A stretch of DNA of 64,000 nucleotides from a virus. This document shows, piece by piece, positions 1 through 64,000 of this stretch. Position numbers and translations under genes: made by a program. Location of the stretch: the IMG/VR virus record IMGVR_UViG_3300032311_001249, positions 1 through 64,000 of that record; one strand, written 5' to 3'. Numbering within the stretch: the stretch's first letter is position 1; every line of letters starts with the position of its first letter. The notes below the pieces were generated by a model. The model had not been told where the DNA came from. It searched no databases and saw nothing but the letters and a program-made list of their open reading frames with translations.

Positions 1-1253
1 CTGGATTCTTGACCAAATCTGGTTGTTATTGCTCCATATGAATTATAAATTATAGAATAATCAGAATTTATTACATTCAATTGTCCTCCTAATATAGTTC
101 CATTAGAATTAGATATAGTATTTCCTGCACCATTTAATATTGTGCTATATGAACCATTAACATCAATAAAATTACTACTACCATTAATAACATTAGAATA
201 AACCCCTCTTGCAGTATTACCGGCACCATTAATAACATTAGAATTAGTCCCTGATGCAATATTATTATTACCATTATTAACATTAGAATAAGTCCCTGAT
301 GCAATATTATTATTACCATTATTAACATTAGAATAAGTCCCTGATGCATTATTACTACTACCATTAATAACATTAGAATTATTTCCTGATGCAGTATTAC
401 TATTACCATTAATAACATTAGAATAACTCTGCGTTGCAGTATTACTACTACCATTAATAACATTAGAATAACTCCCTGATGCATTATTATTAACACCATT
501 ATTAATATTAGAATTATTCCCTGATGCAGTATTAATATTACCATTAATAACATTAGAAGTACTCCCTGATGCAGTATTACTACCACCATTTAAAATGATA
601 GAATAAGAACCAGAAGATACTCTTGTGCTAATATCTCTAATTCTTTGAAAATCTATAGCAAATCTTCCTCTTTTATTACCATTAGTAGTAGTTGAATCTG
701 GAATTTGAAGAGAAAAACTACCATTTCCTTTTGCCACCAAAGCAATGTCCACGTTGGCAGAAATAGATGAAACCTGTAATGCAAATACTGGTATTGCTGA
801 ATTAATGGATGTTACAGATGATATTTCTCTAAATAAAGACAGTTGTTTATTCCATTCTGCACTATTTAAATTGACATTAGTATAAACATTTGACCAGTTT
901 GAACTATTAGATTGAACATTGGTGTATGTATTTTGCCAATTAGCAGTCAATATCTTGACATCAGTTCCCTGATAATTCCAATTTGCACTATTTGATTGAA
1001 CAGTAGAATAAACACTTATATTATTTGCACTTTGAATGCTAAAATTAGTAAAAGTATTTTGCCAGTTTGCTGTTAAAGATGATAGACTTGTGTTGCTTCC
1101 TCCAGAATTCCACAATGCACTGTATGTTGATACAGTAGTATATGTGCTATATAAATTAGCACTATATGAATTTGCCCATGTGGTAAACTTTGGATCAGTC
1201 TCATCATATGGGATTTTTTTTATTTTAACTACTTGACATTGTAAATTGCTCAC
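1..1253 (-). CDS. Tail fibre/adhesin-like protein A, partial (C-terminus beyond left edge)
   Basis: The reading frame starts at a GTG (1251-1253) and is open to the window edge, so the C-terminus is missing. The N-terminal part has repeats of the type NWxxxYTxVxxNSxxW, a pattern seen in tail fibres of environmental phages. A segment with GNKRGRFAIDFQ follows (near 660-700), then about a dozen 15-residue repeats of the type SNVINGSSNTASGSY that resemble YadA/trimeric-autotransporter head repeats. The same GNKRG module followed by head-like repeats occurs in the two fibre genes at 21.7-24 kb, so the three are paralogues. The likely role is host-surface binding as a trimeric beta structure. The start was chosen because a late-promoter box sits 5 nt upstream in a perfect inverted repeat. 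Confidence 0.75.
   Translation of the reverse strand, partial: MSNLQCQVVKIKKIPYDETDPKFTTWANSYSANLYSTYTTVSTYSALWNSGGSNTSLSSLTANWQNTFTNFSIQSANNISVYSTVQSNSANWNYQGTDVKILTANWQNTYTNVQSNSSNWSNVYTNVNLNSAEWNKQLSLFREISSVTSINSAIPVFALQVSSISANVDIALVAKGNGSFSLQIPDSTTTNGNKRGRFAIDFQRIRDISTRVSSGSYSIILNGGSNTASGSTSNVINGNINTASGNNSNINNGVNNNASGSYSNVINGSSNTATQSYSNVINGNSNTASGNNSNVINGSSNNASGTYSNVNNGNNNIASGTYSNVNNGNNNIASGTNSNVINGAGNTARGVYSNVINGSSNFIDVNGSYSTILNGAGNTISNSNGTILGGQLNVINSDYSIIYNSYGAITTRFGQES
160..600 (-). repeat. In-frame 45-nt tandem repeats encoding YadA-like head repeats
   Basis: About ten copies of a 15-codon unit, consensus S-N-V-I-N-G-x-x-N-T-A-S-G-x-x, lie in the fibre A frame. The copies differ mostly at codons for N, S, Y and T. 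The repeat is coding, and its period and composition match trimeric adhesin head repeats rather than a noncoding array. Such arrays can change length by recombination, so copy number may vary between isolates (inference). Confidence 0.75.
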
Positions 1254-1258
1254 ACTAT

Positions 1259-1266
1259 TATTTATG
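1259..1266 (-). promoter_or_regulatory. Late promoter box CATAAATA for fibre A
   Basis: One mismatch from the T4 late consensus TATAAATA. Exactly 5 nt separate it from the GTG start at 1253, which would place the start codon at +1. Confidence 0.55.
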
Positions 1267-1273
1267 CAAACCG

Positions 1274-1281
1274 AATAAATA
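1274..1281 (+). promoter_or_regulatory. Late promoter box AATAAATA for the 61-residue gene
   Basis: One mismatch from TATAAATA, 5 nt before GTG 1287. It is the mirror image of the box at 1259-1266. Confidence 0.55.
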
Positions 1282-1286
1282 ATAGT

Positions 1287-1472
1287 GTGAGTTTTCTTAA
1301 AGACATTCTGATAGCATTGGGTTTTTTGAATAAATTATTAGAATTTATTCAAAATATAATAGAAAATTATAAAAGAGTTAAAGAAAAAACAAAATTACAA
1401 GATTTGTCAAAAAAAACAGAAACTAATATAAAAGAAGGAAATATAGATGAATTAAACAAAAATCTTATATAG
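1287..1472 (+). CDS. Small protein with amphipathic N-terminal helix (61 aa)
   Basis: Not recognised. The product begins MSFLKDILIALGFLNKLLEF, a strongly amphipathic or membrane-associating helix, and continues into a lysine-rich coiled-coil-like tail. A real gene is supported by the late-type box 5 nt before its GTG start and by the tight convergent junction with the next gene, whose stop lies one base away. A holin-like or membrane-associated role is possible, but there is no clear transmembrane span and no family match. Confidence 0.5.
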   Translation: MSFLKDILIALGFLNKLLEFIQNIIENYKRVKEKTKLQDLSKKTETNIKEGNIDELNKNLI

Positions 1473-1473
1473 T

Positions 1474-2721
1474 TTATTCATAATCAGACAATTTATATAC
1501 TTTGCTTTTAGAAGGAATAAAACTACGATAATTATTTGTTAAAAACCAATACCATTTTTCTGGTTTTTCAGGAACTACAGAATTACCAAATCCATCTGTT
1601 ATGATAAAAACAGCTTTAGGATATTGTTTTTTCTCTGTTTTCTTTATATTTTGTATTTTTTGTTCTATTATATCAAACAGAGTGCCTCCACCACCATAAA
1701 CCTTTCCAGATTCTAGAGTAGTTTCTACCACTCTGGTATCAAAACAGAATAATCTTATATTAAATTTATTTTTATCTAAACTTTTTGCAGCTTTAAAAAA
1801 ACGATCTTTTAAATTAATACAACTACCACTAGTATCTAAAAAGAAAAAAACATCAATTTTATTTTTTTCTTTGTATTCATCTAAAACTTTACAATTAGCA
1901 GGCAAATACACATCTTTTGTTATTATTTGAGAATATAAAGGATTAATTCTTTCCCATCTTTCTGTGGTCTCTATTGTTTCTTTTTTGTGTAAGTTTTCCC
2001 ATTTTTTAATAACACTCTCCCATTTCTTTTTCTTAGTAGCTTTTACATTTACACTATGCCAGCACCCAAAACCATTTGCTGATCTAGCAAATTCTTGGAG
2101 TTTTTCTGGAAGTTTATCAATAAACTGATCATCAATACTATCTAACACAGAAGAATTTTTAAGTTCATCTTGAATTTTTTCCAATTGTTTTTCAGAAAGA
2201 ACCTTGTGTTCATCCACTAATAAATGTTGAACATTTTTATTTTTTTCATCCTTTTTCAAAAGATTAAAATAATATTCTGTAGAATCATCATGGTTTACAG
2301 TCTGGTTTTTAAACACAGTATCAAACCAACAACCTTTATCTTTTAAACTATCAACCAAATCATTTCTAATAAATCCAAATCCATCGCACAGCATTTCATT
2401 GATAACCACATCAGCAGCATAATTCATGGTTTGAATGTCTTTTGTCCCATAATATTCAATAAATCTTTTACCATGATGCAAAAGCACATGCAACATTTCA
2501 TGGCATATTAAAAATAATCTAGAGTGTTCATTTAAAGATTCCCAGTAATTTGAGTTTATTGATAATTTTATGCTATTACCTTTTTCATCAAAATAGATGG
2601 CAGCAGTTGGTAATTCTGATGAATCTGTTACATCTATTTCTCCTATATCCCAGAATGCTCTAAAAAAATAATGATGATTTTGTAGCTTTTTGGCTATTTC
2701 TATTTTGTCTATGCAATTCAT
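1474..2721 (-). CDS. VWA-like metallopeptidase (DUF2201 type), partner of MoxR
   Basis: A two-part protein of 415 aa. The N-terminal part carries a zinc-metallopeptidase motif HExxH (residues 74-78, in HEMLHVLLHH). The C-terminal part is a von Willebrand A-like domain with a MIDAS motif D-T-S-G-S at 296-300. This architecture matches the DUF2201/VWA-like metallopeptidase family, which is usually encoded next to a MoxR AAA+ ATPase, as here. Its start overlaps the stop of the upstream MoxR gene by one base (TAATG), so the two are translationally coupled. The pair probably works as an ATP-driven chaperone or maturation complex; its substrate in phages is unknown. No terminator is visible downstream, so its transcript may run into fibre A. 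Confidence 0.8.
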   Translation of the reverse strand: MNCIDKIEIAKKLQNHHYFFRAFWDIGEIDVTDSSELPTAAIYFDEKGNSIKLSINSNYWESLNEHSRLFLICHEMLHVLLHHGKRFIEYYGTKDIQTMNYAADVVINEMLCDGFGFIRNDLVDSLKDKGCWFDTVFKNQTVNHDDSTEYYFNLLKKDEKNKNVQHLLVDEHKVLSEKQLEKIQDELKNSSVLDSIDDQFIDKLPEKLQEFARSANGFGCWHSVNVKATKKKKWESVIKKWENLHKKETIETTERWERINPLYSQIITKDVYLPANCKVLDEYKEKNKIDVFFFLDTSGSCINLKDRFFKAAKSLDKNKFNIRLFCFDTRVVETTLESGKVYGGGGTLFDIIEQKIQNIKKTEKKQYPKAVFIITDGFGNSVVPEKPEKWYWFLTNNYRSFIPSKSKVYKLSDYE

Positions 2722-4322
2722 TATATGCTTAATAAGCTTGTTATATTATCTGAATCAGAAATTGTCAAAACACTTCTTATGTCTTGTAATTTCTTTAAGA
2801 AAGACTCTGGTAATACTGATGCGCATTTGCCGTTTATATAGTTTATAAATTCTTGTATTCTGTTGCTGGATATTTTAGATGTATTAGCATTCAAGTCATT
2901 TACAAATTGCTTTAACTCTTCTTCTGACAATTCTTCTTTAGCAAAAACACAAGCATTACCTAATAATTTTAAAAAGTTTTTATCATTTTGAATGGTTGCT
3001 TTTTGCATGCTTCTTAAATTACTCATCATAAAATTTATGAAATGATGTTTGTTGGATATATTTTTTAAACAATTAACAGCACAAATCATGGCCTTTCTTC
3101 TATCAGAAGTTGTTATATTATATATGGTATTGCTACAGTCATATTTTTTAGGTTTATTTATTCCATTCCATTGATACATACAATCAGAGAATGCATCTGG
3201 TTGATTACTGTTGGAAACGTTTATTATCACAAAATTAGATTGATTGCCAACAAAATTCATAGCATTCATGGGTTGTTCTACTATGTAATTTTGATTTAAC
3301 AGACTTTTTAATATTTTAACACAGATATGATTTGGATTACTTTTTGCAATTTCTGTGAATATTTCTCTATAGATTGGATCTTTTGTTAAAGTTTGATAAA
3401 TTGAGTAATTTTGGAAATTTTGGTTAATTTTTATTTCCTCTGTTATAAATTCCTTGGAGACATATTTCCAAAATTTCCAATAGTTTTCATTTTTTAATTT
3501 GTTTTTATATTTCAAGAAATTTTTATCATCTTTTAAGAAATCTCTCATACCTTCTTCTGTGGGATTATTCAAAAGCATGTTGATTAATTCTTGTGTTTCA
3601 TCAAGAGATAACTTTTTGATTAATTCTTTAAAATTAGCAGAAACTGGTAATAGATATTTAATATCCAAACCTTTTTTAAAACATTCTCCCACATAATCCA
3701 GTCTTCTAGGACTAAGAATTTTAAGAGCTTCTTTTGGTTGTTCTTTCCACCAATCAATCAAAATTCTACCATGAAAATCACCGTATTTATTTTTAAAATA
3801 AGATGAATCTGGTTCATTAGGTAATTCTACCACCACATGAAAACGGTCTAATTGTGCAGGATCAAGTTCATCCACATCATATTCACCAGATGATTCATCT
3901 TCTTCATTTTTTGGAGGATTCACTGCTCCCCACACCATTTTAAGATTTGGAAATTTTCTACCATTTATACTTTTGAATTGTTGTAATTCAAGCAGAGCAT
4001 TTCTAACAACTTTGTTTGTTCTGTTCCATTCATCACAAAAAATAGCCTCTACATCATGGTCTAAATTTTCTGGTAAAACAAATTCCATTTTTTCTCTGCC
4101 ATTTTCATCAATTTTAGCTTTGGGGATACCCAACAAGTGAATCCAAGGATCAAGTGTTGCTCCTGAAAAATAAGCATATTTCAGCTTATTTCTTTTGAAA
4201 GTTTCTATTATTTGATGACTTTTACCTACTCCTTTTTCTCCAACAAGAAGCACGTTCACGCTGGCATTAACCCATTGGTCTAATATTTCTGAATTTAATT
4301 TACATTTATTGAATTTTATCAT
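2721..4322 (-). CDS. MoxR-type AAA+ ATPase
   Basis: 533 aa. Walker A GEKGVGKS lies at residues 28-35, Walker B with D97-E98 in AIFCDEWNR, and a sensor-like segment SPRRLDYVG follows near residue 205. The first 250 residues are the AAA+ core and the rest is an unassigned helical region. MoxR ATPases remodel or insert cofactors into partner proteins together with VWA-domain proteins, and the next gene is such a partner. The pair has its own sigma70-like promoter (4331-4358), whose -35 lies within the end of gene 15, so expression is probably early or middle. Start ATG 4320-4322. Confidence 0.85.
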   Translation of the reverse strand: MIKFNKCKLNSEILDQWVNASVNVLLVGEKGVGKSHQIIETFKRNKLKYAYFSGATLDPWIHLLGIPKAKIDENGREKMEFVLPENLDHDVEAIFCDEWNRTNKVVRNALLELQQFKSINGRKFPNLKMVWGAVNPPKNEEDESSGEYDVDELDPAQLDRFHVVVELPNEPDSSYFKNKYGDFHGRILIDWWKEQPKEALKILSPRRLDYVGECFKKGLDIKYLLPVSANFKELIKKLSLDETQELINMLLNNPTEEGMRDFLKDDKNFLKYKNKLKNENYWKFWKYVSKEFITEEIKINQNFQNYSIYQTLTKDPIYREIFTEIAKSNPNHICVKILKSLLNQNYIVEQPMNAMNFVGNQSNFVIINVSNSNQPDAFSDCMYQWNGINKPKKYDCSNTIYNITTSDRRKAMICAVNCLKNISNKHHFINFMMSNLRSMQKATIQNDKNFLKLLGNACVFAKEELSEEELKQFVNDLNANTSKISSNRIQEFINYINGKCASVLPESFLKKLQDIRSVLTISDSDNITSLLSI

Positions 4323-4330
4323 AATAGTGT

Positions 4331-4358
4331 ATCATACACCATTATGCTAATTCTTCAA
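4331..4358 (-). promoter_or_regulatory. Sigma70-like promoter for the MoxR/VWA pair
   Basis: Minus strand: -35 TTGAAG (4353-4358), 16-nt spacer, -10 TATGAT (4331-4336). Only 8 nt separate the -10 from the ATG, so the transcript would have almost no leader. Confidence 0.55.
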
Positions 4359-5601
4359 CAGAAATGTTTGCTAGAGCCATCAACTCTTTTATTTTCTTAA
4401 TAACATTTTCCTTGCTAACATTATCAGTTTCTTCATAAACATAAACATTATCATCATAATTTATACAATAAGGATCAAGAAAACTAGTTACTATAAGACC
4501 ATTCAAGTAAGGATATTGTAATACTGTCCAAGAATAATGGTCTGGTGAATCTGTTGGATATGGATTTTCTACTCTGCCACAACGATTGGAATCTTCTGTT
4601 AATTTACCATAACCACAAGAATTCACTGCTATCAACTCTGCAAAACCATCAGCACTAGGAGCAGGAAGAGTGAATTTTAATGTATTATCATCTTTTTGGA
4701 ATTCTTTTACAGGATAGCCAAAAAAGGAATTTAATGCTGTAAAGGGCTGATATTCTGTTAGAGGATACATGTTTGGATTTGAACCACTAACAAATATTGC
4801 ATTAACATCTCCTAAACTATAACCTTGAAGTTTTATGGTTGGTTCTCTTCCTTCTACTATATAATAAGGAGAAACATATCTTAATAATGGACGACCAGTT
4901 ATAGCATAGCTGTCAGTTTGTAGATTTGTTGAATATTCTAATAGATTATCATAATTACAATAGAATTTATCAGTAAATGTATAATCTGTTTTTATAAAAC
5001 ATATGGGTTTTGAATTTTCTATATTGGCTTTAAAAATATAGCCTTTAATGGTAAAACTAGTGGATGCTGTGATTCTAAAAGGAGGGTCTTTTGGACCTTG
5101 TTCTTTGGCAGGATAACTATAAGAAATTGTTCCATCCCATAATATTTCTGTTCTTAACTCTCTGCCACTTTTGGGTTCTTGCCAAGATACTATCACATAA
5201 GGATTGGTATTAACAGAAAAATTTTGCACTATTTGGTCCATATCTTCCTGAAATTTTGAAAGAATTGTCATTTCAACACTAATATTCCAAGGAATTACTT
5301 TTAAATTAACAAAAGTTCCATCATCATTCTTGTAAATTATATCATCAATTTTATTTTTTACTCTCTCATTATCTCTTCCTTGACTTTTTATTTCTATTGC
5401 CATTGCTGGCAATTTTATAGTATCTGTCAGACCAATTATATCAGCAATAATGTGACTTTTAGGAGCAAAAGTCAAAGGCACTTTGATTGTTTCTTTTGCA
5501 TATTTTTTACCATCAAATCTTTTTATTTTCACATCATTGAATGCTGCTGCAAAATGAGTCAAAAGTGTTCTTATTTCAAAATTATAGTTGTATTCCTGCA
5601 T
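4342..5601 (-). CDS. 15: gp15-like tail sheath stabiliser/completion protein with C-terminal extension
   Basis: 419 aa from the ATG at 5599-5601. The first 150 residues follow T4 gp15 closely: an N-terminus in which the IKR motif falls at the same position 26-28, then VPLTFAPKSH (T4 VPITYASKEH) and FQEDMDQIVQNF (T4 YEDDMFQIVEQI). gp15 forms the terminator ring at the head-proximal end of the tail and joins sheath and tube to the neck. T4 gp15 is about 272 aa; this protein adds about 150 residues that resemble an IPT/TIG-type Ig fold (near 255-350, with FTLPAPSADGFAEL). It is divergent from gene 14. The start at 5601 is preferred over 5607 because of the T4 alignment and the late box 6 nt upstream. 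Confidence 0.8.
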   Translation of the reverse strand: MQEYNYNFEIRTLLTHFAAAFNDVKIKRFDGKKYAKETIKVPLTFAPKSHIIADIIGLTDTIKLPAMAIEIKSQGRDNERVKNKIDDIIYKNDDGTFVNLKVIPWNISVEMTILSKFQEDMDQIVQNFSVNTNPYVIVSWQEPKSGRELRTEILWDGTISYSYPAKEQGPKDPPFRITASTSFTIKGYIFKANIENSKPICFIKTDYTFTDKFYCNYDNLLEYSTNLQTDSYAITGRPLLRYVSPYYIVEGREPTIKLQGYSLGDVNAIFVSGSNPNMYPLTEYQPFTALNSFFGYPVKEFQKDDNTLKFTLPAPSADGFAELIAVNSCGYGKLTEDSNRCGRVENPYPTDSPDHYSWTVLQYPYLNGLIVTSFLDPYCINYDDNVYVYEETDNVSKENVIKKIKELMALANISVEELA

Positions 5602-5607
5602 ATACAT

Positions 5608-5615
5608 TATTTAGT
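5608..5615 (-). promoter_or_regulatory. Late promoter box ACTAAATA for gene 15
   Basis: Two mismatches from TATAAATA, 6 nt before ATG 5601. It shares its last base with the gene 14 box on the other strand. Confidence 0.4.
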
Positions 5616-5622
5616 ATAAATA
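5615..5622 (+). promoter_or_regulatory. Late promoter box TATAAATA for gene 14
   Basis: Perfect consensus, 5 nt before ATG 5628. Confidence 0.7.
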
Positions 5623-5627
5623 AATAC

Positions 5628-6401
5628 ATGGCATATAATGTTCCCTTTTCTTTAAACCCTAGATTTTCAACTTCTTTTGATTCTTCCAAAAGAAAAATAG
5701 AAAATTTAGGGCAAACCGGAATAGCAGTTTCCGAAAACAGATATGTTCCAACTTGTTATGATTCTATATCAAACGTGAAAGATAATTACAGAGGAATGGT
5801 GGAAAATTATGCACAGAATTATGGAATGGAAATTTCTTATTGGAGTACTGGATACGACATACAGGACAGCAACAAACTATATGGAGAAAATCCAACTGCC
5901 AGATACAGAGGCCCAAGAAAAATAAAAGCCATAATAGATTTTCAAAGTTACTCAACATTTTTAACAAAATGGGGCGTTATGAGTGATTTGGATATTATAA
6001 TTTATATACCTATAAAAGATTTTCAAAAGGTGTGGGGACAAGTATATCCACTAGCAGGAGATTTATTTTTAATAGATGATTCTAGTTGTGACCGTCCTTT
6101 AGGACAATCTCCTATAGTTTTTGAAATCACCGAAAAACATGATAGTATAAATCCTGCTGATTTTATGGCAGGTCACTATATCTGGAAAATACAAGCCAAA
6201 AGATTTGATAATTCCTATGAACCGGGAGCACCACAAGAGAAATTTCTTGGTGGACCTGTGGATTCTAAAGAATATGGTAAGATTGAGAGTGATATAGACC
6301 AAACCGATGTGAATACTTCTGAAAACAATCATGATGTTGATGTTGATGCAAAAGATGATTTTCAAACTCCTAATTCATCAATTTATGGTAAATATTTCTA
6401 A
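5628..6401 (+). CDS. 14: gp14-like neck (head completion) protein
   Basis: 257 aa from ATG 5628, close to T4 gp14 (256 aa). The pattern of an N-terminal helical region, then MEISYWSTGYDIQD..LYGE, KFQSYSTFLTKWGVMSD and the late GDLFLIDDSS segment parallels T4 gp14 (IQIRGVECYYVPR..LFGED, NSFEGYEG..FFSNFGMQ, GDLIYFPMDNS). gp14 forms part of the neck ring that connects the portal vertex to the tail. An upstream in-frame start at 5541 is rejected: it would read through the divergent promoter region. A perfect late box lies 5 nt upstream of the chosen ATG. Confidence 0.75.
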   Translation: MAYNVPFSLNPRFSTSFDSSKRKIENLGQTGIAVSENRYVPTCYDSISNVKDNYRGMVENYAQNYGMEISYWSTGYDIQDSNKLYGENPTARYRGPRKIKAIIDFQSYSTFLTKWGVMSDLDIIIYIPIKDFQKVWGQVYPLAGDLFLIDDSSCDRPLGQSPIVFEITEKHDSINPADFMAGHYIWKIQAKRFDNSYEPGAPQEKFLGGPVDSKEYGKIESDIDQTDVNTSENNHDVDVDAKDDFQTPNSSIYGKYF

Positions 6402-6405
6402 AAAA

Positions 6406-6413
6406 TATAAATA
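6406..6413 (+). promoter_or_regulatory. Late promoter box TATAAATA for gene 21
   Basis: Perfect consensus, 5 nt before ATG 6419. It lies directly after the gene 14 stop. Confidence 0.7.
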
Positions 6414-6418
6414 AAATT

Positions 6419-7099
6419 ATGAATATATCAAGAAAATTAATTATTGAAAAGCCAAATTATGAATTGGAGTTTCTGAGCGAACAAACAAACAGAGACAATG
6501 AGAAAAGAATTTATATAAGAGGCCAATATATAATGATGAACCATGGAAACAAAAACAGAAGAAAATATCTAGAAGAAGATATGGTTCCTGCTGTTGACAC
6601 TTACATCAAAGAATATGTGGAACAAAACAGAGGTGGGGGTGAACTCAACCACAGCACCAATCCTGATGTTGATTTGGGAAAATTAGCTGATAAGATAATA
6701 TCTCTTGAAAGAGATAAACATGATACAAACTATTATATAGGTAAATCACTTATTCTTTCAACTCCTAGTGGTAAAATACTAGAAAGTTTGGTGCATGATG
6801 GTGTTCGTTTTGGTAAAAGCACAAAATGTTTGGGTCAAATTTCAGAAAGTTCTGATGGTTTTAATGTGGTTAAAAGTCCCATAGTTCTTTTAGTGGACAA
6901 CGTTTTTGACCCTAGTGTGGCAACAGCCTTTGTTAATGGTATTTTAGAAAATAAAGAATACATCATATCAGATGATGGCAGAATAGCAGAAGCTTATGGT
7001 AAATTAGAAAAAAGTTTATCAAAATATCCCGGTAAACACAGAGATGCAATAAATCAATACATCAGAGAATCTTTAGAAAAATTTTTACAATCAATATAA
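6419..7099 (+). CDS. 21: gp21-like prohead maturation protease
   Basis: 226 aa, close to T4 gp21. Family features are visible: the conserved GELNHS segment with the catalytic His (H78), and FGKSTKCLG with the probable nucleophile Ser (S134) followed by a conserved Leu-Gly. gp21 is a herpesvirus-like serine protease inside the prohead that cleaves scaffold, capsid N-termini and internal proteins after Glu. It is followed one nucleotide later (TAATATG) by an acidic small protein, then by the scaffold and capsid genes, which is the expected context. Candidate substrates with [LI]-[VLI]-[QK]-E sites are found in this window. Confidence 0.85.
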   Translation: MNISRKLIIEKPNYELEFLSEQTNRDNEKRIYIRGQYIMMNHGNKNRRKYLEEDMVPAVDTYIKEYVEQNRGGGELNHSTNPDVDLGKLADKIISLERDKHDTNYYIGKSLILSTPSGKILESLVHDGVRFGKSTKCLGQISESSDGFNVVKSPIVLLVDNVFDPSVATAFVNGILENKEYIISDDGRIAEAYGKLEKSLSKYPGKHRDAINQYIRESLEKFLQSI

Positions 7100-7100
7100 T

Positions 7101-7442
7101 ATGAAAAACAATCTTGAACAAATATATGAACAAATGATGAATCCTGTCTTATTAAGAGTTGTTCGTCAACCAGCACCTCTCTCTCCTGTTAAAATAATAA
7201 AAGCTACTAGAGAAGAAATGGAAGATGAGGAACATGAAGAAAACGAGGAGGAAATGGAAGAAGATTTAACAGAAAAACAAGAAGTAGAAATTGCTAGAGA
7301 AATTTTAACACATGTTTCAGAATTGGACGACATTGCAAAAGAAGCCATGTACAAGAGTTTTAGGAAAAAAATAGAAAGTTGTTCTGATAAAATTAGAAAA
7401 TTAGCAAATGAATTGATAGAAGGACACGGATACGATGTATAA
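7101..7442 (+). CDS. Acidic small protein, candidate prohead core/internal protein (113 aa)
   Basis: Not assigned to a family. A central glutamate-rich stretch (about residues 33-55) is followed by a helical C-terminal half. The N-terminus MKNNLEQIYEQMMNPVLLRV shares the pattern [FYL]-x-x-[FIL]-[YF]-[EQTN] with five other proteins of the window and resembles the T4 capsid-targeting sequence. Its place between gp21 and the scaffold matches the small acidic prohead core proteins gp67/gp68 of T4, although no sequence match is claimed. Its ATG follows the gp21 stop by one base, without a Shine-Dalgarno. Confidence 0.6.
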   Translation: MKNNLEQIYEQMMNPVLLRVVRQPAPLSPVKIIKATREEMEDEEHEENEEEMEEDLTEKQEVEIAREILTHVSELDDIAKEAMYKSFRKKIESCSDKIRKLANELIEGHGYDV

Positions 7443-7445
7443 AAT

Positions 7446-7473
7446 AAAAAAGGGAGCTTTTGCTCCCTTTTTT
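7446..7473. terminator. Bidirectional terminator
   Basis: A 12-bp perfect stem (GGGAGC core flanked by A and T runs) with a TTTT loop lies between convergent genes. It has T-runs in both directions, serving the head operon and the thioredoxin gene. Confidence 0.85.
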
Positions 7474-7474
7474 A

Positions 7475-7744
7475 TTAATTATTTTCTAATATAGTTTTTA
7501 GTGAATCTAGACTCATAAGACCCACATTTCTCCATATCTCAACATTATCTTTGAGTAGAATCAAGGTTGGAACAGCTCTTATTCCAGCATTTACAACTTC
7601 TTCCATGGGAATAGAATAAGTGTCTTTTTCAACAAATTCTACTTTTTCTGAAAAAATATTTTTTAGTTCTTCTAAGATTGGTTTGAGTGCTTTGCATGGT
7701 CCACAATATTCGTGTCCATATTTTACTAATTTAAGTGTTTTCAT
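7475..7744 (-). CDS. Thioredoxin-like protein
   Basis: 89 aa from ATG 7742-7744. The redox motif CGPC is at residues 14-17 in a typical beta-alpha context (KYGHEYCGPCKALKPIL), with the cis-proline segment RAVPTLIL. It is a small cytoplasmic thiol-disulfide oxidoreductase. T4-like phages often carry thioredoxin or glutaredoxin (nrdC) to support ribonucleotide reduction; which partner it serves here is not visible. A 12-codon upstream extension in frame is disfavoured because a sigma70-like promoter (7753-7780) ends 8 nt before the chosen ATG. Confidence 0.85.
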   Translation of the reverse strand: MKTLKLVKYGHEYCGPCKALKPILEELKNIFSEKVEFVEKDTYSIPMEEVVNAGIRAVPTLILLKDNVEIWRNVGLMSLDSLKTILENN

Positions 7745-7752
7745 ACCATGAT

Positions 7753-7780
7753 ATAGTAACATATTTACGGAAAAATTCAA
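7753..7780 (-). promoter_or_regulatory. Sigma70-like promoter for thioredoxin
   Basis: Minus strand: -35 TTGAAT (7775-7780), 16-nt spacer, -10 TACTAT (7753-7758), then 8 nt to ATG 7744. Confidence 0.5.
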
Positions 7781-7797
7781 ATATTTTCTAAAATAAC

Positions 7798-7805
7798 TGT
7801 AAATA
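7798..7805 (+). promoter_or_regulatory. Late promoter box TGTAAATA for the 56-residue gene
   Basis: One mismatch from TATAAATA. It lies 8 nt before ATG 7814, a slightly longer gap than usual. Confidence 0.4.
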
Positions 7806-7813
7806 TATTACAT

Positions 7814-7984
7814 ATGTCAGACAAAATTAGATCACACATAGCTAATATGATTTATCACTTAAACACTGAAAACAGAGCACAAGCGGATAATCATCTCAAA
7901 CAAATAATAGATTATAAAGTAAAAAATTTATATTCTGCTGAATTTCAAAAAGTAAAACAGTCATTTTCGAAAGAAAATATGTAA
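7814..7984 (+). CDS. Small hypothetical protein in the prohead cluster (56 aa)
   Basis: A short complete frame, MSDKIRSHIANMIYHLNTEN to ...FSKENM, ending just before the gene 22 promoter. It is helical, fairly basic and has no signal or membrane segment. Support is positional: it is preceded by a late-type box and fills the gap between the thioredoxin promoter and gene 22. A small prohead core or capsid-accessory role would suit the context, but no family is recognised. Confidence 0.5.
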   Translation: MSDKIRSHIANMIYHLNTENRAQADNHLKQIIDYKVKNLYSAEFQKVKQSFSKENM

Positions 7985-7989
7985 AAATA

Positions 7990-7997
7990 TATAAATA
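7990..7997 (+). promoter_or_regulatory. Late promoter box TATAAATA for gene 22
   Basis: Perfect consensus, 5 nt before ATG 8003. Confidence 0.7.
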
Positions 7998-8002
7998 ATT
8001 TT

Positions 8003-8890
8003 ATGTTAACAGAAATTAAATCAATTTTCGAATCTGTAGATAAGGATATTCTTTCCGAAGATACATTACAATCAATTTCTAATCTAGTAGAAGAAAAAGT
8101 CAACAGTAAAGTTGAAGAACGTGTTTCTCTAGAATTAGAAAATGCAATCAAAACTCAATATGAAAAATTCAAAGTAGTCTCAGAAAAAGCTATTGCTGCT
8201 ATTGATGCTGATCACACTGCAAAAATCAAAAATGTAGTTGAAGCAATTGTAAAAAATAATGACCAAAAACTTTTAACAGTTCATGAAGGTTACAAGAAAA
8301 TAATCAAAGACACTGCTGTTAGAGATCGTGATAGCATCATAGAGAGCGTTAGTGAATTTTTGGATATGTACATTGAGAAAAATCTTCCAATGGAAGAAAT
8401 CCAAAAAGCTGCAAAAAATCAATATGCTGTTAAAGCTGTTGAAGAAGCAAGAAAAATTCTTGGCGTTGATGACAAATACATCAAAACCAACATCAAAGAA
8501 GCTCTTGTTGATGGCAAACGTCAAATGGATGTGCTTGTAAAAGAAAATGCAGAATTGAAAAAAGCTAAATTAATAGCAGAAAGCAAAAAAGCTTTAGCAG
8601 AAAAAACAGCAAATTTACCAGTAGAAGCTGCTAAATTTGTAAAAAGCAGACTAGAAGGAAAATCTGCTGAATTCATAAAAGAAAATTTCCAGTATGTAAT
8701 AGACATGTTCTCTCGTCAAGAAAAGAAAGAAAGAAACAAGGCATTACTTAATGAGAATAAACAATTTAACGTTGATCGGAACAGGGTAGCCGATGAAATC
8801 TTAAAAACAGAAACGAAAACCACTAATAATGTAAACCAAAACAACCCTATGGAAGACATCTATTTAAGTGGTCTAAATTTCAGAAAATAA
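8003..8890 (+). CDS. 22: gp22-like prohead scaffold protein
   Basis: 295 aa, almost entirely charged, helical and coiled-coil forming, with no cysteine. It lies between the prohead protease and the major capsid gene, as gene 22 does in T4 (269 aa). The scaffold forms the prohead core and is degraded by gp21 before DNA packaging. Several internal sites fit a gp21-type cleavage motif, for example LVKE before NAELKK near residue 180. The C-terminal segment with DIYLSGLNF may be the capsid-contacting tail (inference). Confidence 0.8.
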   Translation: MLTEIKSIFESVDKDILSEDTLQSISNLVEEKVNSKVEERVSLELENAIKTQYEKFKVVSEKAIAAIDADHTAKIKNVVEAIVKNNDQKLLTVHEGYKKIIKDTAVRDRDSIIESVSEFLDMYIEKNLPMEEIQKAAKNQYAVKAVEEARKILGVDDKYIKTNIKEALVDGKRQMDVLVKENAELKKAKLIAESKKALAEKTANLPVEAAKFVKSRLEGKSAEFIKENFQYVIDMFSRQEKKERNKALLNENKQFNVDRNRVADEILKTETKTTNNVNQNNPMEDIYLSGLNFRK

Positions 8891-8899
8891 ACAAAAACT

Positions 8900-8907
8900 T
8901 ATAAATA
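8900..8907 (+). promoter_or_regulatory. Late promoter box TATAAATA for gene 23
   Basis: Perfect consensus. The gap to ATG 8917 is 9 nt, leaving a leader of about 4 nt if the start lies 6 nt after the box. Confidence 0.65.
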
Positions 8908-8916
8908 TATAAACAT

Positions 8917-10545
8917 ATGCAATCATTAGCTTCAAACTATGTAGATTCGGCTCCCTCTCTTATTTCCAAAGAAAGAGGAAAAGCATTAATTAATAAATGG
9001 AGTAAAATCCTAGATTTTACTGATAATCAAACCAAACAAATCGAAGGCTATCAAAAACGTCTTGCAACAGCCCTCATGTGCGAAAACCAAGAAACTTGGC
9101 TTCGTCAAAATGGCCACATGCCTCGTCAGCTTGTTCAAGAAACAGGCATGATCGCTGGTGGTACTTTTGGTTCTGGCAACGCTGCTGGTACTTCCGTATT
9201 CGGTGGTGGCACAGAACAAGGTAGTGCTCCCTCAGTGGATGGTCAATATGGTAATGCTGGCCCCGGTACTGGTGGCAATAGCGACTGGTACGCTCCCGGT
9301 GATGCTCGTCTTCCAAAGACCTTAATCCCAATGATTCGTCGTACCTTCCCTGAGCTTATCACTCATGAGATCGTTGGCGTTCAACCAATGAGCGGTCCTG
9401 TTGGTCTTGCATTTGCTCTTCGTTATTTCTATGACCAAGACTCTCTTGCATGTTCTCCTTACAGCGATAAAGGTTCTTGTGGTGCATCAAAAACTTTCCC
9501 ACAAGGTCCGGGAGTATGGTCTGGTTCTAACACTGATGAAGCAGGTTATCAAAGACTTTACACTGCTCACACTGGTATCACTGCTGCTGGTCTTAGCGGT
9601 CTTGGTTTAACAACCTCAACCACTGGTTCTGGTTCTTGCTTTGACTTTGCTCCAGCAGATATGGGTGTTGCTCAACTTCTTGCTCACTTTGAAGCAAGCA
9701 GCAACATTCCTACCATGAGCCTCAAGATTGAGAAACAAGCTGTTGAAGCTGGTACTCGTCGTCTTGGAACTTCTTGGAGCATGGAACTTGAGCAAGACCT
9801 CATGAACATGAACGGTATTGATATTGATGCTGAAATGACAAACGCGATGAGCTATGAAATTCAAGCAGAAATTGACCGTGAGATGGTTATTCGTATGATC
9901 CAAGTTGCTCTTAATGCTGGCTTTGGCACTGGTTATTCAGTGTGGAAACCACAACTTGCTGATGGCCGCTGGTTCGCAGAACGTGGTGTTGACTTTTATG
10001 CAAAAATCGTTGTAGAAGCAAACCGTATTGCAATCCGCAACCGTCGTGGTCCTGCTAACTTTATCATTGCAACTCCAAAAGTTTGCACAATTCTTCAACT
10101 TCTTCCAGAGTTCAGAGTATTTGAAATTGCAAGCGCAATTCAAGCTCACCCAAATGGTGTTGCTCGCGTAGGTACTCTTGCTGGACAGTTTAATATCTAT
10201 CGTGATACAAGAACAGAAGCACAATATCTTGCTGGTGTGAGAGCACAGCCTGTAGAATATGCTCTTCTTGGTTATAAAGGTAGTGAGTTCTGGGATACTG
10301 GTATAGTGTATTGCCCATACATTCCTGTTCTTGTTCAAAGAACCATCAGCCCACACACCTTTACTCCAAACGTTGGTATGATGACCAGATATGGTGTGAT
10401 TGATCACTTGTTCGGAAGCCAAAACTTCTACCACTTGATCATTGCCCGTGATCTTAACACTGGAGACTTGGTAACATGTGGTAGCGCATACTCTGCACAA
10501 ACCCCTGCACAACCAAATCCTCTTAACTTCACATACCTTAGCTAA
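8917..10545 (+). CDS. 23: gp23-like major capsid protein
   Basis: 542 aa (T4 gp23 521 aa). The N-terminal 75 residues look like the propeptide, ending at QLVQE before TGMIAGG, a plausible gp21 cleavage point after E75. The body holds family features such as PKTLIPMIRRTFPELITHEI and SMELEQDLMNMNGID. It assembles into the hexamers of the HK97-fold head. Codon use differs from the neighbours: CGT, GGC, ATC, CTC and other G/C-ending codons are common, as expected of the most abundant protein. A strong terminator follows at 10575, then a homing endonuclease gene. Confidence 0.95.
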   Translation: MQSLASNYVDSAPSLISKERGKALINKWSKILDFTDNQTKQIEGYQKRLATALMCENQETWLRQNGHMPRQLVQETGMIAGGTFGSGNAAGTSVFGGGTEQGSAPSVDGQYGNAGPGTGGNSDWYAPGDARLPKTLIPMIRRTFPELITHEIVGVQPMSGPVGLAFALRYFYDQDSLACSPYSDKGSCGASKTFPQGPGVWSGSNTDEAGYQRLYTAHTGITAAGLSGLGLTTSTTGSGSCFDFAPADMGVAQLLAHFEASSNIPTMSLKIEKQAVEAGTRRLGTSWSMELEQDLMNMNGIDIDAEMTNAMSYEIQAEIDREMVIRMIQVALNAGFGTGYSVWKPQLADGRWFAERGVDFYAKIVVEANRIAIRNRRGPANFIIATPKVCTILQLLPEFRVFEIASAIQAHPNGVARVGTLAGQFNIYRDTRTEAQYLAGVRAQPVEYALLGYKGSEFWDTGIVYCPYIPVLVQRTISPHTFTPNVGMMTRYGVIDHLFGSQNFYHLIIARDLNTGDLVTCGSAYSAQTPAQPNPLNFTYLS

Positions 10546-10574
10546 TAGCTAATAGAGTTAGAGATAAAAATCTG

Positions 10575-10607
10575 GAAACCCTCTAGGAAACTAGGGGGTT
10601 TCTTTTT
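10575..10607 (+). terminator. gene 23 terminator (copy 1 of a 33-bp duplicated element)
   Basis: A 12-bp stem closed by a GAAA tetraloop and followed by TCTTTTT. The whole 33 bp recurs identically at 12118-12150, at the end of the adjacent endonuclease gene. Confidence 0.9.
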
Positions 10608-10630
10608 GGTTGCAAAGAACATTGTTTTGG

Positions 10631-10638
10631 TGTAAGTA
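10631..10638 (+). promoter_or_regulatory. Possible late promoter box TGTAAGTA for the first homing endonuclease
   Basis: Two mismatches from TATAAATA but with the standard 5-nt gap to ATG 10644. Confidence 0.3.
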
Positions 10639-10643
10639 TTGTA

Positions 10644-12137
10644 ATGGCGAACAAAAAAATGACTTTTGAAAAATTTTTGGAAAAATGTAGTATTATTCAC
10701 CAAGATAAATACCATTATTCCAAAACATTGTTCACTTGCACTAGAGATAAAATAATTATAAAGTGCCCAACACATGGAGAATTTGAACAAAGAGCTAGTG
10801 CTCATTTAGATGGTCAAGGTTGTAAAAAATGTAGAAATGAAAATGTAAGAGACAGATTTTCTCATTCACTTCAAGATTTCTTAGACTCTTTAGAAGAATA
10901 TAAAAAAGATAATTTAGATTTCGGCTCATTTGTTTATTCAACTGATAAAACTAAAGGATATATCAGATGTAAAAAACATGATTTTGTTTTTGAAACAACT
11001 CCATCCAACGTTAAAAAAAGTAAACACTGCTGTCCTTTATGTGCTAGAGATTCTCATAAAGAATTGATAAAAAATACAAAAACAGATTTCATAAATTTAT
11101 CAATAGCAAAACACGGTGATGTTTTTGATTACTCTTTATTACCAGAAACTTTTGGTAGTCATGATTATGTAGAGATAAAATGTAAAAAATGCTGTAATTC
11201 TTTTTGGAGAATAGCTTACTCTCACTGTAATATTGGTCACTCTTGTCCTAAATGCGGGTGTTCTAAAATACACAAACAATTACAAGAATTTTTAACAAAG
11301 GAAGGAGTACAATTTGAGTCTAATGATAGAAAAATATTAAATGGATATGAATTAGACTTGTATATTCCTGATAAAATGATTGCAATAGAATGTAATGGAA
11401 ACTACTGGCACTCAGAGGAAGTTTTAAAAGATGATTCGTATCATCTTAAAAAAACAAATGGTTGTTTGGAAAAAAACATTCAGTTGTTGCATTTTTTCGA
11501 AGATGAAATTTTATATAAAAAAGATATTGTTTTATCTATAATAAAACAAAAGCTGAAAATAAACAACAATAAAATTTATGCTAGAAAATGCACTATAAAA
11601 GAAATAGAATGTAGTGAAAAAAACGATTTTTTGCAAGAAAATCATATACAAGGAAAAGATCAATCAAAGATAAAATTGGGATTATTCTATGAAAATGATT
11701 TACAGAGTGTTATGACTTTTGGACATCCTAGATACAACGACAAAGTACAGTGGGAATTGATAAGATTTTGTAATAAAAGAAATGTAAATGTTGTTGGAGC
11801 AGCTAGTAAACTATTAAAATATTTTATTAAGAAATATAATCCAGAGAGTATAATATCTTATGCTGATAGAAGAATAAGCGATGGAAATCTATACGAAAAA
11901 ATAGGTTTCTCTTTTTCACATTGCTCTGATCCTAGATATTTTTATTTTCCTAAAAAGAATCCATTAGATAGATTACATAGAAGCAATTTTACAAAATCAA
12001 AAATAAAAATTAAATTTCCAAATGTTGATCTTTCTAAAACAGAAAAAGATATTATGAAAGAATTAGAATATGGTAGAATATGGGATTGTGGAACAAAGGT
12101 TTATATATGGAATAAAAGAAACCCTCTAGGAAACTAG
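10644..12137 (+). CDS. Free-standing homing endonuclease (VSR-like, EDxHD type) with zinc-ribbon repeats
   Basis: 497 aa. The N-terminal half carries three cysteine/histidine modules (near 41-63, 109-133 and 180-204) of the CPxHG...GCxxC type, probably DNA-binding. The catalytic region near 232-256 has E236, D238, E249 and H256 in ELDLYIP and ECNGNYWHS, matching the VSR-like EDxHD homing endonuclease fold. A long C-terminal domain (GLFYENDLQSVMTF, AASKLLKYF, ISYADRR) is shared with the second endonuclease at 13.4-15.1 kb. The gene sits directly after gene 23 and its terminator, and its last codons and TAG stop lie inside a second copy of that terminator. Confidence 0.85.
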   Translation: MANKKMTFEKFLEKCSIIHQDKYHYSKTLFTCTRDKIIIKCPTHGEFEQRASAHLDGQGCKKCRNENVRDRFSHSLQDFLDSLEEYKKDNLDFGSFVYSTDKTKGYIRCKKHDFVFETTPSNVKKSKHCCPLCARDSHKELIKNTKTDFINLSIAKHGDVFDYSLLPETFGSHDYVEIKCKKCCNSFWRIAYSHCNIGHSCPKCGCSKIHKQLQEFLTKEGVQFESNDRKILNGYELDLYIPDKMIAIECNGNYWHSEEVLKDDSYHLKKTNGCLEKNIQLLHFFEDEILYKKDIVLSIIKQKLKINNNKIYARKCTIKEIECSEKNDFLQENHIQGKDQSKIKLGLFYENDLQSVMTFGHPRYNDKVQWELIRFCNKRNVNVVGAASKLLKYFIKKYNPESIISYADRRISDGNLYEKIGFSFSHCSDPRYFYFPKKNPLDRLHRSNFTKSKIKIKFPNVDLSKTEKDIMKELEYGRIWDCGTKVYIWNKRNPLGN

Positions 12138-12150
12138 GGGGTTTCTTTTT
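12118..12150 (+). terminator. Terminator of the first homing endonuclease (copy 2 of the gene 23 terminator)
   Basis: Identical over 33 bp to 10575-10607. The stop codon TAG (12135-12137) is in the 3' arm of the hairpin, so the stem encodes the last residues of the endonuclease. Confidence 0.9.
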
Positions 12151-12168
12151 TTTAATTTTACTTTTACT

Positions 12169-12684
12169 TTAAATTGTTTCTGTTTCAGCTTGTATTACTT
12201 TGATTTGTTCTTTTTCTTGTATTTTTAAAAGCATTTCAAACATTTCCTCTCTGCTACCATTCATGATAACATTTGTTTGATTAAGAGTGCTGCCGCTTGG
12301 CAAAGATATTGCACCTTTATTAATGGTATGTTCTGCTAATTTGTCTTTTATAGCAATTTCTTTTTCTTTGGTTTGTTTGATTATGTCGTTCTTTTCTTTT
12401 TCAATTAATAATTTAACTTTATTCTTGAATGCTTCACTCTGAGATTTGCCTATGTTGCTGTATGCCTCCAAGAATTCTGGTTCTCCAGTAGTTTCTACTA
12501 GTCTTTTTGCTTCTTCTAAAATACTAGCATTTGATTTTATTAGATCATTTAATCCTCTAATAGTTTGTTCTAATTCATTTGCTGCACCATCATGTTCGTA
12601 CATATCATCATTTTGTTCTTTTTGAATATTGCTCACACTAAGTGCTCCTAATATATCATCCAAATCTGTTTGTTCTTGTTTCAT
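12169..12684 (-). CDS. 16: gp16-like small terminase subunit
   Basis: 171 aa (T4 gp16 164 aa). A central helical region with EEAKRLVETTGEPEFLEAYS parallels the T4 segment [20 protein letters not shown], and the C-terminal SGSTLNQTNVIMNGSREEMF parallels T4 MNIQNATVFMGSPTELM. The small terminase forms a ring that recognises DNA and stimulates gp17 during packaging. gp17 lies further along on the same strand but not adjacent; an endonuclease and the sheath/tube genes intervene. The ATG (12682-12684) is in the bidirectional promoter palindrome. Confidence 0.75.
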   Translation of the reverse strand: MKQEQTDLDDILGALSVSNIQKEQNDDMYEHDGAANELEQTIRGLNDLIKSNASILEEAKRLVETTGEPEFLEAYSNIGKSQSEAFKNKVKLLIEKEKNDIIKQTKEKEIAIKDKLAEHTINKGAISLPSGSTLNQTNVIMNGSREEMFEMLLKIQEKEQIKVIQAETETI

Positions 12685-12690
12685 AACAAA

Positions 12691-12698
12691 TATTTATA
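12691..12698 (-). promoter_or_regulatory. Late promoter box TATAAATA for gene 16
   Basis: Perfect consensus on the minus strand, 6 nt before ATG 12684. It overlaps the plus-strand box by 4 bp. Confidence 0.7.
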
Positions 12699-12702
12699 AA
12701 TA
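12695..12702 (+). promoter_or_regulatory. Late promoter box TATAAATA for the lipoprotein gene
   Basis: Perfect consensus on the plus strand, 5 nt before ATG 12708. Confidence 0.7.
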
Positions 12703-12707
12703 GTGTT

Positions 12708-12950
12708 ATGGCAATTCAAAGATTAGCTTTAATGTGCTGTGTTTTCTTGTCCTGTTGCATATCTCAGAAAAAAGAACACATCACCGATTTCCCAATCAGA
12801 CCAGAATTAATGGTTTACCCTGCTCAGCCAGTAATACAAAAAATAGACCAGAACTTTTTGGTAACACCAGAACTCATATACAACACAACCATGTTAAAAG
12901 ATTATTATAAAAGAATAGATTTATGGAAAGAAAACCACAACATAAGATGA
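12708..12950 (+). CDS. Small lipoprotein-like protein, possible outer-membrane spanin
   Basis: 80 aa. The N-terminus is a short hydrophobic signal with tandem cysteines (ALMCCVFLSCCISQKK), similar to a lipoprotein signal peptide, although the residues before the cysteines are not an ideal lipobox. The rest contains several prolines and an end with LKDYYKRIDLWKE. Small, proline-containing phage lipoproteins are often o-spanins that help disrupt the outer membrane. No inner-membrane partner is recognised nearby, so this role is only a suggestion. It overlaps the next gene by 4 bases (ATGA). Confidence 0.55.
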   Translation: MAIQRLALMCCVFLSCCISQKKEHITDFPIRPELMVYPAQPVIQKIDQNFLVTPELIYNTTMLKDYYKRIDLWKENHNIR

Positions 12951-13381
12951 ACAAAACATTTAAACAATTTTATACTGAAAATTCATTAGTTCCGGTAAAA
13001 GCAGTTGTTGCCAAAAAACAACAAACCGGAATAGATGAAAAATTCATGAAATTATTTGACAATTTAATAAATCTTTATAAAGGATTAAAAGTTTTAAAAA
13101 AATCAGATGAAACTGCTGATTATATTTTGTTTACTCTTAAACCAGTTTTCAAATTATTAAATAACGGAGTCAGAAACAATAATTTTTCCAACATTGATTT
13201 TTCTCAATTCAATGATCAACAGTTGAGATTAAAAATAAAAGGACTAACAGCATCAATAAATTTGGGACTGAACTCAATGGCCGAATTTTACTCTCTGACA
13301 GACAACGATAGAATGTCTGATATTATGGAAAAAGCAATTAATAAATTTTCAACAACAGTGAGTTTGGTTGATAATTTATAA
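12947..13381 (+). CDS. Hypothetical protein with capsid-targeting-like N-terminus (144 aa)
   Basis: Start ATG 12947 overlaps the preceding TGA (ATGA); a start eight codons upstream is possible but would overlap more. The N-terminus MNKTFKQFYTENSLVPVKAV fits the [FYL]-x-x-[FIL]-[YF]-[EQTN] signature and is the closest of the set to T4 MKTYQEFIAEA. The rest is helical with no recognised domain. It is a candidate internal head protein (inference). Its 3' end overlaps the convergent endonuclease gene by 6 bases. Confidence 0.6.
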   Translation: MNKTFKQFYTENSLVPVKAVVAKKQQTGIDEKFMKLFDNLINLYKGLKVLKKSDETADYILFTLKPVFKLLNNGVRNNNFSNIDFSQFNDQQLRLKIKGLTASINLGLNSMAEFYSLTDNDRMSDIMEKAINKFSTTVSLVDNL

Positions 13382-15139
13382 TGATTTCCAACCATATGAA
13401 ATATTTCCACAATCATATATTATTCTATAGCCATTATTAAACATATTTTCGTGTTCAGAAATATTTTCGTTATATGTTTGTAATTTTTTTGATAACAGAT
13501 GTTTTTTAAATTTTAATCTAGAATATAATATATCATATCCTTTTTTAAGGTAAAAATAATTAGGAGTAGTTTCTTTTATTTTGTTAAATCCTATTTTTTG
13601 ATATAAATTGCCATTAGAGTATCTTCTATTAGCATATGTTATAATAGATGTGGGTTTATAAGTTTCTTTAAAATGTTTTAACAGTTTACTAGCACCTCCA
13701 ACAATATTGTAAAATTTTTTATTACAAAAACGACTCAATTCCCATTCATATTGTTTATTATATCGGCTTTTACAAAAAGTCATTAAACTTACTAATTCAT
13801 TTTGATAGAATAAACCTATTCTGATGGAAGATTTGTCTTTTGATTGTAGATGATTAGCGTCTAGGAAAATATCACTTTCTTCTGAATTTATTGTTTTTAT
13901 AATACATTTTCTAGCATATAGTGTGTTATTTTTACCGCATTTATTACTTATAATAGATTTCCATACATCTTTTTTAACATCATCATTCCATTCAGATGAA
14001 AAAATATGAAGTAAATGAATATTGCTATCGGAACATTCTTTGGTTTTAATTAGATGTTTATCTTTATATTCTTTTAAATTTTCTTTTTTATCTGTGGAAT
14101 GCCAGAAAGTTCCATTATACTCTACACCTAAATTATATTCAGGAATATACACATCTACTTCTTTATTTCCTTTATATTTAAAAGATTGCATAGAGTGAGG
14201 AGACAAGGTTTTTACATAATTAAAAACTTCTGTCTCTTCTTTTGAAATTCCTATATCACCAAAACAACCCTGACAATACACGTCTTTCCATCTAGCATTT
14301 GTTAATTTTTTGACATACGAATTTCCGCACTTCTGGCACGTCAATTCAAAAGAATCATTTTCTAAATTGTTTATGTTGTTTTTTATTAGAAATCCTTGAG
14401 ATTTCACCCCATCTACGATATGATTTATATTATTCTTTTTATAACAAAAAGAACCACAAGTTCTACTATAACCATGTATATAAGAGATGTACTTTCTATT
14501 TTTAAGTTTACAGCATTCACATTTTTTAATTTCATCTATCTTATTTTTTAATATATAAATTCTTTCAGAAAAATGGAAATTTTGAATTGTGTGTATATCA
14601 TTTATATTAAATGGTATAATATTTTCTGTTAGTTTCAGTAAGCTATGTAATTCATCTTTGTTGTTTTTTAAATGCAGAGTATTTACGAAATGATGTTTTC
14701 TTCCATAATCTGTTTTTTGTAATATATCATTTATGAATAAATTTAATTTATCAACACATAATTCGTTATTATTAATTATGTGTTGTTTAAAATTGTTTAT
14801 AACTGTGTCATAATTAATTTTTTTTGTGGGAGAACTGCTTTTCCAGACCGTATCTTTTCTAGCACATGCTTTAGAAGAACAATGTTTACTATATCCAGAA
14901 TTAATAGATAAAAACTTAAGATGTTTACCACAAGAACATTTAGGAGTCTCTTGTAAATTATTTGTTATATGATATATACGTTCAGTTATTTTACAACTAT
15001 CGTTCAAATATTTAGTTTTATTTTTTATATGTTGTATATAAATGTTATCTTTGAACCACCTTACTTTGGCACTATTTATTGTTCCATTAATTAGTAATTC
15101 TTTTTTTATAAAATCTACGAGTATTTCTTGATCTGTCAT
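13376..15139 (-). CDS. Second free-standing homing endonuclease (VSR-like, EDxHD type)
   Basis: 587 aa. The catalytic block EVDVYIPEYNLGVEYNGTFWHS and the C-terminal domain (GLFYQNELVSLMTF, GASKLLKHF, ITYANRR, GNLYQKIGF) are clearly homologous to the endonuclease at 10.6-12.1 kb. The N-terminal half carries different cysteine modules, such as CSCGKHLKF and CECCKLKNR. The gene follows the sheath gene 18 on the same strand after that gene's terminator. It has its own sigma70-like promoter, whose -35 lies in the terminator hairpin, so expression need not depend on late transcription. No intron features are present in gene 18. Confidence 0.85.
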   Translation of the reverse strand: MTDQEILVDFIKKELLINGTINSAKVRWFKDNIYIQHIKNKTKYLNDSCKITERIYHITNNLQETPKCSCGKHLKFLSINSGYSKHCSSKACARKDTVWKSSSPTKKINYDTVINNFKQHIINNNELCVDKLNLFINDILQKTDYGRKHHFVNTLHLKNNKDELHSLLKLTENIIPFNINDIHTIQNFHFSERIYILKNKIDEIKKCECCKLKNRKYISYIHGYSRTCGSFCYKKNNINHIVDGVKSQGFLIKNNINNLENDSFELTCQKCGNSYVKKLTNARWKDVYCQGCFGDIGISKEETEVFNYVKTLSPHSMQSFKYKGNKEVDVYIPEYNLGVEYNGTFWHSTDKKENLKEYKDKHLIKTKECSDSNIHLLHIFSSEWNDDVKKDVWKSIISNKCGKNNTLYARKCIIKTINSEESDIFLDANHLQSKDKSSIRIGLFYQNELVSLMTFCKSRYNKQYEWELSRFCNKKFYNIVGGASKLLKHFKETYKPTSIITYANRRYSNGNLYQKIGFNKIKETTPNYFYLKKGYDILYSRLKFKKHLLSKKLQTYNENISEHENMFNNGYRIIYDCGNISYGWKSL

Positions 15140-15151
15140 AAATATAATTAT

Positions 15152-15179
15152 ATTATAGTGTAAAAAATAAGGATTTCAA
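15152..15179 (-). promoter_or_regulatory. Sigma70-like promoter for the second homing endonuclease
   Basis: Minus strand: -35 TTGAAA (15174-15179), 16-nt spacer, -10 TATAAT (15152-15157), then 12 nt to ATG 15139. The -35 is made of hairpin bases of the gene 18 terminator. Confidence 0.6.
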
Positions 15180-15194
15180 CAGAAATCCTTATTT
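15165..15194 (-). terminator. gene 18 terminator
   Basis: A 13-bp perfect stem (GGATTTC/GAAATCC core with A/T ends) and a 4-nt loop, followed on the minus strand by a T-run. It lies 8 nt after the sheath stop codon. Confidence 0.85.
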
Positions 15195-15202
15195 TTGTAT
15201 AA

Positions 15203-18200
15203 TTAGATTAGTTCGTTAAAGTTAACTCCTGTTCCAGTTATCACTAGGTCAACCAAGATAAATTTCACTGGTCTTGTAGGTTTAATATAAACTGCTACAT
15301 TCAACACTCCTTGGTCTATACTTGCAGAAGTATTATTTCTTTCATCACAAACCAACATATAATCATAAACACCATTATTGTCTTTCATAAAGTCAAGTAT
15401 AGGTTTAAGAGTATTTGTTATTCTTGTTCTGGTTGTGATGGTGTTTGGTTCACCAATAAACTGAACAAGATTTGCTTGAATACTTTTAGCAAGCCATAGT
15501 GCTCCTCTACGAATTGAGATTTCTTTCAATGCGCTAGAATCTTTGATCAGAGTTGTGCTGTTCCAGTTTAAGTTTCCTTCTGGGAATCTAACAATTGGGT
15601 TCAAGCTTATTCTGCTGATAAGATCACGCTCACGTTGATTTGGATTGATTGCTAAATCATTGATATTAGCTAATTGACCATTATTAACTCCAAGAGGACT
15701 TGTCCAAGGATATTGTGAAAAGTCATTTCTAGCCAACAATGAAGCTTCGTATGCACTAGGTCCATACCAGTTAAATTTATCACTGTTTGTATCATAAGAC
15801 TTGATCCAGTTAGCATAGCTTACGCTGTAGCTGGAGTTTATTCCTTGATATAAGTTTCTAAGATAAGAATAAATGTTTCTTCCAAAGGTTGCATATTTTT
15901 CTGTTGGTTGATTTGTAAGAGGATCAATAAACAGATTTTTCTGACGTTGCACCACTTTATAATCTTTACCATTTACAAATATTTGTCTTAATGGGTCTTG
16001 TATGTGTAAGTGAGGAACTCCTCCTGCTGCTTTTCTAGTGTATCTAGCAAAGCTATCAAAGATGTTAAATATTACTTCCCAAGAATCTTGAAGAGCACTA
16101 TTCATAACAGTGCCATCATAAGGAGACAAGCTATCAGTGTTTACAAAATAAGTGTCATCATAATTGTAGCAAATACTTGGATCAGTAATGCAACTATCAC
16201 TTTGAACTGCTGCTCTTGTTGCCCACATAGTGGAAAGACCATTATCAATAGTAATATCTATAGGATATTCTACTGGATTTTCTACACCTCTGAGTGCTCT
16301 TTCTAGTTTTGAAGGCATGTTACCAATATCTTTTGCTATGCATGTGTTGTATGCAGCATCAGTGCATTGAGCAGTGTAACTACCAGTACCATACAACTTA
16401 TCAGCATATCCTTTAAGAGCGATACTAGCATTAAAATTAGAGAATATACTACCAGTTCTTTCACGGAACATTCTTACTGTTTTTTGAGGCAGATTGGTTG
16501 TGGTGTTGTTCCAGCAATTGTTTTGAGAGATGTATGGGTTAACATACATTTCAAGATAACCACTACCGTTATTAACAGTCTGTTCAATATAGAATGAACG
16601 ATCTGGTCCACCAAAATCATCATGAACTTTTCTATCACTGTTCAAACTACCAACAAACTGTTCAAGACGAATCTGATCTAATTTGTTGATGGTTGTTGTG
16701 ACTCTGCTTGGTTTGATTTTAAAGAAAGATACTATTAGAGAATCTTTGTATTTGTCATTTCCAAATTCAGTGCCAACGTTTTGATGCACCAATTCTGTTA
16801 TACTGCCTGTTGTACCATCAAATGTTTCTGATACTTTGAAATTTAAACGATCTTGTGGGACGTTAATCCATTCACCAGAAACTCCGGGGCACAGTTCATC
16901 GTAATATCCTGCTACTGCTGTTAAATCATCAAAATCTGTGGCAGGGTTAACATTAAGATTATCATTTACAGCAAGGTAATAACCAGTAAAGTCTTCTAGC
17001 TGTGCTGATTTTAGTTTGTTAATAACCACCATACCTGCACGCACATCATTATTAGGAATGTCTAATGCTGCATTACCATTTTCATAAACACCACATTTCC
17101 AATTGAATTGTTGATTTTTAAGAAGTTGATATTCTCCTACGCTTAGTGTTTTAGAGATTGGTTCTCCCAACACATAAAAGTTTGCATCATTTAATTGTGC
17201 ATCTCCTGTTACAGGATAGAAATTATATTTTTGATCTTCTGGTATTTGCAAGCCAAGAGAGGTGATGGTATTGCAAGTAAGACCTGTGTCTTTTGGAATA
17301 GAGCAGAATGATATTAAGCTGTCCACTGTAGAAGTGGATATTGCTGTATTTGACACAACCACTGTTGCTCCGTTTGCAGGAACACTTGATATGGTTCTCA
17401 CCAATACAGAATTAGCAACATCAGGGGATGCATTAAAATAATTCAAAGTTCCTGTTGAACCATTTGTGAATGATGCAAAGGTTGTACCTTGTGGAACCAA
17501 TACACCAGAAACAGTTTGACCAGATAATATACCTGCTGAAAGTGTGTGAACAGGACCAGTAAATCTAGCAATATATCTTGTTCCACTACCAACATTAGTT
17601 TGGTCAGGATCAGAAGAAATGCTTAGAGCACTTATAGGGTATCTGTTAATAACAGTGTACGATGTGTTTGTTCCAGAATCTGTGGATGATAATTGGAATA
17701 CTGCTAATCTATTATAAATGGAAGAATTTCCTTCTGTTATAAATTTTATAGAAGAAACTATGCTATCATATTCAAAAGGATTGTTGTGAATATATAGTGC
17801 TGTTGGACTTTCTACAATAGAATCCAAAGGACAATTCAAGTTGCTGGACCCATAACATATTTCTGTGGGAACAAAGTCTTGAGTTAACCAAGGATAGTCA
17901 TTTTGAATTGTTGAGAGAGGAATTGTTCTAAAGAAATTACAAACATTTTTCTCCACAGCAGAAAGACCAATCACTGGAAATATCAATGCATTATAATTTT
18001 CTGTGAAACCATAACCTGCACCACTACCATAAGGCATTCTGGTGAATGTTATAGCTGCATTGCTAGTTGTCAACAATTGTTTCACAGCATTATGAGAATA
18101 TCTTTCTGCTGGAGTTGTTGGAATACCAAAAATTTCTTCAAATTCTGTTAATGTTGATATTGGTGTAGGTTCATCTGTTGGTCCTTGAGGAGTAAAACCG

Positions 18201-18307
18201 GGAATAAAAACGTTTGTTCCTATAGCATTAACTGTTGCTTGTGCTATTTCTCTTTCGTTTATTACTACTCCGGGACTTTCTAATAGTGTATTTAATTTAG
18301 TAGCCAT
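15203..18307 (-). CDS. 18: gp18-like contractile tail sheath protein (large)
   Basis: 1034 aa from ATG 18305-18307, well above T4 gp18 (659 aa). The start ATKLNTLLESPGVVINEREI and the segment AAITFTRMPYGSGAGYGF are typical of contractile sheath proteins, and the C-terminal part (VRFPEGNLNW, SIRRGALWLAKSIQANL, NVAVYIKPTRPVKFILVDLV) matches the conserved sheath core. The extra length is in the middle, including a Thr/Ser/Val-rich beta segment around residues 265-340. Upstream of the ATG is a TATAAGTA box. An in-frame TTG 8 codons upstream is less likely. Confidence 0.92.
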   Translation of the reverse strand: MATKLNTLLESPGVVINEREIAQATVNAIGTNVFIPGFTPQGPTDEPTPISTLTEFEEIFGIPTTPAERYSHNAVKQLLTTSNAAITFTRMPYGSGAGYGFTENYNALIFPVIGLSAVEKNVCNFFRTIPLSTIQNDYPWLTQDFVPTEICYGSSNLNCPLDSIVESPTALYIHNNPFEYDSIVSSIKFITEGNSSIYNRLAVFQLSSTDSGTNTSYTVINRYPISALSISSDPDQTNVGSGTRYIARFTGPVHTLSAGILSGQTVSGVLVPQGTTFASFTNGSTGTLNYFNASPDVANSVLVRTISSVPANGATVVVSNTAISTSTVDSLISFCSIPKDTGLTCNTITSLGLQIPEDQKYNFYPVTGDAQLNDANFYVLGEPISKTLSVGEYQLLKNQQFNWKCGVYENGNAALDIPNNDVRAGMVVINKLKSAQLEDFTGYYLAVNDNLNVNPATDFDDLTAVAGYYDELCPGVSGEWINVPQDRLNFKVSETFDGTTGSITELVHQNVGTEFGNDKYKDSLIVSFFKIKPSRVTTTINKLDQIRLEQFVGSLNSDRKVHDDFGGPDRSFYIEQTVNNGSGYLEMYVNPYISQNNCWNNTTTNLPQKTVRMFRERTGSIFSNFNASIALKGYADKLYGTGSYTAQCTDAAYNTCIAKDIGNMPSKLERALRGVENPVEYPIDITIDNGLSTMWATRAAVQSDSCITDPSICYNYDDTYFVNTDSLSPYDGTVMNSALQDSWEVIFNIFDSFARYTRKAAGGVPHLHIQDPLRQIFVNGKDYKVVQRQKNLFIDPLTNQPTEKYATFGRNIYSYLRNLYQGINSSYSVSYANWIKSYDTNSDKFNWYGPSAYEASLLARNDFSQYPWTSPLGVNNGQLANINDLAINPNQRERDLISRISLNPIVRFPEGNLNWNSTTLIKDSSALKEISIRRGALWLAKSIQANLVQFIGEPNTITTRTRITNTLKPILDFMKDNNGVYDYMLVCDERNNTSASIDQGVLNVAVYIKPTRPVKFILVDLVITGTGVNFNELI

Positions 18308-18315
18308 TATATGAT

Positions 18316-18323
18316 TACTTATA
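18316..18323 (-). promoter_or_regulatory. Late promoter box TATAAGTA for gene 18
   Basis: One mismatch from TATAAATA, 8 nt before ATG 18307. Confidence 0.5.
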
Positions 18324-18357
18324 TTTTTCAAGAAAAATCTTATTTATTCTCAAAAAA

Positions 18358-18996
18358 TTAAAGCAATGACATTTTTAATTGACTAAACTCAAAAGAAAAA
18401 CTAGATTCTAGTTCTGATGTTTCTCTGTAGCTTGCATCTATACTACCCAAAATTGTTGGAAAAGCGCCAATATAATCCCATCTGGCTGTTGGTTTTTCAT
18501 ATTCATCCAATGCATAAATACTAAAAATACTGGAATAATCGCAGAGATGAGCATTAGAGTCTGGATTTAAGCCTTTATAATCAAATTGAGAATAATTCTC
18601 ATCGTTTTGAATATCAAGCCATTTATAAAGAATAAAATAATTATCAAATCTATTATCTATTGTGAATTTTACATTAACAGGAGCAAATGATGGTCTTGAT
18701 AATCCTGAAAATTTAAGAGTTTGGCCAGAATAAGCCTGTTCTATTTTATTCACCTGTATTTCTGGAACAACAAATCCCCAAATACTCATTTGAAGTCTTT
18801 CCAAATTACCACCATTACAAAAACGATTTTCTTTTTTTAGTATGGGTTTTAAAATATTAGGAATGTTCATAACCAAAGAAAATTTATCCTTTCTAGTTAT
18901 ATTCAGTTGACTCTGTTGAGAAGTAAAATAACCATTCACATCAGTAACTGGAACTGGACAGGTCAGATTGGGAATTTCTGGTTTTTCGTTTGCCAT
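18358..18996 (-). CDS. 19: gp19-like tail tube protein
   Basis: 212 aa from ATG 18994-18996 (T4 gp19 163 aa). It lies directly downstream of the large terminase and upstream of the sheath. The pattern of alternating beta strands, the WGFVVPEIQVNKIEQAYSG turn and the C-terminal strand pair with SIDASYRETSELESSFSFEF fit the tail tube fold shared by gp19, gp48 and gp54. It should polymerise into the hexameric inner tube. The start was chosen because a perfect late box lies exactly 5 nt upstream; an upstream in-frame start would read across that promoter. Confidence 0.75.
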   Translation of the reverse strand: MANEKPEIPNLTCPVPVTDVNGYFTSQQSQLNITRKDKFSLVMNIPNILKPILKKENRFCNGGNLERLQMSIWGFVVPEIQVNKIEQAYSGQTLKFSGLSRPSFAPVNVKFTIDNRFDNYFILYKWLDIQNDENYSQFDYKGLNPDSNAHLCDYSSIFSIYALDEYEKPTARWDYIGAFPTILGSIDASYRETSELESSFSFEFSQLKMSLL

Positions 18997-19001
18997 TATA
19001 T

Positions 19002-19009
19002 TATTTATA
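19002..19009 (-). promoter_or_regulatory. Late promoter box TATAAATA for gene 19
   Basis: Perfect consensus, 5 nt before ATG 18996. It overlaps the stop codon of gene 17. Confidence 0.7.
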
Positions 19010-20705
19010 CAAACTCCCAAGAGGAATTTTCTAATAAATCTTGATATTTATCAGGTAAAGATGTGGTATAAACATTGTTAGGATTAAAAAATACATTAAA
19101 TTCCTTGCCACCCCCCACATCTCTGATTGGTTTATTTTCATTTCCTAAATAATTATTAACAATATTAGAAAGGTGTTGGTTTGGGTCTAATATAGCACTT
19201 GGTTTTCCAGCATCATCATATTCTGTAATATCTAAATATTTTTCACAAATATCTTTTTCTAATAAAACTAAAGCCCAAACCAAAGCCATAACACGGTCAT
19301 CATGATGTCCTTTTTTTGCTGCCCATGTTTTATTTTGTTTTCTTATAAATGTTTCAAATTCTCTTATTGTGTTTACATCAAATATTTTAACACTCTGTTT
19401 TTTTTCCACAAAATATTTTAAATTTTGAATTCCGGTATATTTTGAATTTTGATGACAAAAGATTCCCGGATTTTGATAAACTCCTCTTTTATCATTTTTC
19501 ATATTAAATGAAACTATATTGTCATAATTATGAACATTAATAAGAGCATCCAAAACTTGACCTCCTTCTTTATTTCTTTCTATACAAAGAAACGGCCTGC
19601 CCCAACTTCTTGCTATTTGGTTTAATTTTTCTGCAAACACCCAAGGCTGCATTTTATTACTAGCAAAAACTGCACATTGCTCTATTTCATTAGGGTCTGT
19701 TATATCCATTATTTGTGCTATGGTATAGTCTTGTCCAACACCTTCTGCCACATCAACCCCTATGCTTATTATTCTGTCTTTTTGTTTTTCTTTCCAAACA
19801 AAATATTCTCCACCATCAAAAGAATAAACTGCTGGATGTGCCTCTGATTTCATTCTTTCTATAACAGCAGCATTAAGAGCAGCAGTTCCATTTTCCAAGA
19901 ATTCGATTTCGAATTCTTGCTTCCATGTGTCCATGTCATAGTTGATGCTGGCCAACTGTTCTTTAACCCAATCTTGATCTCTTCCCGGAACTTCTGAATA
20001 GTGTATTTTTACAGCGGTCCATTTATTTTTAGGAGCATTTTTAAATATTTCATAAAATTTACCTTCTGCTCCTTTTGGAGTGGAAATGAGAACTATTTTA
20101 GCAGATTTAGAAGATGAAATGGTGGGCATCACGGATTTAAAGAAAGGATCAGCAATCTGTGAAGCAATGTGAGCAAACTCATCAACAAAAAGAAGATTTA
20201 CAGATTTACCACGAATACCACTTTCTGATGTGGTGGACACGAATATTTTACTACCATTTTTAAGTTTTAAAACTTCTTTGGTAAATTCTACAACTCCTGC
20301 CTTTAACCAATTTGGCAATTCTTCATATGCTAATTTTATACGTTCTAATATTTCTTTAGCTTGATCTTCTTTGTTAGCTAATATAGCTACTTGATAATCT
20401 TTATTAAAAATAACATTCCATAAGCAAACTATGGTCATGAGAGTACTTTTTCCTATCTGACGACTAGCACATATTATGGTTCTTTTATTATCTAAAATTT
20501 TTAATATAGCATTTTTTTGAGCTTCGAATAATTTTATTTTCTGTCTTCCTTTATCAAGATTAACTATATAGAAATAATTTTCTGCAAAATAAGAAATATC
20601 TTGCATGCATTTTTTCATCTCTAATGCTTGTTCTGGAGTATATTGAATGGTTATATCAACCGGAAGACTCTCGTTATTATTTAAATATTTGTCTGTTTTT
20701 TTCAC
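19005..20705 (-). CDS. 17: gp17-like large terminase subunit (ATPase/nuclease)
   Basis: 566 aa (T4 gp17 610 aa). The ATPase Walker A SRQIGKST is at residues 81-88 (T4 SRQLGKTT) and Walker B LLFVDEF has D175-E176. The RNase H-like nuclease follows with SIGVDVAEGVGQDYT and the late acidic HHDDRVMAL. It is the packaging motor that cuts concatemeric DNA and drives it through the portal. The start is a GTG (20703-20705) with no clear late box; the T4 protein has a longer N-terminus, and no better ATG was found upstream. Confidence 0.95.
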   Translation of the reverse strand: MKKTDKYLNNNESLPVDITIQYTPEQALEMKKCMQDISYFAENYFYIVNLDKGRQKIKLFEAQKNAILKILDNKRTIICASRQIGKSTLMTIVCLWNVIFNKDYQVAILANKEDQAKEILERIKLAYEELPNWLKAGVVEFTKEVLKLKNGSKIFVSTTSESGIRGKSVNLLFVDEFAHIASQIADPFFKSVMPTISSSKSAKIVLISTPKGAEGKFYEIFKNAPKNKWTAVKIHYSEVPGRDQDWVKEQLASINYDMDTWKQEFEIEFLENGTAALNAAVIERMKSEAHPAVYSFDGGEYFVWKEKQKDRIISIGVDVAEGVGQDYTIAQIMDITDPNEIEQCAVFASNKMQPWVFAEKLNQIARSWGRPFLCIERNKEGGQVLDALINVHNYDNIVSFNMKNDKRGVYQNPGIFCHQNSKYTGIQNLKYFVEKKQSVKIFDVNTIREFETFIRKQNKTWAAKKGHHDDRVMALVWALVLLEKDICEKYLDITEYDDAGKPSAILDPNQHLSNIVNNYLGNENKPIRDVGGGKEFNVFFNPNNVYTTSLPDKYQDLLENSSWEFV

Positions 20706-20764
20706 TGTTCTGGATATTTTTACTTATTTTGACAAAAAATATAAAAATGAAGTAAATAACATAT

Positions 20765-21631
20765 ATGGAAAACGATTTAGTATCACTATATGAAAGCAAC
20801 TATCTTCGCGGAAGATTAGTTCAAGAAAACACAAAACCTGATTATCTTGATTTGGATAAAGATGGTAATAAGACAGAATCTATGAAAAAAGCTGCAAAAG
20901 ATGCAGAACACGACTCTGATGAAGATGAAGATGAAGAAACTCATGACGAAGCTGTGAAACGTAAATTTAAAAAATCAAATAAAAAATCTATGAAAACCAA
21001 AAGCAAAAAACCAGTTAATGCTGGCGAAATATATGGAGACTCCTTCCAACGCTCTGAAAATATTTTTGATCAAATTTTAAGAGAAATGGATGAGATGGGC
21101 GGAAATTACGATTCTTCTTCTATGGAAGAATCTGATGATGTGTTCGGTGCATCAGATACATCTGATGAAAGTGAACAAACATTCACTCTAAGCGAACTTA
21201 GAAGCATGACTCTTAGCCAGTTAGCTGCTCTCTTGGAAGGTGAAGATGAAGGTGAAGAAGAAGATTACTCTTTCGAAGATGAAAATTATGATGAAGGAGA
21301 TGTTCCTAGCGAATCATATGGTTTCACTGGCGGAGAAGGCAATTACAAAGGAGATCAAGGCAACTATGATGGTAAAGCTAAAAAACAAGCTCCTACCAGC
21401 CATGTAAAAGCTAATGGTGATGCTGATTTTGGCAAAGCTGATACTGGTTTTGATCCAGAAGACACAGAAGGTTCAGAAGGTTCTTTCTTGGGAGACCAAG
21501 ATGAATATGATGGTAAGGCAAAGAAACAGGCACCCTCTAGCCATGTAAAAGCTAATGGTGATGCAGATTTCGGAAAAGCCAAAACAGGTTACAAAACCAA
21601 CAGCGGTAAAAAAGATAAAAATTATTTCTAA
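20765..21631 (+). CDS. Acidic repeat protein with capsid-targeting-like N-terminus (288 aa)
   Basis: Not recognised. The N-terminus MENDLVSLYESNYLRGRLVQ fits the shared N-terminal signature and is followed by a possible gp21 cleavage after E21 (LVQE, the same four residues as in gp23). The middle alternates acidic runs with a lysine-rich block. The C-terminal third has two 47-residue copies containing YDGKAKKQAP and HVKANGDADFGKA. The composition suggests a disordered internal head or core protein (inference). It ends before a strong terminator, and a weak AGTAAATA box lies 6 nt before its ATG. Confidence 0.65.
   Translation: MENDLVSLYESNYLRGRLVQENTKPDYLDLDKDGNKTESMKKAAKDAEHDSDEDEDEETHDEAVKRKFKKSNKKSMKTKSKKPVNAGEIYGDSFQRSENIFDQILREMDEMGGNYDSSSMEESDDVFGASDTSDESEQTFTLSELRSMTLSQLAALLEGEDEGEEEDYSFEDENYDEGDVPSESYGFTGGEGNYKGDQGNYDGKAKKQAPTSHVKANGDADFGKADTGFDPEDTEGSEGSFLGDQDEYDGKAKKQAPSSHVKANGDADFGKAKTGYKTNSGKKDKNYF
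21350..21628 (+). repeat. Tandem 141-bp coding repeat in the acidic protein
   Basis: Two in-frame copies (about 21350-21490 and 21491-21628) encode near-identical 47-residue units starting GDQ and containing DGKAKKQAP and KANGDADFGKA. Confidence 0.7.
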
Positions 21632-21650
21632 TAAAATAGATAAAAATTTC

Positions 21651-21680
21651 AAAAAACCCAAGTGAAAACTTGGGTTTTTT
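21651..21680 (+). terminator. Terminator after the acidic repeat protein
   Basis: A 13-bp stem with a GAAA tetraloop and T-run separates the acidic protein from the fibre genes. Confidence 0.85.
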
Positions 21681-21705
21681 GTTGTTTATAAATATCATTC
21701 CTATA

Positions 21706-21713
21706 TATAAATA
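21706..21713 (+). promoter_or_regulatory. Late promoter box TATAAATA for fibre B
   Basis: Perfect consensus, 5 nt before ATG 21719. A second perfect copy lies upstream at 21687-21694. Confidence 0.7.
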
Positions 21714-21718
21714 CTAGT

Positions 21719-22819
21719 ATGTATTATTATTTGCCTAACAATTTAGTTAACAGAACCATGTATGTTGGTGATTCTTTAAATTTATTGAATGCTTGTTTTA
21801 CTGGTTTGGATACTGGTTTGTACAATCTCTCTGTTTTTACTTTAAATAGAACAAACTTTTTAAGCACCACAATGATTTCTGTAAGTTCTAGATTACAGAC
21901 ACAGATAAACAATCTTCAAGTTTCTAGTATTAGTATTCCTAATAATATAGTTCCTTTTTTTGGTTTTACTTTTAGAAATACATCATACACTAATTTTGAT
22001 ATAGCATTAAGCGCAAAAGGAAGTGGTAGTATATTAGCACAAGTTCCAGACAACACTCCTGTTGGTGGAAACAAAAGAGGTAGAAATTCTGTTGATTGGC
22101 AAAAAAGCAGAAGTGACGCATCTCAAGTTGTTAGTGGAAACTTTTCAGTATTAGGCGGAGGAGACAGCAATACAGTGAATGGTAACTATTCCTTTATAGG
22201 TGGTGGTCAACAGAATATAGTGCTTGGCGATTATTCTGGAATAACAGGAGGAAGAGGAAATAGTGCTTTGAGTGCTTATTCCACTATAGCAGGAGGACAG
22301 AATAATGCTGCTGCACAATTTTCTTTTGTTGGAGGTGGTTTAAACAATAGTGCATTAGCTAGTGCAAGTGTTATACCGGGAGGAAACGGTGCTGTAACAT
22401 ATCATGTAGGTCAATTCTCTCATGCTAATGGATTTTTCGCTAGTGCTGGTGATGCACAGTTCAGTCGTTTCATATTAAGAGGAACCACAAACAGTTCTAA
22501 TAGAAGCACATTATTAAAACCATCAGGCAACACAAATTTTACCATGCCTAATAATAGAGTATGGGATATGAATATAAAAGTAACAGCGGTAGATATAAAT
22601 GGCACAACCAACAGCTATAATGCAAATTTTGTAACTAGAAATCTTTCTAATACATTAAGTAGTATTTCTGGTCAAGGAGTTAGAACAGACGCAAACACTA
22701 ATCTAAATTTAACAGTAAGTTCAAACAATGTTGTGTGTTTTAGTGCATTAAGTCTTGATAGTGCTACATGGTATTGGACAGCCGTGGTGGACACTGTTGA
22801 TGTGGCAATACCTTTATAA
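21719..22819 (+). CDS. Tail fibre/adhesin-like protein B
   Basis: 366 aa. The order is an N-terminal segment with DSLNLLNACFTGLDTGLYNL, a GNKRGRNSVDWQKSR module near 115-130, six YadA-like head repeats (NYSFIGGGQQNIV type, about 135-230), then a C-terminal domain with GDAQFSRFIL, RVWDMNIKV and the end motif TWYWTAVVDT. The GNKRG and TWYWTA modules are shared with fibre C, and the GNKRG module also with fibre A. It is probably a trimeric receptor-binding or decoration protein. A perfect late box lies 5 nt before its ATG. The end of the gene is followed one base later by fibre C. Confidence 0.75.
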   Translation: MYYYLPNNLVNRTMYVGDSLNLLNACFTGLDTGLYNLSVFTLNRTNFLSTTMISVSSRLQTQINNLQVSSISIPNNIVPFFGFTFRNTSYTNFDIALSAKGSGSILAQVPDNTPVGGNKRGRNSVDWQKSRSDASQVVSGNFSVLGGGDSNTVNGNYSFIGGGQQNIVLGDYSGITGGRGNSALSAYSTIAGGQNNAAAQFSFVGGGLNNSALASASVIPGGNGAVTYHVGQFSHANGFFASAGDAQFSRFILRGTTNSSNRSTLLKPSGNTNFTMPNNRVWDMNIKVTAVDINGTTNSYNANFVTRNLSNTLSSISGQGVRTDANTNLNLTVSSNNVVCFSALSLDSATWYWTAVVDTVDVAIPL

Positions 22820-22820
22820 T

Positions 22821-23993
22821 ATGGGATATTTTAGTTCAACAATAGATTTAGATACTTGTATAGGAAATTCTCTGAATACATTCAATCAGAATTTCACAAG
22901 TTTAGATTTAAATACAAAGGAATTATCAACTATATCTCAAACAAGAACAGATTTTTTAAGTTCTAGAATGGAATCTGTTAGTGCAGATATTTCTAGCACT
23001 CTAACATTTTATAATTTTGTTAGTAGTTTCCCAAACGATTCTGTTGCGGTTATGGTTTTTTCTGGCAACAACAATTCTTTTGACAATGCTGATACTGGTA
23101 TAATAGCTGGTGGTACTGGTGCAACATTAGCACAAGCTCCCGGTCCTTTTATTGCAACAGGAAATAAAAGAGGACAATTTGTAACAGATTTTCAGGAAAC
23201 AAGATCAGAATTAGCACATGTAGCATCTTCTGATTATTCTGTTTTGTTGAATGGTAGTTCGAATACAATCTCTGGTTCAAATGGAAGATACGGATTTATA
23301 GGATGTGGGAATTTAAACTTAATAGCAGCAAATTATTCCACTATTTTATGTGGAACATCAAATAAACTTATTAATTTTTATGGTTTTGCATGTGGTGTTA
23401 ATAATACAAATGCTTATGGAACTCATAGCTTTATATGTGGATCAAATAACACAAATTCGTATGCTACAGCAGGTCCAAATCCTCTTACAACTAATTCAAC
23501 AGGATCAGGAGCCTATATGTTTGGCTCTAATGGAGTGAGTTATTACGAAAATCAGGGAATATATTCTAACGGAATGAATAATTTTAGAAGTGGAGATAGT
23601 CAGCAAACTGTTTTACTTTTTAGAGACATCACAACTAGTGCAACCAAAATAAAACATATGGGACCAGTTTCTGTGAATAATTACAATGTCACATTGCCTA
23701 ATTTTCTACCAATAAACACTAATGTTGTATGGAATATGAAATTAAATGTTGTGGGAGTAACATCAGCAGGAGATGTATCATTTTTTAATGTATCATCTTT
23801 TATAATAAGAAGAACTAGTTCTTCTTTGAATATATTATCTGGTGGGGGTGTATATAATGGTCTTAATGCTACAAAACTAACACTATCTGCTATACAAAAC
23901 TATCTTGTCGTTATTGATGTAGAGCAAACTGATAATAAAACTTGGTATTGGACTGCTTTGGTGGAAACTTTACAAACAAGATACAACTCTTGA
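22821..23993 (+). CDS. Tail fibre/adhesin-like protein C
   Basis: 390 aa from ATG 22821, one base after the fibre B stop (TAATATG); a start 22 codons upstream would lie inside fibre B and is rejected. The architecture is the same as fibre B: SLNTFNQNFTSLDLN near the start, GNKRGQFVTDFQETR, degenerate head repeats (NAYGTHSFICGSNNTN type), then a C-terminal domain with VVWNMKLNV and TWYWTALVET. The receptor-facing repeat part has diverged most, the N- and C-terminal modules least. It is a paralogue produced by tandem duplication and is probably a structural host-binding protein. Confidence 0.75.
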   Translation: MGYFSSTIDLDTCIGNSLNTFNQNFTSLDLNTKELSTISQTRTDFLSSRMESVSADISSTLTFYNFVSSFPNDSVAVMVFSGNNNSFDNADTGIIAGGTGATLAQAPGPFIATGNKRGQFVTDFQETRSELAHVASSDYSVLLNGSSNTISGSNGRYGFIGCGNLNLIAANYSTILCGTSNKLINFYGFACGVNNTNAYGTHSFICGSNNTNSYATAGPNPLTTNSTGSGAYMFGSNGVSYYENQGIYSNGMNNFRSGDSQQTVLLFRDITTSATKIKHMGPVSVNNYNVTLPNFLPINTNVVWNMKLNVVGVTSAGDVSFFNVSSFIIRRTSSSLNILSGGGVYNGLNATKLTLSAIQNYLVVIDVEQTDNKTWYWTALVETLQTRYNS

Positions 23994-23995
23994 TA

Positions 23996-24316
23996 TTATA
24001 ACAGTTTATCTTTTGATTTTTGAAAAGATTCTATACAAATTTTGTAACAAACATCAATAAGTTCATCTATTTTTTTGTTAGTCGCTTTTATATCTTTGTT
24101 ATTTTTGTTTGATAATTTGTATTTATATAAAAGAGAAACAACCCCATCTTCTCTGTTGGATAACACAATGTATGTATCATCTATTTCATATTCTTCTATA
24201 AATTTTTTAAAATAGTCTTTTTTATATTTTTCCGTTTTTTCTGTAACTAAATCTACAAAAACAACATCATCATTTTTTAAAAAACAAAACCCGTTTATAA
24301 TTTTATTTTTTTCCAT
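23996..24316 (-). CDS. Hypothetical protein (106 aa)
   Basis: Not recognised. A small mixed alpha/beta protein, lysine rich, ending in a helix. It is the last gene of the minus-strand operon that begins at 27.1 kb and overlaps its upstream neighbour by 14 bases. It meets fibre C tail to tail, with no terminator between them. Confidence 0.55.
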   Translation of the reverse strand: MEKNKIINGFCFLKNDDVVFVDLVTEKTEKYKKDYFKKFIEEYEIDDTYIVLSNREDGVVSLLYKYKLSNKNNKDIKATNKKIDELIDVCYKICIESFQKSKDKLL

Positions 24317-24545
24317 TTCTACTACTTAAAATTTTTGTAACATCCAAATATTTTTTCATGCATTTTGGGCATGCTATAAAATGTCTTTTATTTGAATCAT
24401 ATCCTACATGAAATTTACCATAACACTTATTGCAAGAATTGGATGGTTTTGATTTTAATGGTATTTGAAAAGAATCTAAAACTTTTTCTTCTTTTTCATT
24501 TACGCTGTATGTGTATCCGCCAAATATTGAAAAATAATAACTCAT
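24303..24545 (-). CDS. Small zinc-ribbon-like protein (80 aa)
   Basis: Two cysteine pairs, CNKCYGKFH and CPKCMKKY, about 20 residues apart form a probable zinc ribbon in the C-terminal half. The N-terminus is hydrophobic and aromatic. The role is unknown. It sits in the 24-27 kb operon and overlaps the next gene by 14 bases. Confidence 0.6.
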   Translation of the reverse strand: MSYYFSIFGGYTYSVNEKEEKVLDSFQIPLKSKPSNSCNKCYGKFHVGYDSNKRHFIACPKCMKKYLDVTKILSSRNGKK

Positions 24546-24546
24546 G

Positions 24547-24951
24547 TTATTCGAACCTTATTTCTAAAATGTTATGAAAAAACTTGTTTGTGTTTTTTAT
24601 GTCTGAATTTTTTATCCATTTTTCCAAATCTTGTTTATAATCTATATTATTAAAAAGAGAACTTAATCTGTAGTCTAAAAAGATGATATTGTCTGTTTCA
24701 TATTCTTCTAAATTGAACGGATATGGAATTTTTACAGTATCTAATTTTTTTGATTTTTCTATTACTATATCATAATAATAATTATTTCCTATAACCTGAT
24801 TTCTAATCAAAAGAAACTTACCTTTTTTTAATACTTCATCTTTTATACACAGAGATATAGTTTTTTGAAAATATTTTTCAAAAACTTTCTCTATTTTTTC
24901 AGAACATGTCAAATTCATAAAAATATTTAATGTGATTATTCTGTTATTCAA
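24547..24951 (-). CDS. Hypothetical protein (134 aa)
   Basis: Not recognised. An acidic and lysine-rich mixed protein with LDYRLSSLFNNIDYKQDLEKW near the middle. Its ATG overlaps the stop of the upstream WYL_2-like gene by 4 bases (ATGA), so the two are translationally coupled. Confidence 0.55.
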   Translation of the reverse strand: MNNRIITLNIFMNLTCSEKIEKVFEKYFQKTISLCIKDEVLKKGKFLLIRNQVIGNNYYYDIVIEKSKKLDTVKIPYPFNLEEYETDNIIFLDYRLSSLFNNIDYKQDLEKWIKNSDIKNTNKFFHNILEIRFE

Positions 24952-25496
24952 GATTTATTTCTGCCTAAATATTTGGTAATTAAATTTTTAACTTTGTTAT
25001 AAACTTTGTTTATTCTTGCTGAAATGGGTTTCTTGATTACTCTTTTTTCTGGCAAATTCATCATCTGTTTTGCCGCTAACTGTTTTCTTGCATAGTATTC
25101 TCCCTCATATCCCATAAAATCTTCTTTTTCATCCTCTGTCATATTTAGTATAAACTCTTTAAACCATTCGTAAAAAGATTGTTCTTGTTCAGGATCATTT
25201 AAATCAAATAACTTTCTTATAGATACTTGCTCTGCTCCAAAAACTCTGTATTCTTGTCTAAAAAAATCCCATATAACGCAAAGATTTTTGGCTTTGTAGT
25301 TGTAACCCATTCCAACTCCTTTAGGAGGTTGAAAGTGAAGAACCGCAAAGCCAAAATCAGGGCTGTTTAAAAGTTTGTAATTCGTTGTTCCTAATACTGC
25401 TCTTACATCATTATATCCTAATTTCTGGTGTCTTCTAACAAATGTTAGTTCCACTACATTATTAGCAAGAATGTTTTGTAAAGATGCATTATTCAC
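24948..25496 (-). CDS. WYL_2/Sm-like SH3 beta-barrel protein (DUF2693-like)
   Basis: 182 aa. The first 100 residues have the beta-barrel pattern of WYL_2 (DUF2693) proteins: an ILANNVVELTFVRR strand, a middle FAVLHFQPPKG turn and the CVIWDFFRQEYRVFGAEQV strand pair. The C-terminal half is helical and basic. Members of this small family are found in T4-like phages of environmental bacteria and are thought to bind nucleic acid; no specific activity is established. It is part of the minus-strand operon. Confidence 0.5.
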   Translation of the reverse strand: MNNASLQNILANNVVELTFVRRHQKLGYNDVRAVLGTTNYKLLNSPDFGFAVLHFQPPKGVGMGYNYKAKNLCVIWDFFRQEYRVFGAEQVSIRKLFDLNDPEQEQSFYEWFKEFILNMTEDEKEDFMGYEGEYYARKQLAAKQMMNLPEKRVIKKPISARINKVYNKVKNLITKYLGRNKS

Positions 25497-25507
25497 CTAA
25501 ATATTTA

Positions 25508-25957
25508 TTAATTTGGACACAACATAGTTTGTTCTATGTGTTTTCTTATTTCTTTTTCATCTTTGCTAGGAGGTTCTACAACCATCATTACTTGTTCTTC
25601 CCTTAATAGCCATGTTTTATATCCATCAACCTTGACCTCATAAGGACTACCAACACCTTGAGGAAAACGTATGTATTCGCCCACTCCAGCTTGTTTTACA
25701 TCACAACCATTCATCAATACTTTGCCTATTCTATATAAACCCTTAGCTTGATTTACAGGTATAGTAATTAGTCCTTTTTGTATAGTATCGACATCTGGTT
25801 CATCAATCAGTTGAACCCAAAGAGTTGTTCCATATAATTTTTTGATGGTCCATTTACTAAAATCTAAATTGTAATCTACTATCTTTTCTGATTGATATAA
25901 TTTTTTGACTGCTGCTTTGATGTTTTCGTCTTGTAGTTTTGTGCGTTCTTCTTCCAT
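25508..25957 (-). CDS. GroES-like co-chaperonin (gp31 analogue)
   Basis: 149 aa. Residues about 43-130 have the GroES order: a strand with LYGTTLWVQLIDEP, a turn GLYRIGKVLMNG, then GVGEYIRFPQGVGSPYEVKVDGY and WLLREEQVMMVVE, which parallels the GroES pattern of GKVLxVG..VKxGDxVLF...EVKxDGxEYLILREEDILAVV. T4 gp31 replaces host GroES so that gp23 can fold in GroEL, so a co-chaperonin suits this phage. The mobile-loop region that contacts GroEL would be near residues 58-70. N-terminal and C-terminal tails are extra. Confidence 0.6.
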   Translation of the reverse strand: MEEERTKLQDENIKAAVKKLYQSEKIVDYNLDFSKWTIKKLYGTTLWVQLIDEPDVDTIQKGLITIPVNQAKGLYRIGKVLMNGCDVKQAGVGEYIRFPQGVGSPYEVKVDGYKTWLLREEQVMMVVEPPSKDEKEIRKHIEQTMLCPN

Positions 25958-25972
25958 AAGTCTATTTAAAAG

Positions 25973-26377
25973 TTATTTTTTGAGTTTCAATATCTTTTCT
26001 TTGTCTTCTTTTATATTTTTCTCTAATTCTGGAAATATTTCCAACAACTCTTTTAGTTGTTTAACAGGAATTTCCAAACAAGAAGATATTGAATTTAATT
26101 CTAGTTTAATTTCTTTTTCTTCATGTTTAATTGCAAAATATTTGTAACGACAGTTTTTTTTTGGAATTAAACATTTTAAGAAATCGTATATTTCTTGACA
26201 GTCATTCCAAGAATGTAATTTATTATTTAATATATCGTTTACTAAATTACAGTAGGTTGGATGCACTCCAGAAACGTATTTCTGAACCAAAAAAGAAACA
26301 AAATTATCACAAGGAGATAATTCCGAAAATTCTTTTTCACATAATATGTCTTTTGCTAAATCTGATGAATTTCTCAT
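25973..26377 (-). CDS. Possible gp62-like clamp-loader small subunit
   Basis: 134 aa, helical. The pattern FVSFLVQKYVSGVHPTYCNL, YDFLKCLIPKKNCRYKYFAI and then a helix with CLEIPVKQLKELLEIFPELE resembles the compact gp62 forms of environmental T4-like phages, which have a VNRGLSYFPDT segment, then a basic RxRKRFxKW segment, then a C-terminal helix. No gp44 partner is in the window, although the clamp gp45 is. The start overlaps the upstream glycosyltransferase by 4 bases. The assignment rests on pattern only. Confidence 0.35.
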   Translation of the reverse strand: MRNSSDLAKDILCEKEFSELSPCDNFVSFLVQKYVSGVHPTYCNLVNDILNNKLHSWNDCQEIYDFLKCLIPKKNCRYKYFAIKHEEKEIKLELNSISSCLEIPVKQLKELLEIFPELEKNIKEDKEKILKLKK

Positions 26378-27111
26378 ATTCTCATAATTTTGTTACCGTA
26401 TTTTTCTTTAAATTCTTGTGCATGTTTTTGCCATGTTTTATCATTAGCAAATTCACCCAATCCATGATGTATTACAAAAATTGGCCATACTCCTATTTTT
26501 AAACCAAGATCAAAAGCTTTACAGCACATGCACATATCATAATGGTGAAAAGTGAATTGTCTATCAAAAATTTCTTGTTTGTCTGTTAGACTACTCATTT
26601 TAAAACTCATGAATAGACCATCAATAACAACAACAGGAGATGGGGTTGGTCCAAAATATACTGAATTTATATGATTCTGTTCTACTCCATTAAAACCTTT
26701 TGGAATATAATGATTTACTATACCTCTGCTGTGCTCTGGTTTTTCTCTGCACAAATGCCAAACCATGGGATTATTTGTGTTATAATTTTGAGATGTTGAT
26801 CCAGCAAGACCCACAACATCATAAAATTCATGCGCTTTTATTAATTTATCAAAAAAGAAATGGTCGTGTATTTCTAGATCATCATGCATAAAAATAGCAT
26901 AATCACAGTCATTTTTATTTAATTCATCTTGATATAATTCTGATAATCCTTGTGAATTTTCGGTAAATGGTCTTAAAATTATATTAACATCATCATTTTT
27001 TACATTTATTTTAGAATGTATCAAAGATTGTAAACATTTATAACATTGAGAAGAAGAAAATTGCTCTTTGGTTTGTTTGGTAGGTACAGTTATTTTTATA
27101 TTTAAAGTCAT
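26374..27111 (-). CDS. Glycosyltransferase, GT2-like (StrF-type domain)
   Basis: 245 aa. A short beta strand and helix start is followed by YAIFMHDDLEIHDHFFFDKL, an acidic nucleotide-sugar/metal motif, then VVGLAGSTSQ and a late FTFHHYDMCMCCKAFDLGLK segment. This resembles the Glyco_transf_2_5 (StrF) group of GT-A enzymes. The acceptor and sugar are unknown. It is the first gene of an early-type operon with replication and chaperone genes, and so is separated from the glycan island at 52-64 kb. A sigma70-like promoter ends 5 nt before its ATG. Confidence 0.65.
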   Translation of the reverse strand: MTLNIKITVPTKQTKEQFSSSQCYKCLQSLIHSKINVKNDDVNIILRPFTENSQGLSELYQDELNKNDCDYAIFMHDDLEIHDHFFFDKLIKAHEFYDVVGLAGSTSQNYNTNNPMVWHLCREKPEHSRGIVNHYIPKGFNGVEQNHINSVYFGPTPSPVVVIDGLFMSFKMSSLTDKQEIFDRQFTFHHYDMCMCCKAFDLGLKIGVWPIFVIHHGLGEFANDKTWQKHAQEFKEKYGNKIMRI

Positions 27112-27116
27112 AAAAT

Positions 27117-27144
27117 ACTATACTACCATTACAAAAAAAGTCAA
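27117..27144 (-). promoter_or_regulatory. Sigma70-like promoter of the 24-27 kb operon
   Basis: Minus strand: -35 TTGACT (27139-27144), 16-nt spacer, -10 TATAGT (27117-27122), then only 5 nt to ATG 27111, so the mRNA should be leaderless or nearly so. Confidence 0.6.
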
Positions 27145-27149
27145 TCTTC

Positions 27150-27157
27150 AATAAATA
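27150..27157 (+). promoter_or_regulatory. Late promoter box AATAAATA for the 175-residue gene
   Basis: One mismatch from TATAAATA, 6 nt before ATG 27164. It is divergent from the sigma70-like promoter next to it. Confidence 0.5.
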
Positions 27158-27163
27158 TTAAAT

Positions 27164-27691
27164 ATGAACTACAAGCAATTTTTTAATAAATTACTACAAG
27201 AAGCTGTTAATCCTACACATGAGATACCAGATGATGCTATTAATGGTATTTTGGATGATGACACAAATCCAGACGAATTCAGAAACGACATTAGCGTTAA
27301 CGGAGCACCAAAAAGTAGCGTAGATGATGCTAAGAATTTATGGGAGAATGAAACCTCTATTTCTGGTTCAACTCCAGAAGAAAAGAAAGTTTCCATCAAA
27401 AAAACTGAAAACTTTTTAACAAAATTAAACACTTACAAGAGCAATCTTAAAAATTTAAGCCCAGAAAAAAAATATACTGATATTGCTATTCTTGCAGATT
27501 TAGTGTCTTCTGATCCTGACATGAGTGAAAAATATACTAAACTTAATGCTAAAATAGAAAAACTTAAAAAAGCGGAAGAATTGAGAAAACAAGCAGAACA
27601 AATGGAACAAGAGGCATCTAGTTCTGAATCTGATGTAAATGATTCTGGTTTTGATTCACAAGCAGAACCACTGCCTAGTCCCCAAGCTTAA
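27164..27691 (+). CDS. Hypothetical protein with capsid-targeting-like N-terminus and gp21-type site (175 aa)
   Basis: Not recognised by domain. The N-terminus MNYKQFFNKLLQEAVNPTHE fits the shared signature, and LLQE followed by A at residues 10-14 is an ideal gp21-type cleavage site. The rest is acidic, helical and glutamine/serine rich, ending in a low-complexity tail. It is a candidate internal head protein. It is convergent with the primase gene, the two overlapping by 17 bases, and its terminator hairpin (27731-27755) lies inside the primase coding sequence. Confidence 0.6.
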   Translation: MNYKQFFNKLLQEAVNPTHEIPDDAINGILDDDTNPDEFRNDISVNGAPKSSVDDAKNLWENETSISGSTPEEKKVSIKKTENFLTKLNTYKSNLKNLSPEKKYTDIAILADLVSSDPDMSEKYTKLNAKIEKLKKAEELRKQAEQMEQEASSSESDVNDSGFDSQAEPLPSPQA

Positions 27692-28706
27692 CTAGACCCT
27701 TTTGACCACTATAACAACTCTTTAATATTAGAGCAGGATCAACAAAATCCTGCTCTTTTTTTATGCAGTATTCATTCAAATCTTTGAATTCTGAGAATTC
27801 GTTATCATATAAAAAAACAGTCTCATTTTTTTGTAATTTTTCTTTTATGATTTCTATAACTTGTTTTTTCTCAAAACGAAAGTTATCTAGTATCCATATT
27901 TTATTATGAAAAGGAAATTCACTGGTTAATATATATTCTTGTTCTGTTGTTAGTTTGGTTCCAGAAATTGATACACCGTTTTTTAAAAACATACTGTCTA
28001 TTTGGCCTTCAAAAAGAAAAATATAAGGATAGTTTTCATCAATTTTACAAGAATTAAACAACGGTTTTTTGCTACCAAATTTTAATAAATATTTTCCTTT
28101 AGTGTCATTATCCAATAAAGCTCTTGAAGTATAACAAGTGATTTTGGAGTTATTATCATAGTAGGGTATTATCAATCTGTTACCATGAAATTTATCATTC
28201 AAACAACAATATAGAGTTTTTGGAGAATTTATTGCTGAAAAAAGTCTTCTTTGTTCACAGTATTTTTTAGCTTTTTGAATAATATCATATTTTGAAAAAT
28301 ATTTTAACTGCAATTCATCTTTAAGATTCACACATTCTCCCGGAAGGCTAGGAAGTTCAAAACTAGTTTCTTCTTGTTTATCAAGAACCAACTGATATTT
28401 AAAATCATGAACATAACCTTTTAATTCTTTGATTATCTCTTTGAAAGTTAAACCTGTTGCTTCTTTTACCCAAAAATATGGTGTCCAACTACGAAAACAA
28501 TTATGGCAGTAGAGATAATCGTCTTTTTTAAAATAAAAAAGTCTGGTTTTTTTGCCCCAACTACTACCTTCACTACAAATTGGACAACAACCATTCAGAT
28601 AGTTGGTTGTTTCTCTAACGTTGTAGGAAAAAGAATAAAACTTATCTATAACATAACTTTGGGGTAGTTCCATAAATGACTGTATCACAAACTTTGCTGT
28701 TTTCAA
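27675..28706 (-). CDS. 61: gp61-like DNA primase (DnaG family)
   Basis: 343 aa, against 342 aa for T4 gp61. An N-terminal zinc-binding region has CPIC (near residues 41-44) and CHNC (near 72-75). A Toprim-like region follows with YIFLFEGQIDSMFLKNGVSI and KIWILDNFRFEKK, the latter carrying the second acidic position. It makes RNA primers for lagging-strand synthesis with the gp41 helicase. The start is a TTG (28704-28706); the first ATG, 11 codons later, would remove a segment that matches the T4 N-terminus (FMELPQ against T4 LAHLPK). A TATAAATT box lies 6 nt before the TTG. Confidence 0.8.
   Translation of the reverse strand: MKTAKFVIQSFMELPQSYVIDKFYSFSYNVRETTNYLNGCCPICSEGSSWGKKTRLFYFKKDDYLYCHNCFRSWTPYFWVKEATGLTFKEIIKELKGYVHDFKYQLVLDKQEETSFELPSLPGECVNLKDELQLKYFSKYDIIQKAKKYCEQRRLFSAINSPKTLYCCLNDKFHGNRLIIPYYDNNSKITCYTSRALLDNDTKGKYLLKFGSKKPLFNSCKIDENYPYIFLFEGQIDSMFLKNGVSISGTKLTTEQEYILTSEFPFHNKIWILDNFRFEKKQVIEIIKEKLQKNETVFLYDNEFSEFKDLNEYCIKKEQDFVDPALILKSCYSGQKGLVKLGD
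27731..27762 (+). terminator. Terminator for the 175-residue gene, inside the primase coding region
   Basis: A 9-bp perfect stem (GAGCAGGAT/ATCCTGCTC) and seven T's on the plus strand lie 40 nt after the gene's stop and antisense to the 3' end of the primase gene. Confidence 0.7.
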
Positions 28707-28724
28707 TAAGTAAATTTATAAAAT

Positions 28725-29168
28725 ATGACAAAAAATTTTGATTTTTTCTATGAACAATTAATAAAAGAGGTTTTTACATCCAAAAATAAAAGGAGAGAAA
28801 ATCGTTATGGGTTGAATGAACCTAATACTAGTTCAAAGATCAGAGCCGTCAGATTGTTTCCTAGAAAAACAGACTCACAAGATACTAAAATAGGTAATTC
28901 TCAACAATATGTTGGAAACTACTGGAAAAAAGATGGAATAAGAACCAACAAATCTGAGAAAACAGCAACAGAAAGAGCGATAGCTAATGGAACTGGTGGT
29001 CATTTGAGAATAAAAGGTGTTAATCCTAAAAAACCGGGAGCCAAAGTAAACTCCAAACAAGGAGATATGGAAGTCAAATATTCTCTTGGTAATGGAATGT
29101 ATAAAGTGGGTAAAACTGGTAAAACACAGTTTAAAAATGTAGAAAAGATATTCAGCAAACAAGATTAA
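28725..29168 (+). CDS. Basic protein with capsid-targeting-like N-terminus (147 aa)
   Basis: Not recognised by domain. The N-terminus MTKNFDFFYEQLIKEVFTSK fits the shared signature, and LIKE at residues 12-15 is a candidate gp21 cleavage site. The remaining 130 residues are very basic and glycine/lysine rich, like a DNA-binding or DNA-condensing internal protein. It lies upstream of the baseplate gene 54, 8 nt away. A virion-packaged protein that enters the cell with the DNA is a reasonable suggestion. Confidence 0.6.
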   Translation: MTKNFDFFYEQLIKEVFTSKNKRRENRYGLNEPNTSSKIRAVRLFPRKTDSQDTKIGNSQQYVGNYWKKDGIRTNKSEKTATERAIANGTGGHLRIKGVNPKKPGAKVNSKQGDMEVKYSLGNGMYKVGKTGKTQFKNVEKIFSKQD

Positions 29169-29176
29169 GTAATTAT

Positions 29177-30061
29177 ATGCTTGATATACCCACCAACTGT
29201 GGTCCTTTAGATTTACAATTTGCTAACGAAGCTCTGGAGAGAGTTAATCGCTTTAGGCAAAGTCATATAGATGCTACAAGTCCACCAGATTTAACTCATG
29301 GAAGAATAAAATATTTTCATAATATAATATGTAGTTGGGCATTTAGTGTTCCTTTAAAATTTGATTGGGTGGTTGTTATAAATGCCAAAAATAAAAATTA
29401 TATATTAAATGAAATAAACAACATAGGAGATAGATATGAAACAAAAGGTTGGAATGTGGGAAATTCTGCTAGCCAAACTACTATTCACAGTGTTCAAGAT
29501 GTTATAGGCTGCATCTTTGCACAAGGAGTGCAAATACCGGGAGAAAAAACAAAAATAGAAAGAGCAGGAATATCAGAAGGTTCGAATAGAGGATTTATAA
29601 ATGCTCCTATTGTTAGTGGAAGAACAGATTTTGAACCTTTGCAAATAGGATTTTTAGAAACTAATAAATCTTTTATTGATGGATTTCTCAGACCTTGGAA
29701 TATTTTAGTTTCTCATAAAGGTCTTATAGCCACATCAAACAGCCAAAGCATAAAGGCTGATATTGTGTTGCATCAATTAGCAAGAAATGGCAGTGATGTC
29801 ACATCAAAAATTAGAAAAACTTTTGTATTTGAAGATTGTGCTCCTATAAGCATAGCCAATGAAACTTTAGATTATAATAGCGGCAGCGATTTTCCAAAAT
29901 TACAAGTGGAATTTTCTTATTCCAAATATTATATTAGTGATGGTTATTCTAATAATACCAACGATTATTATCCACAATCCAATTCTACAACTAATAAAAT
30001 ACCTAATAATCTTTTAACAATAAGAACTACTCCAGAAATATTTGCTAACACCGCTGTTTAA
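29177..30061 (+). CDS. 54: gp54-like baseplate tail-tube initiator
   Basis: 294 aa (T4 gp54 320 aa). The C-terminal half has FLRPWNILVSHKGLIA, then a strand with SIKADIVLHQL, then KTFVFEDCAPISIANETLDY, a tube-fold pattern characteristic of gp54/gp48 relatives. It sits on the central hub and starts polymerisation of the gp19 tube. Baseplate genes follow on the same strand. It has a strong C-terminal strand pair (LQVEFSYSKYYI). Confidence 0.65.
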   Translation: MLDIPTNCGPLDLQFANEALERVNRFRQSHIDATSPPDLTHGRIKYFHNIICSWAFSVPLKFDWVVVINAKNKNYILNEINNIGDRYETKGWNVGNSASQTTIHSVQDVIGCIFAQGVQIPGEKTKIERAGISEGSNRGFINAPIVSGRTDFEPLQIGFLETNKSFIDGFLRPWNILVSHKGLIATSNSQSIKADIVLHQLARNGSDVTSKIRKTFVFEDCAPISIANETLDYNSGSDFPKLQVEFSYSKYYISDGYSNNTNDYYPQSNSTTNKIPNNLLTIRTTPEIFANTAV

Positions 30062-30075
30062 AGATAATTAGTTTA

Positions 30076-31038
30076 ATGGCATTTTATAAAATTTGGGTTC
30101 CTTCAAAACAGAAATATGTTAGATTTAAAGAAATTGATTCGGAACAATATAGAGATATATTAAAAAGTGTTGATGATGACTCTGATTTTGAATATAACGT
30201 AAACTATATTGTACAAAACAATTGCTGTTCAAAAGATTTTTTATTAAAAGAACACACTATAATAGACCGTTTTGTTATTTTATTACAACTAAAAATACAT
30301 TCTTGTGGTTCAAAACTAAATTTAACCAGAATTTGTGATAAATGCGACACAAAAACAGACTTTTCTATTGATTTAAACCAATTGATTGATGAGTTGGCTA
30401 AAGGTGTAGATCGTTCTTTTGAGAAAATTTTTAAAATAAACGATTTATCAGTGCTGTGTGATGTTCCTTCTGTTGGAAATCAAGAATCACAACAATTTGA
30501 TAAGACTGATTTGGGTAAAAGAATTGATTTTTATCTGTATTCTTTTATAAAATCATTGTATATAGGAGATAAAACTATAAATTTAGCCGATTTTGATTTT
30601 GAACAAAGAAATGAGATATGTTCTAACCTTCCTTTTTCATGTATAAACACTATAAAAACAATTTATGTGGACGAAATTCATAGAATATTCTCTGATTGTA
30701 TGATAAAAGAAACAGTTTGTTCTAATAATAAATGTGAGGACATACTTTCTATAAAATTTGATTTTTCTAGTGTGACTGATGTTATGAAATTATTGTTTAG
30801 AGACTCTAATAATGTGAACATTTTATCACAATATGCTAATTTAAGCATGAATTGTCACTTCGACTATCATTTTTATAAGAATATTTGTCCAGCAGAATTA
30901 ATAATTTTGGATAATTTGGTTAGAAACAGCATGAAAAAGACTGAACAAGAACAGAATTCCAATAAAGACATCAACATGTTTGAACAATACAAATTAAATG
31001 AGATTGATATGGTTGAAAGTAAGAGCGAATTTGAGTAA
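30076..31038 (+). CDS. Baseplate hub assembly protein (gp26/gp51 family)
   Basis: 320 aa. It fits the T4 baseplate family of gp26 and gp51 (Pfam T4_baseplate): an N-terminal strand region, a cysteine module CDKCDTKTDF near 97-107, and a helical C-terminal region with a second cysteine pair CSNNKCED. The next gene is a paralogue with the same overall order but without the cysteines. The T4 counterparts act in assembling the central baseplate hub. Which is gp26 and which is gp51 cannot be decided by eye. Confidence 0.5.
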   Translation: MAFYKIWVPSKQKYVRFKEIDSEQYRDILKSVDDDSDFEYNVNYIVQNNCCSKDFLLKEHTIIDRFVILLQLKIHSCGSKLNLTRICDKCDTKTDFSIDLNQLIDELAKGVDRSFEKIFKINDLSVLCDVPSVGNQESQQFDKTDLGKRIDFYLYSFIKSLYIGDKTINLADFDFEQRNEICSNLPFSCINTIKTIYVDEIHRIFSDCMIKETVCSNNKCEDILSIKFDFSSVTDVMKLLFRDSNNVNILSQYANLSMNCHFDYHFYKNICPAELIILDNLVRNSMKKTEQEQNSNKDINMFEQYKLNEIDMVESKSEFE

Positions 31039-31046
31039 TTAACTAT

Positions 31047-31856
31047 ATGTCAGAAACATTAAACATAAATGATATTATTTCCTTGGTAAAAGAATCAAAC
31101 AAACAGTTTGAATCTGATATTTACGTTCCATCATTAAACAAAGAGATTCATTGTAAACCCATGAATGCATCTCATTTAAAAAATATCATCAAAACTTCCA
31201 TTTCTGGTGTGTTTTCAAATATAAAATTCAACCAAACCATGCACACAGTGTTAAAAGATGTGTTAGACCCATCAGTTCCAACCACTATTATTAATACTTT
31301 TGATAAAATTTTAATTTTATTACAATTAAGAAACAAAAATGTTAAAAATACAGTTGATGTAGAATTATTCTGTGATGAAGATAAGAAAATTGAATCTTTT
31401 TCTTTGGATAAAATAATTAACAAAGGAAAAAAAGATAAATTTGATTTTCAAGAGCAAATAATAACTGATGGTTCTTACATTGTAACACTAGATTTTCCTT
31501 CTATAGAGCAAGAATTTTTATTTGATCGTTATTTTGAGCAAAATAAACTAAAAAATGTAAAGGAAGATGACAAAAATTCTCTCAAAGAATTATTTGGACC
31601 TCTTTTTATTCATGAAGTAGCACAATATGTTAAAAACATAAAAATTTCTGACAAAGAAATAAACATGAGAAGCTTGTCAGTCGAAGACAGAACCAGCATC
31701 ATGGAAAATTTATCCAGTAACATCATTGCACAAATAATAGAAAAAATAGATGATGTATTTGGTAAACAAATCAATAAACTTATTTCTGTTGAAAAGGATT
31801 TTGATGGAACCAAATACAGGGGAACCATTCAAATAAATTCAACACTGTTTTCGTAA
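31047..31856 (+). CDS. Baseplate hub assembly protein (gp26/gp51 family), paralogue
   Basis: 269 aa. It shares with the previous protein the order of an N-terminal strand region, KILILLQLRNKN, a strand segment with SYIVTLDFPSIEQEFLFDRY, then FIHEVAQYVKNIKI and SLSVEDRTSIMENLSS. It has no cysteine pairs. Proposed role: baseplate hub assembly. It ends just before a bidirectional terminator. Confidence 0.5.
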   Translation: MSETLNINDIISLVKESNKQFESDIYVPSLNKEIHCKPMNASHLKNIIKTSISGVFSNIKFNQTMHTVLKDVLDPSVPTTIINTFDKILILLQLRNKNVKNTVDVELFCDEDKKIESFSLDKIINKGKKDKFDFQEQIITDGSYIVTLDFPSIEQEFLFDRYFEQNKLKNVKEDDKNSLKELFGPLFIHEVAQYVKNIKISDKEINMRSLSVEDRTSIMENLSSNIIAQIIEKIDDVFGKQINKLISVEKDFDGTKYRGTIQINSTLFS

Positions 31857-31859
31857 ATA

Positions 31860-31886
31860 AAAAACCCGGTCATTGACCGGGTTTTT
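31860..31886. terminator. Bidirectional terminator
   Basis: A 12-bp stem (CCCGGTC core) with a 3-nt loop and A/T runs on both sides, between convergent genes. Confidence 0.85.
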
Positions 31887-31890
31887 AGTT

Positions 31891-32451
31891 TTAAGCGTTG
31901 TAACCTTGCTGCATTGCTGATCCAGCACCTTTAGTGAAACCACCTTGCTGTGCTGCTGTGGCAGACCTGCTTGCTGTATCAGCAATTTGATTTACTTGTT
32001 TAATCAAATTGCTAAGTCTAGGGTCTTTTCCTATAAATTGAGCTATTTGAGGATTTATCTGTTGAGCATTAGCTATAACTTGTTGAACTTGCGTTAACAA
32101 TTTTTGAAGAGTTGCTATTTGTGCTGCTGCTTTTCTAGCTTGTTCACCAGTCTGATATATGTTTGAAACGTTTTGTCCAATTTGTTTTGCGCCTGCTGCT
32201 GCTGCATTATAACCTTTTTTAGCAACGTTTGCTGCTCCTTGGGCAGCACCAGAAATACCGCTACCAATAGCTCTGCCTATATTGGATAGACCTCCGAAAA
32301 GCTCTTGAACAATCTGTTTTTGTTGTTCTGTTAGCTGATTGTTTTCATGCATTTCTAATAGTTTTGATTCTGTCAAATACCCAGACATAATTTGTTTCTG
32401 GAAATTTTCCAATTGTGCCGATTCATAAATATAACTGTAGTTGTTGTTCAT
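31891..32451 (-). CDS. Ala/Gln/Gly-rich protein with capsid-targeting-like N-terminus (186 aa)
   Basis: Not recognised by domain. The N-terminus MNNNYSYIYESAQLENFQKQ fits the shared signature, and IVQE at residues 47-50 followed by LFGG is a candidate gp21-type cleavage site. The rest is alanine, glutamine and glycine rich with a helical repeat look. It is the only gene on the minus strand within the baseplate block. A role as internal head protein is inferred from the N-terminus and cleavage site. Confidence 0.6.
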   Translation of the reverse strand: MNNNYSYIYESAQLENFQKQIMSGYLTESKLLEMHENNQLTEQQKQIVQELFGGLSNIGRAIGSGISGAAQGAANVAKKGYNAAAAGAKQIGQNVSNIYQTGEQARKAAAQIATLQKLLTQVQQVIANAQQINPQIAQFIGKDPRLSNLIKQVNQIADTASRSATAAQQGGFTKGAGSAMQQGYNA

Positions 32452-32467
32452 AATAATATTACTTACT

Positions 32468-32475
32468 TATAAATA
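32468..32475 (+). promoter_or_regulatory. Late promoter box TATAAATA for the tape measure gene
   Basis: Perfect consensus, 6 nt before ATG 32482. Confidence 0.7.
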
Positions 32476-32481
32476 TATAAA

Positions 32482-34389
32482 ATGGCAGAAATTTCCGAAA
32501 TAATGGCAGCAATAGATTCTTTTTTATCTAAAAAAGGAAAAGAGGATAGTTATCTTGTCAAAAAAATAACCGGATTATTTGAAGGAGATGATGCTCCTTT
32601 TAATACTGAAAAAGGAGTATTAAAAGAATTTAAGAAAAAATTTAAAAAATTAAATGATGGAGCAGAAAAAAATACAGAAAATTTTAATGAATTATCAAAA
32701 ACAATAAAAAAATTTAACAGAGTTTTTACAGATAATTTCTTTAAAAACTTGAGAGGGTTCAGAGATAATTTAAAAATATCTGTGTTAAATAACTTTTTTG
32801 AAAATTTAAAAGATGTTAATAAAAAATTTAAAAAAGGAATCTCTCCTGACAAAGAGAGTGTCATACAACAAGAAAGTATAGTTGATGTTAGAATAAAAGA
32901 AATAGATGATGGGGTAGCTAATTCTCTGTTATCCAAAATATCTAACATAATGGCTAGAAAAATAAATTTTTCTTCTGACAATAAAAATGAAGAACGATAC
33001 GACAAAGAACAAGGTTTTTTCTCAAAAATATTAAAAGGAATATTAGGAGTCTCTGCTCTTTTTGTAGGTGTTGGTTTTATAAGCAAGTTTTTAAATGAGA
33101 CAGAAATAGGAAAGTCTATAAAAAATAAATTAGGAGATTTTAAAGACAAAGCTTTAGAAGCTCTCAAACCAGCATTAAAAGTATTGATGAATCTTTTTGT
33201 AGAAGGTATGAAACAAGTTTTGTTTGAGTTACCTAAATGGTTTTTAAAACAAACATTTAATTTCTTTGGTCTAAAGGAAATGTTGGGAGAACAATATGAG
33301 GGCATAGCAGTTATTTTAACCAAAGGAATATACTATGGAGTAAAAACATTTTTTACTAAAACATTAAATAAAATTTCTTTTGGATTATTTGGTAAATTAA
33401 CTCAGAGTTTAACTGGTATGTTTGGTAGTTTAGGAAATTCATTAATTAAAATAGGCAAAGGGTTATCAGATAGTTTACTAAGACCATTAAGTTTTATAGG
33501 AAAAATTCCCGGAATGTTGGGTAAATTTTTTAGTAATATAGGTTTTGGTGCAGGTGGAGGAGTTGCTAAAGTTTTAACAAGTATAACAAAAATATCAGGA
33601 GGAAGTTTACTAAAAATATTAGGAACTGGACTAAAAAATATAGCAAAAAGAATTCCTTTTATTGGTGCTCTTATATCTTTCAAAGATGCATATGATAGAT
33701 TTCAAAAAGGAGATATTCTAGGCGGTTTTATCAGCATAGGTTCTGGTATAGCTAGTACTTTTCCGGGCATAGGCACTGCTATAAGCATAGGTCTGGATGT
33801 GCTTAATGCTTTCTTGGACTATTCTGATAGTGGATCAAAATTTAAAACAATGATTAATGATAACTTTATCACTAGAGCTATAGGAGATTTGATAAACGGA
33901 ACAATGGATTTTTTCACCAATATTTTAGAAATGTTAAATCCAGTATCTTGGGGTAAGAGTATATGGGATTGGATTACTGGAAAGAAAAAATCTGCTGAAC
34001 AACAAATAAAAGATAGTGAGCAAGATTCTAGTGTTAAACCTTATTCTGGTGCTAGATATGATTTACCTGTTAAACAAGTTCAAGATGCAAGAGTGAGTGG
34101 TAAAAACTTGATAGTTCCAAGCAATCAAGATGATGTTGTTCTTGCCAAAAATAATGGCCCATTTGACAGAGCTTTCAAAGATATGAATCATAAATTAGAT
34201 GTATTGACTAACGTATTTTCACAAGGAGTTGAATTAATAGCATCTGCTAGTGTTAATGGTAGTTCTAGCATAGTTCAGGCTGTTGTTTCAACAGCAGGTT
34301 CAAAACAAGCACCAATAATATCAAATTCATCTGATCCAATACATAGTTTTAGAACTAGAGCACAAAGAGCTATAGAATCTGTCCGATAA
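32482..34389 (+). CDS. 29: gp29-like tape measure protein
   Basis: 635 aa (T4 gp29 590 aa). The N-terminal third is charged and coiled-coil-like. Hydrophobic glycine-rich segments follow (SALFVGVGFISKF near 195, then GKIPGMLGKFFSNIGFGAGG and IGALISFKDAYDRF regions up to about 450). The C-terminal part is polar. This order is usual for tail tape measure proteins, which set tail length and are ejected ahead of the DNA. It is followed 9 nt later by the gp48-like tube cap. Confidence 0.7.
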   Translation: MAEISEIMAAIDSFLSKKGKEDSYLVKKITGLFEGDDAPFNTEKGVLKEFKKKFKKLNDGAEKNTENFNELSKTIKKFNRVFTDNFFKNLRGFRDNLKISVLNNFFENLKDVNKKFKKGISPDKESVIQQESIVDVRIKEIDDGVANSLLSKISNIMARKINFSSDNKNEERYDKEQGFFSKILKGILGVSALFVGVGFISKFLNETEIGKSIKNKLGDFKDKALEALKPALKVLMNLFVEGMKQVLFELPKWFLKQTFNFFGLKEMLGEQYEGIAVILTKGIYYGVKTFFTKTLNKISFGLFGKLTQSLTGMFGSLGNSLIKIGKGLSDSLLRPLSFIGKIPGMLGKFFSNIGFGAGGGVAKVLTSITKISGGSLLKILGTGLKNIAKRIPFIGALISFKDAYDRFQKGDILGGFISIGSGIASTFPGIGTAISIGLDVLNAFLDYSDSGSKFKTMINDNFITRAIGDLINGTMDFFTNILEMLNPVSWGKSIWDWITGKKKSAEQQIKDSEQDSSVKPYSGARYDLPVKQVQDARVSGKNLIVPSNQDDVVLAKNNGPFDRAFKDMNHKLDVLTNVFSQGVELIASASVNGSSSIVQAVVSTAGSKQAPIISNSSDPIHSFRTRAQRAIESVR

Positions 34390-34392
34390 ATA
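34385..34392 (+). promoter_or_regulatory. Late promoter box GATAAATA for gene 48
   Basis: One mismatch from TATAAATA. It overlaps the tape measure stop codon, 6 nt before ATG 34399. Confidence 0.45.
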
Positions 34393-34398
34393 TTAATT

Positions 34399-35532
34399 AT
34401 GAATATAGTCTTGCAAGAGAAACCCAACAACAACAGCAGAGTTTACGGCACTTCTGGTGGTACACAAATAATAGATGTTGTGAACGAAATGAGTTGGACT
34501 ATTTCTAATAAAAGATCAAGAAGAGATGCACCAAGAATGCGTCTTGTAGAATATCAACAATCCACAGGACAACTAATAGCATCTATTATATATTTTAGCA
34601 GAGTATTAAAGGATTTTGATTATTCTAATGCTATTGACAGTTTAACTAAAAAAGCTGATCCCATAGAAATCTATAAACTTAAATATTTTGGTGATAAGAC
34701 TGGTTATGAATATAGTGTTCCTTATTTTAATCCTAAAAATTTATCTAGAAATAATGAATTTTCTCCTAGTGATCCATTTGCTCCATTAACTCAATTAGGA
34801 ACAAGTTATGGTGGTTCAGGATTTTCAAGAGGAGCAGCCCAAATTTCAACATTATATTCAACAGGAAAAGAGATCATAGACTCTGTTCTTCCCGGAAAAA
34901 TAAATTTTGAATTTCCTCAAACATGGAACAATACTAGCCCTGAAACTTATTCTACAACATTTGATCTTATAAATACAACAAATTTTAATGATGTTATAAA
35001 TAATTGGAAATTTTGTCATTTATTAAGTTATCAAAATACTCCTAGCAGAAGAAACTTTGCTATAATGGACCCTCCTGTCATATATACTATGAGCATTCCC
35101 GGAATAGTTAACTTTCCTGTATGCTATATGAATGAATTACAAATAACAAATCTTGGAAATACAAGATTGATTGATATAGAAGGTAAGAAAAGAATAATAC
35201 CAGAGGCATATAGAATAACATTCACATTAACTTCTTTATTGATGCCCAGCAGAAATATTATGGGAGCTACAAGAGATGGTTCAAATGTAGAAGTTATTGG
35301 TAGCAGCGAAGATGTGTCTAAATGGATAGATTATGATAATGTTTTACAACAAGTTAAACAAGTTCTCACTCCTGTACCACAACCTGTTCCACCTCCCTCA
35401 ACACCAGCCCCCATACCTCAGACTCCAGCACCTGAAAATTACAGAAATAATAATCTTGATCAAAGAAGTTTTGAAAAACCTTTTCCGCCCGGATTTAGAT
35501 TTGATGTATTTGGCTCTAGACCTTTAAGTTAA
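34399..35532 (+). CDS. 48: gp48-like baseplate tail-tube cap protein
   Basis: 377 aa (T4 gp48 364 aa). The C-terminal half contains the tube-fold pattern: PPVIYTMSIPGIVNFPVCYM, MNELQITNLGNTRLIDIEGK and EAYRITFTLTSLLMPSRNIM. A proline-rich tail follows, with PQTPAPENY near the end. It lies between the tape measure and gp53, which is a usual baseplate neighbourhood. Its T4 counterpart caps the hub and supports the tube initiator gp54. Confidence 0.65.
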   Translation: MNIVLQEKPNNNSRVYGTSGGTQIIDVVNEMSWTISNKRSRRDAPRMRLVEYQQSTGQLIASIIYFSRVLKDFDYSNAIDSLTKKADPIEIYKLKYFGDKTGYEYSVPYFNPKNLSRNNEFSPSDPFAPLTQLGTSYGGSGFSRGAAQISTLYSTGKEIIDSVLPGKINFEFPQTWNNTSPETYSTTFDLINTTNFNDVINNWKFCHLLSYQNTPSRRNFAIMDPPVIYTMSIPGIVNFPVCYMNELQITNLGNTRLIDIEGKKRIIPEAYRITFTLTSLLMPSRNIMGATRDGSNVEVIGSSEDVSKWIDYDNVLQQVKQVLTPVPQPVPPPSTPAPIPQTPAPENYRNNNLDQRSFEKPFPPGFRFDVFGSRPLS

Positions 35533-35539
35533 TATTTTT

Positions 35540-35869
35540 ATGGCAAACAATTTAGATTTAGATTATTACGACTACTCAAATATTCTTACCACTTACACAG
35601 ATGGTGATGGATATGAATTTTTTAATTTGATGAACAGCATCAATATAGAAGGAGATATTGATGCTAGTTTATACATTTATGACATTGCTGATTCTTTCTC
35701 AGATGTATATAATTTATCTAAAAAGTATTACGGCACTCATAAATTATGGTGGATAATATTATTAGTTAATAAAATACAGAACCCTTTCGAAATAAATGCA
35801 GGTCAAAAAGTAAAGATTCTAAATAATTCTTCTGTTTCTCAAATTTTGAGTCAGATAAATAGTATGTAA
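35540..35869 (+). CDS. 53: gp53-like baseplate wedge protein
   Basis: 109 aa, shorter than T4 gp53 (196 aa). The C-terminal half has the gp53/LysM-like pattern DSFSDVYNLSKKYYGTHKLW, WWIILLVNKIQNPFEINAGQ, a wedge motif with the conserved aromatic pair and N-P. It links baseplate wedges around the hub. Its TAA overlaps the next ATG by one base (TAATG). Confidence 0.65.
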   Translation: MANNLDLDYYDYSNILTTYTDGDGYEFFNLMNSINIEGDIDASLYIYDIADSFSDVYNLSKKYYGTHKLWWIILLVNKIQNPFEINAGQKVKILNNSSVSQILSQINSM

Positions 35870-37476
35870 TGAATCCAGAAAATAAAAACACTTATAATTT
35901 TAATAATCAAGATTATGATTTTGTTTTTCGTTTGTATAATGGCATAAACGATGTTTTTTTAACAAATACTGCATGGGAGGATTTGTATCTTGAAGAGGAT
36001 ATTTTTGATTGGAAAATAAAAGGCAGTGTTATAATAAAATCTCCCTATGAAAGTTTTGAAAGAGAGAGCGAAGAATCACTATCTTTAACAAAAGGAGATA
36101 AGAAAAATACAATTTATAAATTTAGGAATGATTGTAGAGATACTCTTTTTATTTCTATTAAACCCAAGATACAAAATAAAGATACTGATATACAAATCAG
36201 TGATTCTGTTTGGAGATTAGAATTCGAAGCTGTTGTTTATGATGTAGAGGAATTAGATAACCAAAATAGTATAAACAAATATAAAAAACTATACTTTTGG
36301 GAAAAAACATATCAATTAATGAGAGAGAAAAACTGTTATTTCTCTACTGCTACGTCTGGAGAAAATTCTAACAAAAACAATACTGATCAACTTGATAATA
36401 GCGAAAGAAGTCTTCAAACAGGAGTGGCATTAAAATATTTGCTTTCTAATGACGAAACATTTAAAATAAATTCAAATTTAACACAAAATGATGAAACTTG
36501 GGATAATGGAGATGATTCTGCCAGATTATTTTACTCTTGTAAAGATGGAGAAAAATTCATAGATGCATTAAACTATCTTACTCATTATCATATATCTACA
36601 AAAGATAATGGTTATATTCCTTGCGTATTAAAATTTGAAAGAGCAGAAAAATCAATGCAACCAAAACAATTTTCATTAAAACCTATTTCTGAATATTTTG
36701 AAAAAGCTGGTAATGAAGCTGGTAAACCACCAAAAGAATACCAGACAGAACATTTTTTTATATATGGTCATGGAGGTCAAACAAAAGAAAGTGTTTCTAT
36801 AATGAAATCGCCAATAGATGAGAAAAGTCAAAAAATTGAATTTAAGGGCGATGATTTTAGCACTATAAGAAATTATAAAATTGTTGATATGAGTGGTTTA
36901 TATTATTCTGAAAATCTTTGCAATTATAGAACAACATCTTTCAATAAAATAGATGGTCAATTTCAGATAGAAAACATTTTAGCTGGTGAAGAAGATGATG
37001 GGTTCAAACAGTTTTATAGAGATGTTGTTTCTAAAAATATTGTTACTAAAAACAAAAACGACAGATTACCTATAACACCATTCATACAAAGTAATTATAA
37101 TACAAAAATATTATCATCTGTCAGAACAAGTCCACAAGCAAGATTAGCAGAGAGTAGAAATGCTATGATAAACCATTATTTATTTTCTAATTTAACTATA
37201 TGTTTTTCTGTAAAAGGTTCTACTCACCGTCAAACTGGAAGATTTTTCGCAGTATCTAAAAATACAGATAATAAATCAGAATTTGATGCAAAACTAGAAG
37301 GACAATATTTTCTAACCAATATAATCCATCATTTTAGCAATTCAGCAAAAAGTTATACTACAGAATTAGTGGGAGTTAAGACACAAACATATAAAGAAAC
37401 CACATTATTTGAATCTAATGACAATTTGATTATAAACTCTTCAAATTCAGTTTCTATTCCTGAAGGACTGGGATAA
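35869..37476 (+). CDS. Baseplate hub protein, gp27-like
   Basis: 535 aa (T4 gp27 391 aa). An N-terminal region has WEDLYLEEDIFDWKIKGSVI and SDSVWRLEFEAVVYDVEELD, typical of hub/VgrG-type beta domains. The C-terminal block has STHRQTGRFFAVSK and LEGQYFLTNIIHHFSNSAKS, matching the usual hub pattern in which a strand with G-x-[YW]-[FL]-[TV] precedes a His-containing strand. It lies directly before the gp5-like genes, which fits a hub trimer that carries the spike. The identity with gp27 specifically is inferred. Confidence 0.5.
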   Translation: MNPENKNTYNFNNQDYDFVFRLYNGINDVFLTNTAWEDLYLEEDIFDWKIKGSVIIKSPYESFERESEESLSLTKGDKKNTIYKFRNDCRDTLFISIKPKIQNKDTDIQISDSVWRLEFEAVVYDVEELDNQNSINKYKKLYFWEKTYQLMREKNCYFSTATSGENSNKNNTDQLDNSERSLQTGVALKYLLSNDETFKINSNLTQNDETWDNGDDSARLFYSCKDGEKFIDALNYLTHYHISTKDNGYIPCVLKFERAEKSMQPKQFSLKPISEYFEKAGNEAGKPPKEYQTEHFFIYGHGGQTKESVSIMKSPIDEKSQKIEFKGDDFSTIRNYKIVDMSGLYYSENLCNYRTTSFNKIDGQFQIENILAGEEDDGFKQFYRDVVSKNIVTKNKNDRLPITPFIQSNYNTKILSSVRTSPQARLAESRNAMINHYLFSNLTICFSVKGSTHRQTGRFFAVSKNTDNKSEFDAKLEGQYFLTNIIHHFSNSAKSYTTELVGVKTQTYKETTLFESNDNLIINSSNSVSIPEGLG

Positions 37477-37497
37477 TTAATTTGCCAAATACATCAT

Positions 37498-37505
37498 CAT
37501 AAATA
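37498..37505 (+). promoter_or_regulatory. Late promoter box CATAAATA for the 342-residue gene
   Basis: One mismatch from TATAAATA, 5 nt before ATG 37511. Confidence 0.5.
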
Positions 37506-37510
37506 AATAT

Positions 37511-38539
37511 ATGCCTCAAGTAACAGATGAAAAATTTCATAAAACTATATTCTCTAGTCCTAACGGAAAGAGAAAAGATGGAACTATATTTGATAGACTT
37601 TATTGCTCTACACAATATAGTGAATTTCCATTAGACCAAATAATTCAAACCATAGCAGAATTTCATGGCCCTTGGACAGGAGGTTCAACACAATTAGCGG
37701 ATTTTTCCACGTTTGTTGCATCATCTCTCAACAGTATTTCTTTACAGAATAACGCAAGACAAGCTGCTAGTAATGCTATTACTGCAAAATCAGCATCACA
37801 GAAAATACCATCTGCACAAAACGGAATTACTTGTGCTGTTATGCCAACTCCTTTATTAAGAGAATTTTTAAATAGATCACAAAAAATACATCCATCAGTT
37901 AACATGTATATACAAAATAATATTGGAACGTTTCCTTATTTTCAACAAGTCAGTGAAGAAATAGGACAATACGCTAATGTTGTTATGAATAATACTAGTA
38001 TTGATCCAATGAAATGGCCTAATAGAAACGGTGGTAGTTGTTGGAATACCAACAGTAGATTTAATGTTAATGATCTATTAAAAATACCGGGGGATGTATT
38101 AACACTAATGGATGATGCTAATAATTTAGTTAATACCATGTTTTTAAGAAGCATGCCAAAACAAAATAATATGAGTTTTATGCACACTGGTTATTCAACA
38201 GAAAGACCTATATCACATGGTCATAATTTTACCATGGATGTGTTTAATGCAAAAAGAGAACAGAATGCTGTTGCACCCTGTCTTGCAGCTATACTCAATC
38301 TTGCAGGAGATGTTTTAAGAATATTAAATCGTTATTTTTGTATAAAAGAATTATCAAAAGTTGCTATTGATGGTTTTAGAATAACATTCAACGAAGGACC
38401 AAACGGTGAACCAATAACATACATAACAGATAATAATGCAAGACCTATGTATGATACTGAAAAACCAAATAACATCACTGATCCAACAAATGACTTGGTG
38501 TTGAAAACAAAGAAAAAATTATCAACAGAAAAATCATGA
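37511..38539 (+). CDS. Virion structural protein of the baseplate block, unknown (342 aa)
   Basis: Not recognised. It is mostly helical with a central alanine/serine region, a segment GGSCWNTNSRFNVNDL and a late EGPNGEPITYITDNNARPMY. It has its own late box and its stop overlaps the next gene by 4 bases (ATGA), so it is co-translated with the gp5-like OB-fold protein. A hub or spike-accessory role is inferred from position. Confidence 0.5.
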   Translation: MPQVTDEKFHKTIFSSPNGKRKDGTIFDRLYCSTQYSEFPLDQIIQTIAEFHGPWTGGSTQLADFSTFVASSLNSISLQNNARQAASNAITAKSASQKIPSAQNGITCAVMPTPLLREFLNRSQKIHPSVNMYIQNNIGTFPYFQQVSEEIGQYANVVMNNTSIDPMKWPNRNGGSCWNTNSRFNVNDLLKIPGDVLTLMDDANNLVNTMFLRSMPKQNNMSFMHTGYSTERPISHGHNFTMDVFNAKREQNAVAPCLAAILNLAGDVLRILNRYFCIKELSKVAIDGFRITFNEGPNGEPITYITDNNARPMYDTEKPNNITDPTNDLVLKTKKKLSTEKS

Positions 38540-39984
38540 AAAATGCAGATGGAATTTATAGAGGAATAGTGATACAAAACAATGATCCTAAAAATGCTGG
38601 GAGAGTAAAAGTATTTGTGCCCGGTCTGAATGTTTCTCAATATAATAGTTGGGACCAAAAATCAGAAGAAGACAAATATTTTAAATATATAGGAAAAAAC
38701 ACAAACAGTTCCATAACACCAGAAGTTTTACAAAAATTAAAAGAAAAAATTTTCTGGGCTGATACTATTTTACCCATAGCAGGGGGTGGTAGTCCGGGAA
38801 TATATAATGCACCATCAGACACTATGAGTGTAGGTAATGATAATGATTTTACATTTCAGGAAAAAAATAAAACACAAGAGTTTTTTAAAAAAGATGAAAA
38901 CGATTTTAAACAAAGAGAAAATGTTCCAGTTCAAAATCCATCTTATGGAACAGAACCCACAACACAAATAAATCTTAATTTTAGTTTTTCTGGTAAAAGA
39001 TATTGCAACAAGAGTTCTTGTAATACACCATCACAAGATGTTAAATCTTTTTGGCCTAGTAATAACGGTGTTTTAGATGAAATAGTCAAAGAGTTGCCAA
39101 AAGTTTATTCTGATGTTCCGTTAATTCTAGACCAAACACAAAATGAAGACAACACAGGAATAGTAGGAGTTAGAGTGGATGTATTTGATCCTATCATTTA
39201 TATTGATGATAAAGAAGTTCCAAAGGATAGTCCTTTATACAATAATGATTGTTACACATTTCCTGATACTGAAAATATTATAAGATTTTCTCCTCCTATT
39301 TTTTACGAAGAGACTGATCAAGATGCACAATACAAATACGATGAGATACCACTACAAATATCAGTAAATGGTAAACTATCTAATTCTGATTATTTTGAAT
39401 TAGACTCTTATGATTCTGAAAAAGTAGTATATAAAAGTGATAGGATGAAAATTCAAGTGCCAGTAAACAATATAGATTCTATTACAATAAAGCATAATAA
39501 AAATGGTTTTGATATAAACAGAATACTATCATTAATACCTCTTTTGAAATCTGTCATCAATTTGGTTGGAAGTCTTATAATGCCCAGAGCACCATATCCA
39601 AATGGCGGAAAACCAACAAGAGCAGGAGGAGGAGCAACAATATATAATAACGTTGCAACAAAACTATTACCAACGCAACAAAGAATGCAGTCTCATATAA
39701 AAGGGGCTAATAATTTTAGTAAAACAGAAATAAACAAAGGAAGAAAAGCAGACAACGATTCTAATAAAACATTAGGAAATAATATTTCTGGTCCAACCAA
39801 TCAAGCTCACAGAGGAGCAATGAGATCACCGGACTATACAAATAAAATGAAAGGAATGATTAGTATTCCATCTGTAGGAAGTCATGTTTGGGTGAAATTT
39901 TCTAATGGGGACACTAATTTTGCAACAATAATAGGAATAACAACTGGTCAAGAATCTTTTAAAGGAATCTTTGAAACCAAATAA
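38536..39984 (+). CDS. 5: gp5-like baseplate hub protein, OB-fold part
   Basis: 482 aa. The first strands, GIYRGIVIQNNDPKNAGRVK and KVFVPGL, and IFWADTILPIAGGGSPGIYN are the start of the gp5/VgrG OB fold. Its last strands, MKGMISIPSVGSHVWVKFSN followed by GDTNFATIIG, are at the far C-terminus. The intervening 300 residues form a long insertion. There is no lysozyme domain, unlike T4 gp5 (575 aa). The beta-helix that follows in T4 gp5 is encoded by the next gene. It should sit at the tip of the hub. Confidence 0.65.
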   Translation: MKNADGIYRGIVIQNNDPKNAGRVKVFVPGLNVSQYNSWDQKSEEDKYFKYIGKNTNSSITPEVLQKLKEKIFWADTILPIAGGGSPGIYNAPSDTMSVGNDNDFTFQEKNKTQEFFKKDENDFKQRENVPVQNPSYGTEPTTQINLNFSFSGKRYCNKSSCNTPSQDVKSFWPSNNGVLDEIVKELPKVYSDVPLILDQTQNEDNTGIVGVRVDVFDPIIYIDDKEVPKDSPLYNNDCYTFPDTENIIRFSPPIFYEETDQDAQYKYDEIPLQISVNGKLSNSDYFELDSYDSEKVVYKSDRMKIQVPVNNIDSITIKHNKNGFDINRILSLIPLLKSVINLVGSLIMPRAPYPNGGKPTRAGGGATIYNNVATKLLPTQQRMQSHIKGANNFSKTEINKGRKADNDSNKTLGNNISGPTNQAHRGAMRSPDYTNKMKGMISIPSVGSHVWVKFSNGDTNFATIIGITTGQESFKGIFETK

Positions 39985-39991
39985 TTCTGTA

Positions 39992-39999
39992 GCTAAATA
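39992..39999 (+). promoter_or_regulatory. Late promoter box GCTAAATA for the spike gene
   Basis: Two mismatches from TATAAATA, 6 nt before ATG 40006. The same variant precedes the gene at 44309. Confidence 0.4.
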
Positions 40000-40005
40000 A
40001 AATAT

Positions 40006-42027
40006 ATGCATTACCCCGGTAAATTTGATAATGATTCTAGAAATAACGAAGAAGTCTTTAAAGATAAAGTTGTGTGGAATCAACAAGCAGGTTGTATAGA
40101 ATTTATTAATACAAAAGATGCGGAAAGTATAACAACATCACATAAAAACGGTTCTTATACCAGAATGGATAAATTTGGTAGCGAAGAATTAACAACAAGA
40201 GATAAAAGAGAACATGTTATAGGTAATAGCCAATTAGAAATAAATGGTTCACAAACAGAGTATGTGCATGAAAACAGCGAAAAAGTAGTTTTAGGAGATG
40301 AAATAAAAACAGTCGGAGATGCTGATAATTGGTTGGAACCAATGCAGCAAATAAAAAAAATTCAAAAAGAATTACATGATAAAAAAAGACTTTTTGAAGT
40401 AAAAAGAACAAATAGAAAAGACTCTATTGATCAAGCTCCCGGTCAGAGTAAATCTGGCAGTCATGCAAAATGTCCCACTCATTCTAATAAATCTAAAGTA
40501 ATAAAAAATACAAAACCAACAAGAGTTAGTTCTAAAAAAGTTAACAGCGCAACAATATTAGATATACAAGATGGATCGGAAAAATTCGAAACTGTGTCTG
40601 GTGGTGGTGATGGTAGATGCATGACTTGTTGGGGTAAATTGCTTAGTCCATCAACCCAAGATGGTAGATGGGCAACAGAGTCTGAAAAACAAAGCATAGT
40701 TCAAAAAAGACAAGAGCTACAGCAAAGACTATATGAATATGAAAAACAATTAGGTCAAAACAAATGTCCTAATGGTGGCAGCAAAATAGAAATTATAGCA
40801 AAAAATTTTATACAAAATATAGGTATTGTTTTCAATGATTTTGAAAGTTTTCGACGTGATCCAGCGGGAAAACTAGTTCCTTGTGGAATAAAGATAGACC
40901 CCATGGGAACCACTATATACACACAATACAGAGAATCTCCTTTGATTGAAAATGTTGATGTGGAAAAATTTCCGGGCGGAAGTTACGAATTAAATATATG
41001 TGATGGTTGGAAAGCAACAGTGGGTTCTAATGGCATAGAATTCAAAACTACTGGACCTTTAAACTTGTTTGGAACCAATGTAAACATAGTTGGAGAACAA
41101 GTAGGAATAGGAAGCAGAGGAGATTTAACTATAGAGGGACAGAGAGTGGATTTGACAGCAGATGTGCTTACTCTTAGACCCAAGAAGCTTAGCAGAACTC
41201 TAGAGACTGGAGGAAAGACAGAAGAGGAACAACAGCTACTAATAGATGGCAACTTGAATGTTGGATTAAATGCTATAATCAGAGGTGGAGCACACATAGA
41301 AGGAGAATTATCAGTTCATCATATAACTGCTCCTTGTGAATATCATGTAACAGAAACAGATTTTACATACGGAACAAAAACAGAACCAAAAGTTTTACCA
41401 AATCCCGATCCAAAATTATGTTATTATGGTAAGAATGGCACTAGTACATTAGAATCTCCTGAATGTGGTTCTACTCCTTCAAAATCTGGAACTTATGGCA
41501 AGTTATTAGCTGGTACACACATAGGAAAAGCTGTTGGATATGATTCTAATGGCCAGCCTTTATGTTTGGATGTATATTCTTTAGAAGCAGAGAATGCTGT
41601 TCTTGTTGATCCACATGTTCACTATTTTAAAAATATAGCATGCAAACTTTTTGACAAAGATTCCGATGTCTCTTCTAATGCTGGATTTTCTTCTGGTTCT
41701 GGAAGTATAAATGTTCATGATGCAATAAGAGCTATAGGCTCTAGAAACAACTGGACAACTCCTGTTTTACCAATGCCTGTCATGAATTCCGAAAGTAATT
41801 ATACTGTTGTTGATAAATTTGGAGGAAGTTGTGAAACTCTTTCTATAAATAAAGCTGATTGGGAAGAATCTTCACAGGAAGATTCTTTACCTTCTGGAGA
41901 AGGTGTAAGAACTTCAAAATACACTGATCAAACAATCCAAAATAAAGTAAAAGCTATAGAAGCTGAATTAGAAGCAAAATATGCTGAGTTAAAACTCGCT
42001 CTATCAGAAATTAAAAATACCGCTTAA
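40006..42027 (+). CDS. Baseplate spike protein, gp5 C-terminal/VgrG-like with cysteine modules
   Basis: 673 aa. The N-terminal 110 residues have the VgrG/gp5-like pattern GSYTRMDKFGSEELTTRDKR, HVIGNSQLEINGS and KVVLGDEIKTVGDAD. A cysteine-containing region (KCPTHSN, then CMTCWGK, then NKCPNGG) interrupts it, probably a zinc site. Beta-helix octads follow (VNIVGEQVGIGSRGDLTIEG). Near residue 543 is DPHVHYF, an HxH motif like the iron-binding HxH at the tip of P2 gpV and T4 gp5.4 spikes. It should be the membrane-piercing spike. Splitting it from the OB-fold protein differs from T4. Confidence 0.6.
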   Translation: MHYPGKFDNDSRNNEEVFKDKVVWNQQAGCIEFINTKDAESITTSHKNGSYTRMDKFGSEELTTRDKREHVIGNSQLEINGSQTEYVHENSEKVVLGDEIKTVGDADNWLEPMQQIKKIQKELHDKKRLFEVKRTNRKDSIDQAPGQSKSGSHAKCPTHSNKSKVIKNTKPTRVSSKKVNSATILDIQDGSEKFETVSGGGDGRCMTCWGKLLSPSTQDGRWATESEKQSIVQKRQELQQRLYEYEKQLGQNKCPNGGSKIEIIAKNFIQNIGIVFNDFESFRRDPAGKLVPCGIKIDPMGTTIYTQYRESPLIENVDVEKFPGGSYELNICDGWKATVGSNGIEFKTTGPLNLFGTNVNIVGEQVGIGSRGDLTIEGQRVDLTADVLTLRPKKLSRTLETGGKTEEEQQLLIDGNLNVGLNAIIRGGAHIEGELSVHHITAPCEYHVTETDFTYGTKTEPKVLPNPDPKLCYYGKNGTSTLESPECGSTPSKSGTYGKLLAGTHIGKAVGYDSNGQPLCLDVYSLEAENAVLVDPHVHYFKNIACKLFDKDSDVSSNAGFSSGSGSINVHDAIRAIGSRNNWTTPVLPMPVMNSESNYTVVDKFGGSCETLSINKADWEESSQEDSLPSGEGVRTSKYTDQTIQNKVKAIEAELEAKYAELKLALSEIKNTA

Positions 42028-42368
42028 AAGTCTTCTTCCGATTCATCATCTTCGAAAGAAGCATTTTCTGACATATCATAAGGAGTAAGAAAATCTTCCA
42101 CTAGATTTCTTAATGCTCTATTTTCTAATTCGTTAGCACTATTAACTAATATAACATCATTGCCATGAGTATCAAAACCAAGCAAGATGTAACTATCCAT
42201 ATGTTCGATTATTTTATTATTTATAGAAATAGCTAATTGTTGTTTTTCTTTTAAAGACAGATTTTTTTGTTTTTTTCTTAAATTTACTTTTTTATTTGCT
42301 GTTTTTTTAAGAAAATCTTCGATTTTTTTCATTTCCGCATCTGATATTTTGTCTTTATCTTCATCCAT
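42024..42368 (-). CDS. Hypothetical protein with acidic C-terminus (114 aa)
   Basis: Not recognised. It has a lysine-rich N-terminal half, a middle segment SYILLGFDTHGNDVILVNSA and an acidic end DDESEEDF. It lies tail to tail with the spike gene (4-base overlap). An imperfect TATAAGTA box lies about 13 nt before its ATG. A gp33-like late coactivator was considered and not supported. Confidence 0.5.
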   Translation of the reverse strand: MDEDKDKISDAEMKKIEDFLKKTANKKVNLRKKQKNLSLKEKQQLAISINNKIIEHMDSYILLGFDTHGNDVILVNSANELENRALRNLVEDFLTPYDMSENASFEDDESEEDF

Positions 42369-42397
42369 ATGGTAATATATATACTTATATAAAAAAT

Positions 42398-42429
42398 AAA
42401 AGAGGAGGAATTTCTTCCTCCTCTTTTTT
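42398..42429 (-). terminator. Terminator of the gp32-gp45 operon
   Basis: A 13-bp stem (GAGGAGGAA/TTCCTCCTC core) with a TTTC loop and T-rich flank on the minus strand. It overlaps the end of the 102-residue gene. Confidence 0.85.
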
Positions 42430-42736
42430 AATTTTTATTACAGTATCTGTAATGCTTGTGAATCAGACCTCTGTCGTTCAGATATTCTGCCAGAACTTCC
42501 ACACTATCAGTGTTTAGTTTCATATTGGTATTGGTGTATCTACCTCCATCATATACATGCAGAGTATCGTTTTTGTAGCATGTTACAAAAATACTCATTC
42601 CACCATTGTCTATAATGAATGACCATTTTCTTTGATCGTTTTCAGAGTATTCTATAGTGTCTATTTTATCCACCATATACCCCATATCTCTGAGGCGTTT
42701 AATACAATACGATTTTGTTGTTATTTTATTAGACAT
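42428..42736 (-). CDS. Hypothetical protein, paralogue of its upstream neighbour (102 aa)
   Basis: Not recognised. It shares with the next gene the segment [KI]D-x-x-Y-x-x-x-D-x-R-x-W-S (here EYSENDQRKWSFIIDNGGMS) followed by strands [VI]V-T, so the two arose by tandem duplication. It lies at the end of the gp45 operon and is stopped directly before a terminator. Small alpha/beta protein with no known motif. Confidence 0.6.
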   Translation of the reverse strand: MSNKITTKSYCIKRLRDMGYMVDKIDTIEYSENDQRKWSFIIDNGGMSIFVTCYKNDTLHVYDGGRYTNTNMKLNTDSVEVLAEYLNDRGLIHKHYRYCNKN

Positions 42737-42738
42737 AA

Positions 42739-43029
42739 TTATTCTTGTGTTGAATTTTCTTGAACTTGTTCTCTTTTTATAAGAAGGTCTAGAGTATCAT
42801 ACAAATCTTCTGTTTCTACATCAGTTATAATTTTATCAGATGAAAAAATATCAAATGTTTGTGTTCCGTAGTCGTATTTGTTTAAATGATGTGTTACTAC
42901 TATATTATCTTTATTTTGATTTAATAGAGCACTCCAACATCTAGAATCAGATTGATTATATGCTATATCTATTTTTATTACAGAGCAGTCTATTTTTTTA
43001 ACGTTGTCTGCGAATTTTGAATATTCCAT
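42739..43029 (-). CDS. Hypothetical protein, paralogue of its downstream neighbour (96 aa)
   Basis: Not recognised. It contains AYNQSDSRCWSALLNQNKDN, the counterpart of the segment in the neighbouring 102-aa protein. It lies one base after the gp45 stop. Both are probably small early proteins translated with the clamp. Confidence 0.6.
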   Translation of the reverse strand: MEYSKFADNVKKIDCSVIKIDIAYNQSDSRCWSALLNQNKDNIVVTHHLNKYDYGTQTFDIFSSDKIITDVETEDLYDTLDLLIKREQVQENSTQE

Positions 43030-43030
43030 T

Positions 43031-43762
43031 TTATTTTATTAATGGGGTTGTTATATATTTTAAGTTTGAGTTTGAGTTTTCGATTTCAATGTACATGACT
43101 CCGTTGTCATTTAATTTAATCGAGAAATTGTTTTTAGATTTTAATACTAGTTTAAGAATATCCACATCATAAGCTTTTAGAGGAAGACTAGTATCAACAT
43201 TCTCTGCAATTAATATTTTTATATTATCAGAGTGATTGGAGGTAGAGTTCTTATCTCCAAAAAACAAGAAAACGTTTTGATCCTCTTGTTCTATATAAAA
43301 CTTTACAGTATCATTAGAAAATTCTAATGCTTTTCTTATGTTTAAGATTTTTTCCGAACTAATTTCTACTGTGTGATGAACAATAAATTTTTTAAAGTTA
43401 TCTAAATTAAATTTAGGAACTTCTACTAGATTATCATCTAGTAGTCTTATATTAAATCTAATGTCTTTACTAGAAAAATTACAAGAATCATCTGTTAATT
43501 CCAAAGATACAAACATTTCATCACTACCAATACATTGTAGTCCTTTTACAAGTTTTAAAACATTAAGACTAAAGCGATCTTTTACATCACTTATGTGTAA
43601 TGGTTTGTATGTGTTATATAAATAAATTGCTCTTGCTTTTGTAGATATGGAATATAACTCTCCATCACAGCAAAATACTGCTATTTTTCCTTCTTTGTTC
43701 AAGTCGTTTATAGGATTTACAAAATCATTTACAAACTCTTTAGGATTTATCTGAACTATCAT
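43031..43762 (-). CDS. 45: gp45-like sliding clamp
   Basis: 243 aa (T4 gp45 228 aa). It has the clamp order of alternating helices and strands in two pseudo-repeats, with KLVKGLQCIGSDEMFVSLEL and, in the second half, KALEFSNDTVKFYIEQED and LPLKAYDVDILKLVLKS. It is part of the operon downstream of gp32. It encircles DNA to hold the polymerase and, in T4, also activates late transcription, which fits a phage with T4-type late promoters. The ATG at 43760-43762 lies 23 bases inside the end of the preceding gene. Confidence 0.7.
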   Translation of the reverse strand: MIVQINPKEFVNDFVNPINDLNKEGKIAVFCCDGELYSISTKARAIYLYNTYKPLHISDVKDRFSLNVLKLVKGLQCIGSDEMFVSLELTDDSCNFSSKDIRFNIRLLDDNLVEVPKFNLDNFKKFIVHHTVEISSEKILNIRKALEFSNDTVKFYIEQEDQNVFLFFGDKNSTSNHSDNIKILIAENVDTSLPLKAYDVDILKLVLKSKNNFSIKLNDNGVMYIEIENSNSNLKYITTPLIK

Positions 43763-44309
43763 CTGTTATTTCTTGTGGTTGATTAGATTGTGGTATTACA
43801 TTACCACTACTCACTAGTTTAATCAACTTATTAATTAAGGTTTTTTGTGATTTTATAGAATTTTTTAAAGATTTAATTTCTTCTATCAAAGCATCTCTAA
43901 AAGATTGTTCATCTTCCAGATAATTTTTCTTTGCTGGCTGATTGTAGTCTGGCATCTGAAAACCTTGCACAGACTCTATGTTAGAACTAATCATAGGTTG
44001 AACATTTTGTTGTGGTTGAGCGCCAGCAATCTGGGGAACATTCAATAATCTAGCATTTGATGGAGGTAGAGTACCTTCTGGAACAACATAATCTACTGGA
44101 ACATTATTTTGATTATAGTGTTCAGGTGTAGGCGCATACGCTTGTTGTGGATACATTTGCTGTGGCTGAAATTGACCAACAGGTTGTCCATTTCCCAAGA
44201 ATCTTCTAAAATCAGTTCTATTGTATTTGATACTAGAACCTCCTAGAGATTGTCTCATCTCCCTTTCACAAGAAGCCGCTAAAAAAGCTATGTCTGCATT
44301 ATCATTCAT
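43740..44309 (-). CDS. Gln/Pro-rich protein with C-terminal coiled coil (189 aa)
   Basis: Not recognised. The first 40 residues are helical, then a glutamine/proline/asparagine-rich, probably disordered, middle region (QFQPQQMYPQQAYAPTP), then a heptad-type helix with IEEIKSLKNSIKSQKTLINK. The gene lies between gp32 and gp45 on the minus strand. The start codon sits in an inverted repeat that can form a hairpin on read-through mRNA, with a GCTAAATA late box inside it, 5 nt before the ATG. This suggests translation mainly from late transcripts. Confidence 0.6.
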   Translation of the reverse strand: MNDNADIAFLAASCEREMRQSLGGSSIKYNRTDFRRFLGNGQPVGQFQPQQMYPQQAYAPTPEHYNQNNVPVDYVVPEGTLPPSNARLLNVPQIAGAQPQQNVQPMISSNIESVQGFQMPDYNQPAKKNYLEDEQSFRDALIEEIKSLKNSIKSQKTLINKLIKLVSSGNVIPQSNQPQEITDDSSDKS

Positions 44310-44327
44310 AGCTATATTTAGCGGCTT
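44273..44327 (-). promoter_or_regulatory. Start-codon hairpin with internal late promoter
   Basis: The 11-bp arms AAGCCGCTAAA (minus-strand 44327-44317) and TTTAGCGGCTT (44283-44273) are exact complements. A nested 7-bp stem (AGCTATG/CATAGCT, 44313-44307 with 44292-44286) contains the ATG at 44309. mRNA from the upstream gp32 promoter would fold and hide the ATG. mRNA starting at the late box (44315-44322) would lack the first arm and be open. Confidence 0.6.
44315..44322 (-). promoter_or_regulatory. Late promoter box GCTAAATA for the 189-residue gene
   Basis: Two mismatches from TATAAATA, 5 nt before ATG 44309. It lies in the first arm of the hairpin. Confidence 0.45.
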
Positions 44328-44348
44328 TTCGTTTTATTTCAATAGATA

Positions 44349-45275
44349 TTAATCGTCTAACAACGCATCCAATTCATCTTTTTCTGATTTTTTTCCCATA
44401 GGAATTTCATCATCTTCTGGAGTTGAACTTAGATCAATTCTTGGAGAAGATGTTGCGTCATCTTCATTATCACCAACTTCATCTTCTAAGTTTGCACTTG
44501 TTCCAAACCAGTGTTTATCCAAAATATTTTGAATATCTTCTTGAGATTTTACTGCTGGAATAAACTCTGTGAGATCATGAGCACTTTCTAGAATTTTTTG
44601 AATTTCTGAATCAGACAAACCAAGGTCTTCTGCATCATCAAAAGTAGTCTCTGAATAATTGTGGTAGCCTGCTTTTTCTGTGACTTTGACTATAAGACTT
44701 CTTCCTTTGGCAGATAAATCTAGTGCTTTAGCTCCAATTTTTTTACTCATATCACCAAAAATGGCACTATGAATTTTTTTATAAATATCGCTGATAGGAT
44801 TTCCTTCACGATCCACTTGTGCTGGATATAAACCAGCAACAACTTGACCGATTTTTTCCTTTGCATCAGGATCATCTCCATCTACACTGATAAGATAGCC
44901 GTTTACCGCTTGTTTTCTTTGTGGAAGGAGTTTATAACTAGCTTTTTGTTCAGCTTCATCTCCTTTTTCTTTGGCTTTGGTATAGTGATCCCATTGAGTT
45001 TTCTTGTATAAATCTTCTTTTATACCAGCATCTTGTGGTGATCTTCCACCATAAACATAAGTTCCATCCACTCTGCTTTTAAAGCCGATTTCCTTAAATG
45101 TTATAAATGTATTATTGACATTTTTAATGTAAGGAATTAATCTGATTACATAAGTACAATTCTTTTTGAATTTTAATATTCTGGGGTCTCCTTTAAAGAC
45201 TCCTTTTTCTTTTTGAATACTTGTTTCTTCTACTGCTTTTACTTGATTTAATATATTTTCTAGGTTTAATGACAT
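44349..45275 (-). CDS. 32: gp32-like single-stranded DNA-binding protein
   Basis: 308 aa (T4 gp32 301 aa). The first 20 residues form a basic/helical cooperative-binding region. The core has RILKFKKNCTYVIRLIPYIK and SYKLLPQRKQAVNGYLISVD, and the C-terminal tail is acidic (SEKDELDALLDD), as in T4, where it contacts other replication proteins. The T4 zinc-binding cysteines are absent; the equivalent region reads YVYGGRSPQDAGIKEDLY and only one Cys is present in the protein. The gene has a sigma70-like promoter and a real leader. Confidence 0.85.
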   Translation of the reverse strand: MSLNLENILNQVKAVEETSIQKEKGVFKGDPRILKFKKNCTYVIRLIPYIKNVNNTFITFKEIGFKSRVDGTYVYGGRSPQDAGIKEDLYKKTQWDHYTKAKEKGDEAEQKASYKLLPQRKQAVNGYLISVDGDDPDAKEKIGQVVAGLYPAQVDREGNPISDIYKKIHSAIFGDMSKKIGAKALDLSAKGRSLIVKVTEKAGYHNYSETTFDDAEDLGLSDSEIQKILESAHDLTEFIPAVKSQEDIQNILDKHWFGTSANLEDEVGDNEDDATSSPRIDLSSTPEDDEIPMGKKSEKDELDALLDD

Positions 45276-45332
45276 ATTTCTAATTTTCTTTATTTCTTAA
45301 TCAACTACATCCATTTTACTTTCAGTAGTTAT
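45276..45332 (-). promoter_or_regulatory. gp32 mRNA leader with hairpin and A-rich segment (possible translational operator)
   Basis: The predicted transcript begins near 45332. A 6-bp hairpin (AACTAC 45330-45325, GTAGTT 45308-45303, 16-nt loop) is followed by about 27 nt that are almost only A and T with a few G up to the ATG. This arrangement, a structured element followed by unstructured AU-rich RNA, resembles the T4 gp32 autoregulatory operator. Confidence 0.45.
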
Positions 45333-45338
45333 GTTATA

Positions 45339-45367
45339 CTTATACTACAAAATTGCTTTTTGTTCAA
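45339..45367 (-). promoter_or_regulatory. Sigma70-like promoter for gp32
   Basis: Minus strand: -35 TTGAAC (45362-45367), 17-nt spacer, -10 TATAAG (45339-45344). It lies across the end of the preceding gene and leaves a leader of about 57 nt. Confidence 0.6.
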
Positions 45368-46016
45368 GTTTTTTCTTGAGATAATGTGATATTTTTCTTT
45401 TCAATTCTTCTAGATAATTCTGTGTTTTAATACTGCTTTTGTAACAATTGTACATTTTGTTCAAATCTAAATCACTACCATAATAAAGTTCAAATTCATC
45501 TCTGGGCATTTTATATAAAATATCATACATACCCGGTATGCTAAACACAGAATACCATGATATTTTATGTTCTTTTAAATGAATTAGACAATCATTTTGT
45601 GCCACAGAACAATGCTTAGAATAGTCTTCTAATCTTATATTTTTTGATTCACAAAAATTAGCTATAAATTTGTAAGACTCTTTAAAGTATTCAAATTGTT
45701 CTTCTGGGTTGCTTTGTTGAAGAACTTTTATGTATGCTATACAAGTAGAAATTCCTTTGCTGCTAGCATAAAATTTTAATGGAAAAAATATTTTTTCATC
45801 ATTATATATTTTGTATGGAGCATCAAAGAAAAAACTATTGAAAAATGATGGATATTTTTCAAATACTTTTTCTATTTTTTGTAGATATGTTATTTTTTCT
45901 AAATCTTGCTCTATATCAGAAAAATTTTTCTTTGCTCTATATGGTTGATTATTGTTTATTCTGAATGCTCTTAAATATAAATTATATATTCTTTTTTGGT
46001 TTTCTGTCACATTCAT
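45345..46016 (-). CDS. Possible gp59-like helicase loader
   Basis: 223 aa (T4 gp59 217 aa). All-helical, aromatic and lysine rich. The start IYNLYLRAFRINNNQPYRAK resembles T4 gp59 VYKLYLMIKQHMNGKYD, and the segment FFFDAPYKIYNDEKIFFPLK has a similar layout. It lies between the gp41 helicase and gp32, where a loader that joins both would be expected; T4 also has 59 close to 32. The evidence is a loose match and the position. Its ATG overlaps the preceding stop by 4 bases (ATGA). Confidence 0.4.
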   Translation of the reverse strand: MNVTENQKRIYNLYLRAFRINNNQPYRAKKNFSDIEQDLEKITYLQKIEKVFEKYPSFFNSFFFDAPYKIYNDEKIFFPLKFYASSKGISTCIAYIKVLQQSNPEEQFEYFKESYKFIANFCESKNIRLEDYSKHCSVAQNDCLIHLKEHKISWYSVFSIPGMYDILYKMPRDEFELYYGSDLDLNKMYNCYKSSIKTQNYLEELKRKISHYLKKKLEQKAIL

Positions 46017-46279
46017 TTTTTTATTTTCTTGGATTTATTTAAGACTGGATAACGATGAGCCATATATTCTACAACAGAATACCATGAAGTGTCTGTTAAT
46101 TTTAACAACAAGGTTTTTAATTCTGGACTCTTATTTATTAAGATAAATAGAGAAACACATGAAATCGGTTTATTTGATATAAGAGTTATAAAACTTCCAA
46201 ATTTATTTATGGTATCTTCTAATTCTTGATTTATTATATAAGTATTAGCGCACGGAAATATAAAATCTTGTTTGAACAT
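46013..46279 (-). CDS. Hypothetical small protein (88 aa)
   Basis: Not recognised. It contains a central hydrophobic helix pair (SCVSLFILINKSPELKTLLL) and a basic C-terminus. It lies 8 nt after the helicase gene and overlaps the possible loader gene by 4 bases. A gp33-like role was considered, since T4 has gene 33 next to 59, but no sequence feature supports it. Confidence 0.55.
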   Translation of the reverse strand: MFKQDFIFPCANTYIINQELEDTINKFGSFITLISNKPISCVSLFILINKSPELKTLLLKLTDTSWYSVVEYMAHRYPVLNKSKKIKK

Positions 46280-46287
46280 TAATATAT

Positions 46288-47649
46288 TTAATCACCTTTC
46301 ATCAAAGATTCAAAATCTAAAATGTCAGATAGATTCATGTTCTCTCCAGATGATACAGAATTATCAAAAACAGGTTCATCATTTTCGTTGTATAGTCTAA
46401 GAGTATCATAATCTATTTTAAGATAACCTTCTGCACCCTTGGCACCATCTCTGACTTTTTTACCACCAAATCTTATTATACTGCATTCTCTGTCTTCATC
46501 TGTCTGCCATATATTAACATGTCCATCAAAGTCCGCAAGTTGATCCCAACTACCACTCATGGTATCTAAACCGGGATTATTACTTCTATGACTAGCTCTG
46601 TTAAGTTGGGCTACTGTTAGAATAGGTGCTTCTATCTGATATGATATACCTCTACATTCTTGAACTATATACTGTAGTTCAGTGTGTTTGCTAGTCTGAG
46701 ATACTGATGGTTTTAATAATGCATGCCCATCAATACATAATAAATCGGGAGAAACGCCAGTTTTATCTTTTAATTTTTTAAGATAAGCATATACATTTTT
46801 TGCTGAAACTCCTTTGGTTGGAACTTCTTTTATTATAAGCTTAGAATTATATTTTCTTTTGAATTCTTCAACTTGTTTTTTATATTTGTCTATGTTTTCT
46901 CCTAACAAAGAAATAGCTATTCCTGTGAGCATGCCTGATATTCTTTTGGCATATCTCATTTCACTCATTTCTGGTGATATAATAACTACATTCTTATTTT
47001 GTAAAACAACATTCAATGCTATGTTTGCTAGAAAAATACTTTTACCCACATTGGTTTCTCCACCAATATCATAAATAGCTTTTCCTTCTTTTTGAAAACC
47101 TCCACCAAAAGCATCATCAAGACTTTTATAACCAGTAGAAATAAAACAGTCTTTTTGTTGTAGATAATTTACAACTCTGTCATTTTCACAAAAATAATCC
47201 AGACCAAAATTATCAACAAGAGTTATAGAATGAATTTTTTCACTCTCTTTTTGTATATCATCCAAGTTGAATTCTCTTTTAGATGCTTTTTCATCAATTA
47301 TTTTATCCGTTAACAATGCATATTTTCTTTGCTTTAAGAAATACTCTGTATTATTAACTAATTCTATTTCGTTGTAATCAGAATCCAACTCTTTAATATA
47401 ACCTACTACTTTTTTCAGAGACTCTTTTAAAGATATTGTGTTTACTCTAGACTTTAATTCTGTGAGACTAGGAATACTATTTCTTTCCAAATAAAAAGTT
47501 TTAATGATATTAATTATCTCTGCTATATCCTTGTCTTTGAACAAGGATTTGTCCAGATAATCAATGATTGATGCGATATAGGTGCAGTCCTTTTTTAAAC
47601 AATGCTGAATTATTACCTTCTCGAAGAAATCTAAGTCTATTTTAGCCAT
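46288..47649 (-). CDS. 41: gp41-like replicative helicase (DnaB family)
   Basis: 453 aa (T4 gp41 475 aa). The N-terminal helical domain is followed by a RecA-type core: Walker A GGETNVGKS near residues 197-205, the VVIISPEMSEMRYAKR segment, DLLCIDGHALL as Walker B, and ILTVAQLNR as the DnaB-type H3/sensor segment. A late segment with DFDGHVNIWQTDEDRECSII follows. It is the 5'-3' helicase of the fork, paired with gp61. The gene lies in an operon with UvsX as in T4, where the order is uvsX-40-41. Confidence 0.9.
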   Translation of the reverse strand: MAKIDLDFFEKVIIQHCLKKDCTYIASIIDYLDKSLFKDKDIAEIINIIKTFYLERNSIPSLTELKSRVNTISLKESLKKVVGYIKELDSDYNEIELVNNTEYFLKQRKYALLTDKIIDEKASKREFNLDDIQKESEKIHSITLVDNFGLDYFCENDRVVNYLQQKDCFISTGYKSLDDAFGGGFQKEGKAIYDIGGETNVGKSIFLANIALNVVLQNKNVVIISPEMSEMRYAKRISGMLTGIAISLLGENIDKYKKQVEEFKRKYNSKLIIKEVPTKGVSAKNVYAYLKKLKDKTGVSPDLLCIDGHALLKPSVSQTSKHTELQYIVQECRGISYQIEAPILTVAQLNRASHRSNNPGLDTMSGSWDQLADFDGHVNIWQTDEDRECSIIRFGGKKVRDGAKGAEGYLKIDYDTLRLYNENDEPVFDNSVSSGENMNLSDILDFESLMKGD

Positions 47650-47682
47650 ATACTAACACTATCAATCAAACCTGCTAGATAG

Positions 47683-47976
47683 TCAAGAACTAACTCTAGA
47701 GAATTCTACTGATATGATGCTGTTCTGAATATTTTTTCCAGAAATGTATTTTTGACTAAACCAATCTTCAAATAATCTTTGGTCTGCTATATTTTGATTG
47801 TAGCTTGCCTTTTTATAAAAAGAATCGAACAGTTCACCTATTGTAAACTGTTCGATTCTGTTAGTTTCTTCGTTTTTTCTTCTTACTGCAATAGCGTTTT
47901 CATCTTCTAATAATATAGTTGTTATTCTAGGTTTGTTTATTAGAGTTCCTGTGGATTTTACTGTTGCCTTTATCAT
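47683..47976 (-). CDS. Hypothetical protein in gene 40 position (97 aa)
   Basis: Not recognised. A small protein with a basic N-terminal strand region (KATVKSTGTLINKPRITTIL), a helix-rich centre with FTIGELFDSFYKKASYNQNI and a C-terminal strand. By order between uvsX and 41 it occupies the position of T4 gene 40, but no sequence match is claimed. Confidence 0.55.
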   Translation of the reverse strand: MIKATVKSTGTLINKPRITTILLEDENAIAVRRKNEETNRIEQFTIGELFDSFYKKASYNQNIADQRLFEDWFSQKYISGKNIQNSIISVEFSRVSS

Positions 47977-47987
47977 CAGAATACTTA

Positions 47988-48983
47988 CTATAAGGAAAAT
48001 TTCTTTTCCACAGCATTACAAAATTCTTTGTTTTGTAATAGACTCTCCATATATTTCTCATCTTCTTCTAATTCTGCTCTTCTAACATTTTTATCATTAC
48101 CTTTTATACAATACCATCCTTGTTTTGGATTTTCTATAAATCCCAACTCTAATGCAAGATCAAAAATACCAGAATAGCGGTCTATACCTTCACCAAATCT
48201 TACTGATACTGGAAATTTGGCATTTTCTTTTACATATCTACTAAGACCTGCTGTAAGAGTAAATCTGAAACCTGCTAATTCATCCTTTTCTTTTTCTTGT
48301 GCTTTACTGATAAAGAGTAGAGTGTGTGCAGCATACTGTGCTCCTCTACCACCAGCAGCAACTTCTTTACTGTACATTTCTTGAGTCTGATAAGAGTGAT
48401 TGATTATGACCATAGGAATCTGTTTGATGGCAGCTTCTCCAGTAACAATTCTAAAAAATGACTTTAGTTGTTTGGCTCTGGTCATGTCTGCCACCACTTT
48501 GTTGTCTTTGGCGTCCTCTGTCTCTTTGGTGCTTCTTAACATCCCAATAGAGTCAACACACACCAAGACTCTATCCCCCTCTGAAACGTCTTCCATAAGA
48601 TTAGCCACATCAGACTTTAGTTCTTCCACACTTCTGATTGGTCTATGGTCTATTCTTTCTGTATCCACACCAGCTTTTTCATAATAAGAGGGGGTGGAAC
48701 CCAATTCACTATCATATAATACCACCACATAATCATGCCCTTCATTTTCTTTTTGAAACCCTTTTATGAGTTCTATCATAAAGTTGGTTTTAAAGTGTTT
48801 TGGTGGTGCTGCTATTTGAATTATTCCTTTTGGAAGTCCTCCATTCAATTTTCCAGATAGGGCTAAGTTTAATAAGGGAACATTAGTACCTATAAAAGTT
48901 TCATCTGTAAAATATTTACTATTTTTTAATATTTCTGGTTTTAATACTGTATTTTTTCTTAATTTCTTTAAAAGGTCTGACAT
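47988..48983 (-). CDS. uvsX: UvsX-like recombinase (RecA family)
   Basis: 331 aa from ATG 48981-48983 (T4 UvsX about 391 aa). The N-terminal MSDLLKKLRK matches T4 MSDLKSRL. A non-canonical P-loop APPKHFKT (residues 59-66) corresponds to T4 GPSKSFKS. Further matches are VVVLYDSELGSTPSYYEKAG, KVVADMTRAKQLKSFFRIVT and GGRGAQYAAHTLLFI. It forms filaments on single-stranded DNA for recombination-dependent replication. The ATG two codons earlier would lengthen the protein slightly; the chosen start follows T4. Confidence 0.9.
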   Translation of the reverse strand: MSDLLKKLRKNTVLKPEILKNSKYFTDETFIGTNVPLLNLALSGKLNGGLPKGIIQIAAPPKHFKTNFMIELIKGFQKENEGHDYVVVLYDSELGSTPSYYEKAGVDTERIDHRPIRSVEELKSDVANLMEDVSEGDRVLVCVDSIGMLRSTKETEDAKDNKVVADMTRAKQLKSFFRIVTGEAAIKQIPMVIINHSYQTQEMYSKEVAAGGRGAQYAAHTLLFISKAQEKEKDELAGFRFTLTAGLSRYVKENAKFPVSVRFGEGIDRYSGIFDLALELGFIENPKQGWYCIKGNDKNVRRAELEEDEKYMESLLQNKEFCNAVEKKFSL

Positions 48984-48993
48984 AAACATTCAT

Positions 48994-49022
48994 ATTATAA
49001 CATATGTGGTATTAAATTTCAA
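48994..49022 (-). promoter_or_regulatory. Strong sigma70-like promoter for uvsX
   Basis: Minus strand: -35 TTGAAA (49017-49022), 17-nt spacer, perfect -10 TATAAT (48994-48999). The predicted start falls at or within a few nucleotides of the first ATG. Confidence 0.75.
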
Positions 49023-49023
49023 C

Positions 49024-49056
49024 AAAAAAGGAGACCTTTTTTTGGTCTCCTTTTTT
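49024..49056 (-). terminator. Terminator upstream of the uvsX promoter
   Basis: A 13-bp perfect stem (GGAGACC/GGTCTCC core, A/T ends) with a seven-T loop. It closes the operon that ends with the 80-residue gene and abuts the -35 of the uvsX promoter. Confidence 0.85.
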
Positions 49057-49075
49057 CATTCATTTTAATAAAAAA

Positions 49076-49318
49076 TCAACAACTTGAACTTGTGCAACAA
49101 CCTGAATTTTCACAAGAAGCAGGTTCTGAAATTAGATTACTTTTAAATAAAACTTTTTGTGTCTTTTTCTTTTGTTTGTTATATTCTTTTATAAATTGAG
49201 AAATTTGAACATCACCCCACTGAAATACATTTTTCAAGATGAATTTTTTTGGCAAATAATTCCAATCTTCCATCAAATAATTTAAAGAATATAGAATATC
49301 TTTTGTGTTTTGTTCCAT
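49076..49318 (-). CDS. Small protein with cysteine-rich tail (80 aa)
   Basis: Not recognised. A mostly helical protein (WNYLPKKFILKNVFQWGDVQ) ends in a cysteine cluster SCENSGCCTSSSC, four cysteines within 13 residues, which could bind metal or form disulfides. It is the last gene of the DNA polymerase operon, before a strong terminator. Confidence 0.55.
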   Translation of the reverse strand: MEQNTKDILYSLNYLMEDWNYLPKKFILKNVFQWGDVQISQFIKEYNKQKKKTQKVLFKSNLISEPASCENSGCCTSSSC

Positions 49319-49320
49319 AA

Positions 49321-49707
49321 TTAGAATAATTTTATAATATTATCTTCTGGTTTAACAGATTGGTCTGATTGTTTGGTGTTGTTGTTTGTATTCACTGAAT
49401 TTACTAAATTCAAATAATTTGATATAACATTTTCTGCTAATTGCAGATCATATTTTAAAAGAGAGCTTTTCTCGAATGTGTAAATTATATCTTCTTGAGG
49501 ATTTTGTAAGAGATTTCTGATGTTAACAGCAGGTTGAATACTCAACATTTCTATGGGAATAAAATTTATATTGACTTGGTTGTTTTGACCTGATATTCCT
49601 AAAAATGCTGGTGCTTTAATTTTAATTGCTGTATCATTTTCTTCAACTAATATTGCTACTAGTAATTCACTGATATTCTTTAATATTCCTATTACTTTTT
49701 GTTCCAT
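49321..49707 (-). CDS. Hypothetical protein, beta-rich (Sm-like pattern) (128 aa)
   Basis: Not recognised. The first 55 residues alternate strands like an Sm/SH3-type barrel (VIGILKNISELLVAILVEEN, then INFIPIEML). A helix and a polar linker follow, and it ends in NIIKLF, a hydrophobic tip loosely reminiscent of clamp-binding C-termini in T4 proteins. The ATG lies about 10 nt after a 32-bp perfect palindrome. Confidence 0.5.
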   Translation of the reverse strand: MEQKVIGILKNISELLVAILVEENDTAIKIKAPAFLGISGQNNQVNINFIPIEMLSIQPAVNIRNLLQNPQEDIIYTFEKSSLLKYDLQLAENVISNYLNLVNSVNTNNNTKQSDQSVKPEDNIIKLF

Positions 49708-49716
49708 ATTACTATT

Positions 49717-49748
49717 AATACAGTTGAATATGCATATTCAACTGTATT
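49717..49748. repeat. 32-bp perfect palindrome between two early genes
   Basis: The 16 bases from 49717 and the 16 bases ending at 49748 are exact reverse complements, with ATGCAT at the centre. It overlaps the stop of the 97-residue gene and lies just upstream of the 128-residue gene. No T-run follows on the coding strand, so a simple terminator is unlikely there. Confidence 0.8.
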
Positions 49749-50031
49749 TTTGATTTTTAAGTTTTCCTTGCTCTTTTCTTTCTAAAAGAGCATAATTAGA
49801 CAAACTATTCATATTAAAATACTTTAACATGTCGTTATATTGATTTTGTAATCGTGAGTAATTATTAATAAATTCGCTCTCTTCGTATTCTAATAAACGA
49901 TATAATTCATTTTTAGAAATCCATAAATTATCAAAATAATCTTTTCTGATCTGTTCTACATCTCTATCATTAAAAATGATGTTGTATATTCTTTTTGCTT
50001 TAATTAAAAAAGTCTTCCACTGAAAATTCAT
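49738..50031 (-). CDS. Hypothetical helical protein (97 aa)
   Basis: Not recognised. It begins at ATG 50029-50031, overlapping the end of the polymerase gene by 32 bases (a start 8 codons upstream is possible). All-helical, aromatic and charged: MNFQWKTFLIKAKRIYNIIF, then ELYRLLEYEESEFINNYSRL. It is co-transcribed with the DNA polymerase. Confidence 0.55.
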   Translation of the reverse strand: MNFQWKTFLIKAKRIYNIIFNDRDVEQIRKDYFDNLWISKNELYRLLEYEESEFINNYSRLQNQYNDMLKYFNMNSLSNYALLERKEQGKLKNQKYS

Positions 50032-52615
50032 ATTGTTTTTTTGGGTTAGGTACATTCCATTTCAAAGCTTCAAAAATAGGAGTTAAACATTTAATAACGC
50101 ATTTTTCAAACATGGTTTCTTTATCAATTTGTAAATCAAATTCAACTGGAAAATTGTCTGTATAAGCTATTCCATCAATATTATATTTATTGTGTTTTAC
50201 ATACACCAACTTGATTTTTTTACCCTCTTCTATAAGAGGATATTTATTTTCTAAACCTAGTCTTTTGATCATTTCATTATAATATACACTCCATTTTACA
50301 TGTCTAGGACAACCCTTTTCTGTATTAAAACCAGTGGATTTATAATCTTTTAACACTTTGATGTTTGATCTTACAGCTATATCATTGATTGGCATGTTGA
50401 AAAAATCATCATAAGATTTAAAAAATTTTTCATCAGCTTTGTGCTTGTCAACAGAATCAAAAATACCTTTTACGATGTTTTTTATAATATCTTTGGTGTT
50501 ATCTGAAAAAGTGGATTTAACAACACTTAGACCTTTGTACTTCATTTTATCCATCTTAACACCCTCTGAATTTTTTATATTCATAATATAGTGTTTTTTA
50601 CCAACCCAAATTGCTTTGGGACAAGCACTTTCTCTTTTGAATTCAAATCTACAATCAATTGTATTAAAGGTTTCTATTGCCCACTCAACAACACCTTTAT
50701 TTAAGTTTTCAGAAATTTTTTGTTCTATCTCTTCAAATTCTTTGGTTAAATCACCGTTCTCATCAACTATGGTTGAATTTAGTTTTTTAAGAATATCATC
50801 TATGGATAATATGGCACTGTCCGTATCTTCTGCAATCACTCTGTCTTTCTCTGGTAGATTCCATTCATCTCTCATGTATTGATTGGCAATCTTGTCACTT
50901 TCTCTAATTAGTGCTTGTCCTGTAAGAGTGATGCTCTTGGCACAATCCAAATCATATAAAGCAAAAAATCTATTTGCAAGAACACCATAAGTGCTGTTCA
51001 AAAGAATTTTATACAGATATTGTTCTGTATCCAACTGACTTGCCAGCATTTTTTTACTAGAATACTCATCAGACTGTGGAGAAAGATTTGTTAATTCGTT
51101 CTCTATAGAAAGCATTTGTTTTTTAACCTTTTTTCTTTTTTGATATAAGTCGTCAACGAATTCGCTGCACAAGCCTTTGGTATTTTGATCAAAGATAATT
51201 CCAGCAGCACTCACGCACCAATTTTTTTGTTTTAGAATTTCTTTGAATCTGTTCTTAGGAATATCAATCATCATTTTCTTTTTGAAATGATAGATGGTGG
51301 TAATATCATTAGTTTCATTAGCTATTTTGGCTACTTTTGTCTCTGGACTGATATTAAGAGTAATGATGGTGTTGGGATACAAGCTGTTCAAGTCCATAAC
51401 CATCACATTCTCGTATAAACCCGGTTCAGGGTCTTTCACAAACCCTCCCGGTATTTTAGTTTTATCGCCATCATCTTGAGTTGTGATGATTCTGTTTTGT
51501 AGCATTGCTTGTTTAGCAATAATACCATTAATAATTGCCACTTTACCAAGAGCTTTATCAATATTACAAAATCCACTAAATGCACTAAATTTAGCAACAT
51601 CTAGATATTTTCTTTTCTTTTCCAAATCAACCAGCAACTTAACGTCCCATATATTGTAATTTATAAAACGATTCCATTCTTTTTTAGCAAGATCAAGAAG
51701 AGATGTGTCTCCGTATTCTAATTTACCATATCCTAGTTCTTCATTACAAACAAAATCCAAACTATCGCTCTCTCTTTCACCGGGAGTAAATGTTTTATAT
51801 AAAACCATGTAATCCAAGTGAGATATTCCTCCTATATTATATTCTGTATAAGTCTGAGAAAATTTATTCTCTTTCTCATGACCATTTATATAATCCACAG
51901 GACTAAGAACTGATGATTTACCTTCTCCAAACACCTTTTCTATTCTATGAACAATATAAGGCAAGTCGAAAGAATAAGAGTTGTATCCAACTAATAAATC
52001 TGGAAAATTAGCTCTCCAGTATCTTATGAATTTTTTAAGTAAATCCTTTTCGGACAAACAAAAAGTATATACTATTTCTTCTGGTTCTATGTCTTTTAAA
52101 TGATCTTTACAAGAATAGAAATCGTACTTCTTACAGCCCCACACAAAATACTTTTTAGCAAAACTATCATATATAGTTATACTGGTTATTTCAAATTTGG
52201 CTTCTTTAGCATCAGGAAATTCATCAGCAATAACTTCTATGTCATAGTAAAAGATTCTAAGAGGCTGACTAGACAGTTCTGTTATATTCTTATCATAATA
52301 CTTCTCCAGTAAATATTGCTGTGTTGCTGGTAAATTGAAATATTTTTCTCCTTTATATTTTTTAAGAAATTCGTTTCTGTCCCACTCTGTTGTAAACTCT
52401 TTTTTTGATAAAGAAACTCCATCAATCCCAATTGCATCACATCTTTTCTTATCAGGAGAAGAGATGTACAAGTAAGGTCTAAATACCTCTTTCTTGTACA
52501 TTCCTTGCCCGTTTTCATCATAAGTCCAGTGATGAATAGTGGAACGCTTTTTATCGTAGAATATATTTCTTAACATAGACTGCAATATAGGCAAATTCCA
52601 TGATGTTTGCAACAA
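50000..52615 (-). CDS. 43: gp43-like family B DNA polymerase
   Basis: 871 aa (T4 gp43 898 aa). Exonuclease motif I has D125-I-E127 in IFYYDIEVIA; Exo II is GYNSYSFDLPYI; Exo III is YNIWDVKLL. Polymerase motifs are A VMDLNSLYPNTII, B KILLNSTYGVLANRF and C IAEDTDSAI. The C-terminal FSVEDFFN is a probable clamp-binding tip (T4 SLDFLFG). It is the replicative enzyme with proofreading. The start is uncertain: TTG 52613-52615 gives the T4-like N-terminal strand, while the first in-frame ATG is at 52576. Confidence 0.95.
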   Translation of the reverse strand: MLQTSWNLPILQSMLRNIFYDKKRSTIHHWTYDENGQGMYKKEVFRPYLYISSPDKKRCDAIGIDGVSLSKKEFTTEWDRNEFLKKYKGEKYFNLPATQQYLLEKYYDKNITELSSQPLRIFYYDIEVIADEFPDAKEAKFEITSITIYDSFAKKYFVWGCKKYDFYSCKDHLKDIEPEEIVYTFCLSEKDLLKKFIRYWRANFPDLLVGYNSYSFDLPYIVHRIEKVFGEGKSSVLSPVDYINGHEKENKFSQTYTEYNIGGISHLDYMVLYKTFTPGERESDSLDFVCNEELGYGKLEYGDTSLLDLAKKEWNRFINYNIWDVKLLVDLEKKRKYLDVAKFSAFSGFCNIDKALGKVAIINGIIAKQAMLQNRIITTQDDGDKTKIPGGFVKDPEPGLYENVMVMDLNSLYPNTIITLNISPETKVAKIANETNDITTIYHFKKKMMIDIPKNRFKEILKQKNWCVSAAGIIFDQNTKGLCSEFVDDLYQKRKKVKKQMLSIENELTNLSPQSDEYSSKKMLASQLDTEQYLYKILLNSTYGVLANRFFALYDLDCAKSITLTGQALIRESDKIANQYMRDEWNLPEKDRVIAEDTDSAILSIDDILKKLNSTIVDENGDLTKEFEEIEQKISENLNKGVVEWAIETFNTIDCRFEFKRESACPKAIWVGKKHYIMNIKNSEGVKMDKMKYKGLSVVKSTFSDNTKDIIKNIVKGIFDSVDKHKADEKFFKSYDDFFNMPINDIAVRSNIKVLKDYKSTGFNTEKGCPRHVKWSVYYNEMIKRLGLENKYPLIEEGKKIKLVYVKHNKYNIDGIAYTDNFPVEFDLQIDKETMFEKCVIKCLTPIFEALKWNVPNPKKQYEFSVEDFFN

Positions 52616-52620
52616 TTAAC

Positions 52621-53970
52621 TTATACAAATTGAGAAAGATTGTTTTTATAGAAATATTTGTTTTCTTTTCTTTTTTCACTACCATATTCTGTAGTGTAGA
52701 TTAGCATATGCTCTTCCAAATGATCTTGTAAAATATATTCGCTAGCATATGATCTGACATATTTGGCAGCATTCATATAAGAGTTTTCGTCTTTTAATAA
52801 ATCGTCCATCATTTTGAACATTTGTTCTGATGTATCAAACAGATATTTCCAACCATTAAAATTATAACAATCTAAATTTTGAGCAACACAAGGGATACCT
52901 TGCATGCCAGCTTCTGTTAGTTTTATATTAGCTTTTGATCTAGAGAAATTGTTATCTTGTAAAGGTGCTATGCATAAATCAACATCAAGAGATTTTAATT
53001 TTTCTGTATAGTCTGTGATAGCAGCCCAATCATGAAACTCTATACCTTTGTTTATGTATTCTCTTAAACGCATTGGTAATGCACCAAAAAATACCCATTC
53101 ATATTTTTTGTCTATGGTTATATCTTTTATTATAGAATCCACTACATGACCGAAATCATCTTTTTGACCAACCTTGTTGGTTACATCAAAGTGTGTTCCG
53201 CTACCAGCATATAAAATTCTTGGTTTTGTTTTATGCTTTTTGTATTTTTGTCTGATTTTATCTTCATCAAAACCTTTATCAAACCAATTTTTAGGAGCAT
53301 AGTTAGGAATAACAGAAATCTTGTCAAAATTCAACCATTTCTTGTAGTGATTTTTCATGTATTCAGAAACAACGGTCATTTCATCAACATATTTCATCAT
53401 TTCTCTAACAGTGTTTAATACTGTATCTCCTTCAAAAGCACTCTTACAAACATTGTAGTCTGGAATATCTTGTGATGGGCAAACCACATCATCAACTTCC
53501 CAAATAATTCTAAATCCTTTACCAGTATCTTTTTTGATTTGATCCGATATGTTTCTTAGAAATTTTATAAACTCAAGTTGAGGTGCAGTGCATTGTCTTT
53601 GTAGTTTAACAGCATCAATACCCAGATAGAATTGGCCTATAGTGACCATCTGATACAGAGTCATTACAACAGCCTTGTTGTGAGCTAAAAGCTCTTCTGA
53701 GGGCCAAAGCATGCGCCAAAAGGCACAACCACTCTGGTCAGCACAATAGTTTATTATTCTGGGCAATCCTTCTCCCGGAACTGGTATTTTCACATTAGAA
53801 TCTGGGGAGTATTTTATTAATTTAGAGTTTTTGTCTCCAAAGATTGATGGACCGAACTTTTTGAAAAATGGAAAACTTAAATTAGAATATTCGTTATAAG
53901 AAATCTGATTTTTCTGTGTTGGTTTTATATTAGGAACTTTAGAATTAGAACTAGAGACTATTGTTGGCAT
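52621..53970 (-). CDS. Glycosyltransferase, GT-B fold (GT4-like)
   Basis: 449 aa. An N-terminal half has RIIWEVDDVVCPSQDIPDYN; then VSEYMKNHY and SVIPNY, as in GT4 enzymes; the C-terminal half has RILYAGSGTHFDV and the donor-site segment KANIKLTEAGMQGIPCVAQN, a GT4 E-x7-E/GxP-type motif. It lies between the polymerase and gp46 and may be a cytoplasmic enzyme acting on a lipid-linked glycan or a phage protein. A CTTAAATA late-type box lies 5 nt before its ATG, suggesting late expression although its neighbours are replication genes. Confidence 0.75.
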   Translation of the reverse strand: MPTIVSSSNSKVPNIKPTQKNQISYNEYSNLSFPFFKKFGPSIFGDKNSKLIKYSPDSNVKIPVPGEGLPRIINYCADQSGCAFWRMLWPSEELLAHNKAVVMTLYQMVTIGQFYLGIDAVKLQRQCTAPQLEFIKFLRNISDQIKKDTGKGFRIIWEVDDVVCPSQDIPDYNVCKSAFEGDTVLNTVREMMKYVDEMTVVSEYMKNHYKKWLNFDKISVIPNYAPKNWFDKGFDEDKIRQKYKKHKTKPRILYAGSGTHFDVTNKVGQKDDFGHVVDSIIKDITIDKKYEWVFFGALPMRLREYINKGIEFHDWAAITDYTEKLKSLDVDLCIAPLQDNNFSRSKANIKLTEAGMQGIPCVAQNLDCYNFNGWKYLFDTSEQMFKMMDDLLKDENSYMNAAKYVRSYASEYILQDHLEEHMLIYTTEYGSEKRKENKYFYKNNLSQFV

Positions 53971-53975
53971 AATTT

Positions 53976-53983
53976 TATTTAAG
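53976..53983 (-). promoter_or_regulatory. Possible late promoter box CTTAAATA for the GT4-like gene
   Basis: Two mismatches from TATAAATA, with the standard 5-nt gap to ATG 53970. Confidence 0.3.
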
Positions 53984-53991
53984 AGTCATTT

Positions 53992-55731
53992 CTAAAAATT
54001 CAATCTTGTTATTTTATTTTCTTTTATCAAATCTATGGTTCTACAGTTATAAGCTTCTACGTTGTGACTACGATGAGTCACTATCATATAACACTCATCT
54101 TGATTTTCTTGTAATAAATCTATTATATTCTGCATTCCGCTGCCACATAATGCACTATCAAAAAGTTCATCCATAACAGTTATGTTTATATTAACTCCAC
54201 TTTGTATTCTTCTTATATCTCTGAATGAAAACAACATGGCAAAATCTACTCTTTTCTGCTCTCCTCCAGAAAGACTACCATAAGAATATTCTTGATCATC
54301 TATGCTTTTGAATTTCTCTTCAAAAAATTCATCAAAATAAACTCTAAATGGAGAATGTAATCTTATCAAATAATGATTTATTCTATTATTAAGAGAGTCT
54401 ATGATCTTTTTAATCATGATGCTTTTTATTCCTGTTGGACTAGTGGCTTCTTTGACTATTTCTGCTAGTCTGCTTTTTTCTGATGCGCTAGAAAATTCAT
54501 TCTGACATTCTTTTATTTTCTCAGCAATTAATTTTATTTTTTCTGAAAAAGGATTTTCTTGATTTTTAGCTTTGTCCAAAGATTGTTGTAAAGATTCTAT
54601 CTCTAATTTACTCTTTATAAATTTCTCTTTTTCAACGACCATATTTTTTAAATCATTCTCTATATTTCTAACAGAATTTCTGTAGTCTAGCACTTCGTTG
54701 GTCACTTTGTTTATTGCAAGTTGTAATTTATCTATTTTGGTCTGAACATCATTTATCTTGATTTTTAAATCATTTTTTTCATCTTCTATTTGTTGTTTAT
54801 TGTGTTGCTCAAATGGTCTCTTACAAGAAGGACATTCCAACAGAGTTCCAGAAAGAGCAGACAAGTTTTTTTTCAACTGATTTTGTTCAGCTTGAATTTC
54901 TAATTTCTTTTTTATTCCAGCATTTATCTTGGTTTCCTTCTCTTGTATTATTTGTAGAATTTCTGTTTTTTTATTCTCAAGGTCGATCATTTTTTGAGAA
55001 TTATCAACTGGCTGAACATTCTGACAGTTGGTTATTTTTGCTTGCAATGTATTTATTTCTTCTCTTTTTTTAGCATCAAAGTTGTCATGATAAATCTTGT
55101 CATTCTCATAATCTCTTTGTCTAATAGTTAATTCTTGATATTTTTTGCTTTTAACATCTTCTATGTTTTTGTATTCTTCTTTGCTTAATCTGTTCCATTC
55201 TGTGAAAAATTCCAAGCCAAGAATACCTTCTATAAACTTGGTTTTCATTTCTTTTTTCTGATTTAAGAAATTCATAGAATCCTTGTTGGTCATTACTATG
55301 GTATTGGTAAACATGGTTTTTGATATACCAATTCTATCAATAATATCTTTTGTTGTTTCTGGTATGCTTTTTGTGAAATTATCACTGTCTCCATTAACAC
55401 TCAAAATTAATTTTTTAGGACTCAGACTTCTGACTATGTGTAATTCATCATCATTAACTTTTAACCATCCTTCTACTATACAAGTTTTGCCGCCATATTT
55501 ATTAGGAATTAAACTCTGGTTTATATCTCTATAAGTTTCTCCGAAAAGAAGAAAGGATAATGATTCTACTATAAGGCTTGTTTTACCAACGCCATTATAA
55601 GAATCATTATCCTTATTGTATCCTGTTACAAAAGTGATGCCTTTTTGAAATTGTATTTCTATAGGATCATCTCCATAAGAGAGGAAATTACGAACTTTTA
55701 TTTTTTTAAATTCTACTGTTTTTGAACTCAC
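53992..55731 (-). CDS. 46: gp46-like recombination endonuclease subunit (Rad50/SbcC family)
   Basis: 579 aa (T4 gp46 560 aa). Walker A is GYNKDNDSYNGVGKT (37-51). A long coiled coil is broken by a zinc hook with CPSC (in LLECPSCKRPFEQH). The ABC signature is SLSGGEQKRVDFAMLF, and Walker B is INITVMDELFDSAL followed by a His switch (IVTHRSH). It works with the gp47 nuclease in end resection. gp47 is not adjacent here. The start is GTG (55729-55731). Confidence 0.9.
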   Translation of the reverse strand: MSSKTVEFKKIKVRNFLSYGDDPIEIQFQKGITFVTGYNKDNDSYNGVGKTSLIVESLSFLLFGETYRDINQSLIPNKYGGKTCIVEGWLKVNDDELHIVRSLSPKKLILSVNGDSDNFTKSIPETTKDIIDRIGISKTMFTNTIVMTNKDSMNFLNQKKEMKTKFIEGILGLEFFTEWNRLSKEEYKNIEDVKSKKYQELTIRQRDYENDKIYHDNFDAKKREEINTLQAKITNCQNVQPVDNSQKMIDLENKKTEILQIIQEKETKINAGIKKKLEIQAEQNQLKKNLSALSGTLLECPSCKRPFEQHNKQQIEDEKNDLKIKINDVQTKIDKLQLAINKVTNEVLDYRNSVRNIENDLKNMVVEKEKFIKSKLEIESLQQSLDKAKNQENPFSEKIKLIAEKIKECQNEFSSASEKSRLAEIVKEATSPTGIKSIMIKKIIDSLNNRINHYLIRLHSPFRVYFDEFFEEKFKSIDDQEYSYGSLSGGEQKRVDFAMLFSFRDIRRIQSGVNINITVMDELFDSALCGSGMQNIIDLLQENQDECYMIVTHRSHNVEAYNCRTIDLIKENKITRLNF

Positions 55732-55755
55732 AGTATAATTTACATCATTAAATCA

Positions 55756-55965
55756 TTATTTCAACGAATCTTGTACTGTTTTTAGTTGTTCTTGTGTTAT
55801 TTCATTGTTCATAAATTTTTTCAGGGCTTCTGAAAGAATTGAGAATTTTTGAGCTTCCACTTGAGATGCTGATTGTTGTTCTGCTGGTGAATGCTGTTGA
55901 TACTGGCTTGTTCCAAGATGATCACCGGGTCTTGTTATGCCAAAGGCTTTTGCTGTTGTCATCAT
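55756..55965 (-). CDS. Hypothetical small protein (69 aa)
   Basis: Not recognised. It begins MMTTAKAFGITRPGDHLGTS, then a glutamine/serine-rich stretch and a C-terminal helix (LSEALKKFMNNEITQEQLKT). The ATG at 55963-55965 is preferred over a start 12 codons upstream, which would run into the preceding gene's end. It lies between the glycan island and gp46. Confidence 0.5.
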   Translation of the reverse strand: MMTTAKAFGITRPGDHLGTSQYQQHSPAEQQSASQVEAQKFSILSEALKKFMNNEITQEQLKTVQDSLK

Positions 55966-55997
55966 AATAAAGTTATTTAAAAGAAAAAAACAAAATT

Positions 55998-56585
55998 TCA
56001 ATCTATTATTTTACACATCTCATAACTTTCCATATTTTCTATTGCTGTGCGTTTGATGTAATATGTTTCTTTATATTTTTTTATAAAATTTTGAAGATCA
56101 TTATTAGTAGTATTAAATTTATTATTGGTGTCGTCATTTTCATGAGGCCAATATTCAAAGATTATTTTTCGAATATTGTATTTATTTAATTCTAAACTAT
56201 TTAAAATTCTTAAATCTAAACCTTCACAATCTAAATATAAAATTTCTATTTCCGTAATATTTTTGTCTATCAAATACTTTTCTAATTTACAACTTTTACA
56301 TGTAATAACAGAACTATAATTTAATGTTCGTCTGTTCATAAGAGATGAGTGACCATGTGAATCAAAAATATATAATTGTATTTCTTTATCTTCTGTATCG
56401 GTTATAGCAATATTATCTATGATTATGTTTTTATTTTGAATTTCTGAATAATTTTTACTAAGTTCATCTATTAAAAAATGATTAGCTTCTATCAGAAATA
56501 TATTAGCTTTATCTTTAATATCTGAGATTATTTGTTTAAAATAATCATTTCCTACGTTTGCTCCTATTTGAATATAATTTTTCAT
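55998..56585 (-). CDS. FkbM-family methyltransferase 1
   Basis: 195 aa. The SAM-binding motif I is YIQIGANVGNDYF. FLIEANHFLIDEL (acidic motif), then NIAITDTEDKEIQLY and ILYLDCEGLDLRIL follow the FkbM order. FkbM enzymes O-methylate sugars or small molecules; in a glycosyltransferase cluster it probably methylates a glycan. It differs clearly from the second FkbM gene in the island. Confidence 0.8.
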   Translation of the reverse strand: MKNYIQIGANVGNDYFKQIISDIKDKANIFLIEANHFLIDELSKNYSEIQNKNIIIDNIAITDTEDKEIQLYIFDSHGHSSLMNRRTLNYSSVITCKSCKLEKYLIDKNITEIEILYLDCEGLDLRILNSLELNKYNIRKIIFEYWPHENDDTNNKFNTTNNDLQNFIKKYKETYYIKRTAIENMESYEMCKIID

Positions 56586-56650
56586 AAATTGAATGTATAA
56601 TAATATTTATTGTGATATTTTTATATACTCAAATACACAAACTAAACATC

Positions 56651-57346
56651 TCATATATTTATTAATTTATTATCATTTAGTTCACCTGAAAGATCACCGT
56701 TATTTCGCAATAATACAAATTCCATTTTTGATCTAGAAATATTCAAATTTTTATATAAGATACAAAATTTCAAAAATGTTTCATAATGAAATCTTCCGCC
56801 CAAATCAATGTAATAATCAAGTAGGTCTAATCTATTACACAAAAAATTCATATTTTCTGAGTTAGAAAAATAAAAACGATCATTATAACCATGATGATCA
56901 TCGTGATCTGTAGTATAAACATAATTTTTCATATTCCAATTTTCTATAGTTTTCTCTAAACTTGTATTATTGACTACGAGAATATCCGGTCTTATTCTTA
57001 CAACTATATCATATTCAAAATTATTTTTATTTTCATATTTATATTTAAGTTCGTTGCATTTTTTTAAACAATATAATTGTCTTAATAAACCTTGAACAGA
57101 CACTTCTTGTCTTTTAGTTTGGCTGTATCTCGGATGTTCTGTTACACATATACGATCTTCTATTAAAACATCTTTTATATGTGCATCGTTTTCTAAATAA
57201 TGTAATTTATGTATATCTGGATCATCGTTCCAAGTATAATAAAAAATATCATAGTCTGTAAACATATTTAAGACTTTTTCTTTTAGTATAAAAAAAATTT
57301 TATCTATACTTCTCAATTCACCAGAAAAACAAAATGCTGTTTTCAC
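56651..57346 (-). CDS. Glycan-cluster protein, possible glycosyltransferase (231 aa)
   Basis: A GTG start at 57344-57346 overlaps the preceding TGA by 4 bases (GTGA) and gives the usual N-terminus KTAFCFSGELRS; a longer in-frame extension was rejected. Inner strand-helix units with YDIFYYTWND and YDIVVRIRPDILV suggest a GT-A-type nucleotide-sugar fold, found in capsule and O-antigen clusters. The exact family is unclear. Confidence 0.65.
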   Translation of the reverse strand: MKTAFCFSGELRSIDKIFFILKEKVLNMFTDYDIFYYTWNDDPDIHKLHYLENDAHIKDVLIEDRICVTEHPRYSQTKRQEVSVQGLLRQLYCLKKCNELKYKYENKNNFEYDIVVRIRPDILVVNNTSLEKTIENWNMKNYVYTTDHDDHHGYNDRFYFSNSENMNFLCNRLDLLDYYIDLGGRFHYETFLKFCILYKNLNISRSKMEFVLLRNNGDLSGELNDNKLINI

Positions 57347-57960
57347 GATTTTAAATAAAATCCATCCCCCCAAGTTCCTCCTTCCCAATTAGATTCGACC
57401 CTATAAAACCCATAGTTTTGTAAAAAATCGTCTAATTCTTCAACCATACAACATCCTTCGTACAACTCTTTATTATTTATTTCAGCTATAATATACTGTA
57501 TATTGTTTAATGTTTTTTTTGCTCCTTTTAAAACTTCTAATTCATATCCTTGAACATCAATAGATATAAAATTATAGCTAATGTCGAAACAGAAACTATC
57601 CATAGTTTCGACATTAACATCAACCATATGTTCAAATTGTATATGAGGATATTGTTCTGTATGTAATTTAGGTTTTAATAAAGAATTGCTCTGTCCTTGA
57701 TTTGCATTTTCTACAAACATAGGTATAATTTTTTTTTCAGAACCTAAAGCTATATTATGATAATTGATATTTTTGAAATTGTTTGTATTTTGTTTTAAGA
57801 TATTGAATGTGAACGGATGAGGTTCAAAAATATCAATCACGCATTCTGGATTTATGTCTTTATATAATTTTATTTCTTGTCCAAAATGACCACCTACATG
57901 AATTATATTTTTTATATTCATGTTATATTTTTTAATTAAAGATTTTAAATCAAACAGCAT
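57343..57960 (-). CDS. FkbM-family methyltransferase 2
   Basis: 205 aa. SAM motif I is IIHVGGHFGQEIKLY, the acidic residue is in VIDIFEPHPFTFN, and ISIDVQGYELEVLKGAKKTL is the FkbM post-motif. It is translationally coupled with its neighbours: one base after the GT11 stop at its start and a 4-base overlap at its end. It is a probable sugar O-methyltransferase. Confidence 0.85.
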   Translation of the reverse strand: MLFDLKSLIKKYNMNIKNIIHVGGHFGQEIKLYKDINPECVIDIFEPHPFTFNILKQNTNNFKNINYHNIALGSEKKIIPMFVENANQGQSNSLLKPKLHTEQYPHIQFEHMVDVNVETMDSFCFDISYNFISIDVQGYELEVLKGAKKTLNNIQYIIAEINNKELYEGCCMVEELDDFLQNYGFYRVESNWEGGTWGDGFYLKS

Positions 57961-57961
57961 A

Positions 57962-58699
57962 TTAAATTTCTATTTTTATCATATCATCTCTGTAAACATC
58001 AGAGACATCATAGCTAACATTAAACCATATATTAGGAGCTAGTGTAATTTTATTTTTACCTAAATAACTTCCCCACCAACCAAAAGAGCTATTAGAAATT
58101 ATAGCAAAATCAGATTGAGATATAGTTTTTAAATCTTGTAATTCATCAGATGAAACAAATTCATAATCTATATTATCTGGTATATATTTACTTGCATAAT
58201 GATAGTTATCTGAAACAATTTTAAATGATATATTTTCATTTATTGATAATACATAGTTTATTGCATTTTCAAAATATTTAGGAGTAATTATATTAAATGT
58301 ATTATTAAAAAGATAATCGCCCGTTCTTATTTGAATTACACAAACATTAGTAGGTTCATTACTACAATTAAATTCTAGTAAATTATTTATATCTTCTTTT
58401 TTATTCAAAAAATATTTTTCTGTTTGAAAAAATCCCTCTAATAATAAATCTTCTGAATATTCTATATCAGTATAATTGAATTGAGGTTCCTTGTAAAGAA
58501 CTTTTGATTCGTGATTAGTCTTCTGTATATTTTTAAATATAGAATCTATATAAGTGTTTATAGAATTCCCCTGTCCACGACCTCTATCTAAATTAGGATT
58601 TATTCCATATTCTCCGTTATTTTGTTTTGCCAAGTAATAACCAACTATCACTTGGAATAATTGATTTCCTAAACCTCCTTTATATATGCTTGTTATCAT
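57962..58699 (-). CDS. GT11 fucosyltransferase-like protein
   Basis: 245 aa. Family GT11 motifs are all present: the N-terminal GGLGNQLFQ (residues 8-16), the IQIRTGDY motif (HxRxGDY type), and the C-terminal SDFAIISNSSFGWWGSYL. GT11 enzymes transfer fucose from GDP-fucose, usually in alpha-1,2 linkage. GDP-fucose synthesis genes are not seen in the window, so the donor would come from the host or from genes outside. Two perfect TATAAATA boxes precede the gene, so it is likely a late gene. Confidence 0.85.
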   Translation of the reverse strand: MITSIYKGGLGNQLFQVIVGYYLAKQNNGEYGINPNLDRGRGQGNSINTYIDSIFKNIQKTNHESKVLYKEPQFNYTDIEYSEDLLLEGFFQTEKYFLNKKEDINNLLEFNCSNEPTNVCVIQIRTGDYLFNNTFNIITPKYFENAINYVLSINENISFKIVSDNYHYASKYIPDNIDYEFVSSDELQDLKTISQSDFAIISNSSFGWWGSYLGKNKITLAPNIWFNVSYDVSDVYRDDMIKIEI

Positions 58700-58706
58700 A
58701 AGTTTT

Positions 58707-58714
58707 TATTTATA
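58707..58714 (-). promoter_or_regulatory. Late promoter box TATAAATA for the fucosyltransferase (proximal)
   Basis: Perfect consensus, 7 nt before ATG 58699. Confidence 0.6.
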
Positions 58715-58718
58715 TTGA

Positions 58719-58726
58719 TATTTATA
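58719..58726 (-). promoter_or_regulatory. Late promoter box TATAAATA (distal, tandem)
   Basis: A second perfect copy 12 bp upstream of the proximal box. Confidence 0.5.
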
Positions 58727-58732
58727 TTTTTT

Positions 58733-59353
58733 CTAACTATATAAAAATTTAGTTCCATTAGATACATAAGTATCTATATATTTCATAGACGGAATAATAG
58801 TAACTTTATCAGGAGTCTTACTATGAATATCTTTTACCATATCACAAACATGTTCTTCAAATATTTTTCCAAGATCATTCACTTCTGTTTCTAATGTAAA
58901 ATATTGTTTAAATATATTTTTATTACAACCAAAAAATACAGTACTTACGTGTCTATCGTAATCTCTAGTTAATGTATAGAAATCATGATTTTTACTTATT
59001 ATTGATTCACAGTCGGGAGAAAAATATCTTCCAGATATTTTGAAAAACACATCTGAATCTTTTAAAAAATAAGAATTATCTAATACAAACAATAGTGTAT
59101 CTTTTTCTCCGTGTCCTTTACCTTTTCCTATAGCGGTATTTTGTGTAATAGATAAATATTCTATTCGATCTGAATATTCTATAAATTTATTCTTCAAAAA
59201 ACTTAAATCATAATTAGAGTTTTCTGCAAAAATAATATTTAAATTAGTTTTTTGTAAAAAATTATTTAAAGCATTAATATAATGTGATTTACGTGTTTCG
59301 ATATTATTTCTACTAAGTTGTGGACAACCTTCTACATTTATAGTGGCAGTCAT
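58733..59353 (-). CDS. Glycan-cluster protein of unknown family (206 aa)
   Basis: The start ATG 59351-59353 (MTATINVEGCPQLSRNNIET) lies 7 nt after the preceding gene's stop; a start 36 codons upstream would overlap that gene and is rejected. Strand-rich N-terminal half with NLNIIFAENSNYDLSFLKNK and an acidic segment with DSDVFFKISGRYF suggest a nucleotide-sugar (GT-A-like) fold. No family is recognised. Confidence 0.55.
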   Translation of the reverse strand: MTATINVEGCPQLSRNNIETRKSHYINALNNFLQKTNLNIIFAENSNYDLSFLKNKFIEYSDRIEYLSITQNTAIGKGKGHGEKDTLLFVLDNSYFLKDSDVFFKISGRYFSPDCESIISKNHDFYTLTRDYDRHVSTVFFGCNKNIFKQYFTLETEVNDLGKIFEEHVCDMVKDIHSKTPDKVTIIPSMKYIDTYVSNGTKFLYS

Positions 59354-59360
59354 TATTAAA

Positions 59361-60152
59361 TTATTTCTTATTAAATTCATATGCTTCGTGTATTTGTTCA
59401 CTAATGTCTTTAAGACTAATATCAGATAATAAACATTTGTTGACGTATTTATCAGATTCAAATGGAATTAAATTTTTATGAAGATTTAAAATTTCGTTGA
59501 TATTTTTTAATATTTTATATTTAGATATTTTTTCTGTTCCTAATTGTAAAACATTTGAATTTGTTAATATATCCTTTTCTAAAATTATTTTCTCTGCCCA
59601 TTTAGCCCATTCTAATGTAGTTATACCATTCCAGTATTGGTTTATAAATCCTTTAATACTTTCATTCTGACACTCAACAAACCAATTCCATAAGGACTTG
59701 CCTCCAATATTTTCTGGACCTATAATAGATGTTCTTATTTGGACTATATTTGGATTTTTCAGACTTTCTAAATACATATAAGATATTTTTTTACTAATAC
59801 CATAGTCATCTATAGCATCTGGATAATCTGTTTTTTTGTAAAAATGATCAATATTAATTTTTCCAGAAAATTCACAATCGGTTGAAGGATTTATTATTTT
59901 TCCTTTAAAGAATTTTGTTAAATAAATCGGAAGTTCAGTATTTACATAGTAGTAATCTTTTATAGTTGATGTTTTCTGAGGAATACAACCTATACAATTT
60001 ATTAACCATTCTGAATTTGAAGACTTTATAAAGTCTTCAAATTCCTTTGTACCCCAACGATTATCTGTTATTTCAATATCAAAATTTTGTCTCAAATATT
60101 TAAATACAGTATTCCCTAATAATCCGTTATGTCCTAAAATTAATATCTTCAT
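59361..60152 (-). CDS. Sugar-nucleotide reductase, RmlD-like SDR
   Basis: 263 aa. An N-terminal Rossmann motif GHNGLLGNTVF (type GxxGxxG), a STDCEFSG segment and the catalytic Y-x3-K in YGISKK are typical of dTDP-4-dehydrorhamnose reductase-like enzymes, including those for other deoxysugars. The upstream gene is a 4,6-dehydratase-like enzyme, so the pair may make a 6-deoxy-hexose derivative. The stop/start overlap is 4 bases. Confidence 0.75.
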   Translation of the reverse strand: MKILILGHNGLLGNTVFKYLRQNFDIEITDNRWGTKEFEDFIKSSNSEWLINCIGCIPQKTSTIKDYYYVNTELPIYLTKFFKGKIINPSTDCEFSGKINIDHFYKKTDYPDAIDDYGISKKISYMYLESLKNPNIVQIRTSIIGPENIGGKSLWNWFVECQNESIKGFINQYWNGITTLEWAKWAEKIILEKDILTNSNVLQLGTEKISKYKILKNINEILNLHKNLIPFESDKYVNKCLLSDISLKDISEQIHEAYEFNKK

Positions 60153-61075
60153 GGTTTAAAATAATTATACTGATTTAAAAAATCATTAAGTTCTTTTTTA
60201 GAAATACAATAATCTCGACTTGAATAATATTTTGGTATATTCGCATTATTATATATTTTAGAGTAATGCATATAGTAATATTTCGAACATTCTGTTGTAC
60301 GTACAGATTCTTCTTCAGAAAACATTATTTCGTGTAATTTTTCGGAAATTCTAGGAACACCCTTTTTATAATTTAGATTAAATTTTTCATTAAAAATTTC
60401 AAACAAATCTTTTATTCTAAAACTTTTAATTTTTGGTATTATGTTAAACCCTTTAAAATTTAATGAGTGTTCTATTAAATCTACAGCTTCATCTGATGTT
60501 ATCATAAATCGAGTCATTTCATCAGAGTATAAAGTTAATTGGTAGTTATTTTTAATAGAATCCCATATAAGAGGTATTAAACTTCCAGTCGAATTCAAAA
60601 CATTTCCGTATATTGCTGTGCTTAAGTTAATATCGTTTTTATCAGAATTTACAATAAATGATTCACCTGCAATAAATTTCATAGCACCGTATAAAGTTGT
60701 AGCAGAACGACTCTTATCAGAAGAAATAAAACATGCAGATTTCATTTTATTTTTTTCAGCAGAATACCTACCATTAAAAGCTCCGTCAATTATTATTTTA
60801 TTAGCTTCTTCAACATTTTGATCTACTGCTTCAATCTGTTTTAAACTAGCTGCAAAAATTCCTATAGAGCAACCTTCAGAAGAACGAAGAAGTAAATCAC
60901 GATCTCGTACATCCCCGATAATTGTTCGGATCTTCGGAAATTGTTTTTTTAAATAATAATGCTTGGCCTCATCTCTAGAAAATATAACAATATCATTAGC
61001 GTCGTAGAATTTTTTTATGATGTTTTTTCCTAAAAACCCCGCGCCGCCTGTTATAAATATTTTTTCATTTTTCAT
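60149..61075 (-). CDS. UDP-sugar 4,6-dehydratase-like SDR (PseB/FlaA1/CapE type)
   Basis: 308 aa. An N-terminal FITGGAGFLGKNII Rossmann motif, a VIFSRDEAKHYYLKKQF segment (the NAD-binding R-D-E motif typical of the FlaA1/CapE group), then FAASLKQIEAVDQN and SSDKSRSATTLYGAMK with Ser, Lys and Y-x3-K. These enzymes turn UDP-GlcNAc into 4-keto-6-deoxy sugars for surface glycans. The following gene is the probable reductase. The product sugar is not known. It is linked to both neighbours by ATGA overlaps. Confidence 0.8.
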   Translation of the reverse strand: MKNEKIFITGGAGFLGKNIIKKFYDANDIVIFSRDEAKHYYLKKQFPKIRTIIGDVRDRDLLLRSSEGCSIGIFAASLKQIEAVDQNVEEANKIIIDGAFNGRYSAEKNKMKSACFISSDKSRSATTLYGAMKFIAGESFIVNSDKNDINLSTAIYGNVLNSTGSLIPLIWDSIKNNYQLTLYSDEMTRFMITSDEAVDLIEHSLNFKGFNIIPKIKSFRIKDLFEIFNEKFNLNYKKGVPRISEKLHEIMFSEEESVRTTECSKYYYMHYSKIYNNANIPKYYSSRDYCISKKELNDFLNQYNYFKP

Positions 61076-61872
61076 ATATAAATCAATTGTTTATTTCGAG
61101 ATATTTTTTTAACAATAGCATTATCGTTTACCCAAGGTAAAAAGTCTTTTAACATTTGAGGAAAATGCTTACAATTTTGTAATCTCATCCAATTATTATA
61201 AGCATCTTTGTATCCGTAAAAATTTTCTTTAAATTTAACTTGTTCTGGAAGAACATATGCATAATGATCAAATATCCAGTTTTTCTGTCCTGTGAAGTTT
61301 TTAGATAAAAATTCAGTAAGACCGTGAATTCTTGGTGGTTCATGAGTTCTCCAAGAAGTCTTGTTATTTATTTTCCATAAACGACACCATTCATCAGCTT
61401 TGTTACCATATGTATCATCTGATGTGATTAGTATATTAGGTCCAACAAAATAATTACATCTAAACAACATTCCATCAAATCCTTCATTATTCAAGGCATA
61501 ATCAGTAACTTCTTGTAAAGTTTCAGGATTCCAAATCTCATCCACATCAAACTGCATTAAGATGCAATCATTCATCTTATCATTTACCACGTTACACATT
61601 TCTGTTTTACCATTCCAGAAATCGTTTTTACGGTGAACAAAAACTTTTTTGTTATCGGCTATACTATCTAAAAATTCAGTAGTTCCGTCTATGGATAATT
61701 TTTTATCAGAATAAAATCTTTGATCAATATTCTGACACCATGCTGTGTCAAATGTAGGAAGAGTCGCACCTTCAATTACATGCCATTCATCAAACACCTG
61801 AAGTATAACTTCTGTTTGTTTTTTTATGAATGGCATACCATTCAATACTATTGTAAATGCTATTTTTTTCAT
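61072..61872 (-). CDS. Glycosyltransferase, GT2-like, with DxDE motif
   Basis: 266 aa from ATG 61870-61872, which overlaps the previous gene's stop (ATGA). Motifs: an N-terminal IAFTIVLNGMPFIKKQTEV segment, ILMQFDVDEIW (metal/nucleotide-sugar site) and TSWRTHEPPRIHG. This is a recurrent type of GT-A protein in phage and bacterial glycan clusters. The linkage is unknown. An in-frame start 4 codons upstream also exists but is less likely. Confidence 0.7.
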   Translation of the reverse strand: MKKIAFTIVLNGMPFIKKQTEVILQVFDEWHVIEGATLPTFDTAWCQNIDQRFYSDKKLSIDGTTEFLDSIADNKKVFVHRKNDFWNGKTEMCNVVNDKMNDCILMQFDVDEIWNPETLQEVTDYALNNEGFDGMLFRCNYFVGPNILITSDDTYGNKADEWCRLWKINNKTSWRTHEPPRIHGLTEFLSKNFTGQKNWIFDHYAYVLPEQVKFKENFYGYKDAYNNWMRLQNCKHFPQMLKDFLPWVNDNAIVKKISRNKQLIYI

Positions 61873-62588
61873 AATTTTATCCAATATCTATTTAATACAG
61901 GTAATCCTCTCATTCTACCATCTTTTAAAGGATTTCCATAATAACCGTGTTTTAATAAAAGAACGTTTTTCTTGACTGGTATATTTAATTGATCTACTAG
62001 ATTAGAAAAACTACTCTCTATCAATATGTGTTGCTCTGCATCTTCTAATACTCCTAACCAATCAAAAACACTATCTGTTATTGGTGATATGTCTATTCTT
62101 TTAATAGATTCGTTTTCCCATAGAACAGAACGTTTTGAGTCTGATGCTTTTTCTTGAACAACAACAAAAGGATTATCTGCCTCTATTGTAGTTTTTAAAA
62201 GATTTTCTTTTTGAGCATTTCTATTTATCTTTAATTTCCACTTTTCTTCAAAAGGAACATCTGCTAAGAAATATTTAAACTCATCAAAAGAATATAAATC
62301 TTGAGTCAAGTAATTTTGGGAATTCAATGGATTTGCATTAGGTATAGTAAATGCTAAATCAATAATTTTTGTGCAGAAATTATTGATGCATGTCTGATAT
62401 GCCTCCATACAATCAAATTCTATAGGCATAAATTTTACATAATCTACATATTCTGTAAAATTTTTAATCATTTCTTTTTCTACAGGCCAAATTATCTCAT
62501 AACCTCTATCATAGTACCATTTTGCTATGGGCAGGCATATTATAATATCTCCTATTTTTCCCGGTTGAATTATTCCTAATCTTCTCAT
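61869..62588 (-). CDS. GT9-like glycosyltransferase (heptosyltransferase family)
   Basis: 239 aa. The first 45 residues, with GIIQPGKIGDIIICLPIAKW and YEIIWPVEKE, match the GT9 start (ADP-heptose:LPS heptosyltransferase family). The C-terminal part has a probable donor-site segment (ILIESSFSNLVDQLNIPVKK). It is shorter than host WaaC/WaaF (about 320-350 aa), so it could use other substrates. It is coupled by 4-base overlaps on both sides. Confidence 0.7.
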   Translation of the reverse strand: MRRLGIIQPGKIGDIIICLPIAKWYYDRGYEIIWPVEKEMIKNFTEYVDYVKFMPIEFDCMEAYQTCINNFCTKIIDLAFTIPNANPLNSQNYLTQDLYSFDEFKYFLADVPFEEKWKLKINRNAQKENLLKTTIEADNPFVVVQEKASDSKRSVLWENESIKRIDISPITDSVFDWLGVLEDAEQHILIESSFSNLVDQLNIPVKKNVLLLKHGYYGNPLKDGRMRGLPVLNRYWIKL

Positions 62589-63460
62589 TCTATATATTTT
62601 ATTTGGTTATCAAGATTTATATTCATAGCATCAAAAAATGTTTTTTGTATTTGTTGTTCATTCTCTTGTGGCTGTAAGAACGCTCCCCATGGTTTTCTTT
62701 TACACAAGTTATATTGTAGATTAAAGTATATAATATTATCAGCTATTCTAAACAAGTGATTTTTTCTAAAAATATCTTCATTATGTTTTTTTTCAGGACA
62801 CTCTGATGTCACTGCTGCATTACCATGAAACATATGCAAAGCAAACATAGGATAAGAATTAGAGATTATACACTTCTCTCCAAATATAACCATTAATCCT
62901 GCTATAACCACATCAAAAAAAGGTTTACCTATAACAAACTTACTAATAAAGTGTTTTTTATATTTAGAAAACCATTTATTTTCAAAAACAAAATAATCAT
63001 AACCTGCTATTTCTGTTCTGATGGGTTTTACATTCTCATCTAACACATCTTGAAAAGAGTTTATTTCCTCTATCTCTAATCTTGGTCCGGCCATGCAATC
63101 TGGTTCTTCTTTTAATATTTTTTCTATTAATCCCGGTAAAAGAATCACATCAGAATTAACAAACACAACATAATCACATTTACTAATAATAAAACCTTTG
63201 CATATTATTTCCGAAATTACTGGTAATTTTTTTTCACTGTTTTTGATATAAGATTCAGACGAACATTCCAAAACATGAACAGTATCTATTCCCTCATAAT
63301 GAGCATCAAAAGTTTCTTCCTCATCTTTAAATTGTAAATTAAACAAATATACGTTGTCTGGAAATTTCTCTTTTAAATTTAAAAGAGATTGCATAGCAAC
63401 ATTCTGTCTATGATATTTACCAAAAGTATTAGTTATTACGGCTATAGTTTTATTACTCAT
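62585..63460 (-). CDS. Glycosyltransferase, GT2-like
   Basis: 291 aa from ATG 63458-63460, overlapping the previous stop by 8 bases. A GT-A pattern is visible: IAVITNTFGKYHRQNVAMQS, YVVFVNSDVILLPGLIEKIL (nucleotide-binding acidic motif) and a late FALHMFHGNAAVTSECP. It has no membrane segment. The sugar and acceptor are unknown. Confidence 0.65.
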   Translation of the reverse strand: MSNKTIAVITNTFGKYHRQNVAMQSLLNLKEKFPDNVYLFNLQFKDEEETFDAHYEGIDTVHVLECSSESYIKNSEKKLPVISEIICKGFIISKCDYVVFVNSDVILLPGLIEKILKEEPDCMAGPRLEIEEINSFQDVLDENVKPIRTEIAGYDYFVFENKWFSKYKKHFISKFVIGKPFFDVVIAGLMVIFGEKCIISNSYPMFALHMFHGNAAVTSECPEKKHNEDIFRKNHLFRIADNIIYFNLQYNLCKRKPWGAFLQPQENEQQIQKTFFDAMNINLDNQIKYIE

Positions 63461-64000
63461 ATTTGTTATATAATTCGTTTTTAATATCAATATTAACTTT
63501 ATATTGATGATTTATTTTATTGTTTATTTGATTTTTTATTCCTTGTGCCATATTGTTTACATTTTTGGAATCAAGAATACATTTAAAATTATCAACATAT
63601 ATCAGTTTGTTAACAATCATCTGATCGGTGATGGGATAGTTTATCTTTGCTAAAACTTTAGACATTTCGTGAATAATCTTTTGATAAAACAAAGAAATAC
63701 TAGAAAAATTTCCCAATATAAGACCACTATTTATAACTATATTGTGTTTTACTATATCAAATACATTCTGACCATAACACACCATGCACCAAGTCTTATT
63801 AGTGTCGCAGTCATTAAAAGTTAAATCTTCTAAACTCAACCAAACATCATCATGAGGCAATTCAAAAGGATTTATTTTAAAATAAACATCATTCATATCA
63901 CAGTAAAAAATATCATGATCTTTCAAAGATTCTTTATATTTTTCTAAAAATAAATGTATATAAATTATTTTGTTGTTGTACGGGGATGTTTGAAACAACA
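63453..64000 (-). CDS. Glycan-cluster protein, partial (N-terminus beyond right edge)
   Basis: The frame is open at the right edge; the first codons of the window are not a start. It contains HDIFYCDMNDVYFKINPFEL, with D-x-N-D acidic residues, INSGLILGNFSSISLFYQKI and ITDQMIVNKLIYVDNFKCIL, a pattern known in GT-A-type nucleotide-diphosphosugar transferases. It is upstream in the same operon as the GT2 gene. Family assignment is uncertain because the N-terminus is missing. Confidence 0.5.
   Translation of the reverse strand, partial: LFQTSPYNNKIIYIHLFLEKYKESLKDHDIFYCDMNDVYFKINPFELPHDDVWLSLEDLTFNDCDTNKTWCMVCYGQNVFDIVKHNIVINSGLILGNFSSISLFYQKIIHEMSKVLAKINYPITDQMIVNKLIYVDNFKCILDSKNVNNMAQGIKNQINNKINHQYKVNIDIKNELYNKYE

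Follow-up and report, generated by a model that had tools for sequence, protein, structure and literature searches.

A conserved start-codon hairpin that probably silences a replication-operon gene of uncultured T4-type phages on read-through RNA and leaves it active on late RNA

How might a gene embedded in a phage replication operon be kept silent on messages that arrive from upstream and still be translated from late ones? The question is raised by a hairpin lying over the start codon of such a gene in positions 1 to 64,000 of IMG/VR record IMGVR_UViG_3300032311_001249 (hereafter the window), part of a 90-kb contig (G000) from a phage with a GC content of 30%. The gene (43740..44309, minus strand, 189 codons) follows, on the same strand and after 39 nt, a gene for a gp32-like single-stranded DNA binding protein (44349..45275, minus strand), and precedes the gene for a predicted gp45-like sliding clamp (43031..43762, minus strand). 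The preliminary description of this DNA had named both neighbours. The upstream product indeed matches Pfam gp32 (3.6e-10) and PHROG 224, and the clamp, for which no sequence-family match was found, is supported only by its predicted structure (mean pLDDT 61), which matches PCNA and beta clamps with a Foldseek probability of 1.00. A search of the gap between gp32 and the regulated gene for terminator-like sites found none. At the other end, the clamp reading frame begins before the regulated gene has finished, and the two share 23 nt (43740-43762), an overlap that is kept in every relative whose contig reaches the clamp and that suggests translational coupling; the clamp would need independent initiation if the regulated gene is off early. 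The region before gp32 (45276-45345) carries a motif resembling GTAGTATAAGTATA and perhaps a CTGTT...AACAG repeat; both recur in several relatives and together form a candidate gp32 promoter or operator.

The regulated protein (189 aa) consists of an N-terminal helix, a P/Q-rich linker and a C-terminal coiled coil, and its structure model is of low confidence (pTM 0.23). It has no PHROG match, no Pfam match above the cut-off and no PDB match of note; a single-sequence search with it also returned nothing, whereas alignment-based searches did find relatives. Because the N-terminus of the aligned proteins, MxDNxDIAFLAAS, is conserved starting at the ATG, the start codon is right. This coiled-coil protein, encoded beside the sliding clamp, is probably one required late only.

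In the minus-strand RNA across this start (GAAAAGCCGCUAAAUAUAGCUAUGAAUGAUAAUGCAGACAUAGCUUUUUUAGCGGCUUC), an outer stem of 11 bp pairs the non-coding upstream arm AAGCCGCUAAA (44327-44317) with the downstream arm UUUAGCGGCUU (44283-44273), which encodes F-L-A-A-S, and a weaker extension takes the upstream arm out to 44332. Nested within it is an inner stem of 7 bp, in which AGCUAUG (44313-44307), holding the start codon, pairs with CAUAGCU (44292-44286), encoding ..D-I-A.. in the protein. Both stems and the buried ATG are thus as the preliminary description had drawn them. The hairpin has a minimum free energy of -30.1 kcal/mol, compared with -12.4 +/- 2.9 kcal/mol in dinucleotide shuffles (z -6.2; 0 of 200 as good), and when synonymous codons were resampled with the upstream arm held fixed, none of 2000 sequences was equally stable (z -5.5). 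An 11-bp inverted repeat is by itself not rare in this AT-rich window, which contains 29 with loops of up to 60 nt; the hairpin stands out by its GC content, by the ATG buried in it and most of all by being conserved across ten distinct sequences. Folding also indicates how much depends on the 5' end of the RNA: the AUG is predicted to be unpaired with a probability below 0.5% when the RNA begins at -5 or upstream, and of 55-66% when it begins at the AUG. Among the contig ORFs that start behind a late-type promoter box, this gene is alone in having a strong hairpin at its genuine start; a second ORF with a hairpin, at 77874, was rejected as a case, its ATG being internal to a longer gene.

The conservation was assessed by searching IMG/VR with gp32, the regulated gene and the clamp, which yielded some twenty contigs and, counting the window, ten different versions of the locus (nine of them from relatives). 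The order gp32, regulated gene, sliding clamp is kept wherever a contig reaches far enough, and a hairpin at the ATG is present in all ten versions (z -5.6 to -8.7), with the pairing of the start codon conserved among them. In the ten-row alignment, 94% of the cells are paired, compared with 34-51% in slid controls. Five base pairs show changes on both sides: they include a swap from C-G to G-C whose coding side falls on an alanine codon's third base, three alternatives (A-U, G-C and U-A) at another alanine third base, and an A-U to U-A swap at a third position. Compensatory changes link the two arms of the outer stem, and in the inner stem pair 27-58 of the alignment covaries among A-U, G-C and U-A. 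The rows are related by descent, so that their number overstates the independent events, and the alignment nonetheless indicates clearly that both arms evolved together. The coding side bears the same mark: all ten versions encode the stem alanine with GCG or GCC, although these two codons account for only 9.4% of the alanine codons of the contig. Codon resampling in nine versions gave no more than one sequence in 2000 as stable for six of them; the weakest result (100 of 2000) was that of L004, which together with L074 also has a weak inner stem. Comparison with shuffled sequence and a search for compensatory changes in related phages were the checks that had been put forward with the original proposal, and both supported it.

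The device is seemingly confined to the family of the window's phage, since in a more distant relative (L079), where a gene likewise stands between gp32 and a clamp-like gene, that gene has no box and no hairpin. Cultured phages gave no match to the DNA or to the gp32 protein, and UvsX and gp23 match them only below 60% identity; a host search through genome contigs found no relative.

Embedded in the upstream arm is the box GCTAAATA (44315..44322, minus strand), which is separated from the ATG (44309) by 5 nt, with GCTAAA in the stem and the final TA in an internal loop. Several observations indicate that this box, in its CTAAATA form, is the late promoter of this phage, as had been supposed from its sequence. 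Across the 90-kb contig, 27 ATGs are preceded by TAAATA at a distance of 5-6 nt, compared with about 6 expected from other spacings (p about 5e-10); four relatives likewise show the pattern often, and less often when read backwards, most clearly in three of them. The genes so marked include gp14, the gp21 protease, the tail tube, gp15 / tail sheath stabilizer and a gp5-like hub, and the major head protein gene, gp23, has a late box at 9 nt. A homologue of the gp55-type late sigma factor is encoded on the minus strand of the contig near 68895 (E 6e-8 to S-PM2 gp55) and is also present in G001 and G002. In the same gene cluster as the regulated gene, a small gene after the helicase gene (46013-46279) has a late box that overlaps the helicase stop codon and no hairpin, and G001 has a box in the corresponding place; an embedded late gene can therefore do without the device.

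The T4 late box spans -13 to -6 (PMC1524935), and with a gap of 5 nt the predicted late start falls on the A of the ATG (44309), that is, the late RNA would be leaderless. Two relatives, L032 and L033, have a spacing of 9 nt and would have a 4-nt leader on the late RNA; in L033 the AUG is predicted to be partly paired even in the short RNA. A leaderless start is not peculiar to the regulated gene and appears to be general for the late genes of this family. The phage and its relatives G001-G004 have late boxes 5-6 nt before many ATGs and no Shine-Dalgarno signal. In the window's phage, no such signal was found at the regulated gene, and none above background was found phage-wide, the count of Shine-Dalgarno-like motifs (4 of 81 genes) being at background level. 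Early genes may be leaderless too. In the five contigs, 33 genes have a sigma70-like TTGA-N19..21-TAnnnT pair whose end falls 0-12 nt ahead of the ATG, among them uvsX (48989-49022) and the helicase (47649), compared with 26 pairs in a control stretch five times longer; AT-richness near starts possibly inflates the first count. Just upstream of the promoter-like site and start of uvsX lies a 13-bp hairpin, AAAAAAGGAGACC...GGTCTCCTTTTTT (49024-49056).

Taken with the observed structure, its compensatory conservation, the identity and placement of the box and the absence of a Shine-Dalgarno sequence, these results lead us to propose that the hairpin is an early/late switch like those of T4 genes e and soc, as the preliminary description had advanced, and of I-TevI, a reading to which we assign a probability of roughly three in four. 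RNA arriving from gp32 and beyond would carry both arms, fold and bury the start codon, which is paired in the computed fold of such RNA, and would offer a ribosome no Shine-Dalgarno sequence by which to gain access. Late RNA polymerase with a gp55-type sigma factor would instead start at the CTAAATA box, and the late RNA, beginning at the AUG or a few bases from it, would lack the upstream arm; the hairpin could not form, and the RNA would be translated as a leaderless message. In this scheme we infer the read-through, the exact start site and the translational outcome. The stability of the fold, the compensatory changes and the placement of the box support it as far as sequence can.

An unlikely alternative is that the hairpin damps translation on all messages alike and that the CTAAATA box is not a working promoter. 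The box does depart, by a G at -13 and a C at -12, from the commoner late box of this phage, ATAAATA, and its C is forced by pairing with the coding arm. Because that C pairs with the G of an alanine codon, the CTAAATA form may be a compromise. Against this alternative, CTAAATA is the late motif of phage Aeh1 (PMC1524935); it is invariant in all ten versions, including its last two, unpaired bases, whereas the bases that follow vary, and in most versions it keeps the 5-6 nt spacing seen at the head and tail genes.

Somewhat less probable still is a role in the RNA of the operon, as a processing site, a decay barrier or an attenuator between gp32 and the clamp. The hairpin does sit between two replication genes, and stable stems often mark processing or decay boundaries. 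A transcription terminator was rejected, there being no conserved T-run after the hairpin on either strand, which counts against the wider reading as well; nor would such a role explain a late box in the arm and an ATG in the inner stem. Control by a phage protein such as gp32, which would bind the hairpin and set translation by its own level, is improbable, even though in T4 both gp32 and gp43 repress translation by way of RNA operators located at start regions (PMC3014915): the element lies downstream of gp32 and outside its leader, the fold is stable without protein, and no conserved loop sequence was seen beyond the coding constraint. We consider it very improbable that the inverted repeat, which does span a promoter, is a DNA operator, cruciform or origin unrelated to translation, as its position is tied to the ATG and the reading frame and it contains G-U pairs that favour RNA (column 29-56 is U-G in five versions, and 37-52 is G-U in three). 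Finally, common as 11-bp inverted repeats are in the window, the compensatory changes, the codon-resampling null and the folds of ten versions leave almost no room for a chance complementarity produced by promoter and protein constraints.

Two further hairpins were seen among the sequences analysed. In G001 (42235), G002 (54023) and G004 (27082), the box and ATG of another late-box gene, glycosyltransferase-like (MPTIV...), are covered by a shorter hairpin, for example GGCATGTTTAAATAAAATTAAACATGCC, which is absent from the homologue in the window (53970) and from L058 and L059. A 17-bp terminator-like hairpin followed by T-rich sequence occurs at 47821-47859, inside a 97-aa ORF (47683-47976).

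The early/late switch that we favour would carry a well-known T4 strategy over to uncultured T4-type phages, and the RNA pairing behind it is backed by the comparison of relatives. A broader proposal, which we regard as evenly poised, is that this whole T4-type family has dropped Shine-Dalgarno leaders, that its late promoters, and apparently many early ones, start RNA at the AUG, and that the hairpin closes the gene on leadered RNA and opens it on leaderless RNA. A genome that is seemingly leaderless and free of Shine-Dalgarno sequences would offer a clean natural setting in which to test what hairpins and 5'-terminal AUGs contribute to timing without them.

Among known systems, the closest precedents are T4 genes e, soc and 49, as had been recognized from the outset. 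There, read-through RNA hides the Shine-Dalgarno sequence and/or the AUG, and late RNA lacks the upstream arm (PMC3014915). The window locus is alike in that the start region would be hidden in read-through RNA and a late promoter lies in or beside the upstream arm; in all ten versions the box is in the arm, so placed that a late RNA would lack it. The T4 e leader, which we folded for comparison, belongs to a different gene (lysozyme), and its late RNA keeps a leader with a Shine-Dalgarno sequence, whereas here the ATG itself is in the stem, the late start is predicted at the ATG and there is no Shine-Dalgarno sequence to sequester. Given the and/or wording of the T4 review, this lack makes the locus a variant and does not exclude it from the class. 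Similarly, the genes for T4 I-TevI/II/III and segB and for Aeh1 mobE are late genes embedded in early or middle units, with an adjacent late promoter and a ribosome-binding site that is hidden when they are transcribed from upstream (PMC2988022). The embedded position and the late promoter beside the gene are shared, but those genes encode homing endonucleases, with a Shine-Dalgarno sequence described for the I-Tev genes, whereas here a conserved gene without one stands beside the clamp. With T4-type late promoters in general (TATAAATA; NATAAATA in S-PM2; CTAAATA in Aeh1) this phage shares both the box sequence, TATAAATA-like before head and tail genes, and an encoded gp55-type factor. The commonest box-ATG spacings in the T4 late region examined are 27-29 nt, compared with 5-6 nt in this family, and the T4 spacing is wide enough to accommodate a leader that carries a Shine-Dalgarno sequence. 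Leaderless mRNAs such as that of lambda cI have the start codon at the 5' end and no Shine-Dalgarno sequence (PMC9031893), and the late RNA would resemble them in both respects, the 5'-end start codon being predicted here from spacing only. Unlike in lambda cI, a hairpin switch would be added and the leaderless start is apparently general for the late genes of the phage. The switch would thus follow known T4 logic, and what is new is its form, free of a Shine-Dalgarno sequence and probably leaderless.
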